DNA of 35,559 bases, taken from IMG/VR virus record IMGVR_UViG_3300025099_000068, positions 1 through 35,559 of that record. The stretch is one strand, 5' to 3'. This document shows positions 1-35,559 of the stretch, piece after piece; position 1 is the first letter of the stretch; every line of letters begins with the position of its first letter. The notes under the pieces were generated by a model, which was given only the letters and a program-made list of their open reading frames with translations, did not search any database and was not told where the DNA came from. The DNA comes from a virus. The translations under genes were made by a program, and so were the position numbers.

Positions 1-86
1 TCTTTCAAGATGGCTAAATCCTCCTCACCCATCAGATCGAACACATCGCCCTCAAACGTGTATTCCATATAAATTCCTATATTCAT
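1..86 (-). CDS. Partial small protein, N-terminal part only
   Basis: This leftward gene starts with ATG at 86 and runs off the left edge after 28 codons (it begins MNIGIYMEYTFEGDVF). The start is supported by an RBS-hairpin element at 90-106 with AGGAGG close to the ATG. The visible part is acidic with no recognisable domain. A second in-frame ATG at 67 lacks a Shine-Dalgarno sequence. Function unknown. It could be the 5' part of the gene whose 3' end lies at 35509-35559 if the window ends adjoin. Confidence 0.6.
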   Translation of the reverse strand, partial: MNIGIYMEYTFEGDVFDLMGEEDLAILK

Positions 87-89
87 TAC

Positions 90-106
90 AGAACCTCCTC
101 AGTTCC
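90..106 (-). promoter_or_regulatory. RBS-hairpin element, copy 1
   Basis: On the minus strand it reads GGAAC-TGAGGAG-GTTCT: an inverted repeat with one G-U pair holding the Shine-Dalgarno AGGAG in its loop, just upstream of the ATG at 86. It is one of six related copies in the left gene cluster. Confidence 0.65.
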
Positions 107-306
107 TAAGCACCGATCAGAATTTCTGACCTTAAGCGCCCTTCAGTTTGAATACGATTCTTCAAACACCATTTCAACTCATTAATATCCGCCATATTCA
201 TTTCATAGACGGCTTTTTCGTTAGCCTCATCGCAAGAATCAGCCTCGATCTCTATCTGTTCAGTTAGCACCCATGTGTACTGAACAGTTACAAAGTGTTT
301 ACTCAT
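106..306 (-). CDS. Small hypothetical protein (66 aa)
   Basis: 66 residues, acidic, with no motif I recognise. The N-terminal part (about residues 5-25) looks like beta strands rich in V, T and I, followed by a helix rich in E and A. The ATG at 306 overlaps the stop of the upstream gene (ends 303) in an ATGA arrangement, so translation is probably coupled. AGGAGGTTCTGAGAA precedes the start and lies within the 3' end of the upstream gene. Its own stop lies inside RBS-hairpin element copy 1. Function unknown. Confidence 0.7.
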   Translation of the reverse strand: MSKHFVTVQYTWVLTEQIEIEADSCDEANEKAVYEMNMADINELKWCLKNRIQTEGRLRSEILIGA

Positions 307-551
307 TTCTCAGAACCTCCTAAAACAACTCTGAATCCCGCAGGGAACTCCTCAAAAAATTCTTCTTTACCCATTTCGTTAGTGGTGTAAATAGCAACTA
401 TTCCATTTGAAAAAGGTGTTGCCATAAAACGGATACCAGTCACAAAAGTAGATTCATCTTTTAATTGAGTAGGTCCGTCTTGTCCGCCAATCAGACCAAA
501 ATTCCACCACCTCCCAACTCCAATATCTCGCACACTTATTTCTTTTCTCAT
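303..551 (-). CDS. Small hypothetical protein (82 aa)
   Basis: 82 residues, starting MRKEISVRDIGVGRWW and ending GGSEK. The sequence alternates hydrophobic and polar stretches and probably forms a small beta-rich fold; no family recognised. The ATG at 551 overlaps the stop of the 42-aa gene upstream (TAATG), and the SD (GTGAGGTTCAGTA) lies in that gene's last codons. Its last codons carry the AGGAGG used by the next gene. Function unknown. Confidence 0.7.
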   Translation of the reverse strand: MRKEISVRDIGVGRWWNFGLIGGQDGPTQLKDESTFVTGIRFMATPFSNGIVAIYTTNEMGKEEFFEEFPAGFRVVLGGSEK

Positions 552-679
552 TACTGAACCTCACTTTCAAATGCTTTATCGCAAAACAGAGAGTGCCGTG
601 TGTTCCCCTTGCAGTCGTTACAAGGTAGTGGGGCTTTCCAGTTACGATAAGTTTTCCAAATCTTGTATGTAAATTTCAT
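551..679 (-). CDS. Very small Cys-pair protein (42 aa)
   Basis: A 42-codon leftward ORF from ATG 679 to TAA 551. It is basic and aromatic at the N terminus (MKFTYKIWKTYRNWK), followed by C20, C23 and C33 in a C-x2-C-x9-C pattern that could bind zinc, although a fourth ligand is only guessed (H29). A full RBS-hairpin element (683-698) precedes the ATG, and the stop overlaps the next ATG as TAATG. Both flanking signals argue that this very short gene is translated. Function unknown. Confidence 0.6.
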   Translation of the reverse strand: MKFTYKIWKTYRNWKAPLPCNDCKGNTRHSLFCDKAFESEVQ

Positions 680-682
680 TTC

Positions 683-698
683 AGAACCTCCTAGTTCT
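683..698 (-). promoter_or_regulatory. RBS-hairpin element, copy 2
   Basis: Minus-strand AGAAC-TAGGAG-GTTCT: a perfect 5-bp inverted repeat with AGGAG in the loop, followed by GAA and the ATG at 679. Its loop is 6 nt where three of the other copies have the same 7-nt loop TTAGGAG. Confidence 0.65.
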
Positions 699-901
699 TA
701 AAAGTTCTCGCCACACCAAGCGACTAGAACATCTTTTACTTGCATAAATTCGCCATAATCAAAATCTGATTTCAGCAAAGTTTTCGACTCACCAATAAGA
801 CGCTTGGCCTCACTCATGAACTCTTCCTCATCACATAGTTGCCACTCATCTATAAGCGTTTCACCCGCAACCATGCTGACCAATAACTGACCTTTATTCA
901 T
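698..901 (-). CDS. Small acidic hypothetical protein (67 aa)
   Basis: 67 residues starting MNKGQLLVSMVAGE and ending VAWCGENF. The frame is open further upstream, but the ATG at 901 is chosen because RBS-hairpin element copy 3 (905-921) sits directly upstream; the longer reading would translate this element as ENLGGSV. Mostly acidic and helical, with two Cys residues far apart. No known domain recognised. Confidence 0.7.
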   Translation of the reverse strand: MNKGQLLVSMVAGETLIDEWQLCDEEEFMSEAKRLIGESKTLLKSDFDYGEFMQVKDVLVAWCGENF

Positions 902-904
902 TAC

Positions 905-921
905 AGAACCTCCTAAGTTCT
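905..921 (-). promoter_or_regulatory. RBS-hairpin element, copy 3
   Basis: Minus-strand AGAAC-TTAGGAG-GTTCT followed by GTA and the ATG at 901. It is a perfect 5-bp inverted repeat with the SD in a 7-nt loop, the commonest form of this family. Confidence 0.7.
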
Positions 922-984
922 CTAAATAGCATCCATCATTAGACACTAGGAACAACACCACCTCAGCGATGTCGAACCCACTAC

Positions 985-1194
985 CTACGATGCGACCATC
1001 GTCAACGGTTGAGGCTTGAACCTTGCCAACTGTGCACAACCACCCTCACGAATGATTACCCTGCAGAAACCCTCAGCGCCTGCTCTGTCGGATGGGTGAA
1101 AGAAAGTGAATTTGTCATTATCCATTTCAGTCATTTCCCAACCATCGTTCATAATCGTGACCTTTTCGTTATAAGTCACTATCCATTTATCCAT
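985..1194 (-). CDS. Small hypothetical protein (69 aa)
   Basis: 69 residues starting MDKWIVTYNEKVTIMN. The first half looks like a beta hairpin rich in aromatics; the C-terminal part is basic. No known family recognised. The ATG at 1194 is preceded by RBS-hairpin copy 4 (1200-1216). About 80 nt without a gene separate its stop from the start of the next leftward gene at 901. Function unknown. Confidence 0.65.
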   Translation of the reverse strand: MDKWIVTYNEKVTIMNDGWEMTEMDNDKFTFFHPSDRAGAEGFCRVIIREGGCAQLARFKPQPLTMVAS

Positions 1195-1199
1195 TATTC

Positions 1200-1216
1200 A
1201 GAACCTCCTAAGTTCC
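1200..1216 (-). promoter_or_regulatory. RBS-hairpin element, copy 4
   Basis: Minus-strand GGAAC-TTAGGAG-GTTCT upstream of the ATG at 1194. Four Watson-Crick pairs plus one G-U pair close the same 7-nt SD loop as copies 3 and 5. Confidence 0.65.
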
Positions 1217-1269
1217 ATATCGTTTAATGTTATGTATTCCTAAATATTCGCTAATCAAGCTTTTTTCAG

Positions 1270-1554
1270 TTACCTAATCACCTCCCCACATCCGCCACAC
1301 CCGCCAGAATCCATATCATGAAATATCACTTTTGGGAATCGATCACTATCAAAAGAATCCTCACGATATCGATCTAGACCTATTCCACTAGCCCAACCAT
1401 CAAGCATTTCCTCCACAGTCAACACGTAGCCTGCGTGCTTGGTTTTACCTCCTGCCGCATACAGTTGGTCACATAGTGCAGTCTTAAAACAACTACGGCA
1501 CCAATTATCAGCCTGATACGTGTACCCGACTATTTCGTCGAACGTGGTCGCCAT
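1270..1554 (-). CDS. Hypothetical protein with Cys clusters (94 aa)
   Basis: 94 residues. C19, C22 and C28 lie in an N-terminal cluster (NWCRSCFKTALC), and a second Cys pair sits in the Gly-rich C terminus (GGCGGCG), so a metal site built from both ends is plausible. No named domain recognised. Unlike most of its neighbours it lacks the RBS-hairpin; the SD-like GCAGGTG overlaps the end of the upstream gene, which stops 3 nt away at 1557. It is probably co-translated with that gene. Confidence 0.65.
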   Translation of the reverse strand: MATTFDEIVGYTYQADNWCRSCFKTALCDQLYAAGGKTKHAGYVLTVEEMLDGWASGIGLDRYREDSFDSDRFPKVIFHDMDSGGCGGCGEVIR

Positions 1555-1556
1555 AA

Positions 1557-2054
1557 CTACGCACCTGCCTTTACTGAATCATCGACGAAAGAATCACAAA
1601 AGATAGTGCCGCAAACAGTCCCGCCATCCTTAGCGGGAAGAGGACACGCCACACATCGACGTTCGCCACGATCATTGAACGCCACCTCATACCGTTCCCT
1701 AACGTCATGTTCGAGGGCACAGAACGCCACTCGTGCGGTTATATCTTCATAGGTAGCCTGTCCGCCGTATTTATTAGTTGCTAAATCTTCAGCGCTGAAA
1801 AGATCTTGCCAAGCATCCTTAGCGGCACCAGAACAGAACGCCATAATTTTTGAGTGGTGATAGGTGAAAGTTATCTCTTGACTGTTATCGATAGTTTCCC
1901 AGAGATAGTCATGTAGTTGCTCTTCGATTGCCTCCAAGCATCGTTGAAAGTTGTTCCCCTCATCATTCAATTCAGTTAGCGCATCGTTTACACGATCCCC
2001 GACTGACTCAGCGAGGCGATCTACTGCCTCGTCGTATTCCTTTTGTGTTTCCAT
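1557..2054 (-). CDS. Hypothetical protein, first gene of the left leftward operon (165 aa)
   Basis: 165 residues starting METQKEYDEAVDRL. The N-terminal half is acidic and helical (about 1-60). The C-terminal part has several Cys residues (RRCVACPLPAKDGGTVC) that could bind a metal. The ATG at 2054 is chosen over an upstream ATG at 2102 because RBS-hairpin copy 5 (2058-2074) lies directly upstream and would otherwise be translated as ENLGGSE. The conserved early-leader element (2079-2092) lies 24 nt upstream of the start. Function unknown. Confidence 0.7.
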   Translation of the reverse strand: METQKEYDEAVDRLAESVGDRVNDALTELNDEGNNFQRCLEAIEEQLHDYLWETIDNSQEITFTYHHSKIMAFCSGAAKDAWQDLFSAEDLATNKYGGQATYEDITARVAFCALEHDVRERYEVAFNDRGERRCVACPLPAKDGGTVCGTIFCDSFVDDSVKAGA

Positions 2055-2057
2055 TTC

Positions 2058-2074
2058 AGAACCTCCTAAGTTCT
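2058..2074 (-). promoter_or_regulatory. RBS-hairpin element, copy 5
   Basis: Minus-strand AGAAC-TTAGGAG-GTTCT, a perfect 5-bp inverted repeat with the SD in the loop, followed by GAA and the ATG at 2054. It is identical in its 17-nt core to copy 3. Confidence 0.7.
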
Positions 2075-2078
2075 CTAA

Positions 2079-2092
2079 TCTAGGGTGTCTAA
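2079..2092 (-). promoter_or_regulatory. Early-leader element, copy A
   Basis: Minus-strand TTAGACACCCTAGA, 24 nt upstream of the start codon at 2054. Near-identical elements lie 23 nt upstream of the start at 29313 and 26 nt upstream of the start at 34536. Its fixed distance from an AACTTAGGAGG-type SD suggests a shared promoter-proximal or 5'-UTR signal of leftward operons. Confidence 0.5.
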
Positions 2093-2159
2093 TTCCCTCC
2101 ATTTATTAGAGACACGAAATGCGTCTTTTTTCAACACTTTAAGCCCGATTTCTGAAATA

Positions 2160-2277
2160 ATTTCAAAAAACCCAGTAAACAAAGGCCAAAACAGACATTA
2201 AAAAAGACCAAAAAAGACCAAAAAAAAGCTGAAAAAGACCCAAAACCACAATTTCAAAAAGTTAGCAAACAAAAAAA
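2160..2277. repeat. Phased A-tracts with tandem AAAAAGACC repeats
   Basis: A-runs of about 4-8 occur roughly every 10-11 bp (near 2202, 2212, 2223, 2234 and 2244), and the 10-mer AAAAAGACCA is repeated directly at 2201 and 2211 with a variant at 2232. A-tracts phased with the helical repeat are known to bend DNA, so this stretch is probably intrinsically curved. Confidence 0.6.
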
Positions 2278-2309
2278 CCAGAGCGCCCGCCTCATCTGTT
2301 CGCCTCTGG
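2271..2309 (-). terminator. Leftward rho-independent terminator
   Basis: On the minus strand the stem CCAGAG(G)CG ... CGCTCTGG (2309 to 2278, one bulged base) is followed directly by seven T residues (2277-2271), the form of an intrinsic terminator for leftward transcription. The + strand side is not followed by T's. No leftward protein-coding gene lies upstream, so it must end either a short RNA or antisense read-through. Confidence 0.65.
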
Positions 2310-2358
2310 TCTGAACGTCGGCCTGCCAGAACTTGACCCCCTCACAGGTCACTTTTGA

Positions 2359-2400
2359 AACTGTCGAGAACTGTCGAGGGTGGTTGTCTGAACTGTCAAC
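2359..2400. promoter_or_regulatory. Operator-like AACTGTC repeats
   Basis: AACTGTCGAG occurs at 2359-2368 and 2369-2378 in direct tandem (10-bp period), and AACTGTCAAC lies at 2391-2400. The last copy contains a TTGACA on the minus strand. The same ACTGTCGAG and CTGTCAA words recur around a candidate promoter at 31138-31175, suggesting binding sites for one regulator. No convincing -10 is visible here. Confidence 0.45.
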
Positions 2401-2575
2401 GATTCAGGAGGTCAGAGAAGAAGAGAACTACAGAACACGACCACCCGAACAGGACCGACCACCGCCCTACCCCATGCAGTGGGGGGTGTATGCCCGACAA
2501 TATGTATATGTATAGATATGGAGGGGCGGTGCGTTGTGTTTTGGGGGGTGTGGTGGTTATTGTTTGGGGGTGTTT

Positions 2576-2649
2576 GGGGCTGTAGCTCAGTTGGCTAGAG
2601 CGCTTCAATGGCATTGAAGAGGTCAGGGGTTCGATTCCCCTTAGCTCCA
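2576..2649 (+). tRNA. tRNA-Ala (anticodon GGC)
   Basis: A complete cloverleaf can be drawn: acceptor GGGGCTG/TAGCTCC with two G-U pairs, D stem GCTC/GAGC, anticodon stem CTTCA/TGAAG around the loop ATGGCAT (anticodon GGC), variable loop AGGTC, T stem AGGGG/CCCCT with loop TTCGATT, and discriminator A at 2649. The 3' CCA is not encoded. It would read GCC and GCU codons. It is the first element of the rightward transcription unit, upstream of the small terminase gene. Confidence 0.93.
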
Positions 2650-2708
2650 CTTATTTTTTGGCAGTTTTCTGTTTTGTTCTTTTGTTGTTCTGCCTTGTAT
2701 TCCCTCTG

Positions 2709-2730
2709 CGAAACACTTTGGTGTGTTTCG
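2709..2730 (+). other. Hairpin between tRNA and small terminase gene
   Basis: CGAAACAC-TTTGGT-GTGTTTCG is a perfect 8-bp inverted repeat 60 nt downstream of the tRNA. No long U-tract follows, so it is not a clear intrinsic terminator; an RNA processing or stability role is possible. A second inverted repeat (TGTCCCA at 2775-2781 with TGGGACA at 2802-2808) lies just before the terminase start. C-runs lie between them. Confidence 0.45.
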
Positions 2731-2824
2731 TTCGTTCAGGCTGTTTGTTCGCCCCCCCCTTTATCCCCCCCCAGTGTCCCATTATGGTTTTTGGGAAGAC
2801 GTGGGACAGTGGTGTGTTTATTGT

Positions 2825-3247
2825 ATGTCTGAGTCTGGTTTGCCTGCTGTTCGGCAGAGGTTTTTGGAGTGGTTGTTGTTGCCGCCTGGTCATCGGGTGC
2901 CTTCGACGGTTAAGGAGTGGGCTGCGGAGAATGATGTTTGTTCTGATACGCCTGCTCGGTGGAAGAAGGATGCTCGGTTTGTTCGGGAGTGGGATCGTCG
3001 TTGCGCTGAGTTGAATGTGAATCCTGAGCGGGTTCAGGCTGTGGTTGATGCTTTGTGGTTGAAGGCTGCTGATGGTGATGTGAAGGCTGCTTCTTTGTAT
3101 TTGCAGTATACGGAGCGGTTTGTGCCTCAGCAGAAGGTTCAGGTTGGGCGTGATGTTTCTTCTTTGTCTGATGCGGAGTTGGTGGCTGAGTTGGAAGACA
3201 AGGTTGTGGAGTTGCGGGCTATTGATGGTGGTTTGGCTGGTGCGTGA
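2825..3247 (+). CDS. Terminase small subunit (putative)
   Basis: 140 residues starting MSESGLPAVRQRFLEW. The N-terminal part (about 5-50) has a helix-turn-helix character (STVKEWAAENDVCSDTPARWKKD), followed by helical segments and an acidic C terminus (LSDAELVAELEDKVVELR). This layout fits small terminases of the phBC6A51-like HTH type, which recognise phage DNA for packaging. The position, a short way upstream of the large terminase, supports the call. The frame is open upstream to 2723, but that extension is low-complexity and hydrophobic, so ATG 2825 is preferred. The stop overlaps the next ATG (TGATG). Confidence 0.7.
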   Translation: MSESGLPAVRQRFLEWLLLPPGHRVPSTVKEWAAENDVCSDTPARWKKDARFVREWDRRCAELNVNPERVQAVVDALWLKAADGDVKAASLYLQYTERFVPQQKVQVGRDVSSLSDAELVAELEDKVVELRAIDGGLAGA

Positions 3248-3357
3248 TGGGGAAGAAAATGTCGATGGTTTTGTGGATTCTGTTCAGTGGGGTGATGACG
3301 ATGTTGTTTATTGTGGCGTTGAGAATCCAGAGAGCTGTGAGTCCTGCCAATAGTTGA
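3247..3357 (+). CDS. 36-residue single-span membrane protein
   Basis: A short ORF coupled to the terminase small-subunit stop by TGATG. The product starts MGKKMSM, has a hydrophobic span of about 20 residues (WILFSGVMTMLFIVALRI, about 10-27) and a short polar tail. The Lys-rich N terminus suggests an N-in orientation. No family recognised. Its place between packaging genes is unusual for a membrane protein; it may be a small lysis or morphogenesis factor, or a chance ORF. The tight coupling and clean TM pattern favour a real gene. Confidence 0.5.
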   Translation: MGKKMSMVLWILFSGVMTMLFIVALRIQRAVSPANS

Positions 3358-3369
3358 GAGAGAGTTTTT

Positions 3370-4089
3370 ATGGCTGATATTAGTGAGTTGATGAGGCGTA
3401 TGGCTGAGCAGATGATGTCTGGTCGTTCTGCTGGTCCTGAGGCGCGTCGCGCTGGGGTTCCAGGTGGTAGGAGTTTACCGCCTGAAATTTTGCAGGCTTT
3501 GTTGGCTGCTTCGCGTGGTCCGCAGGTTAATCCTTTTGCTGGGGTTTCTGGTCCTCCTACACCGCCTTATAGGACTGGTGATGAGGTTGATCACACGTCG
3601 CTTGCTAATACTCGCGACCTTCAACCTCGTAGTTATGAGGAGCAGCGGAGGCTGGGTTTGTTGAACAATCCGTCAATGGGTAAGAGTACGATGCCAGTGC
3701 CTCCTTCTGAGATGCAGTCTGCGGCTAATCGACCTGCTGACTGGCATTGGAATGAGGGAGGTCAGGTTGGGAAGTTTGATTCTGCTCAGGTTGAGGCTAT
3801 GGCTAACAGAATCATGGATGATGATTCTACTTATGAGAGTAAAAAGTTTGGGAAAATAGTTAGTAAGCAAGCTCCAACTTCTAATCATCCTGCTGGTTCT
3901 GGTATGACTCCTAATCTTCAAGACAGAGTTTCGGGTCATAATCCTGGAGACAACAGGAATGTTGTTGGGCATTTTGGGCATGAAGTTGTTGAATATGAAG
4001 ATGGTACTGTCCGTGAGAGGTGCATTAGACCTGATTTGGGTTGCGATACAGGGATGCGAATAGGTGAATGGTATCACGCTAATTTTTAA
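3370..4089 (+). CDS. Hypothetical protein between terminase subunits (239 aa)
   Basis: 239 residues starting MADISELMRRMAEQMMSG, preceded by a purine-rich SD (GAGAGAGAG). A helical Met/Arg-rich start (1-20) is followed by a Gly/Pro-rich, probably disordered stretch (20-120) and a more polar C-terminal half containing a Cys pair (RCIRPDLGC). No enzyme motif recognised. The next gene starts 4 nt after its stop. Co-expression with packaging genes suggests a virion or packaging role, but this is context only. Confidence 0.65.
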   Translation: MADISELMRRMAEQMMSGRSAGPEARRAGVPGGRSLPPEILQALLAASRGPQVNPFAGVSGPPTPPYRTGDEVDHTSLANTRDLQPRSYEEQRRLGLLNNPSMGKSTMPVPPSEMQSAANRPADWHWNEGGQVGKFDSAQVEAMANRIMDDDSTYESKKFGKIVSKQAPTSNHPAGSGMTPNLQDRVSGHNPGDNRNVVGHFGHEVVEYEDGTVRERCIRPDLGCDTGMRIGEWYHANF

Positions 4090-4092
4090 GCA

Positions 4093-4983
4093 ATGAGTCG
4101 GGTTGAGGAGTTAAAGCAGGAAGTTGAATGGCGGCGTTGCGTCGCTTCTGAAGCCTATTTTTTACGCAATTACTGGCATATAGCGCATCCTGCTCATGGT
4201 CGCATTTTGTTTGGGTTGCGTGAAGCGCAAGCTTCTGCTTTAGAGCATTGGGCTGACCATCGTTATTCTTTAACGTTGAAGGCAAGACAAATCGGTTGGT
4301 CTACTTTAGTGGCGGCTCACCAGTTTTGGTTGGCGTTTTTTCACCCTGATCAAAACATTATTGATTTGTCTCGTACTGAACGTGAAGCTGTATTGCTTTT
4401 AAGGAAAACGAAGTATGGGTTTAAGCATTTGCCTAAATGGATGGAAGAGCGTGGACCTAAGTCTTTAGCAGAGCATCAGCAACGCATGGCGTTCGATAAC
4501 GGTTCTCAAATAACGTCGATGCCTTCCGCTTCTGATCCTGCTCGTGGCGAGTCAGCAACATTGATTGTGGTTGACGAATGGGCGTTCCTCCCTAATCCAG
4601 AGGAAGCGTGGGCTTCCATTGAGCCTGTGGCTGATGTGGGTGGTCGAATTATTGGGTTGTCTACGGCTAATGGTTCTGGAAACTTTTTTCATGAGTTGTG
4701 GGTGGGTGCTGAGGCTGGGGTTAATAACTTTGAGACAATGTTTTTTGCTTGGTCTGCGAGCGAGGATCGTGATGAGTCTTGGTATGAGTCTAAACGGCAG
4801 GCGATGTCTTCTTGGCAGTTAGCTCAGGAGTACCCTAATTCTGCTGAGGAGGCTTTTGTTAAGTCTGGTAATCCTGTTTTTGATTTGGAAGTGTTGGATG
4901 TTTTGTCTCGTAGTGTGACTCCTGGTGTTCAGGGCTGGTTGCAGGAGATTCAGACGAGAGTGATGGAGTTTCAAGTTCAATGA
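4093..4983 (+). CDS. Terminase large subunit, ATPase domain
   Basis: 296 residues forming the N-terminal ATPase half of a phage large terminase, the motor that pumps DNA into the prohead. Visible motifs are a terminase-type Walker A (KARQIGWST, about 63-71), a Walker B (LIVVDEWAF, about 156-164) and a motif III-like LSTANGSG (about 188-195). The C-terminal end (GNPVFDLEVLDVL) matches the usual lead into the interdomain linker. The nuclease domain is absent here and is encoded by the next gene, which overlaps by ATGA at 4980-4983. No obvious -1 slippery heptamer is seen at the junction. Confidence 0.9.
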   Translation: MSRVEELKQEVEWRRCVASEAYFLRNYWHIAHPAHGRILFGLREAQASALEHWADHRYSLTLKARQIGWSTLVAAHQFWLAFFHPDQNIIDLSRTEREAVLLLRKTKYGFKHLPKWMEERGPKSLAEHQQRMAFDNGSQITSMPSASDPARGESATLIVVDEWAFLPNPEEAWASIEPVADVGGRIIGLSTANGSGNFFHELWVGAEAGVNNFETMFFAWSASEDRDESWYESKRQAMSSWQLAQEYPNSAEEAFVKSGNPVFDLEVLDVLSRSVTPGVQGWLQEIQTRVMEFQVQ

Positions 4984-5660
4984 GTTTAACTATTTGGTCT
5001 GAACCTGATCCTGAGTCTGCTTATGTGATGGGTGTCGATACTGCTGAGGGTTTAGGTCATGGCGACTTTTCAGTTATTGAGGTTTTGGATGTTAAAACTG
5101 GGGAGCAGGTCGCTGAGTGGCATGGGCATATCGCTCCTGACGAGTTAGCGCATGAAGTTTTTATGCTGGGTTTGTGGTATCGGGATGCGTTGTGTTGTGT
5201 TGAATCAAACAATCATGGTTTAACTACGATCACTATTTTACGTCAGTTGGGTTATCCGAATTTGTTTCGCCGCAGGTCTTTGAATCAGGCTACGAATAAG
5301 ATTTCGCAAGAGTATGGGTGGAAAACTACTCGTACTTCTAAACCTTTGATGATTGATGATTTGTCGATGGCTTTAAGAAACTATGAACTTGTATTACGCT
5401 CTAAAGGGTTGATTACTGAGTTGCGGACTTTTGTTCGCAATGAGCGGGGGTCTATGAATGGTTCCCCTTACGATGACCGTGTGATGGCGTTCGCTTTGGC
5501 GAACCAGATGAGAAAATTTGTGAACGCTCCTGAGAACGCTCCTGCGGTGAATGATTATTTGACTTTTGATTGGTGGGTTCGTCAAGCTGATTCTGGTCCG
5601 ACTACCACTGGACCTATTGGTTCTTCTGCTGTTCGTGGGACACCTTTACTGCGTAAATAG
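4980..5660 (+). CDS. Terminase large subunit, nuclease domain
   Basis: 226 residues corresponding to the C-terminal RNase H-like nuclease of a large terminase, which cuts concatemeric DNA at packaging. Acidic motifs in the expected order are GVDTAEGLGHGDFSV (D20), VESNNHG (E75) and DDRVMAFAL (about 165-173). The usual linker phrase IWSEPDPESAYVMG lies at its start. The ATG overlaps the stop of the ATPase gene, so the two are probably made by coupled termination-reinitiation and assemble as a two-chain terminase. Together they total 522 residues, a normal length for a single-chain enzyme. Confidence 0.88.
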   Translation: MSLTIWSEPDPESAYVMGVDTAEGLGHGDFSVIEVLDVKTGEQVAEWHGHIAPDELAHEVFMLGLWYRDALCCVESNNHGLTTITILRQLGYPNLFRRRSLNQATNKISQEYGWKTTRTSKPLMIDDLSMALRNYELVLRSKGLITELRTFVRNERGSMNGSPYDDRVMAFALANQMRKFVNAPENAPAVNDYLTFDWWVRQADSGPTTTGPIGSSAVRGTPLLRK

Positions 5661-5687
5661 GTAAACGTTTCCCTATTAGGAGAAGAA

Positions 5688-5885
5688 ATGGCGAAAATAC
5701 AATCGCATTCACCTGGCAACAAACCAGGATTAGGTAATACAGGAGTTTTAGCTCACGGTCCTTCACGACCAGGTGGCTCTCAGCCTGCTACTACTCGCAT
5801 GGGCGGTACTTCCGCTGATGGTGGTGGCGAAAAAGGCGCTGGAGTCTCTGTTCGAGCAACTCCCAAAAATCGTCACGGCAAATAA
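5688..5885 (+). CDS. Small Gly-rich disordered protein (65 aa)
   Basis: 65 residues, very rich in G, P, S and A, basic at both ends, with no hydrophobic core; probably disordered. A good SD (TAGGAGAAGAA) precedes ATG 5688. It lies between terminase and portal in the late operon, so a minor virion or assembly role is possible. No family recognised. Confidence 0.65.
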   Translation: MAKIQSHSPGNKPGLGNTGVLAHGPSRPGGSQPATTRMGGTSADGGGEKGAGVSVRATPKNRHGK

Positions 5886-5887
5886 AG

Positions 5888-6157
5888 ATGGCGGTTTTGC
5901 CGCCTTCCGCAACTAAGGAAGAGTTCCGCGAATATGTCGTGGACCTTCGTGGACCTTTGTCGGACGAAGAGGTAGATGACTTGTGGGTGTGGCGGTTAAA
6001 GCTTCAAGGGATCAAGTTTGATGTTGGGGTGGGTTATCAGGCTTCGTTGCCTAAAGAGGAACAGGGTTTAACTATGAATGAGCGTGAAGCAAAAATTAGG
6101 AAAGAAGCAACAGACGCAGGATTGCGGATTGAGCCAGCTGGGGCTAGGTGGGTTTGA
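5888..6157 (+). CDS. Hypothetical protein upstream of portal (89 aa)
   Basis: 89 residues starting MAVLPPSATKEEFREYVVDL. Charged helical segments (about 9-40) and a C-terminal helix (NEREAKIRKEATDAG) suggest a small alpha-helical protein. No known domain recognised. It begins two bases after the preceding stop, and its stop overlaps the portal ATG in a TGATG junction, so it is translated with the portal gene. Function unknown. Confidence 0.7.
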   Translation: MAVLPPSATKEEFREYVVDLRGPLSDEEVDDLWVWRLKLQGIKFDVGVGYQASLPKEEQGLTMNEREAKIRKEATDAGLRIEPAGARWV

Positions 6158-8046
6158 TGCCGTCGTATGGTTCTAAGCGTAAGAAACCTAAGAGTGAACT
6201 TTTTGAGTTGTATAACCGAAGGTTAGATATTTCTCGTCGTTGGCGGGAACAGGAGGGTTTAGATAGTTTATGGCATCGTTTAATCGACTTGTATCGTGGA
6301 AAGCATTGGGCTCCTGGTTCAGAAGGTCAAGACCTTGTGGCTGTAAATTTGGCTTTTTCAACCGTAAATGTGATTGCACCGTCTGTTTCTGTGAACCATC
6401 CGAAAATTGTTGTTTCCCCTAATGAACCTGAGAATGATGATCGTGCTGCGTTTGTTGAGGCTGTAGTTAATTATTTGTGGAAGCATTACGATTTCCGCAC
6501 TCCGTTCCGTCGCGCTGTTAAAGATTTTCTTATTTTGGGGCATGGTTGGGTAAAAGTTGGTTGGCGTTTTATAGAGCAGGAACAGTCTTTATCTGATGCT
6601 GAACGTGAAGAGATGATGCAGCAAGGGTTAATGGAAGCTGATCGTTACGCTGAGGGTGTTCCTTTGATGGCAGGTGATTTGCCTACGGATGAAGATATTA
6701 GAAATGGGGTTCCTAAAACGGAATCTCGCGTAGTTGATGATCGACCTTTTGTGGAGCGTGTTTCTCCTTTTGACATTTTTGTTGATCCTGAAGCGACTTG
6801 CATGGATGATGCAACGTGGATAGCGCAACGTGTTGTTCGACCTTTAGAAGAGGCTCAACGTGATAAGCGTTACCGTCAAAGTACTCGCCGTAAGTTATCT
6901 GCTGATGCTGGTTTGAATCCTCGTTACACAGACGATTATGAACGCAATAGAAGCGGAACTGATATTGAGAGGGTCACTGTTTGGGAATTTTACGATATGG
7001 AAAACAATACGATGAGTGTTTTGTCTTCCAATGGTGACGATTTCTTAATCGATCCGAAACCTATGCCTTACGCTTACGGTCAACCTTTTGTAATGGTTCG
7101 GAACTATGACGTTCCTGACCATTTTTATCCAATGGGTGATTTGGAAGCTATAGAGCCTTTGCAGGAAGAACTTAATAAGACTCGTACTCAGTTGGTTCAG
7201 CATCGTAAACGTTACGCTCGTAAATATCTTTACCATGAACGTTCGTTTGGTCCTGAAGGTCGTTCTGCTTTAGAAGCAGACGATGATGGTCGGTTAGTTC
7301 CTGTTGTTGATGAGAACAGACCTCTTTCTGAGGTTGTTGTCCCTATGCCACAGATACCTATATCTCCTGAAATATATAATCATTCAGCGATCATTGAGGA
7401 TGATATAAACACTGTTTCTGGTTTAAGCGAGTATGCGCGTGGCGGTATGCCTGAGATACGTCGTACTGCTACAGAGGCTTCTATTTTGGCTGATGCTCAG
7501 AACGCTAGAGCTTCTGACAAACTTGCAATTATTGAGTTGGGGATCGGCGCAATCGCTCGCCGTGTTATCCAGTTGATGCAGCAATACATGACTGGGGATC
7601 AGATGGCTCGTATCACTGGCAAAAATGGTGACAATCTTTATATCCCATTTAGTCGAGATGACATTGTTGGCGAATACGATTTCGATGTTGAAGCAGGTTC
7701 TACTCAACCTATGAACGACACGATTCGTAAGCAACAAGCTGTTTCTTTATTGAATGCTGTTGCCCCTCTTGTCGGTACTGTTATTGATCCTTCTGCGTTG
7801 GCTCGCCATGTATTACAACAAGGATTTGGCATTAAGAACCCTGAAAAGTTTTTAATGCAGCAGCAACCACCTATGCCTGGTGCTGAAGGTGGGCAACCAC
7901 CTAGCCCTGATGGTGGGATGCCTATGGGACCACCTGTTGCTGAACCTCCTGGTATGGAACAAGCGTTTGCACCTACTGGCGGTGTGCCGCCTGAGATTTT
8001 GACTCAGTTGCAGAATCAGATGGGTATGTCTTTGCCTTCTCTTTAA
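6157..8046 (+). CDS. Portal protein
   Basis: 629 residues. The protein forms the ring at the capsid vertex through which DNA enters and leaves. Portal-like features are the N-terminal NLAFSTVNVIAPSVSVNHPKIVVSP, the central VSPFDIFVDPEAT (about 210-222) and the helical stem ARGGMPEIRRTATEAS followed by a long amphipathic helix. The C terminus is Pro/Gly/Met-rich (about 570-629). This layout resembles portals of P22-like and other short-tailed phages. ATG 6157 is chosen for its TGATG overlap; an in-frame GTG at 6148 is the alternative. Position after terminase and before scaffold supports the call. Confidence 0.88.
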   Translation: MPSYGSKRKKPKSELFELYNRRLDISRRWREQEGLDSLWHRLIDLYRGKHWAPGSEGQDLVAVNLAFSTVNVIAPSVSVNHPKIVVSPNEPENDDRAAFVEAVVNYLWKHYDFRTPFRRAVKDFLILGHGWVKVGWRFIEQEQSLSDAEREEMMQQGLMEADRYAEGVPLMAGDLPTDEDIRNGVPKTESRVVDDRPFVERVSPFDIFVDPEATCMDDATWIAQRVVRPLEEAQRDKRYRQSTRRKLSADAGLNPRYTDDYERNRSGTDIERVTVWEFYDMENNTMSVLSSNGDDFLIDPKPMPYAYGQPFVMVRNYDVPDHFYPMGDLEAIEPLQEELNKTRTQLVQHRKRYARKYLYHERSFGPEGRSALEADDDGRLVPVVDENRPLSEVVVPMPQIPISPEIYNHSAIIEDDINTVSGLSEYARGGMPEIRRTATEASILADAQNARASDKLAIIELGIGAIARRVIQLMQQYMTGDQMARITGKNGDNLYIPFSRDDIVGEYDFDVEAGSTQPMNDTIRKQQAVSLLNAVAPLVGTVIDPSALARHVLQQGFGIKNPEKFLMQQQPPMPGAEGGQPPSPDGGMPMGPPVAEPPGMEQAFAPTGGVPPEILTQLQNQMGMSLPSL

Positions 8047-8104
8047 TGGGACACCTTTGCCGTGTGTTTAGGAGCAGCCCATTAGGACTCCAAAGGAGAG
8101 GCTT

Positions 8105-8842
8105 ATGCCCGAAGAAACTGAACTAACGGAATCCGTACAAGCGGACACTCCAGAAAGTTCTACAGAAGTAGTTGCGGAACCTGCTGGCGAAACCTACACC
8201 ATAAAGGTAGACGGCGGAGAACAACAGGTCACCCTAGATGAACTTCAAGATGGATACAGCAGACAAGCGGATTACACACGTAAAACGCAAGAGCTGGCAT
8301 CCGAACGTCAACGCCTGCAACAGTATGAAGCAATAGGGAAGGCGCTGGAGGCTGATCCAGCGGCGACTTTAGAAGCTTTATCTACTGCGTTTGGAGTTGA
8401 GGACAACACCAGAATCACTAATACCACTGATACAGAGGATAGATGGGAAATGGATGACCCTCACGATAAGAGATTAGCAAAACTCGAAACGCAGATTGAA
8501 CAACAGGCGAAGGTGCAAAGACAACAAGACTTGGAGAAAGAAATTTCAGGTTTGAAAAATCGGTTCGGTGAGTTCGATGAACAAGAACTGTTTTCTCATG
8601 CTTTGAAAGAACAAATTCCGAATTTAGAAGCAGCGTTCACGCACATGCGGTTCTCTGATGTCGCTGAAAAAGCTCAGCGGCTAGAGGAAGAACAAGAACG
8701 TGTCCAATCTAAACGTGAAGCGTCAGTTGTTGAGGGGGGAGCAACTAAACAGGCGGGGAGCGTTGTGAGAGGTGGAGTTGGTGAAACTCCTACTTCTATA
8801 AGGGATGCTTTTCTTCAGGCTAAAGAACAACTTGGGTCATAA
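8105..8842 (+). CDS. Scaffolding protein (putative)
   Basis: 245 residues, acidic and highly helical. The N-terminal motif YTIKVDGGEQQVTLDELQDG followed by YSRQADYTRKTQELASERQR (about 30-70) is common in phage scaffold-like proteins encoded between portal and capsid genes. A long coiled-coil-like Gln/Glu-rich stretch follows (about 120-210). Scaffolds guide assembly of capsid subunits and leave before DNA packaging. The SD AAAGGAGAGG precedes ATG 8105. No protease is visible nearby. Confidence 0.75.
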   Translation: MPEETELTESVQADTPESSTEVVAEPAGETYTIKVDGGEQQVTLDELQDGYSRQADYTRKTQELASERQRLQQYEAIGKALEADPAATLEALSTAFGVEDNTRITNTTDTEDRWEMDDPHDKRLAKLETQIEQQAKVQRQQDLEKEISGLKNRFGEFDEQELFSHALKEQIPNLEAAFTHMRFSDVAEKAQRLEEEQERVQSKREASVVEGGATKQAGSVVRGGVGETPTSIRDAFLQAKEQLGS

Positions 8843-8870
8843 CCCTATAACTCTCAGGAGGAGAAACTAA

Positions 8871-9821
8871 ATGGCTGGTAACGCCAACTTTGATGAAATC
8901 CTCTCTACAACTTTGAACAACTATGTTCCAAAGCTAGAGGATAATGTCTTCACAGCACGCCCTCTGTTCTATGCTTTAACAAAGGATAAGAACATTCGTC
9001 GTGTAGATGGAGGCGCTAAAATTGTAGTGCCTATTATTTATGGCGCTAACGCTGCTGCTGGATCATACAGCGGCACCGATACCCTAAGCACAACTGCTTC
9101 AACTGGTATTACGTCTGCTGAATTTGACTGGGGTCAATACGCAGCAACTATTACCATTTCAGGTATTGAAGAAGCTAAAAACAACGGTGAAGCTGCGATT
9201 ATTGACCTTCTCGAAGGCAAAATCATGCAAGCCGAAGAAACCATTATCGAGAACATGAACACCATGCTTCACGGTAACGGTACAGGCAACTCAGGTAAAG
9301 ACTGGAATGGTCTTGGTAACTTGGTTGAATCTGCTGATGCTACCGTTGGTGGTATCAACAACGCTTCAGGTCAAGGTAACGACTGGTGGGAATCATACGA
9401 GGAGAACACTGATACTGCTCTTACTCTTGCCCACATGAGAACCGCTTACAACAGCGTTTCTGTTGGTAACGATCAACCTGATATTCAAATTACAACGCAA
9501 ACTCTGTACGAGAAATACGAATCTCTACTTCAGCCACAGCTTCGGTACACCGATGCTGACACCGCTGATGCAGGTTTCCAAAACCTCGTTCACAAAGGTG
9601 CGCCTGTAACATTTGATGCTGCTTGCCCTGCCGAAGTTATGTATTTCCTTAACACGAAATACCTTCGCCTCGTAGGTCATTCAGATGTTTGGTTCAAACC
9701 AACTCCGTTTGTACGTCCGAACAGTCAAGATGCTGTGTACTCACAAATTCTTTGCTACGGACAATTAACAGTAAGCAACCGCGCTCGTCAAGGAAAATTG
9801 ACAGCAAAGTCAGCTAGTTAA
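8871..9821 (+). CDS. Major capsid protein
   Basis: 316 residues starting MAGNANFDEILSTTLNNYVP with a strong SD (CAGGAGGAGAAACTA). The long helix with EEAKNNGEAAIIDLLEGKIM (about 100-120) followed by an extended Gly/Asn-rich loop, and the C-terminal FKPTPFVRPNSQDAVYSQILCYGQL, resemble HK97-fold capsid proteins of short-tailed and marine phages. No long N-terminal delta domain is seen, consistent with a separate scaffold gene upstream. A strong hairpin follows the gene (9837-9860). Confidence 0.82.
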   Translation: MAGNANFDEILSTTLNNYVPKLEDNVFTARPLFYALTKDKNIRRVDGGAKIVVPIIYGANAAAGSYSGTDTLSTTASTGITSAEFDWGQYAATITISGIEEAKNNGEAAIIDLLEGKIMQAEETIIENMNTMLHGNGTGNSGKDWNGLGNLVESADATVGGINNASGQGNDWWESYEENTDTALTLAHMRTAYNSVSVGNDQPDIQITTQTLYEKYESLLQPQLRYTDADTADAGFQNLVHKGAPVTFDAACPAEVMYFLNTKYLRLVGHSDVWFKPTPFVRPNSQDAVYSQILCYGQLTVSNRARQGKLTAKSAS

Positions 9822-9836
9822 CAAACTTAGGGTGGT

Positions 9837-9860
9837 GGAGGTTGGACCCCCCAACCCTCC
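9837..9860 (+). terminator. Strong hairpin downstream of capsid gene
   Basis: GGAGGTTGG-ACCCC-CCAAC(C)CTCC forms a 9-bp GC-rich stem with one bulge, 15 nt after the capsid stop. No U-run follows, so it may act as an RNA 3'-end stabiliser or partial attenuator favouring high capsid expression rather than as a full terminator. Confidence 0.45.
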
Positions 9861-9893
9861 ATCCTTCACCGCCCCTTCACCTTTGGAGTTCAG

Positions 9894-10166
9894 ATGTCTC
9901 GTACACATTTCGCAGTCGGATATAAGACTGGTCAACGCCCCGCTCACGAAGCGCCTGGCGCTCGACCTGTCGGTTCTTATAGGGACAACATGGGGGGCAA
10001 TGTTCGCCCTGTAGTTTCTGACTGGGATGACTGGACTGGTGAAGAGGTAGGGCGCGTGGAGGAAACTCCGCGCTGTTCTTCCGTTAAAAAAGACGGCGGC
10101 GAATGTCAAGCTTTCGCAATAGTCGGTTCCACTCGGTGTGTCGCCCATCAGGAGGCAACTAAGTGA
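9894..10166 (+). CDS. Small Cys/His motif protein after capsid (90 aa)
   Basis: 90 residues. The C-terminal part has C61-x8-C70-x9-C-x2-H (RCSSVKKDGGECQ ... RCVAHQ), a spacing seen in many small phage and bacterial proteins with a C-x8-C-x10-C-x2-H type zinc-binding motif. The N-terminal half is polar and Gly-rich. The role is unknown; its position between capsid and adaptor suggests a virion accessory or DNA-associated protein. The GTG start of the next gene overlaps its stop (GTGA), with the SD AGGAGG in its last codons. Confidence 0.7.
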   Translation: MSRTHFAVGYKTGQRPAHEAPGARPVGSYRDNMGGNVRPVVSDWDDWTGEEVGRVEETPRCSSVKKDGGECQAFAIVGSTRCVAHQEATK

Positions 10167-10888
10167 GATTAGATGAAATGCGGAACTACGTTCGCAGCGT
10201 CGTCGATATTGATTCAACTGACATTTCAGATGACACGTTAAATAGGATGATTGGCGAAGGTTACGACCTCGTTGTGTATTCCAAAAAGCGTTGGCCTTTT
10301 TTAGAGGTTGAAACTACTTTTTCTACAGTTGCAAGTACTAAAGATTATTCTTTGGCAACTGTTGGTGCTTCTATTTCTGTCACCCATGATGGTTCTTCTC
10401 ATACTCCTGGTATGAGGGAGATCGCTTCGGTTAGAACTGACGATCATGTGGTGCAATACATAGGTAGAGATGATGGGGATGTGGTCAATCCTTTGGATGT
10501 GACTACTACTGGGGAGCCTTTAGAGTGGGCTTTTTGGGGTGAAACTTTAAGGTTTTACCCAGTCCCTGACGCTGTTTATACCGTTACTGTTCGTGGGTTC
10601 CGTAACGCTGTGGCGTTTGGGGCTGGTTCTTCTGCTACCGCTACCCCTGATTTGCCAACTCCGTTTCATCAGACGTTGGCTACTTATGCTTTGGCGCGTG
10701 CTTATCAGCAGCAAGAAGATATTCAGATGGCGAATCACTATTTTGCTGTGTTCCAGCAAGAAATAGATAATCTTTCCGCTCGTTACGATGACGCTCCTGC
10801 TCCACAACCTATTATTCTTAACGCTCGTTCTAACTCTCGTTGGAGAGCTGAGGTTTTGCCTGCCAGGTTGCGTTACTCTTGGGAGTAA
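10163..10888 (+). CDS. Head-to-tail adaptor protein (putative)
   Basis: 241 residues. The N-terminal helical motif (DSTDISDDTLNRMIGEGYDLVV followed by KKRWPFLEVE, split here for clarity) and the beta-rich middle with LRFYPVPDAVYTVTVRGFR match the adaptor/tail-tubular-A type of short-tailed phages, which docks below the portal. The C-terminal helices YALARAYQQQEDIQMANHYF also fit. The GTG at 10163 is chosen as start because AGGAGGCAACTAA precedes it; ATG 10175 is a weaker alternative. Flanked by capsid-side and nozzle-like genes. Confidence 0.7.
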   Translation: MRLDEMRNYVRSVVDIDSTDISDDTLNRMIGEGYDLVVYSKKRWPFLEVETTFSTVASTKDYSLATVGASISVTHDGSSHTPGMREIASVRTDDHVVQYIGRDDGDVVNPLDVTTTGEPLEWAFWGETLRFYPVPDAVYTVTVRGFRNAVAFGAGSSATATPDLPTPFHQTLATYALARAYQQQEDIQMANHYFAVFQQEIDNLSARYDDAPAPQPIILNARSNSRWRAEVLPARLRYSWE

Positions 10889-10891
10889 CTG

Positions 10892-12478
10892 ATGGCTGAT
10901 AGGCAGTATAAATTACTTCAGCAACAAGATTTTACAGGTGGCTTAAATTTTCGAGCGGACCAATTCAGTTTGGCTGCTAACGAATCTCCTGATTTGTTGA
11001 ATATAGATGTGGACCCTAGAGGTGGCGTTAAGTTACGCAATGGGGTAGAGGCACATAACTCTTCTGCTACTGCGAACACGATCACTAATGTTTGGGAGCA
11101 TCACGAAACTGGTGGTACTTCTCAAATCATGGTTTCTCACGGCAACAAGGTTGCCTATTCTACTTCTGGTTCTTTTACTGATGTTATTGGTGGTGGCGGT
11201 CAGCCAGCAGCTAATTCTGTTACTACTCTTTCGCGGGGCGTGACTTTCAATAACATTAATTATTCACAGAATGGTACGGATCAGCCTTTGAAATGGGATG
11301 GCGGTACTGCTACTCGTTTAACGCAATCTTTTAATGATTCTTTGACTCCTGCTGGCGGGAATATGCCTATCGCTACTCATGTAGCGGTTTGGGCTGAGCA
11401 TGTTTGGGTCGCTGACACTACTGAATCTGGTGCAGGGTATCCGAGTCGTCTTCGTTGGTCGCATACGGATCAGGCTGAGGATTGGAACTCAGATCATTAT
11501 GTTGATGTGAACGTGGGTGAGCATGGGGATCGCATAACTGCTTTGGTTCCGTTTGGGGATCGGTTACTGGTTTTTAAGCAAAACAGTGTTCACGCTATTT
11601 ATGGTTTCGATACTGAGTCTTTTCAGTTGGTTACTTTAACTAACGATATTGGTGCGAGGATGAACACGAATCCTGTGGTTTCTCGTTTGGGTGTTTTCTT
11701 TTGGTTCGCCGAACAAGGCGTTTATGTATATAACGACAACGGATTTGCTTGGGTGTTTGAAAAGATAGTTCCTGCTGTGAAAGATGGTTCGATTGGTTTA
11801 ACTAATCCTCCTTCTTTGATGTGGGGAGAGAATCGTTTGTATGTTTCGGTTGATTGGGGATCAGACCGAAGAGTGTTTGTTTTTGACCCTACTTTAGCTA
11901 AGGGAGGGTCTTGGGTTGTTCACGATATTGATGTGAATGCTTTGTTCAGGCATAGACCACCTAACGCTGCTCATGTCATGTTTGGCGTTAAAGGCGGAAG
12001 GTTGGTAAAGCTTGAACAGAGCAGAACTTCTGATTCTTACGATGGTTCTGCAACTACCCATATTAGTTCTCATTATCGGACTTCCTGGTTTGATGCGAAG
12101 ATGCCTACTGTTCGTAAAAGGTGGGGTCGCCCTAGAACTGTTGTTTTAGCTGACGCTTCTATCACGTTGCCGTTCAAGGTGTATTCCGATTATGACATGG
12201 CTGATGTTCACAGGTCTTTTAATGCTGTGATTCCAGGTCGTTCTTCTGCTTCTATTTGGGGGGCTGGTGGAGGTGCCGCTACATGGCAAGACGCAGAAGG
12301 AACTCAGGGTAATGGTGTGTGGGCTTCACCTGCGGAGGATTCCGCTACTGATATACAAAAACATCCGACACTTGGGACAGCATCGTCTATATCGGTGAAG
12401 GTCGAAGGTCCAACTACGAACAATACTTGGGAGTTGAACGCTTTAACTCTCACATATATGGTCAGGAGACTTAGGTAA
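10892..12478 (+). CDS. Tail nozzle / stabilisation protein (putative)
   Basis: 528 residues, rich in beta strands. The N-terminal phrase DFTGGLNFRADQFSLAANES then PDLLNIDVDPRGGVKLRNGV, and repeated W/Y-rich blades (LRWSHTDQAEDWNSDHYVDV, DRLLVFKQNSVHAIYG), resemble beta-propeller nozzle proteins such as tail tubular protein B or P22 gp10-type DNA stabilisation proteins. These close the short tail tube. It follows the adaptor with 3 nt between them and its stop overlaps the next gene (TAATG). Confidence 0.7.
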   Translation: MADRQYKLLQQQDFTGGLNFRADQFSLAANESPDLLNIDVDPRGGVKLRNGVEAHNSSATANTITNVWEHHETGGTSQIMVSHGNKVAYSTSGSFTDVIGGGGQPAANSVTTLSRGVTFNNINYSQNGTDQPLKWDGGTATRLTQSFNDSLTPAGGNMPIATHVAVWAEHVWVADTTESGAGYPSRLRWSHTDQAEDWNSDHYVDVNVGEHGDRITALVPFGDRLLVFKQNSVHAIYGFDTESFQLVTLTNDIGARMNTNPVVSRLGVFFWFAEQGVYVYNDNGFAWVFEKIVPAVKDGSIGLTNPPSLMWGENRLYVSVDWGSDRRVFVFDPTLAKGGSWVVHDIDVNALFRHRPPNAAHVMFGVKGGRLVKLEQSRTSDSYDGSATTHISSHYRTSWFDAKMPTVRKRWGRPRTVVLADASITLPFKVYSDYDMADVHRSFNAVIPGRSSASIWGAGGGAATWQDAEGTQGNGVWASPAEDSATDIQKHPTLGTASSISVKVEGPTTNNTWELNALTLTYMVRRLR

Positions 12479-13083
12479 TGACACTTTCAGTAACAACAGA
12501 TTTTTCGGCTGGTACAGCCATTGTTGCTTCAGAGGTTAATCAAAACTTTACTGATGTCGAAACTTACATTAATTCTAGTCCTGGTTTGTTACCTTTGTCT
12601 GGGGGAACTTTAACTGGAGCTTTGGTGGTTGGCGGGGATTTAACTGTTGATTCAAATACGTTGAAGGTTGATTCTTCCAATAATCGTGTTGGTATTAAAA
12701 AAGACCCTACTACTGAGCTGGATGTTAATGGGACGGTAACTGCGACTGCTTTTGCTGGCGCATTAACTGGGAACGTTACTGGGAATTGTTCTGGTACTGC
12801 TGCGACTGTTACTACTGCTGCACAGCCAAACATTACAAGTGTGGGGACTTTAACTGCTTTAACTGTTTCAGGGACAGTGACTATAGATTCGGTTGGGATT
12901 ACTGCTGTTCAAACAGGTTCCGAATCGTTTGCTGATAACGATACTTCTGTTATGACTTCTGCTGCTGTGCAGGATAAAATTGCGGCGGATGTTGCAACGT
13001 ATGGATACGCAAAAGTAACTATTGCTTCGTCTGCTCCTAGTGCTGGTGGGGCTGGGGAAATTTGGATTGATACGAGTTCCTGA
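12478..13083 (+). CDS. Tail fibre protein, short repeat type (201 aa)
   Basis: 201 residues, with an N-terminal FSAGTAIVASEVNQNFTDVE segment, followed by a low-complexity Thr/Gly/Val region (LPLSGGTLTGALVVGGDLTV, TGNVTGNCSGTAATVTTAAQ, PNITSVGTLTALTVSGTVTI). This style is common in fibres of marine and freshwater phages, where repeats form a trimeric beta shaft. The C terminus (APSAGGAGEIWIDTSS) resembles the G..GDFYIDT motif in the collagen-like fibre downstream. Coupled to both neighbours by TAATG and TGATG. Confidence 0.7.
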   Translation: MTLSVTTDFSAGTAIVASEVNQNFTDVETYINSSPGLLPLSGGTLTGALVVGGDLTVDSNTLKVDSSNNRVGIKKDPTTELDVNGTVTATAFAGALTGNVTGNCSGTAATVTTAAQPNITSVGTLTALTVSGTVTIDSVGITAVQTGSESFADNDTSVMTSAAVQDKIAADVATYGYAKVTIASSAPSAGGAGEIWIDTSS

Positions 13084-13817
13084 TGGCTGCGTTGAAACGT
13101 TCAACAGGGTCAGGAACAGGTAACTGGACATCTGTCCCTAATGGTACAAAAGTAAAAAGATCAACTGGGTCTGGTACAGGCAACTGGTCTAATCCGAAGC
13201 ATGTTTGGTATTCGACTGGTTCTGGTACTGGGAATTGGGTTAAAACTTGGTCTAAGTCTGATCCTGTAACGTACAGCTTTTATGCTACGAACTCTGGTTC
13301 TTGGCGACCTTCTGGGTGGCGTTCTTCTAACGAATGCCGTGTTGGTTCTTATGGATATGGGGACCATATATGCGTGATGGATTTCACCGCTGATACTGAT
13401 GACACTACAGGCATTACTTTTGCTACTGCTATAGCGGCTAGACCTACTTGCACTTCTTTAAGTGTTGCTGTTTTTAGGATGTCTGGAAGTGGGGCTTCTA
13501 CAACTGCAACTGGTAGTGGCGAGAGTTGGTATATGGGGCAGTATGACGGAACTATTGGTTCTGGCGATGCTGATGATTCTATAAATACGACGAATATGAC
13601 AACGTTTGCTACTGGGGCGGATAGTTGGGGTTCTAACGTGGCTCGTGCTTTTACTCTGAACACTTCTCTTGCTTCTGCACTGTCTACTAAAGAATTGTGG
13701 ATAGCGAATCGGACTTCTAGTTTTTCTTCTGATGGAGGCACTGATGCTACATATTCGGCTTTAGCGCCTCACACGAACGCTTTTAAGGCTCTTATTACTG
13801 TGACTTTGGATTACTGA
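13083..13817 (+). CDS. Putative fibre/adhesin with triple STGSGTGNW repeat (244 aa)
   Basis: 244 residues. Three copies of a (R/Y)STGSGTGNW unit lie at about 6-15, 26-35 and 43-52 within short K/W-rich linkers, and the rest is a Ser/Thr/Gly/Asp-rich beta-type domain (about 60-244). No enzyme motif. Its place between two fibre genes, joined to both by TGATG, suggests a receptor-binding or fibre-decoration protein. Family not recognised. Confidence 0.6.
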
Positions 13818-15634
13818 TGGCTAATTTGCGTATCAATAAATCGCTTGGTCCTGATGTAACCGTTTCTTTAGCTAATTCCCCTAATTATCGGGGAACTTAT
13901 GCTTCTGGTACTGCGTATGTGGCTGGTGATGTTGTTGCTCATAGCGGTAGCGCTTATGTGGCTCGACAGAATACAACTGGGAATACACCTGGTGATACTG
14001 CTTATTGGCAGACTTTAGCGGCTCAGGGTGCGACTGGTTCGGCGGGAACTCAGGGAGTGACTGGCGCGACTGGATCAACTGGTCCTGCGGGTAGCACAGG
14101 TGCAACTGGTCCTGCTGGACCTACTGGCGCTACTGGAAGTCAAGGACCAGCAGGTGCGACAGGTTCTCAGGGTGCAACTGGCGCTGCGGGCGCAACAGGT
14201 TCGACTGGCGCTGCTGGTGCAGCAGCGACTATTGCTGTTGGTTCCACTTCGAGTGTTGTTAATTCTGGTACTGCTGCTGTAACTAATGCGGGTTCTTCTT
14301 CTGCGGCTACGTTCAACTTTGTATTGCGTGATGGTCCGACTGGTCCTGCGGGATCGACTGGGGCTACAGGCGCACAAGGACCAACTGGTGCGGCTGGAGC
14401 TGCTGGAGCGACTGGTTCTACTGGGGCTACTGGTGCTGCTGGTGCTGATGGCAAGACTGTTTTGAATGGGACAGGCGCTCCTTCAGGTGGTACTGGAGCA
14501 GATGGTGATTTTTACATTGATACAAACGCAGACGCAGTTTATGGTCCGAAGGCGAGCGGTTCTTGGGGTTCTGCTACTTCTTTGGTGGGACCAGCAGGGT
14601 CTACTGGTGCGACAGGAGCGGCAGGTCCAACTGGAGCGACTGGATCGCAGGGTCCGCAAGGGGCAACAGGGGCGCAGGGGGCGACTGGCGCGCAAGGTCC
14701 ACAAGGCGCGACTGGAGCTGCGGGGTCAGATGGTTCGGATGGTTCAGACGGTTCAACTGGCGCGACAGGTGCGGCTGGAGCAACTGGAGCCGCAGGAGCT
14801 GATGGTAAAACTGTATTAAATGGTAGTGGCGCTCCGTCTGGGGGGACTGGCGCTAATGGCGATTTCTATATTGACACTAATGCTGATGCTATTTATGGAC
14901 CTAAATCTGGTGGGTCGTGGGGGTCGGCTACTTCTTTAGTTGGTGCTACAGGCGCTACTGGTGCTGCGGGAAGTACTGGAGCTACAGGCGCTCAAGGCGC
15001 TACTGGCGCTCAGGGTGCTACAGGTGCAGCGGGGGCTGATGCAACTATTGGTGGTTCTAACACTCAAGTTCAATATAACAGTTCTGGTTCTTTGGCTGGT
15101 TCAGCGAATTTAACTTTTGATGGTTCGACTGTATCTGTTAGTAGCGGTACAGAAAATATAGGGCTTAAAATTACTTCTACTGATGAGTATGCTTTAATTT
15201 CTTTCGCCGATGATGGGGCTACTGCTCATGGGTATGCCGCTATAGGCGGCCAAGATAACGGTTTGGCTCTCTTTGCTGGTGGTAATCAGAGAGTAACGGT
15301 TTTATCTGATGGCAAGGTTGGTATTGGAAAATCTGATCCTGCTACTGCATTGGATGTTGTTGGGACAATAGATTCAACAGTGAACCCTCCTCCTATCGTA
15401 GAAACATTTGCTTCTCAAAGCATTTCAGCCTCAGGTACTACTGTGACGTTTACTTCTAGCAGGTTTGCTTCTGCACCTAACGTAATGGTCACACAAGCAA
15501 ACAGTGGCGGTGGCGCAAGCAAAGTACCAAACGTAGACAACATTACTGCTTCGTCTTGCAGAGTTTTCTTGCTTAACACCTCGAATAGTTTTGTAGCAGG
15601 CGACGCTTCACTTCTAGTGACTTTGGAGGTTTAG
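13817..15634 (+). CDS. Collagen-like tail fibre (605 aa)
   Basis: 605 residues. N-terminal segment 22-66 ([20 protein letters not shown], then GSAYVARQN) resembles a small carbohydrate-binding CBM5/12-like fold. Gly-X-Y collagen-like repeats ([10 protein letters not shown] style) fill about 71-135, 173-210, 258-328 and 375-408. A 50-residue module ([10 protein letters not shown] ... [10 protein letters not shown] ... SATSLVG) occurs twice, at about 209-258 and 327-376. The C-terminal domain (about 415-605) is beta-rich and probably carries the trimer tip. Such proteins form trimeric receptor-binding fibres. An SD for the next gene lies at its 3' end. Confidence 0.85.
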
Positions 15635-15636
15635 TT

Positions 15637-15774
15637 ATGAATACATACATTGTTACTTGCCGCACTGCAAATTGTCGAAATAAAGACGTTGGAATAGAGG
15701 TAATAAAGCCTGCTGACGGTGACGTTATATGTGGTCCGTGTAAGCAACCTATTACTGATGTAGTGGAGAAATAA
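15637..15774 (+). CDS. 45-residue zinc-ribbon-like protein
   Basis: 45 residues from ATG 15637, with GGAGG 10 nt upstream inside the fibre gene's last codons. C8 and C13 (TCRTANC) pair with C32 and C35 (CGPC), a compact C-x4-C ... C-x2-C zinc-ribbon-like layout. The stop overlaps the next ATG (TAATG). No specific family recognised. Confidence 0.65.
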   Translation: MNTYIVTCRTANCRNKDVGIEVIKPADGDVICGPCKQPITDVVEK

Positions 15775-16133
15775 TGAGTGAGGACGCGCCGACATCATGG
15801 AAAGAAGTAGGGCTAAAGAAAACGACTCTAGGGTTTGTTGCTTCCTGCGTGACTCTGGGGGCTGTCATTGCATGGCAAAGCTCAATGGTAGTCGGAAGAA
15901 TAAGCGATCTCGAAAGAAGCGTTCAACACTTTGACAATGGTATAACAACCGTTGTTGGAGAAGACATGGACGAGTTGCGTCAACAAATGAATGTCTTAGA
16001 TGACAACATGGACAACTTAAATACGTTGCGTGCCGCAGACTTAGAACGAAACACCCCTCAGTGGATAACTGACGAAATAAACAACCGCTTAATACTGGTA
16101 GAAGTTCAAGTCCAAAGCCTATTAGATGACTAG
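15774..16133 (+). CDS. Membrane-anchored coiled-coil protein (119 aa)
   Basis: 119 residues: a charged N terminus (1-17), one membrane span (about 18-36, TLGFVASCVTLGAVIAW), then a helical, coiled-coil-like region (RISDLERSVQHF ... DELRQQMNVLDDNMDNLNTL). The topology, with a short tail and a long helical domain on the other side, could suit a lysis accessory protein or a DNA-ejection protein. It overlaps the next gene by 8 nt. No family assigned. Confidence 0.6.
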   Translation: MSEDAPTSWKEVGLKKTTLGFVASCVTLGAVIAWQSSMVVGRISDLERSVQHFDNGITTVVGEDMDELRQQMNVLDDNMDNLNTLRAADLERNTPQWITDEINNRLILVEVQVQSLLDD

Positions 16134-16323
16134 CAATATCGTAAAGATTTTAGGGGCAATAGCGGCTTTAGCTACTGCAATAACTGGGACTGTGGTGGCA
16201 TTTACTGGGGGCGGTGATGATTCACCGCAACCTGTGACAACGATCATTATTCAACAACCTGGCGATTATCAAAATTTTTTAGATTCGACTGATTTGTCTT
16301 ACTACCAGAATTTGAAGCAATGA
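16126..16323 (+). CDS. Small membrane protein, second in cluster (65 aa)
   Basis: 65 residues with a hydrophobic span near the N terminus (about 5-27, VKILGAIAALATAITGTVVAF), a Gly/Asp-rich turn and a polar Tyr/Gln-rich tail. Resembles small holin-like or membrane-anchored proteins in size and topology only. Its stop overlaps the next ATG by ATGA. Confidence 0.6.
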   Translation: MTSNIVKILGAIAALATAITGTVVAFTGGGDDSPQPVTTIIIQQPGDYQNFLDSTDLSYYQNLKQ

Positions 16324-16544
16324 TCGCTGAACTTATTGGGGCTATTGGATTGGTAAGTGCAGCGTTAGTAAGCAGCGTGTTCGGATATTTAGCGAAAAAG
16401 TTTAGAAAAGAGAACGAAATACAACATTTGTCAACCTCGTTACAACTTAAAGGTATTAGTGAGGATGTAAAAGAGCTTCGGGACTCCATTGGGAGTGTTA
16501 GAAGCGCACAACAACGCCACTTGGAGTGGCACTCTACACAATAG
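16320..16544 (+). CDS. Small membrane protein with helical tail, third in cluster (74 aa)
   Basis: 74 residues: an N-terminal membrane span (about 2-24, IAELIGAIGLVSAALVSSVFGYLA), a basic patch (KKFRKENE) and a helix that may form a coiled coil (SEDVKELRDSIGSV). It is coupled to the preceding membrane protein by ATGA. Possibly a holin or antiholin, but the recognised r1t-type holin is next to the endolysin at 24553, so the role here is open. Confidence 0.6.
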   Translation: MIAELIGAIGLVSAALVSSVFGYLAKKFRKENEIQHLSTSLQLKGISEDVKELRDSIGSVRSAQQRHLEWHSTQ

Positions 16545-16558
16545 GGAAGGGAATAGTT

Positions 16559-16747
16559 ATGCAAATTGATGTTCAAGATGTATTGCAACATTTATCTGAT
16601 CGAGGAAGGTTGGAATGGGAAGCCGCTGTTTTACGCGCTGAAAATGCGTCTTTACAACAGGCTTTACTGGGGGTTACTGATGAAGTGATTCCAGACAATG
16701 TTATTCAAATGTCAGATGATGCTGAAAATGGGACAGAAACAGCATAG
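16559..16747 (+). CDS. Small acidic helical protein (62 aa)
   Basis: 62 residues starting MQIDVQDVLQHLSDRGRLEW, with a helical, coiled-coil-like middle (LEWEAAVLRAENASLQQALL). The ATG at 16559 is preferred over an in-frame ATG at 16526, which would overlap the upstream gene; a weak purine-rich SD (GGGAAGGGAA) lies upstream. Function unknown; may pair with the virion proteins downstream. Confidence 0.6.
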   Translation: MQIDVQDVLQHLSDRGRLEWEAAVLRAENASLQQALLGVTDEVIPDNVIQMSDDAENGTETA

Positions 16748-16753
16748 TTTGAG

Positions 16754-17155
16754 ATGACTATACCTGCCGCCCCTTATGGGGGATATTCACTAGCCAATTT
16801 AACAAGCGAGTTGGGGTTAGTTCAGTCTGCCCGCGACAAGGTTAATCGTAACATTGTTCCTACTCGTTCTAATTTGGAGAGGAAATATAAGGGGATTCGT
16901 GAGCAGTTGCCTGGTCAATATGCTCGTCGTGGGATGGTGAATAGCGGTATTTTCAACAAGTCTTACGCTCGTTCTTTTGAAGAACAAGAGCGTGCGAGAC
17001 AGAGTGTGGAGCAGAACTTTAATGATGCGTTGGAGCAACTATTTTTACGCCAGTCGGCGGCTGAGTCTTCGTATGCGGAATCAGCAGGTCAACAGGCGTT
17101 GGAGGATTATCTGGCGAAAGCTGCTTTGGCTGCTGAAATAAAGGATGTTCTTTAA
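16754..17155 (+). CDS. Helical protein, possible small internal virion protein (133 aa)
   Basis: 133 residues, strongly helical from about 15 on (SARDKVNRNIVPTRSNLERK, EEQERARQSVEQNFNDALEQ). A Pro/Gly N-terminal segment (IPAAPYGGYS) precedes the helices. No named domain recognised. It lies directly upstream of two proteins that look like ejectosome components, so a minor internal virion role is inferred. Coupled to the next gene by TAATG. Confidence 0.6.
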   Translation: MTIPAAPYGGYSLANLTSELGLVQSARDKVNRNIVPTRSNLERKYKGIREQLPGQYARRGMVNSGIFNKSYARSFEEQERARQSVEQNFNDALEQLFLRQSAAESSYAESAGQQALEDYLAKAALAAEIKDVL

Positions 17156-18537
17156 TGGGGGGGATGGATGCGTATTATCAACTTTTGAGAGATCAGGCTG
17201 ATAATACTTTTAACACTAATAAAGGGTATTGGGATGATTACAAGGCGACTGAAACAACAAACATTGCTGATGTTTTAAGTAAGGGTCTTGCAAGGTATGA
17301 CACGTTAGAAACTGATCGTACTGCTCAGTTGAACACTCAAGAGTCTGACTTGATGGCTCGGTTGGCTGATATTGAGTCTGCTCGCCGTAATGAGGGCGCG
17401 TTGATGCGTGCCGCTCAACAACGGCAGATGCAGGGTTCTATTGGTGATTTGGCTTCTCGTCAGGCTTCTAATGCTCAGGCTTTGCAGGCGAGAGGTATTG
17501 ATGCTTCTCGTTTGGGTGGTTCTAATGCGGAGGCTATGGCGATGTTGCAGTCTCAGCAGGCTTCTCAACGAGATTTGGGTGATCGTTTAGCTAGGGCTGA
17601 GTCGGTTGCTGCTGAGGATCGTCGTCTTTCTGGTGCTTCTGGTTTTGATGACGCTGAGGCTCTTTTGGCGGCTCATTTGTATGCTGGTCGTACAGGGTTG
17701 GAAGACACGGCTGCGACTTCGACTTCTGATTTGGACAGGTTGATTATGGGGAAGATGCAGGAAATTATTTCTCAGCGTGATTCTCGTTACGATCAGGTTA
17801 ATGCGGTTGAAACGGAAAACAGGATTAAGCAGCAGCAGGCTGCGGCGGCTGCGGCTCAACGTAAGGCGGATAATGCTGAAGCGGATCAGTTGCAGGCTAA
17901 CGCTATAGTTTCGCTTATCAATAGCCGACCAGGAATAGCAGAAACAGCGGGAGGTCAGGTAACTTATGAAGCGGCTTTGGCGGCTGTTCAAGGAGGCTTA
18001 GGGGATACCTTACTTTCTTTAGCTGTTAATGATGCTGCTTCTGCTGTGTCACTTCTTAACGATCAGGAAGCTGATGTGGAAGGTAAAGCTACTTTCATAG
18101 CGACTGTTGAAGCGCTTGGCTTAACTGAACAGATACCTAATGCGGGTGAGCTTTGGGAGATAAGCGCTGAAGTTGCGAATAATACACTTAACTATGAGTT
18201 AGGGGAGCAGAGAAACGAAGCGCCCCCTTCTCCTCCGTTTACGGTTCCAACAGACTTACTTAATTCTGAATATGGGGACTTGTTTGCTGGTGTAGAGACA
18301 GTTGAAGATTTTGAAAATGTTTCACAAAATGTTGCGACCCTTGAGGCTCTAAATGAAATGCTTTTCCCAGAAGAACCAGATTTGGGACCATTGCTGGAAA
18401 ATGACATTTATATAAAAGGTCAAACTGAACCCTTCTACACAGCAGGAACTCCGATTTCAGATATTGTGCCGTTCTTTAATATCAACGACTGGCTCACGGA
18501 GAACAAAAATACTTATTCTTATTCCCCATTCGAGTAA
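17155..18537 (+). CDS. Internal virion protein, coiled-coil type (putative, 460 aa)
   Basis: 460 residues, mostly long Gln/Ala/Arg-rich helices (about 1-260: MRAAQQRQMQGSIGDLASRQ, IKQQQAAAAAAQRKADNAEA), with a less helical, acidic C-terminal part (about 340-460). Such proteins in short-tailed phages are packaged in the head core and ejected with DNA to extend the tail through the envelope. Assignment rests on composition and position before the giant protein. A nearby ATG at 17164 is an alternative start. Confidence 0.6.
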   Translation: MGGMDAYYQLLRDQADNTFNTNKGYWDDYKATETTNIADVLSKGLARYDTLETDRTAQLNTQESDLMARLADIESARRNEGALMRAAQQRQMQGSIGDLASRQASNAQALQARGIDASRLGGSNAEAMAMLQSQQASQRDLGDRLARAESVAAEDRRLSGASGFDDAEALLAAHLYAGRTGLEDTAATSTSDLDRLIMGKMQEIISQRDSRYDQVNAVETENRIKQQQAAAAAAQRKADNAEADQLQANAIVSLINSRPGIAETAGGQVTYEAALAAVQGGLGDTLLSLAVNDAASAVSLLNDQEADVEGKATFIATVEALGLTEQIPNAGELWEISAEVANNTLNYELGEQRNEAPPSPPFTVPTDLLNSEYGDLFAGVETVEDFENVSQNVATLEALNEMLFPEEPDLGPLLENDIYIKGQTEPFYTAGTPISDIVPFFNINDWLTENKNTYSYSPFE

Positions 18538-18552
18538 GGCTAAATAAGTTTT

Positions 18553-21500
18553 ATGGCTGTCCCTAATGTTAGAACGATAAGTAACCTTCCTGGTCAAAAA
18601 AAACCGTTTACTCTGCCTGCTCAAACTGTACCTAGTTTTTCTTTAGACGATGATAGGGGTGAAGCTCGGCGAAAAGCATGGGAAGAAGAAGCCGCTATTG
18701 ATGCGGAAGAAGCGGAAAGTTATTTCGGCTGGTTCGGCGACGTTGTAGGCACAGTAACAAATACTTTAGGCACTGGACTTAACCAAGCGTGGAACTTACT
18801 CGCAGGAAACTATGGCGATGTTAAAGCCGCAGGAGATCAATGGGCTGCTAACCCTGTTACCGATGCAGGTCAAGGAGCACTATCTCTTTTAGGTGGAGCG
18901 TTTACCCCTCTTTTGGCTTTAGATAAGCCAAGAGCGGTAGTTGCTTCTACTATTAATGAAGCTATCGATGCTTTGCCGTTCACTAGCGGTGAAGCGAGTT
19001 GGGACGATTGGCACAACCAAATTCAATCCCATATCGGGATGGGCGATGTAATACAAAACCACGCGAGCTGGATTGGGGACATTGATTTGATGCCAGGTTC
19101 ACGTGAATGGAAACCTGTAGATAATGTGTTGGGGCTTGTTGGCGATGTTTTCACTGATCCTGCGAACTTGTTGTTCGGTTTGGGAACTATCACTAAAGCA
19201 GCAAAGTTGGGAACTAAAGGCGTTTCTTCTTTAATGTTGGAAGGCGCTCAGGCGACTGACAATTTGGTGATGAAGGATGTTTTAACTTTAACTTCTGCGT
19301 CGATTAAGTCGTCTGGGACTTTGACTGCTGGCGCACAGTTTTTAGAAGCAGCGTCTAAAGATTTATCTAAGAGTGCCGCTTATCGTGCTGCCGCTACTGA
19401 AGTAGCTGAAGGTTATGGGTTAAAAGTTGGTTTAGGTATTTATGTTCCTGGTTCTGGTTGGGCTGGCAGGAGACTTCGTTTAGAGGGAAGCAAGTTCGGT
19501 GAGCGTAGAGCGGGTCAGTTGCCTGAAATGTTGAAGGGTGGTTTCTCTAACGATGAGATAGCTACAGCGGTAAACATTATTCGTAACAATAATCGTTCTA
19601 AAGCAACGAGCCTTATAGGTAATAAAGGTCTTGAAGTTGTTGCTCGTCGAGCGTACACGACACCTCTCGCTATTCGTTTCGCTGAGCCTTTTCAACTGCC
19701 TGGAGCGACTGCGAAATTTATGACTGCTGTGCCTAGAGGCTACGCAAAAGTTGATGATTGGGGGATGAAAGTTACTGGTAAGAGTTTGCGTGAAGGTGTA
19801 GCTAAACACTTCAATAAGCGCCACTTTATTACGGCAGCGCTAAGAATGGCGGTAGCGAACAATGATGGGGTTACTGCTGGCGCTATGTTGGCGGCAGATG
19901 GCGAGATAACTCTCGCACAGGCAAGAGTTAATGCTCTTGTCGCTAAGGCACAAAATAAGGTGCAGGCTCTTTCTAAGAGGGCGCATGTCAACAGGTTAGA
20001 TACCCGCGATTTGACTCTTCTCGCTGAACATGATCCTCTCACTGTCGCAGATGGTGTATTCCCTAAACACATGAAGAACATGGATCAGGATGAATTGATT
20101 TCAATTCGTGAAGATTATTTAGAAATTGTTCGAGATTGGGAAGAAGCCATTGTTGATGCTTATGGCGGGTGGGAGAGTCCTATTGGTCGTCAAATTAAAG
20201 AGGTTAAAGAGTTAGAAGGCGACGGTTATCTGTTTCGTAAAATGACTAAAGAGGGTAAGGAACTTTTTGGTAAAGATTTTGGCGATAATGACTTAGCGGG
20301 AGCGCTTCTAAAAACGGATGAACAAACAAGGCAAGACGTTACCGCTGCTTCTTTAAGGAGCAGAACGTTAAAGCCAGGCGCTGTTATTACAGACCTTAAC
20401 GGTAAAAGTTTGAAATTGGAAGACCCTAGAGTTGTTGGTAAAAGTCTCCGTAAACAAATAAACGATCATTGGGGTTTCAAAGTTTTTGAAGATGATTTTG
20501 CGAAACTTTACGCCACTTACGCTGGTTCAGTTGGAGAAGATTTACAGTTCAGATATTTCATGAATGGGTTGAGAGATAAAGGCATTGTTATAGACATTGC
20601 TAAAAAAACTGTTAATGGCAAGGTTGTAGAATCTGACATTTTCAAGTTCATAGGAATGAACAGGAAAATAATTAGTGAAGCGGCAAAAGATTCAAATAAG
20701 GCTTCAAATGAAGCTAAAAAAGCTGTACAAAAACTTGCGGCGGATCAACAAGCCGCCGATAACGCCCAGTTATCGTATGCGGCACAGTTAGGTAAGACTG
20801 CTGAAGCTACTGATAAGGCGGCTAATATGGCTGCTCAGGCTGGGAAGATTCAGGTAGAAACTCAGGCGCTTCGTTCCGAGTTGCTCGATATTAATAGAAA
20901 ATTGCATGAGTTGTTACCTGAGTCTACTGTTGAGCGGGCTTTTCATCGTGAGCGTGTCTTCCCGAAGATTGTTCCTTTGATCGATCAGGCTATGGCTGTT
21001 ATTGCTCGTATGGAGCAATTAAGAGTTGTTACTGATGCTTTGGATCGTTTGGGGCAAGGGTATGTTGGTCTTTCTGCTCGTCAACAAGCGGCAACTGATC
21101 TTGCAGAAGCTGTTGCAGACAGTTCGCTGCTTCAAGGTTTGAGGGGTGTAGAAAACGTTAAGTTTGAAGATTTCTTAGCGCCGATACGCGCTGAGTTGCG
21201 TTTGTTGGATGACGAGTTGATTCCTGAATTGGCTCGTTTAACTAAGCAAGTTAATTTGTCTGACCAAACAGTTGTTGACATGGATTATATCTTTTCTAAA
21301 TTGGAAAGACCTTTTGGTTCTGCGAGAGTTAATACTCCTGGTACTCGTTCTGCTACTGCAAGTAAGAGGATGGAGGCTTGGGGTAGAAAGATTGATGAAA
21401 TACATGAGATCGAAGCTGATATAGGTGTCGATCATTTTTCTTCTGGTCATGTTGATTTGCCTGCGTTGGGGAAACTTATTGATGACTTGTCTGAGTGGGC

Positions 21501-23721
21501 GGCTTCTCCTGCGGGGCGCACTTTAAGTGATGATGTTGTTATTCCTGAAGAAGATATTGTTATGCGTCGTTTGGATGAAATTATCGAAGGGGCTGGGGTT
21601 GCTGGTGAAACTAGGGTTGCTTCCACTCAGAAGCAAATAGACCTTGAAGAGTTGTATTCCCGAAAAACTGAATTATCTGAAGAACTCGCTCAAAGAGGTA
21701 GCAGACTTTTCGTTACTGAAGAATTAACGGAAGCTCGACGTTTGGCTGGATTGGCTAAAGAAGCCCAAGACGCTCTTGCTGTAGCAGCGAGGGAAATGGA
21801 GAGTACTGCTGTTGTTGCTGGGAGAAGAGGCGGGTTTGACGGCGATCAGGTTATTTCCAACGCAGATGCCGCTGAAAAGGTTCGACGGCTTCAGAACGAA
21901 GCGAAGGTTTTGGAACTGGAAGCTCAAGCGAAAGTTATTAACGCCGCTCAGGTGCGTCGCGAGATGGAGCGGGAAATACACGTTGCTACTACGAGAACAT
22001 TTAATCAAGGTCGGGAAGCGATAAGGACTGCGGCTGAGGCTGGTCGTTTTATTGAGGTCAGTCCTGGTATTCGCCTTGATTTGGACCTTATGGATGACAT
22101 AGTTACTTTCGCTAATAATAATCCTGGTTCTTTATCTCCTGAAGAGTTCCAAATGCTGTTTTTAGACGGTACCCAGATGTGGGGTGCATGGAGAATTATC
22201 GGTCCTGAAGGCACTCCGTTTGCTCGTGATGTTGGGAAAGTTTTAGACGCTACTCGTATCTACAATTCAACGAAGCAAGCAGGCATGCTAGGACGGACTT
22301 TTGACCAGGTGACGAACTGGACTAAGGCTTGGCTGGTTGCTACTACAGGGTTTATTTCACGCAACGGCATGGGCGCTGTTGTTCAGAACGCTACTGCTGG
22401 TGTTGATGTGGCTTGGCATGGTCGAGTTATTGAAATGATGATGACCGCTCACCGAGCTGGCGATGGCGACATGCTGGTGGGGGCTAAACGTTTGGCTCAG
22501 ACTGGTCGTAAGCGTGGTCCTGTGGCGAGAACTGTTGGGATGAATCCTGGAACGAAAACTATTCCTGCTTCTGATTATGAGAATTTAGTGCGTTTGATGG
22601 AGTTGGGTGTCCGAGATCAGGGTATTACTTCTCAGTCTGTTTCTTATGGTCAGCGTTTTTGGGGTAAGCGTGGCGCTGTAGATATACCAGGAATAGGAAG
22701 AGTGGGCAGGTGGCAGTTCCCTGACGTTCTTGTAGGCGGTAAACGTATTACCTTGAATCCTTTAGATGCACAATTCGTGCTTCCAAAAGCAATTCGTCGA
22801 GGCAATGGTCTAATGGAGGATATGGTTCGTTTAGCGGCAGGAATGGATGGATTGTCTAAAGGTTTGGATGACGCTGCTGCTATTAACCGTGTTTACGATA
22901 TTCATTTCAACTACGCAGAAAAAACTGGCTTCCATCGTGGGACTTCTAGGGTTGTTCCGTTTTACACTTGGATGAGGTACAACGTGCCGTTCCAGATGCA
23001 ACAGATGGCTAAGAATCCTGGCAAATTCAACAAGTATTTTTCAATTAAAAGAAACATGGAGTTGGGGAATGAGGACACTGGCGAAGAGGTTCCTGATTAT
23101 TGGTTGAAACCTTTTGGTATAAAATTGCCGTTTAAGTTTGGTGGGTCGAGTGTGTATGGCATCCCTGATTTGCCGTTTATGGATGCGTTGCGTTATTCGC
23201 CAACGCAACCTATGGATTCTTTTTATCATTTCGCTGGGAGCGTCAACCCTTTAATTAAAGCTCCTGTTGAGGCTGTTACTGGCACACAGTTCTTTCACGG
23301 TATGAGCGTTAATGACCGTTACCAGAAGGCACCGACTGGATGGAGTAGTCCAGCATTTAAGCCTGTTATTACGGCTTTGCAGATTTTCAGCAGCGGGTTT
23401 GGTTTTGATCGTGCTTTTATTCGTGAAGCTGAAGATGGAACGATGATGGTTCGTGGAGATGTTGTTCATGTTGTGAACCAATTCATACCGTTTATGGATC
23501 GATTAAGGCGCTGGCGACCTAACGAGGAGAAGTATCAGGGCGATAAGTTGCAACAAACGTTAATTTCTAATTTATTTGGTTTGAATTTTCGTGTAAACAC
23601 TCCTGAAGTTCAAATAATGATGGAAGAGCAAAAAGAGTGGGAACAGCGTCAAATAACGATGGATCAGAACGATTTAGGGTTTGGTGACCGCGCAATAAGA
23701 GAACTTGGGGCTGACCGTTAA
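18553..23721 (+). CDS. Giant internal virion / DNA ejection protein (putative, 1722 aa)
   Basis: 1722 residues, the largest gene here. The N-terminal third contains Gly-rich helical stretches with possible membrane-active character (about 60-140 and 215-260). The middle (about 700-1150) is long helical and Ala/Glu/Lys-rich (AAKDSNKASNEAKKAVQKLA). The C-terminal region has aromatic and proline motifs (TSRVVPFYTWMRYNVPFQMQ, NPGKFNKYF; about 1470-1500) that recur in very large internal proteins of short-tailed phages. No lytic transglycosylase motif could be identified by eye. Likely part of the DNA ejection channel, comparable in role to T7 gp16; this is inference. Confidence 0.6.
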   Translation: MAVPNVRTISNLPGQKKPFTLPAQTVPSFSLDDDRGEARRKAWEEEAAIDAEEAESYFGWFGDVVGTVTNTLGTGLNQAWNLLAGNYGDVKAAGDQWAANPVTDAGQGALSLLGGAFTPLLALDKPRAVVASTINEAIDALPFTSGEASWDDWHNQIQSHIGMGDVIQNHASWIGDIDLMPGSREWKPVDNVLGLVGDVFTDPANLLFGLGTITKAAKLGTKGVSSLMLEGAQATDNLVMKDVLTLTSASIKSSGTLTAGAQFLEAASKDLSKSAAYRAAATEVAEGYGLKVGLGIYVPGSGWAGRRLRLEGSKFGERRAGQLPEMLKGGFSNDEIATAVNIIRNNNRSKATSLIGNKGLEVVARRAYTTPLAIRFAEPFQLPGATAKFMTAVPRGYAKVDDWGMKVTGKSLREGVAKHFNKRHFITAALRMAVANNDGVTAGAMLAADGEITLAQARVNALVAKAQNKVQALSKRAHVNRLDTRDLTLLAEHDPLTVADGVFPKHMKNMDQDELISIREDYLEIVRDWEEAIVDAYGGWESPIGRQIKEVKELEGDGYLFRKMTKEGKELFGKDFGDNDLAGALLKTDEQTRQDVTAASLRSRTLKPGAVITDLNGKSLKLEDPRVVGKSLRKQINDHWGFKVFEDDFAKLYATYAGSVGEDLQFRYFMNGLRDKGIVIDIAKKTVNGKVVESDIFKFIGMNRKIISEAAKDSNKASNEAKKAVQKLAADQQAADNAQLSYAAQLGKTAEATDKAANMAAQAGKIQVETQALRSELLDINRKLHELLPESTVERAFHRERVFPKIVPLIDQAMAVIARMEQLRVVTDALDRLGQGYVGLSARQQAATDLAEAVADSSLLQGLRGVENVKFEDFLAPIRAELRLLDDELIPELARLTKQVNLSDQTVVDMDYIFSKLERPFGSARVNTPGTRSATASKRMEAWGRKIDEIHEIEADIGVDHFSSGHVDLPALGKLIDDLSEWAASPAGRTLSDDVVIPEEDIVMRRLDEIIEGAGVAGETRVASTQKQIDLEELYSRKTELSEELAQRGSRLFVTEELTEARRLAGLAKEAQDALAVAAREMESTAVVAGRRGGFDGDQVISNADAAEKVRRLQNEAKVLELEAQAKVINAAQVRREMEREIHVATTRTFNQGREAIRTAAEAGRFIEVSPGIRLDLDLMDDIVTFANNNPGSLSPEEFQMLFLDGTQMWGAWRIIGPEGTPFARDVGKVLDATRIYNSTKQAGMLGRTFDQVTNWTKAWLVATTGFISRNGMGAVVQNATAGVDVAWHGRVIEMMMTAHRAGDGDMLVGAKRLAQTGRKRGPVARTVGMNPGTKTIPASDYENLVRLMELGVRDQGITSQSVSYGQRFWGKRGAVDIPGIGRVGRWQFPDVLVGGKRITLNPLDAQFVLPKAIRRGNGLMEDMVRLAAGMDGLSKGLDDAAAINRVYDIHFNYAEKTGFHRGTSRVVPFYTWMRYNVPFQMQQMAKNPGKFNKYFSIKRNMELGNEDTGEEVPDYWLKPFGIKLPFKFGGSSVYGIPDLPFMDALRYSPTQPMDSFYHFAGSVNPLIKAPVEAVTGTQFFHGMSVNDRYQKAPTGWSSPAFKPVITALQIFSSGFGFDRAFIREAEDGTMMVRGDVVHVVNQFIPFMDRLRRWRPNEEKYQGDKLQQTLISNLFGLNFRVNTPEVQIMMEEQKEWEQRQITMDQNDLGFGDRAIRELGADR

Positions 23722-23754
23722 AGAGAAATAGCGGGACAGAGTGGTCGTTTATAT

Positions 23755-24549
23755 ATGACTTACGACCTTCCAACTACTTCTAAGTGGGTTCGTACCGAAG
23801 AGTTACATCCGAAACTCAAATACAGGTTGAACGCATTTTTCAAAGATGACCGCATCAGAGGGCGTGTAGCCATTGTGAGCGGTGTACGGACTCTAGCGGC
23901 TCAACAAGCCCTATATGACAAGTATTTACGGTTTAAGCGTGGAGGTCCACGAGCCAACCTCGCAGCTAATCCAGCGAGAAGGCTCGCTAATGGCATGGTT
24001 GGAAGCCAACACATGACGCAGGAAGCCTTCGGAGGGTATGGGTTCGCTGTCGATCTGAGGATCATTAAGAAGAAAGAGATTTCTGAATCGCAGGTAAACA
24101 CGATTGCTAACCTTTTTGGTTTGCAGGCTCGTGTGCCTGCTGAGTGGTGGCATTTCACAGGTGGGATTCCATCTGGGAAAGATTACGAATGGTTTGATGC
24201 ACCAAGTGTCGCTGGCGACGCTGATTTAGATGCTGAGAAACTGGAACCTAAAAACGCTTTGCAGGTTTTCGCTGAAGCTGTCGCTGACGCTCGCAAACAT
24301 GTATTGCGTCAAGGAGACAGAGGGAAACCAGTTGAAGTTATGCAACTTTATTTAGAAAAACATGGTTTTGTAACTGCTAGAAAGAATCGACGTTCCGTTA
24401 AAGGTGCAGGTATCGACGGCGTGTTTGGGTTAGGCACACGGCGTGCCTTAATCGAATTTCAGAGAAATGAAGCGATTTCTATAGGCAACAAAATAACTGT
24501 AGACGGTATATGCGGACCTCAAACATGGTCTTGCTTAATAGAAGGATAA
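23755..24549 (+). CDS. Endolysin: M15 peptidase plus peptidoglycan-binding domain
   Basis: 264 residues, no signal peptide, so release needs a holin. The N-terminal domain (about 10-150) is a D-Ala-D-Ala carboxypeptidase/VanY-like M15 peptidase: SGVRT (42-46), SQHM (84-87, H86), FAVDLR (D100) and EWWHF (E130, H133) supply the likely zinc ligands and catalytic acid. The spacing between H86 and D100 is longer than usual because of an inserted EAFGGY segment. The C-terminal domain (about 184-264) is a PG_binding_1 repeat (GIDGVFGLGTRRALIEFQR, ITVDGICGPQTW). It cuts peptide stems of cell-wall peptidoglycan. Followed by the holin gene. Confidence 0.9.
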   Translation: MTYDLPTTSKWVRTEELHPKLKYRLNAFFKDDRIRGRVAIVSGVRTLAAQQALYDKYLRFKRGGPRANLAANPARRLANGMVGSQHMTQEAFGGYGFAVDLRIIKKKEISESQVNTIANLFGLQARVPAEWWHFTGGIPSGKDYEWFDAPSVAGDADLDAEKLEPKNALQVFAEAVADARKHVLRQGDRGKPVEVMQLYLEKHGFVTARKNRRSVKGAGIDGVFGLGTRRALIEFQRNEAISIGNKITVDGICGPQTWSCLIEG

Positions 24550-24552
24550 AAA

Positions 24553-24726
24553 ATGGATTATAGAGACATTATCGAGCGGGCTGTTTGGACTGCTCTTCAA
24601 TCATTTCTCGCTGTTTTCAGCATCACTGATTTGGCTACCCTTGAGGCGGCAAGTGTCGCTGGTATGGGTGCGTTAATTAGTGCGCTTAAAACTGTTGCTT
24701 CAACAAAATTAGCTTCTAGTAAATAA
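24553..24726 (+). CDS. Holin, r1t type (57 aa)
   Basis: 57 residues from ATG 24553, three nt after the endolysin stop. The sequence DYRDIIERAVWTALQSFLAV followed by an Ala-rich second hydrophobic segment (AASVAGMGALISALKTVAS) matches the two-segment pattern of r1t-type holins common in actinophages (RA.WTA.Q.FLA ... AA..AG..A.....L). It would form membrane lesions that let the endolysin reach the wall. Position right after the endolysin supports the call. Confidence 0.8.
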   Translation: MDYRDIIERAVWTALQSFLAVFSITDLATLEAASVAGMGALISALKTVASTKLASSK

Positions 24727-24732
24727 AAAAAA

Positions 24733-25089
24733 ATGTCTGATGCCGTTGATTCAGGTATCTGGAATGATTTTATGCGTTCGGCAGGGATCGACGCTGAACT
24801 TTCTATAAAGCGTTCGCTTGAAGCGACTCAGCACATGTTCGATTTAGAAGACGGCACTCATGGCAAATGGGTGGAAGACACTCTGGGGGTTCTTTTCAAA
24901 TGGGACGAGCATGATTTGTTTTCTTTCCTGGCGGCTTGGCATGACGCTAATGATGGTTCTTGGTCTGCTCAAAGAGCGATAGTGACGTGGATGGATTCGT
25001 TTGTCGAGTTCCTTGAACGTTGCGTAGGCGCTGAAGAGATTTGGGACTTTACTTTAGACGAAGGCGATGCTGGTTCAGAGGCAGCTTAA
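24733..25089 (+). CDS. Hypothetical acidic protein, last gene of late operon (118 aa)
   Basis: 118 residues, acidic and Trp-rich (WNDFMRSAGI, KWVEDTLGVLFKWDEHDLF), probably helical; no family recognised. There is no SD; the ATG follows an A-run (AAATAAAAAAAA). It ends convergent with the leftward replication operon and overlaps the 3' end of that operon's last gene by 41 bp. No strong terminator is visible at the junction. Confidence 0.65.
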   Translation: MSDAVDSGIWNDFMRSAGIDAELSIKRSLEATQHMFDLEDGTHGKWVEDTLGVLFKWDEHDLFSFLAAWHDANDGSWSAQRAIVTWMDSFVEFLERCVGAEEIWDFTLDEGDAGSEAA

Positions 25090-25531
25090 ACGTGTCTGCT
25101 AAAAGCATTTCGCCAATAATGGCGTAACCTAACATGTCGAAGAATGTATCTTCGATTGTTTCATCTTCTGGGTCTAACCCCATTGCTGTAAGGTTATTTA
25201 ACCGAGCTATTTTGTCTGACAATCTTACAACTAAGCCGTGATGACCGAATGAGTTTATGTTTTCGTGACCGTACATGGTTTGTTTCCAACACAGCAGGTC
25301 GATCAACTCGACAAAGTTGATGTCTAAACCTATTTCGTCTGCTAATTGGTTTACGCATACGAAAATGTCTGTGTAAAAGCATTCTCTTGGCAAGTCGGGG
25401 AATGTGTGTCTTGCGTCTTCTATGACTGCGGTGAGTCCTCCTGCGTAGTGACCGTGATCGTCTAAAGCCAATCCGAGTTCATCTAACGCAGCGCAGGCGG
25501 CTTCTTCCCAGTAAACATGTTCTTCACTCAT
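25049..25531 (-). CDS. Nucleotide modification associated protein, DUF1599/Nmad1 type
   Basis: 160 residues. The C-terminal half (about 76-140) carries the DUF1599/Nmad1 pattern: K83-x3-YG, N93-x-FG, GLVVRLSDKIARLNNL (99-114), then EDETIEDTFFDMLGYAII (122-139). This family is predicted to act with phage DNA base modification pathways, but its biochemical role is not settled. The N-terminal 70 residues are acidic. No thymidylate-synthase-like or hydroxymethylase gene is visible in the window. Last gene of the leftward replication operon; 8-nt overlap with the gene upstream. Confidence 0.75.
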   Translation of the reverse strand: MSEEHVYWEEAACAALDELGLALDDHGHYAGGLTAVIEDARHTFPDLPRECFYTDIFVCVNQLADEIGLDINFVELIDLLCWKQTMYGHENINSFGHHGLVVRLSDKIARLNNLTAMGLDPEDETIEDTFFDMLGYAIIGEMLLADTFKLPLNQHRLRLK

Positions 25532-25892
25532 TTAATTTCCTTTGGACTAGAGGGTGGTCTTTTATTTCTTCACCGATTTTTTTGTAGATAGCGTCACGGC
25601 GACGAGCGAGAGTTGTTTTCGGTATCCCTAAGATGCGGCCAACGAACCTTAGAGAAAGACGACAATTCAAAATGACGTTAAATAACCATTCGTCTTGTTC
25701 TGAAAGTTTGTCTACCTGGTCGGCGATTAAGTTCCGCAACCCAACTTGTTCATTTATCGATTCTTCTGGTTCCTCGAAGGGTTTAGTTTCCATTAAAGCC
25801 TGATAAGGGTCTAATGGTCTTTTATGATATTGAAGCCAATCGAAGGTTGAAGGATCAATAGAGGTTGATCTACGGTCACGGTCTTCACTCAT
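25524..25892 (-). CDS. Sigma-70 region-4-like HTH protein (122 aa)
   Basis: 122 residues from ATG 25892, which overlaps the upstream stop; the frame is open further upstream but that part lies inside the neighbouring gene. The C-terminal half (LSEQDEWLFNVILNCRLSLR, then FVGRILGIPKTTLARRRDAI, about 63-105) follows the sigma region 4 layout, with the HTH at about 79-100. No region 2 is present, so it is more likely a DNA-binding regulator or anti-sigma-like partner than a full sigma factor. A role in redirecting transcription is inferred. Confidence 0.65.
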   Translation of the reverse strand: MSEDRDRRSTSIDPSTFDWLQYHKRPLDPYQALMETKPFEEPEESINEQVGLRNLIADQVDKLSEQDEWLFNVILNCRLSLRFVGRILGIPKTTLARRRDAIYKKIGEEIKDHPLVQRKLNE

Positions 25893-26331
25893 TGAAATCT
25901 TGCCAATCAAATTTTGATGGGGTGATTCGGTAAAGAGCTTTTCCAGCTCCATCTTCGTACCGTTCGTAGTTGGCATCTCCTCTGTCGATGATTTTGAGAA
26001 GTTCTTGGAATGAAAGTTCTGCATATTGTTGGCGCGGTGTGGACCAGATAAAGAAATGCAGGGGATGTTGTTCATCCCAGAATGTCATCGCACGCAGTTT
26101 CTCAACTTTGACCCTTAACCCTGCTTTGCCGCATCCTTGAACTTCCCAGTAACAATCTTCCATTATGTAATCAGGTTGGTTTCTGATAATTAAAGGAAGT
26201 TTGTTTACTTTGAATGGCGGAAGGTTCAAACCTGTTCTCGCCCAGTCCTCATGGACTTGTTCAAAAATTCCTTCAGCTTCCGCTCCCATAGATTGTTTAC
26301 GGTTATTCCATGACTGCTGGTGGAAACTCAT
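25885..26331 (-). CDS. Putative PD-(D/E)XK-type nuclease (148 aa)
   Basis: 148 residues. The pattern LPLIIRNQPDYIMEDCYWEVQG followed by GKAGLRVKVEKL (about 45-78) fits a small PD-(D/E)XK core: D54 as the first acid, E63-x-Q as the next, with Lys residues downstream. W84 and HPLHFFIW suggest the following strand. It lies next to RusA and overlaps it by 4 nt (ATGA), so a recombination or resolvase-accessory role is plausible. Catalytic residues are only guessed by eye. Confidence 0.5.
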   Translation of the reverse strand: MSFHQQSWNNRKQSMGAEAEGIFEQVHEDWARTGLNLPPFKVNKLPLIIRNQPDYIMEDCYWEVQGCGKAGLRVKVEKLRAMTFWDEQHPLHFFIWSTPRQQYAELSFQELLKIIDRGDANYERYEDGAGKALYRITPSKFDWQDFNE

Positions 26332-26663
26332 TTCTTCACTCCGTTTATTGAGTGGACTTGCTTATCGTCATCCCATGCGCCTGACTTATTTAAGCCATCT
26401 AAAACAAGCTTTATATAGTTGTCTAAATCCCCTCGAAGTTTGCTTCGCTCTTCATCGTGTCCTCTGATAATGATTGTTGTTTCTTCTTTATCGAAAACGC
26501 ATTCGACTTCGACTGGACCTTCAAATAAAGGTCCGTCGTAAAGTTCAGCGATGTTATCTTCAGCTTTTTTAGTTTCAGCAGGCGTGTATACGCCACCGTT
26601 TCTGGTGAAACGAGGGCGTTGTTTGGCGCGCGGAAGTCCTGGCACTTTCATTGTGTATTCCAT
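26328..26663 (-). CDS. rusA: RusA-type Holliday junction resolvase
   Basis: 111 residues. The N-terminal LPRAKQRPRFTRNGGVYTP (10-28) and the acidic core RGDLDNYIKLVLDGLNKSGA (77-96) then WDDDKQV (97-103) are signature RusA segments; D79, D81, D89 and D99 are the likely metal-binding residues. The enzyme is a homodimer that cuts four-way DNA junctions, here probably to resolve recombination or packaging branches. It is slightly shorter than E. coli RusA. ATG 26663 follows the primase stop by 2 nt. Confidence 0.9.
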   Translation of the reverse strand: MEYTMKVPGLPRAKQRPRFTRNGGVYTPAETKKAEDNIAELYDGPLFEGPVEVECVFDKEETTIIIRGHDEERSKLRGDLDNYIKLVLDGLNKSGAWDDDKQVHSINGVKK

Positions 26664-26665
26664 AT

Positions 26666-27652
26666 TTAGAAGGGGTCTTTTTCTTTTTGTCCGAAGGATT
26701 GTTGCTGTGGTTTCCCTGCGGCTCTTGTCGCATCTTTCACAAGCGAGCTGAGTCGAACCATTCCGTCAGGTCTGTCCACATATTTGCGGCCCCATCTTTC
26801 ATCCACTTGTGTTGTTAAACGCATGATCGAATCTTCTGTGAACCCCTGCCATGCGAGACTTCCCGCGAAGGCGAATAACATTTTTGATCGATCTCGGTGT
26901 TGTCCTTGTCTGCGAGGACCGTAATCCCATATTTCTTTCGCTACCCCTATAAAGTCTTTTTCTGAATAGTGCGAAGGGCGGGAATACAAGACTGGTAGAG
27001 GCTCTGGTGGGGGAGGAGCGTACAAGCCCGCTAACGCTTCTATTTCTTCTTTTGAAGGCTGTTTAGCAGTTATATCTCGCATCGCGTCAGAGAGGCTTAA
27101 AACGCCTCCTGAAGGGCTTAGGATCACTTGTCTACCCTCCCTATGTCCTTTGGGGTAAGGAAGTCTTATTCCGTTGCCCCAACCCTTCCCAACGAGAGAA
27201 GTTTGTTTCGGATTAACTTCATCAGTTGGAGCTTTAACTATTTGACAGGCAGCCATTAAAGCATCCCGCATAGTAGAAGCAGCCATTACTTCTTGCGGGA
27301 ATATCCAAAGGTGCATACCTTTAGATCGAGAAGGTTCTATCCAACTCGTAATGCCTACCTGTCGTAAAAGATTTCTTGTATTTGTCGCATGAACGAGAGA
27401 TTCAGAATCTCCTACATCCCAGTCGATCACACCAAAATTGACGAAACACTCGTCATCTATCTCCATGAGGGGATAAACGCCGATAGGGAAATCGTTGTAT
27501 AAATGGTTTTGACAATGTGAACGCCAGGACTCTCCTTCAGCGGAAATAGGAGAACCATCATCATTCTTATGAGGACGGAACACACCATCTAAAGGGGCGA
27601 TAGCTAGTTTGCCGCCTTGAAAGAGAGTGCAGAAGGTTTTTAACTCATCCAT
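26666..27652 (-). CDS. Archaeo-eukaryotic-type primase (AEP / prim-pol)
   Basis: 328 residues. The catalytic acids lie in FGVIDWDVGD (73-82, D77 and D79). SRSKGMHLWIF (108-118) gives the His motif, and NPKQT ... GNGIRLPYPKG (147-169) matches the nucleotide-binding motif of AEP enzymes of the TOTE/LigD-like type. A C-terminal helical segment (RSKMLFAFAGSLAWQGFTED) resembles a PriCT domain. It would make primers for replication, with the adjacent helicase (13-nt overlap). It may also polymerise DNA, which would matter because no other polymerase is visible. Confidence 0.85.
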   Translation of the reverse strand: MDELKTFCTLFQGGKLAIAPLDGVFRPHKNDDGSPISAEGESWRSHCQNHLYNDFPIGVYPLMEIDDECFVNFGVIDWDVGDSESLVHATNTRNLLRQVGITSWIEPSRSKGMHLWIFPQEVMAASTMRDALMAACQIVKAPTDEVNPKQTSLVGKGWGNGIRLPYPKGHREGRQVILSPSGGVLSLSDAMRDITAKQPSKEEIEALAGLYAPPPPEPLPVLYSRPSHYSEKDFIGVAKEIWDYGPRRQGQHRDRSKMLFAFAGSLAWQGFTEDSIMRLTTQVDERWGRKYVDRPDGMVRLSSLVKDATRAAGKPQQQSFGQKEKDPF

Positions 27653-28629
27653 CTGTCATCAGTCGGAATATCTTCTTCAAAGTAATCTCTTATCAGCCCG
27701 CATTGCGGGTCCATGAAGAAGTCCCCTGCGTATAAGTCACATGGCGGTTTCTTATTTTTACATAAGTCGAGAGTTATCGAAACAGAATGAAAACATCTTT
27801 CTGCATACGACAAGCCATCTTTCTCTCTTTTTCTATAAACATCTAATTGCATGATTGCGTATTCGTCTGCGTTGAATTTGCCTGCTTCTAAACCGCTACT
27901 CATGCCACGTTTAGCTCCCTTGCCTGACTGATGAATCAATGCGACTGGCATCGCTTCATCTTTCGCCCACTGTTTAACTCCTTTAAGGAGGGAAGACACT
28001 CCTTCGTATCCTCCTGGTCCTGGTAGTTGTTCGAGATAATCAACCATTGCTATCTTCGGGGTGTCCTGCCAAAAGTCTTGCGCCTCATGCAAAGCGTCAC
28101 TCATTTGAGAGAAAGTTAGAGGACCATCTAAAATAGCGATGTTGTTAAAAACAGTATTTTTAGCTGTTCTAATTTCGCTAAGAATGGCAGGATCGTGTGC
28201 CTCTATTCTTGTTTCTACTTCTTCAGCGTTTCTCTGATAATAAAGGGAAAATAGTTTCTGAATGACCAGCATTTGAGGTTCATCAGGGGTGTAAATGATT
28301 GCCTTAAAATCAGGATTTGCGTGAAGGTTATGGACAATAGAGGAAAGACAAACCTGCGACTTGCCGCTATGAGCGCGACCTGTGATTACTAGAACGTCGC
28401 TTGGGTAGATGCCTCGCATACGAATATCTAAATCTCGTATACCGAACCTGTAACCTTCCTCCGTTGATTGGATGTAATCGATCCAACGATCCACCCCTTC
28501 TCCTGTCGGTTTGAAATACCGATAAGAGGGGGCTTGCTCACCGACAGCTTTTTCAAGTGGAGGTTCTGAACTTTCAGCGTGAGCAAGCAGCGCGCTGATT
28601 TCGCTGTCGGTGAGCAATTTTTCTGACAT
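27640..28629 (-). CDS. DnaB-like replicative helicase (RecA-fold ATPase)
   Basis: 329 residues with one RecA/DnaB-type motor domain: Walker A GRAHSGKS (84-91), Walker B IAMVDYLEQL (193-202) and the sensor-like LIHQSGKG (231-238). The N-terminal domain typical of DnaB is missing, so the protein corresponds to a minimal helicase core. It probably unwinds DNA ahead of the host polymerase and works with the primase encoded next. There is no clear SD before ATG 28629; expression may depend on coupling with the upstream gene. Confidence 0.85.
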   Translation of the reverse strand: MSEKLLTDSEISALLAHAESSEPPLEKAVGEQAPSYRYFKPTGEGVDRWIDYIQSTEEGYRFGIRDLDIRMRGIYPSDVLVITGRAHSGKSQVCLSSIVHNLHANPDFKAIIYTPDEPQMLVIQKLFSLYYQRNAEEVETRIEAHDPAILSEIRTAKNTVFNNIAILDGPLTFSQMSDALHEAQDFWQDTPKIAMVDYLEQLPGPGGYEGVSSLLKGVKQWAKDEAMPVALIHQSGKGAKRGMSSGLEAGKFNADEYAIMQLDVYRKREKDGLSYAERCFHSVSITLDLCKNKKPPCDLYAGDFFMDPQCGLIRDYFEEDIPTDDRWMS

Positions 28630-28647
28630 GTTCGAGAGGGGATTGCT

Positions 28648-29313
28648 CTATGCCAGAAAGTCGTCTATTTCTCCACCTTCACCACCAGCGAGGATTGCTT
28701 CTAAAGCATCATCGCCAGATTTGAAAGTGTAAACTCCATCTTTACCATTGACAGCCAGAGGAGCTTTATTCGACCAGACAGCGTGACCGCCCTGCTTCAA
28801 TTTAAGATCAGGATGGTTCTCTGATTTAGTTCCTGCCGCTTTTTCGTGCGTGTTGATATACCAGTCATCTTCGGGGCATCCTGTCACGAACGCTTGATCC
28901 CAAATCCATTGCTTCCCATCTGTCGTGAATCCATCAGAGTCCAAATGCTTTGCGGAGTTTGAACCTCCTCTGGCAGCGGCTTTGTTAGCGGGAGCTTGCG
29001 CTCTAGTACTCTTGGCAGCGGGGCGACTGGCGGCGCTGCTTTTATTATTTGAACTTTCGGGCCGAACACCTTCTTGATTACTTTTGACCAAGTATCCATC
29101 ATCATTCAAGTTGAATGTTATTCCTAGACTCGACCAAACTTGTTCACGGCAACGATTACCTAAGTGTTGGGTTTCAGCTTCCATAGAAGCATCGTCGAAC
29201 GATTCAGGAAATTCATCGCTAAGAGTAATTGAGGCTTCCTGAGTTCCCCAGTTACCTGATTTGTCTTGTAGCGATAGCCTCTCTGTGAAGCTCGCTGTTA
29301 CTTGCTTTGCCAT
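28648..29313 (-). CDS. SSB-like single-stranded DNA-binding protein (putative)
   Basis: 221 residues. The N-terminal domain (about 1-75) is beta-rich (QVTASFTERLSLQD), followed by a low-complexity Ala/Ser/Lys linker (about 88-120) and a second domain with W135, W137 and W146 (GKQWIWDQAFVTGCPEDDWY). The acidic, hydrophobic end (EIDDFLA) resembles the protein-interaction tail of SSB. First gene of the replication operon, with AACTAAGGAGG upstream and a TTGACA promoter. The fold is not certain. Confidence 0.55.
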   Translation of the reverse strand: MAKQVTASFTERLSLQDKSGNWGTQEASITLSDEFPESFDDASMEAETQHLGNRCREQVWSSLGITFNLNDDGYLVKSNQEGVRPESSNNKSSAASRPAAKSTRAQAPANKAAARGGSNSAKHLDSDGFTTDGKQWIWDQAFVTGCPEDDWYINTHEKAAGTKSENHPDLKLKQGGHAVWSNKAPLAVNGKDGVYTFKSGDDALEAILAGGEGGEIDDFLA

Positions 29314-29336
29314 TGGTGCCTCCTTAGTTGCACTTG

Positions 29337-29350
29337 TATAGGGTGTCTAA
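29337..29350 (-). promoter_or_regulatory. Early-leader element, copy B
   Basis: Minus-strand TTAGACACCCTATA, 23 nt upstream of the start at 29313 and just downstream of the predicted -10. It differs from copy A only at one base. Confidence 0.5.
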
Positions 29351-29352
29351 AT

Positions 29353-29382
29353 AAGATACTACGAAACGGTAACTCTTGTCAA
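29353..29382 (-). promoter_or_regulatory. Leftward promoter of the replication operon
   Basis: Minus-strand TTGACA (29382-29377), 18-nt spacer, TATCTT (29358-29353). It lies between the gene ending at 29391 and the SSB-like start at 29313. The conserved leader element follows immediately, so transcription probably starts within it. Confidence 0.55.
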
Positions 29383-29390
29383 GGACCATT

Positions 29391-29639
29391 TCATTCATCG
29401 AAACCTCGCATGAACTCGTCCCAACAAATCGGACAGAAATACTGGCCCTTCTTGAAACCTAAAATAAGTTCACGATCCTCTGCTGAAAGATCACCGAACA
29501 CATCCTGGACACGTTTCATGTCCTCCATGTATTCCATCAATGATTTACGATCAACAGTTATTCGATCAAACACTGAACAGTTCTGACAGGTTTGACCAAT
29601 CATTATTTCATCAGCCGTTGTCTCTGTTTCTCCTACCAT
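29391..29639 (-). CDS. Small two-Cys-pair protein (82 aa)
   Basis: 82 residues with C18-x2-C21 near the start (QTCQNC) and C69-x2-C72 near the end (FCPIC), a layout typical of a zinc-ribbon made from both termini around a helical middle (about 32-65). ATG 29639 overlaps the upstream stop in an ATGGTAG junction. No named family. The cluster includes WhiB and two other Cys-rich proteins. Confidence 0.65.
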   Translation of the reverse strand: MVGETETTADEIMIGQTCQNCSVFDRITVDRKSLMEYMEDMKRVQDVFGDLSAEDRELILGFKKGQYFCPICWDEFMRGFDE

Positions 29640-29857
29640 TTGATATTCACCACACTCCAACAAAAATCTGAACCATCAGCTTCTTCAAACAATTCTGAAA
29701 ACTCATCTGAATCTTCCATCGCAAAAGCGTCATGGTTTTGGCAATACACATCAGAAATAAACCCTGCGGCGAATCCTTCTTTCAACCATTCCCAAAGTTC
29801 TTTACTCCGATTTGGTTCTTCAGGGAAATACTCTTGTCTTTTCTCTAAATCGTTCAT
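29633..29857 (-). CDS. Small phage protein with C-x2-H and Cys motif (74 aa)
   Basis: 74 residues. A helical N-terminal part (LEKRQEYFPEEPNRSKELWE) is followed by GFISDVYCQNHDAFAM (C39-x2-H42) and DGSDFCW (C66). This order, a Cys/His pair then an acidic helix then G-D-x-C, recurs in small actinophage proteins of unknown function. ATG 29857 is chosen for its ATGA overlap with the WhiB stop. Metal binding is possible. Confidence 0.55.
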   Translation of the reverse strand: MNDLEKRQEYFPEEPNRSKELWEWLKEGFAAGFISDVYCQNHDAFAMEDSDEFSELFEEADGSDFCWSVVNIKW

Positions 29858-30204
29858 GCCGCTTTGTTCTTCCTTTTCCATAATTGTTTATGCTCCCATC
29901 TGCAAAAATTTTGACCAGGTATTTTTGGCATAAATTTCTCTCGACACTCTGGACATTCAACTGGTTTCCATAAATCGAAGTCTTTTGAAACAGCCAGCTT
30001 CACTCTTGTTCTTTGCGACGTTCCGCCAAACACTCCCCAGAAATTTTCTGTTTCAACCGCCCACTTCAAACACTCCTGCTGAACATCACAGTTAGCGCAA
30101 ATTTTGAGCGCTTCTGTGGGGGCGTACATGCCGCCTTCAGGGAAAAACAATTCAGTGTCAGCGTCTTTACAATTAGCTTTACTCAACCATTTTTCTTCTA
30201 CCAT
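29854..30204 (-). CDS. whiB: WhiB-family transcription factor with C-terminal zinc-finger-like motif
   Basis: 116 residues. The WhiB domain (about 5-70) has four Cys, C12, C36, C39 and C45 (ICANCDVQQEC), which bind a 4Fe-4S cluster, and GVFGGTSQ (57-64), a variant of the WhiB G[VI]WGG turn. The C-terminal part has C84-x2-C87 and C101-x3-H105, an additional zinc-finger-like pattern. WhiB proteins bind the host sigma factor and regulate transcription; phage copies can alter host division or superinfection. Overlaps the nuclease gene upstream by ATGGTAG. Confidence 0.88.
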   Translation of the reverse strand: MVEEKWLSKANCKDADTELFFPEGGMYAPTEALKICANCDVQQECLKWAVETENFWGVFGGTSQRTRVKLAVSKDFDLWKPVECPECREKFMPKIPGQNFCRWEHKQLWKRKNKAA

Positions 30205-30980
30205 GCAGGTTTCTCTCCCAATGTTTTACCTCGACACTCCATCCATGCCGCACACCAGACAGGACCACAACGCCAAGTGTCCCAACGAGGGATCGACGGC
30301 ATATCCGACTGCACCCAACGACCAAACCCTTCGCAAACAATTTTGAACGCCGCCCAATCAGGCTCACCCCTCGTACAAGTAATCTCTTCAACCTCGCCAT
30401 CGACGAAATGAAACCAAGTAAACTCAGGAATGTTAAACGCCCATGTATAAGCGTGAGATTGAAAATCTGAACGACGCAACTTCCAATCCTTACGAGGAAA
30501 AGCTTTACTTGGAACCTTGCCAGGATTCTTCCAATCGATCAAACGATCCTCTTCAACCCAGTCAGCAGTTCCAGTTAATACAACTTCTAAATCGTCATCC
30601 TCAAAAATAGTTTTAGAGAAAGACTGCTCGATCCCTATGGGATGCAACGAGGGAAGAATATCCTCTCGCCATTTGGTAACGTTCTTTCGACACGCCTCGT
30701 ATGTTTTCTCGGGCGTGGCACGCCACCAATCCACTTGCTCCGAATGCTTCTCAAATGAGATATCAACCAAGTCCAAGCAGTCATCCAACGACAACGCCCC
30801 TTGACCTTCGAGCAAAAGCTCGCCGCAAGTCTCCGCGACTTCGTGCATAACGTTCCCTCGAACGAGGTCTGACGAATACCTGTCATCTTTAACTTCTCCT
30901 AATCGAAGTAGCCTTGCGAGGTGAGGGCAATCCTGCCAAGTGTTCAACTCGCTTTGCCTGGTCTTAACTTTAAGTTTCAT
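30198..30980 (-). CDS. Cas4-like PD-(D/E)XK exonuclease
   Basis: 260 residues of the RecB/Cas4 nuclease superfamily. Visible motifs are SELNTWQDCPHLA (10-22), RGNVMHEVAE (41-50, H46), GTADWVEEDRLIDWKN (137-152: D140, D149, K151) and QSHAYTWAF (174-182). C18 with C238, C243 and C249 near the C terminus matches the split four-Cys iron-sulfur cluster of Cas4/AddB-like enzymes. It probably resects DNA ends during replication or recombination. No CRISPR array or Cas1 is present, so this is a phage-type nuclease. SD AGGGAGA precedes the ATG. Confidence 0.85.
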   Translation of the reverse strand: MKLKVKTRQSELNTWQDCPHLARLLRLGEVKDDRYSSDLVRGNVMHEVAETCGELLLEGQGALSLDDCLDLVDISFEKHSEQVDWWRATPEKTYEACRKNVTKWREDILPSLHPIGIEQSFSKTIFEDDDLEVVLTGTADWVEEDRLIDWKNPGKVPSKAFPRKDWKLRRSDFQSHAYTWAFNIPEFTWFHFVDGEVEEITCTRGEPDWAAFKIVCEGFGRWVQSDMPSIPRWDTWRCGPVWCAAWMECRGKTLGEKPAW

Positions 30981-31078
30981 TTATCTAGTCTCCCTATCTG
31001 ATAAAAGGTAATACACGCAGACTAGCTTCAGGGTGTGACAATCGTTTCTTGCAGTCATGTATTCCCAAACCTTAGTTA

Positions 31079-31124
31079 GACAGTAACGGACACCCTTTTA
31101 GGGGGTGTCCGTTTCCGTACTGTC
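31079..31124. repeat. Compound inverted repeat (long hairpin)
   Basis: Outer arms GACAGTA (31079-31085) and TACTGTC (31118-31124) enclose inner arms ACGGACACCC (31086-31095) and GGGTGTCCGT (31103-31112), with a 7-nt loop and a 5-nt one-sided bulge. This gives 17 base pairs in total. No U-run follows on either side, so it is not a simple terminator. Confidence 0.7.
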
Positions 31125-31144
31125 TGTGCCGTACCGTACTGTCG

Positions 31145-31174
31145 AGACTAATCGAAGTGGTTTGGTGCTGTCAA
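31145..31174 (-). promoter_or_regulatory. Candidate leftward promoter for the nuclease/WhiB operon
   Basis: Minus-strand TTGACA (31174-31169), 18-nt spacer, TAGTCT (31150-31145). The -10 is weak but keeps T1, A2 and T6. It overlaps an ACTGTCGAG repeat at 31138-31146, a likely regulator site. Confidence 0.4.
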
Positions 31175-31175
31175 G

Positions 31176-31193
31176 TACCCTTTAATTAGGGTA
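31176..31193. promoter_or_regulatory. Palindromic operator-like site
   Basis: TACCC-TTTAATTA-GGGTA, a perfect 5-bp inverted repeat with an AT-rich spacer, directly upstream of the -35 at 31169-31174. The arrangement fits an operator or activator site. No protein can be assigned; the HTH proteins encoded next door are candidates. Confidence 0.45.
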
Positions 31194-31206
31194 ACTATTT
31201 TACTGG

Positions 31207-31488
31207 TTATTTGTCAGTTTTAATCTGTTCAAAAGCCACATTATTTTCAGTCAACAGCTTCTCCAAATATCCGATATGTTTATGAGCCTTTTCCAACCTA
31301 GCAAGCACATACTTCGCATCAAGCTTCGGTTGAGCACGCCTCGTAGTAGCTAAACCACGTTCCTGCAACTCACGATAAAACTGTGTCTTAGTGACCCCAG
31401 TCTCTTTCCGTATATCTTCCCCCCTACGACCCAAGAAATACATCTCGATAGCCTTTTCCATACGAGGGGACTTGTCTATTTCATTCAT
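31207..31488 (-). CDS. HTH and coiled-coil DNA-binding protein (93 aa)
   Basis: 93 residues. Residues 12-45 (KAIEMYFLGRRGEDIRKETG, VTKTQFYRELQERG) form a resolvase/transposase-like helix-turn-helix, and 58-85 (LDAKYVLARLEKAHKHIGYL) is a likely dimerising helix. It lies upstream of the Cas4-like/WhiB operon's control region and could regulate it. GGTGGAG precedes ATG 31488. Confidence 0.65.
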   Translation of the reverse strand: MNEIDKSPRMEKAIEMYFLGRRGEDIRKETGVTKTQFYRELQERGLATTRRAQPKLDAKYVLARLEKAHKHIGYLEKLLTENNVAFEQIKTDK

Positions 31489-31504
31489 AACTCCACCCTT
31501 TTCC

Positions 31505-32059
31505 CTAAGTATTAATCAATCTATTAAATTTCCATTTTGTATATTCGTTGTCTAAAATTTTGTTCATCTTATTTGCACGCTCTGAAAACCTCATCGCCTT
31601 TTCGTGATCTGGTTCTATAACTGCGAAAGTTAAAGCCATACCACTTCCATGCGGCAATCCTGGTCCCGAATAAATTGAGAACTGACAAATATATACATCG
31701 CCAGATGCGTAAACTTCAATCGAATAACCTTTTTCTTTTATATTATTAACAGCGTTTTCCCAACGATTTTCTTCAAATGGAAACCCTATTTCTTCGCCAA
31801 AGTTTTTAGCTAAATCAGTTATATTCCAACCGCCTTGCGCTAAAGACCATTTAAGTTCTTCTGCTAAATCAAAGTCGTGCGCCCATTGAGTGAGCAAACC
31901 ATCAGACAAACGCCAATTCAACCCCATGTCGCTCGGTTTCTCAAACAAAAACGCAACTATTGTTTGATCCAAATACCTTAAAGTATCTGACCAACGCCTA
32001 TCCAAATCAGTGTTGTCATGTTCAAGCCGCATAGAGCGATTCGCTAAATTATTCAACAT
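31505..32059 (-). CDS. Hypothetical protein (184 aa)
   Basis: 184 residues starting MLNNLANRSMRLEHDNTDLD. Helical N-terminal half with several Trp residues; the C-terminal half has a beta-rich middle (YSIEVYASGDVYICQFSIYS) and a charged helix at the end. No domain recognised. Overlaps the upstream XRE-like gene by 11 nt. Confidence 0.6.
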   Translation of the reverse strand: MLNNLANRSMRLEHDNTDLDRRWSDTLRYLDQTIVAFLFEKPSDMGLNWRLSDGLLTQWAHDFDLAEELKWSLAQGGWNITDLAKNFGEEIGFPFEENRWENAVNNIKEKGYSIEVYASGDVYICQFSIYSGPGLPHGSGMALTFAVIEPDHEKAMRFSERANKMNKILDNEYTKWKFNRLINT

Positions 32060-32501
32060 TACCTAAACCTTCTTCCCACTCTTCATTAAACGTTTCCCAC
32101 GAAGAATCCCCAGTTGTCTTATCCTCCAAAAACTCCAAGTCACGGATTGCTTCAATCGCTCCTTTGAACTCCTCAAGAGATTCAAGAACAATAGTAAAAG
32201 CACGATTCGACGACGCATAAGCTTCCGTACACAAAGCATGCCGCTTCGCTGATTCTACTTCGTCCTCTAAATCGCAGATAAGAAGAAACGTGTCCTCACC
32301 CATATCAGCAAGGCCGCTTAAAAGCTTCGCATGATACCTGTAATCTGCTTGACCATTAACAATCCTCCACCAAGTCCAATAATCCATCCTGCACCAGCCA
32401 GCAGACCACTCACTAACCGAAATGCCTTGAGACTTTCGATACTGTTCAAGAGACTCGACAACCTCTTTAGGGGAAGTAAAAATATCTATTTTACTTTGCA
32501 T
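32049..32501 (-). CDS. XRE-like HTH protein, candidate repressor (150 aa)
   Basis: 150 residues. Residues 14-68 resemble a Cro/C1-type HTH domain: VVESLEQYRKSQGISVSEW, then a recognition-helix-like WTWWRIVNGQADYRY and LLSGLADMG. The Trp-rich recognition segment is unusual. The C-terminal half is acidic and helical. Its place beside the integrase fits a lysogeny repressor or regulator, but this is inferred from position and fold pattern only. Confidence 0.5.
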   Translation of the reverse strand: MQSKIDIFTSPKEVVESLEQYRKSQGISVSEWSAGWCRMDYWTWWRIVNGQADYRYHAKLLSGLADMGEDTFLLICDLEDEVESAKRHALCTEAYASSNRAFTIVLESLEEFKGAIEAIRDLEFLEDKTTGDSSWETFNEEWEEGLGNVE

Positions 32502-32506
32502 AGCAC

Positions 32507-33502
32507 CTACTCCTTAATTCCGTATGTATAGGGACTATCATTTAATTGAGACTTACGCAAAGCCCTAGCGCTCAAAAAAGAACCCAAAGTATCTGCATAA
32601 CCTCTCGTAGTTTCCAACGAGGTGTGACCCAACATGTCAGCAGTAACCTCCAACGGCACACCAGCCTTCAACAAATTCGTCGCACAAGAATGACGCAACT
32701 TATGAGGCGTGAACCCAGCCTGGATAATATCGTTACGGTAAAAAACCTTATTCAAATACTCTGCTCTAGGAACACCCATACCATCGTCACAGCGCTCCAC
32801 AACACGCTTATCAGGATACGCACGACGCTTCAACAACAACTGAAACCAACGCTCACTCGCCCCCCTCGAATCAAAACCCTGCCTGTGCTGATCCTCAACA
32901 ATAATGTCCACCATCGTCGCATAAGGAACCCTCTGCTCCCTCGACTGACCCTTCGTAGCCTTACGCTTAGCGACAAGCTCCTCAGAAGAAATATCGCAAC
33001 CACGCAACCGAACAATCTCAATCGGTCTTAAACCAACCCAGAAACCCAAACCCAAAGCGACACGAACATTGTCATCCAAAAATCTGTTCCACGCATTGTA
33101 AAACAACGGATCAGGAACAGGCGACGGATTCTGCCAACGATTATTAGGAACCTCAACACCAGCCATCAAAAAACGATCCGTTAAACCATTCTCCCAACAC
33201 CAACGATAAAAACCAGACAACGTAACTAGCTCACGACGCTGAGCAACAACCGAATAAGACTCGCCGCTTCTCGGCTGAGGTCTTTGAATAAAAGCATAAA
33301 AATCTTGATTAGACGGATCAGACCCATCAACACCAGAATCATACAACCATGTATTCCAAGCCTTAACCGTCGAACGGTAACTCTTAATAGTTCTTGGCGA
33401 ACGCTTAACATCATGGATCAAAAACTCAATCCAAGCCTCCACAACACCTGCAAACGACTCAGCATCAAACGCTAAATCAGTAACTCGAACTCTCTCACTC
33501 AC
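32507..33502 (-). CDS. int: Tyrosine-family integrase
   Basis: 331 residues with a SAM-like core-binding N-terminal domain (about 15-115) and a catalytic domain with R159 (GLRPIEI), K184 (ATKGQ), H267 and R270 (HKLRHS), H293 (GHTS) and nucleophile Y302 (RGYA). All expected catalytic residues are present. It would recombine attP with the bacterial attB. The GTG at 33502 (SD AAGGGA) is preferred; the in-frame ATG at 33562 adds a hydrophobic, unlikely 20-residue extension that runs through repeat DNA. attP lies directly upstream (33626-33672). Confidence 0.93.
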   Translation of the reverse strand: MSERVRVTDLAFDAESFAGVVEAWIEFLIHDVKRSPRTIKSYRSTVKAWNTWLYDSGVDGSDPSNQDFYAFIQRPQPRSGESYSVVAQRRELVTLSGFYRWCWENGLTDRFLMAGVEVPNNRWQNPSPVPDPLFYNAWNRFLDDNVRVALGLGFWVGLRPIEIVRLRGCDISSEELVAKRKATKGQSREQRVPYATMVDIIVEDQHRQGFDSRGASERWFQLLLKRRAYPDKRVVERCDDGMGVPRAEYLNKVFYRNDIIQAGFTPHKLRHSCATNLLKAGVPLEVTADMLGHTSLETTRGYADTLGSFLSARALRKSQLNDSPYTYGIKE

Positions 33503-33522
33503 AATCAATCCCTTCTGGCAAA

Positions 33523-33552
33523 AAAATGAAACCAAAATGAAACCAAAAAGAA
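33523..33552. repeat. Tandem GAAACCAAAAT repeat upstream of integrase
   Basis: An 11-bp unit (ATGAAACCAAA) occurs twice in tandem just upstream of the integrase start and close to attP. It may be an integrase arm-type binding site; otherwise nothing is visible in it. Confidence 0.35.
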
Positions 33553-33625
33553 TTGAACTCAAACGCCTCCATTTTTTCCCCTATCAAATAAGCCCGAAAA
33601 CATTAGGAAAAACAGATACTCACAG

Positions 33626-33672
33626 TGGCAATCAAGGGAATTGAACCCTCGACCTCGTAAGTTGGAACTTAC
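33626..33672 (-). other. attP: Probable attP core: 3' end of a tRNA gene
   Basis: On the minus strand the sequence reads as the 3' part of a tRNA: anticodon-region TTCCAAC, variable loop AGGTC, T arm GAGGG-TTCAATT-CCCTT, acceptor strand GATTGCC and discriminator A. No matching 5' half (GGCAATC) is found upstream, so it is a fragment, as expected for an attP that restores a host tRNA after integration. A perfect inverted repeat GTAAGTT-GG-AACTTAC (33657-33672) spans the anticodon region and is a likely core-binding site. The anticodon is ambiguous (CCA or UCC). Confidence 0.7.
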
Positions 33673-33675
33673 TTC

Positions 33676-33775
33676 GGGAGTTTCTTCTCCCTCTGTTCGC
33701 TCACGCTCACCTGGTTCACACTTTGTGTGACCCTAACGCTCCCTGTGGGTCTGTTTTTCTGTCTGCATCAGACAG
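33676..33775. repeat. Run of hairpins next to attP
   Basis: Three inverted repeats lie within 100 bp: GGGAG/CTCCC (33676-33691), TCACAC/GTGTGA (33716-33730) and CTGTCTG/CAGACAG (33759-33775). CGCTCAC also repeats near 33698. They could be integrase or accessory-factor arm sites, or structured ends of the convergent transcripts. No gene lies here. Confidence 0.5.
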
Positions 33776-33819
33776 CTAACAATTACAAACTATCATTCCT
33801 AATAAATTAACGCCAGCCT

Positions 33820-34137
33820 TTACCAGTTATCAGCCATATCCATCTTTAACTGATGAACTCTACTTGGGTTACATCCAACCATTTTGGCTATCTCTTTCGA
33901 CTGATAACCGTCAGCCAGCAACTCTCTAATAGCGGCAGATTTTAGATCAGCGACTATTGCCCGCATCCCTTTAATGTCATCTGTGCCATTTATTAGATCA
34001 CCCAACCACCAAGCAGCAGCCAATCGTGCCTGCGCTGTTTCTCGTGTTTGAGCCCACGCAGGTATTTTCGTCAATAACATGTCCATGTGCTTTTTACTTG
34101 TCACATTTACACGCCGAACATCGTTCGATTCATTCAT
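33820..34137 (-). CDS. HTH protein next to attP, possible excisionase or regulator (105 aa)
   Basis: 105 residues from ATG 34137 (SD GAAGGG); an in-frame ATG at 34152 is less well placed. The C-terminal third has a resolvase/sigma-like HTH (LLADGYQSKEIAKMVGCNPS, then RVHQLKMDM, about 73-101). The N-terminal half is helical and Ala-rich. Its position beside attP and the integrase suggests a recombination directionality factor or a lysogeny regulator, not proven. Confidence 0.55.
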   Translation of the reverse strand: MNESNDVRRVNVTSKKHMDMLLTKIPAWAQTRETAQARLAAAWWLGDLINGTDDIKGMRAIVADLKSAAIRELLADGYQSKEIAKMVGCNPSRVHQLKMDMADNW

Positions 34138-34161
34138 TTTCCAACCCTTCAATAATTGTTT

Positions 34162-34347
34162 TTATTCTATTACAGTCAAATGACTGTATTGTTTATATTG
34201 TTTTTCTTTAGACGGATGCCAAGCACCATTGCCTAAAAGTTTTTCTAAAGCGTAAGACATCTTCAAAAGATCAGATTGCATCTCTCCAAGCTTTTCTGAG
34301 GTCACACGCATTTGATTAGTTAGATCGCATAGATCGTCACCATTCAT
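34162..34347 (-). CDS. Small helical hypothetical protein (61 aa)
   Basis: 61 residues, helical (LTNQMRVTSEKLGEMQSDLL followed by KMSYALEKLL), ending in KQYKQYSHLTVIE. Could form a coiled coil. A palindrome (34171-34188) lies within its last codons, upstream of the next gene. It starts 3 nt after the stop of the upstream gene at 34351. Function unknown. Confidence 0.55.
   Translation of the reverse strand: MNGDDLCDLTNQMRVTSEKLGEMQSDLLKMSYALEKLLGNGAWHPSKEKQYKQYSHLTVIE
34171..34188. promoter_or_regulatory. Palindromic operator-like site upstream of HTH gene
   Basis: TACAGTCAAATGACTGTA: 8-bp perfect arms around AA, about 35 nt upstream of the ATG at 34137. The right arm supplies a minus-strand TTGACT that may serve as -35 in an AT-rich stretch, so the site is well placed for autoregulation by the HTH protein. 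Confidence 0.5.
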
Positions 34348-34350
34348 TTT

Positions 34351-34536
34351 TTACCCATCCCTTCCGAGAACATGTTCATCTCGTATTCGTTCGACTGCTC
34401 TGTCTGCCTCTGACTTTGTTCGCCAGTGCGACAGTAAACGGAACTCACCAGATATTTGTTCTTCGACGACTAGCCATTGCGAAATATCGCTACTGACAGT
34501 CCTTAAAGAACTTTTCGGTGTCACTTTTACTATCAT
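34351..34536 (-). CDS. Small hypothetical protein (61 aa)
   Basis: 61 residues, starting MIVKVTPKSSLRTVSS, with a beta-rich middle (QWLVVEEQISGEFRLLSHW) and a basic C-terminal helix. No family. ATG 34536 has SD GAAGGGAGGG and lies 26 nt downstream of the third early-leader element, so it may have its own transcript although its 5' end overlaps the gene upstream by 47 bp. Confidence 0.55.
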   Translation of the reverse strand: MIVKVTPKSSLRTVSSDISQWLVVEEQISGEFRLLSHWRTKSEADRAVERIRDEHVLGRDG

Positions 34537-34741
34537 TCGCCCTCCCTTCTAAGTCACTTTTGTCTAGGGTGCCTATATGAGGGTTATTAAACAGTCTGTC
34601 GTGTCCCAAAACATCGTGCAAAATGACTATCAGCATCGAAAAAAACGTTAATCCGAGCAAAAATAGTGTTAAAGGATCGTGGTGGCCATGAAAAAACCCG
34701 CTTGATATCGCACAGCTAAATAGAAACCATGTAACTAACAT
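34490..34741 (-). CDS. Small membrane protein with two spans (83 aa)
   Basis: 83 residues from ATG 34741, which follows GGAGGTTCAGTA and overlaps the upstream stop (TAATG). Two hydrophobic segments (about 2-18 and 25-45: LVTWFLFSCAISSGFF, DPLTLFLLGLTFFSMLIVIL) are followed by a polar tail. Possibly a membrane-associated lysogeny or superinfection-exclusion factor; that is speculation from topology. Confidence 0.6.
   Translation of the reverse strand: MLVTWFLFSCAISSGFFHGHHDPLTLFLLGLTFFSMLIVILHDVLGHDRLFNNPHIGTLDKSDLEGRANDSKSDTEKFFKDCQ
34563..34576 (-). promoter_or_regulatory. Early-leader element, copy C
   Basis: Minus-strand ATAGGCACCCTAGA, 26 nt upstream of the start at 34536 and followed by GACTTAGAAGGGAGG. 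It lies inside the overlapping upstream gene, so the element is kept in a coding context. Confidence 0.45.
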
Positions 34742-34926
34742 TACTGAACCTCCCATCTTATATCTATGCCTTCCATGCCAAATGTAGGCAAGTCAAAGTC
34801 GGTATGAGGGAACACTGTTGCACAGTCTCTTGAAACCCAACCAATATCGTTTGACCAATAAAGTTGCTCTTCTTCTAAATAAGAATTATCAACAGTTCCT
34901 CTTATTATCCATTCTCCATTATTCAT
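34741..34926 (-). CDS. Small hypothetical protein (61 aa)
   Basis: 61 residues, acidic and aromatic, starting MNNGEWIIRGTVDNSY and ending IRWEVQ. Looks beta-rich; no family recognised. ATG 34926 is within an identical stop/SD/start cassette (34924-34938), and its own stop overlaps the next ATG. Function unknown. Confidence 0.6.
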   Translation of the reverse strand: MNNGEWIIRGTVDNSYLEEEQLYWSNDIGWVSRDCATVFPHTDFDLPTFGMEGIDIRWEVQ

Positions 34927-34938
34927 TATTTGACCTCC
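34924..34938 (-). promoter_or_regulatory. Stop/SD/start cassette, copy 1
   Basis: Minus-strand GGAGGTCAAATAATG joins the stop of the upstream gene (EVK then TAA) to the next ATG. The SD lies inside the upstream gene's last codons. The 15-mer is identical in three places (34924, 35169, 35507). Confidence 0.65.
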
Positions 34939-35171
34939 TCAACTATGCCTCTTCCTACTAGCCAACTAACTATCTCTTGTTTGCCATATCTTGGCGTTCC
35001 AAAATCCAAGATGTAACTTCCATCAGGAAAATCGTCATAACGATATTCCCAATTCGCTATTTTCGACAGTGAACAATTCATCAAGTACGCAATATCACGC
35101 AAAGCTAAAACTTTTGATCCCGAAACTTCATCGAATTGTTCTAATCTTTCCCAAAATATGTCATTACTCAT
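34926..35171 (-). CDS. Small HTH protein, MerR/excisionase-like (81 aa)
   Basis: 81 residues. Residues 22-45 (VLALRDIAYLMNCSLSKIANW) look like the HTH of MerR/excisionase-type winged helices, followed by an aromatic segment and GKQEIVSWLVGRGIVEEVK. The family pattern (helix-turn-helix, then wing-like YILDFGTPRYGKQEI) fits a small DNA-binding protein, and an excisionase role is possible, but it lies about 1.3 kb from attP. Confidence 0.55.
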   Translation of the reverse strand: MSNDIFWERLEQFDEVSGSKVLALRDIAYLMNCSLSKIANWEYRYDDFPDGSYILDFGTPRYGKQEIVSWLVGRGIVEEVK

Positions 35172-35183
35172 TATTTGACCTCC
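35169..35183 (-). promoter_or_regulatory. Stop/SD/start cassette, copy 2
   Basis: Identical 15-mer GGAGGTCAAATAATG on the minus strand, joining the end of the 112-aa Cys-rich gene to the ATG at 35171. Confidence 0.65.
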
Positions 35184-35509
35184 TGGTCGTAGTAGTTTTT
35201 CGGTAATTTGCCTTCACAGCAATAAACACCTACTGCGAGCTGTTCAAACATCCCTTGATCCTCGTCATACTTCCCAACAACCATTTCTAGACCATCAGCA
35301 GCAACTTCTTCACCACAAATATCGCAAGGCCAAACATAACAATCTCTGCACATCCAGCCATCTTCCCAACCCATCCGATTAACCCAAAGACCAGAACCCA
35401 TAGATGTATCTCTGTCACAATCGACACAGTAATTGGATTCATTTAATGGACCTTTAACCTTTACGCCACCAATGTTTATACAAATTGAAAATCCCTTAGG
35501 TAAACTCAT
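35171..35509 (-). CDS. Cys-rich protein with four Cys pairs (112 aa)
   Basis: 112 residues from ATG 35509 (an upstream ATG at 35548 lacks the cassette). Cys pairs are C28-x2-C31, C54-x2-C57, C62-x2-C65 and a C97-C98 doublet, so at least one and probably two zinc sites are formed in the order typical of treble-clef or zinc-ribbon proteins. No family assigned. Confidence 0.65.
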   Translation of the reverse strand: MSLPKGFSICINIGGVKVKGPLNESNYCVDCDRDTSMGSGLWVNRMGWEDGWMCRDCYVWPCDICGEEVAADGLEMVVGKYDEDQGMFEQLAVGVYCCEGKLPKNYYDQEVK

Positions 35510-35521
35510 TATTTGACCTCC
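35507..35521 (-). promoter_or_regulatory. Stop/SD/start cassette, copy 3
   Basis: Identical 15-mer GGAGGTCAAATAATG on the minus strand joining the truncated gene at the right edge to the ATG at 35509. Confidence 0.65.
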
Positions 35522-35559
35522 AATTCTGTATCTAAGAAATCGACCCAAGCCCGAAACTC
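35509..35559 (-). CDS. Partial gene at right edge, C-terminal end only
   Basis: A leftward frame enters from beyond the window and stops at 35509 with EFRAWVDFLDTELEVK. Only 16 residues are visible, too few for identification. Its last codons hold the SD of the next gene. It may be the 3' part of the gene starting at 86 if the genome is circular. Confidence 0.5.
   Translation of the reverse strand, partial: EFRAWVDFLDTELEVK

Follow-up and report, generated by a model that had tools for sequence, protein, structure and literature searches.

Why the Shine-Dalgarno (SD) sequences of a series of unrelated small phage genes should each lie in the loop of a short inverted repeat is the question raised by the left end of a 35.6-kb virus record (IMGVR_UViG_3300025099_000068), the whole of which, 35,559 nucleotides, is referred to here as the window. 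The record encodes a Terminase_6N terminase, an SU10/P22-type portal, a DnaB-like helicase, an AEP-type primase, an integrase and a WhiB protein. From the left end of the window to position 2054, the ribosome-binding sites (RBSs) of small minus-strand genes share the arrangement GAAC-TTAGGAG-GTTC. An earlier note on this DNA had proposed that the element is selected as a unit, and that it might represent a translational operator, a ribosome-recruiting loop, a DNA site for a repressor or a mobile cassette for adding small genes. Here, we compare these RBSs with those of related marine phages and propose that the hairpin probably controls when or how ribosomes start on early genes.

Results

SD hairpins in the window

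The elements and the early genes that they precede are as follows, in window coordinates.

91–105, minus strand: SD hairpin GAAC(TGAGGAG)GTTC, preceding a gene that extends past the left end of the window
106–306, minus strand: small early gene, 66 aa
303–551, minus strand: small early gene, 82 aa
311–325, minus strand: half-copy TTTTAGGAGGTTCTG upstream of the ATG at 306, made up of the right half and lacking a left arm to pair with
551–679, minus strand: small early gene, 42 aa
555–569, minus strand: variant SD hairpin TGAA(AGTGAGG)TTCA before the ATG at 551
683–698, minus strand: SD hairpin AGAAC(TAGGAG)GTTCT before the ATG at 679
698–901, minus strand: small early gene, 67 aa
905–921, minus strand: SD hairpin AGAAC(TTAGGAG)GTTCT before the ATG at 901
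985–1194, minus strand: small early gene, 69 aa
1201–1215, minus strand: SD hairpin GAAC(TTAGGAG)GTTC before the ATG at 1194
1557–2054, minus strand: early gene, 165 aa
2058–2074, minus strand: SD hairpin AGAAC(TTAGGAG)GTTCT before the ATG at 2054
34930–34942, minus strand: second cluster, SD hairpin TTGA(GGAGG)TCAA before the ATG at 34926
35177–35188, minus strand: second cluster, SD hairpin GACC(AGGA)GGTC before the ATG at 35171

The five SD elements listed by the earlier note were recovered at their positions, every one of them read on the minus strand. The AGAAC/GTTCT arms that it described hold at 683–698, 905–921 and 2058–2074, whereas at ~91–105 and 1201–1215 the stem is the 4-bp GAAC/GTTC. 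The half-copy that it placed before the ATG at 306 is present and lacks the left arm, while the RBS at 555–569, TGAA(AGTGAGG)TTCA, was missing from its list; two further copies of this RBS precede other genes in the near-identical contig L004. A scan with the 17-mer GAACTTAGGAGGTTCTG at ≤1 mismatch located four copies (89–105, 904–920, 1199–1215 and 2057–2073), where chance would provide 0.13 matches at ≤3 mismatches and none of 100 shuffles reached four; the fifth copy, at 683–698, has a loop that is shorter by one base. A search with AGAACNNAGGAGNNGTTCT, a pattern set out of register, gave two matches, at chance level. The arms are nearly constant across this five-gene sample and show no covariation, and the window by itself is therefore compatible with an RNA hairpin, a DNA site or a copied cassette.

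Three consecutive genes at the right end (34926, 35171 and 35509) have in common an identical RBS, GGAGGTCAAATAATG, which constitutes a second repeated start-sequence family, and two of these three sites exhibit 4-bp SD-in-loop pairing. The core GAACTTAGGAGGTTC recurs unchanged ahead of an ATG in other viral contigs, in two contexts, one seen in L001, L002, L003, L006, L007, L008 and L009 and the other in L005 and L010.

SD hairpins are in excess among early genes of related phages

The relatives used for comparison were ~190 related marine phage contigs, drawn from 80 loci retrieved via the window terminase, 80 via the terminase of a relative (many overlapping the first set), 80 via the helicase of the same relative and two loci in MAGs, one of them labelled Acidimicrobiaceae bacterium TMED189. 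These contigs are fragments, and their genes, including the starts, were called by a simple script; genes on the strand opposite the terminase, which is that of the helicase, were taken as early, such that the early and late classes are assignments by strand. Genes were retained if GGAG lay at RBS distance, and near-duplicates were discarded; we counted as a stem any uninterrupted Watson-Crick pairing that frames the SD, and derived the null expectation from 1000 permutations of the left flanks among genes.

Among 359 early genes, SD-in-loop stems of at least 4 bp were found in 93 (14.7 expected, permutation maximum 27) and stems of at least 5 bp in 49 (3.9 expected, maximum 11), values reached in 0 of 1000 permutations; because the contigs are related, these permutation counts are not exact probabilities, and the effect is 6- to 12-fold, in one register and one gene class. 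No significant excess was found in the 147 late genes, for which 9 stems of at least 4 bp were seen versus 6.8 expected and 5 of at least 5 bp versus 2.0. In individual contigs, the hairpin accompanies up to 8 of 11 (L091), 8 of 12 (L136) or 9 of 16 (L132) early genes, and no late gene of these three contigs has one.

The hairpin depends on the GGAG form of the SD, being present at 93 of 360 such sites, as compared with 1 of 76 HGGAH and 3 of 40 HGAGG sites, both near expectation. Framed genes also have stronger SDs than non-framed genes, with GGAGG in 94% versus 54% and T as the next base in 80% versus 30%. In its general form the element consists of a 4–6 bp stem and a 4–8 nt loop with a strong SD (GGAGG, mostly GGAGGU), the base of the stem lying mostly 1–5 nt before the start codon and the SD-to-start spacing being that of other genes; the upstream gap has a median of 93 nt in hairpin genes versus 43 nt. 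A register scan found an excess of 4-bp stems only where the loop brackets GGAG, other registers being near 1, and the loops that contributed were NN-GGAG (28 observed versus 1.6 expected), N-GGAGG (19 versus 1.6) and NNN-GGAG (12 versus 1.6). An RNA thermometer, in which a stem buries the SD, was considered and rejected, as registers that bury GGAG had no stem excess.

The SD-hairpin excess was not significant in T7, the first 50 kb of T4, pelagiphage HTVC010P or the Manatee Spring podovirus, whose helicase as a scan query gave no relatives, nor was it significant in ten contigs of the TMED189 MAG (putative host) or in the phage-like MAG locus L235. Protein families that track the hairpin fraction of contigs gave weak associations only, confounded by relatedness. 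The putative host assignment has as its basis the WhiB gene and one MAG contig; the WhiB-family protein is encoded at 29854–30204 of the window (Pfam E 1.8e-19) and is consistent with an actinobacterial host.

Pairing is kept while the stem sequence changes

In the framed early genes, the third stem pair is GC in 27, TA in 24, AT in 22 and CG in 20, the fourth is GC in 33, CG in 24, AT in 19 and TA in 17, the distribution of these outer pairs over the four Watson-Crick types being near-even. Ortholog pairs of early genes kept the hairpin with different arms in 470 cases and with the same arms in 190, and had it in one partner only in 778; where the arms were not shared and the SD was GGAG, 38% of the pairs (which are not independent) kept the hairpin versus ~4% by chance. 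For example, orthologs with 82% protein identity carry TGTCA/TGACA in L205 and CGTCA/TGACG in L215. Within one phage (L104/L105), a constant loop, TGGGAG, is borne on the arms CGAC/GTCG, TGAC/GTCA, TAGAC/GTCTA, AATAC/GTATT and GAAC/GTTC, while the genes called on the structural (minus) strand of L104 include no stem of at least 4 bp.

Since pairing persists although the arm letters differ from gene to gene, what is selected is the shape: the comparisons place selection on the RNA fold rather than on the DNA sequence, the stem letters being free. Compensatory stem changes, which the earlier note had suggested seeking in related phages, are thus strongly in evidence, in that both unrelated and orthologous early genes pair via differing arms, and its view that the element is selected as a unit is borne out. 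The counter-evidence that it had envisaged, a conserved SD without conserved arms, is found in the letters of the arms but not in their pairing.

Predicted folding of the element

The stems are weak, with a median energy of −3.0 kcal/mol at 37 °C and −5.8 at 15 °C. In partition-function folding with an 85-nt context, GGA is predicted to be unpaired with a probability of 0.77–0.79 in framed genes versus 0.47–0.65 in non-framed genes; the corresponding values in framed genes are 0.45 for the fourth G and 0.08–0.14 for the following bases, +4 to +6. In this model GGA is exposed in the loop, and the GGU that completes the SD belongs to the 3′ arm of the stem. Mean predicted openness over the six SD positions was no higher in hairpin than in non-hairpin genes and, the two gene sets being about equal in this respect, the hairpin is therefore not simply an accessibility aid. 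In the ViennaRNA predictions for the window copies, additional U-G and U-A pairs lengthen the stem at the expense of the loop, such that AGG stays open; in the 85-nt context of the 683–698 copy, a competing longer stem is predicted in its place.

Discussion

We propose that the element is a structured RBS that gates the translation of early genes, with the ribosome as its reader, a reading to which we assign a probability of roughly 0.47. A regulatory reading is favored because of the split between early and late genes, and the ribosome is favored because no loop base is conserved beyond the SD and no reader is recognizable. The comparisons show the element itself, the conservation of its structure, its restriction to early genes and its dependence on GGAG; the part of the ribosome and an effect on translation are inferred. 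In the proposed mechanism, the anti-SD end of 16S rRNA would first land on the GGA of the loop, using it as a toehold, and would then invade the weak stem, completing the GGAGGU pairing and freeing the start codon, while the local hairpin would insulate the SD from pairing with neighboring RNA. Early genes that are translated separately, and not late ones, would thereby be placed under a common initiation rule. Against such a gate, a role for the ribosome only leaves the absence from late genes by itself unexplained, the hairpin is often lost between orthologs (the 778 pairs noted above), the mean openness of the SD is about that in non-hairpin genes, and the stems of the window copies lack covariation and are predicted to reach into the loop, with the 683–698 copy falling within a competing predicted stem.

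The early-only distribution would also be expected if a phage or host RNA-binding protein read the GGA loop regardless of its stem and switched the early genes together, for example turning them off as the late genes start, and we consider such a translational operator possible. The hairpins bound by CsrA and RsmE present GGA in a short loop that overlaps the SD, on a stem whose sequence is largely free, an arrangement of GGA, loop and SD that is found here as well. The predicted geometry, with GGA open and GGU in the stem, and the tie between framing and GGAG SDs are in keeping with an operator, as is the resemblance of the commonest register, C(NNGGAG)G with an A-U second pair, to the CsrA consensus AC(ARGGAU)GU; moreover, of 119 genomes sampled from the putative host class, 26 carry CsrA-family genes. 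However, the loop here is 4–8 nt rather than of fixed length and its non-SD bases vary, CsrA (PF02599) was found in 0 of 20 phage records and was absent from one putative host MAG, which is incomplete, and the RegA family (PF01818) was found in 0 of the 20 records in a search that had no positive control. In addition, the 25 Pfam families listed for 104 early-protein representatives include no RNA-binding regulator or RNase. Both of the RNA-hairpin options of the earlier note, the translational operator and the ribosome-recruiting loop, survive, the former with no binding protein found. A broader version, in which a shape-only and sequence-free translational operator defines an early-gene regulon read by a trans-acting protein, an RNase or a modified ribosome, seems to us less likely than not; its reader would tell early from late mRNAs, and the start-associated sequences (SAS) of Cluster K and Cluster EF phages (see below) would be frozen versions.

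Several of the same observations bear on mRNA cleavage. T4 RegB acts at the GGAG of early-gene SDs, and its small-RNA substrates need an open GGA and a constrained fourth G (PMC3014915), a geometry that is predicted here as well. A RegB-like endoribonuclease that cut the loop GGAG and so inactivated early mRNAs would fit the early-only distribution, but is distinctly unlikely, in that RegB sites prefer A-rich 3′ flanks rather than stems (PMC3014915) and are not conserved hairpins, T4 itself has no SD-hairpin excess, and a search without a positive control found the RegB family (PF10715) in 0 of the 20 phage records. The near-constant arms in the window might suggest instead a palindrome bound as DNA by a repressor, as the earlier note had allowed, or by another protein. 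This is very unlikely indeed: it is contradicted by covariation, since the arms change freely in relatives while the pairing persists, and the SD is always inside the element, close to the start codon and in one orientation only. The near-identical copies before unrelated genes, together with the half-copy at 306, are also what recent copying of an RBS cassette would produce, the repeats having spread with small genes by recombination and their pairing being functionless. Such copying may account for the origin of the window copies, and to that extent the mobile cassette of the earlier note may stand; overall it is unlikely, and for the group as a whole it is contradicted, as it can yield neither different yet complementary arms in orthologs nor the early/late split.

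The gate that we propose has parallels in layout among described phage elements. The Cluster K mycobacteriophage SAS, GGGATAGGAGCCC (GGG-ATAGGAG-CCC), was reported with its outer symmetry noted, but was called non-palindromic, and its function was left open (PMC3203893); its role is still called ill-defined or unclear in later work (PMC11373665), and that of the Microbacterium Cluster EF SAS, GGGAAAGGACCCC, is unclear (PMC7302621). Like the hairpins described here, the Cluster K SAS lies a few nucleotides before the ATG, at the RBS of non-structural genes only and in one orientation (PMC3203893, PMC11373665), has AGGAG between complementary GGG and CCC (a 3-bp stem and a 7-nt loop), and belongs to genes with larger upstream gaps (here, the medians of 93 versus 43 nt). 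It differs in being fixed in sequence, whereas here both stem and loop vary widely with the pairing kept, in being followed by C, which puts GGU outside the stem, and in that its authors proposed no hairpin. A 17-bp imperfect inverted repeat (ESAS) lies upstream of, and is associated with, about half of the SAS copies. In our scan, the right half of the SAS was identical in 12 of 12 copies in Anaya and 15 of 16 in Pixie. Neither phage has stems of at least 5 bp around the SD, and the 5 stems of 4 bp in Pixie versus 2.4 expected (39 of 500 permutations) are treated as weak. The Cluster EF SAS likewise recurs at translation starts with its SD flanked by GGG and CCC, but is fixed in sequence, contains AAGGA rather than GGAGG, and occurs in unrelated phages. 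The window element has the RBS position, the confinement to non-structural genes and the larger upstream gaps of the SAS, but its consensus, AGAACTTAGGAGGTTCT, falls outside the SAS sequence definition (13-bp GGGATAGGAGCCC, ≤2 mismatches), and it is therefore not filed as an SAS, though laid out alike.

What is added to the SAS layout is covariation, which the SAS cannot show because it is fixed in sequence. SAS elements have been reported since 2011, and clear base-pair covariation in the same layout makes the question of their role a testable one about the RNA structure of the RBS. The hairpin can also serve to distinguish early from late genes in an uncultured group of marine phages, and the set found here is a natural collection of short RBS hairpins with free stems. 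A literature search, carried out mostly outside the subscription journals, found no previous account of SD-in-loop hairpins with covarying stems in phages.

Other features of the window and its relatives

An Rfam search of the window returned a tRNA only. A tRNA-Ala (GGC anticodon) at 2576–2650 separates the early cluster from the structural genes, and a Phage_integrase family integrase is encoded at 32507–33562; in a phage bearing an integrase, this tRNA gene is a possible attachment site. A scan for relatives of the 165-aa gene gave the near-identical contig only. Upstream of early genes, a TTAGACACCCTA-like word recurs on the reverse strand at 2081, 29339 and 34565, in the forms ttagacaccctag, ttagacaccctat and taggcaccctaga, and is a candidate promoter or operator; TATA- and TTGACA-like words were not clearly enriched as local promoter motifs upstream of hairpin genes.

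Longer structures are found farther upstream. Perfect Watson-Crick stems of at least 9 bp precede 84 of 219 early genes with gaps of at least 50 nt (shuffled mean 0.6), for example upstream of 280 in L218, 1087 in L216 and 2732 in L155, and 16 of 64 late genes also have such stems. Their median distance to the SD is 19 nt, a U-run seldom accompanies them, and they are possibly RNA-processing sites or leader structures. Their sequences vary, and some loops recur, among them GAACGAAGTGA and CTCATTTATGA.
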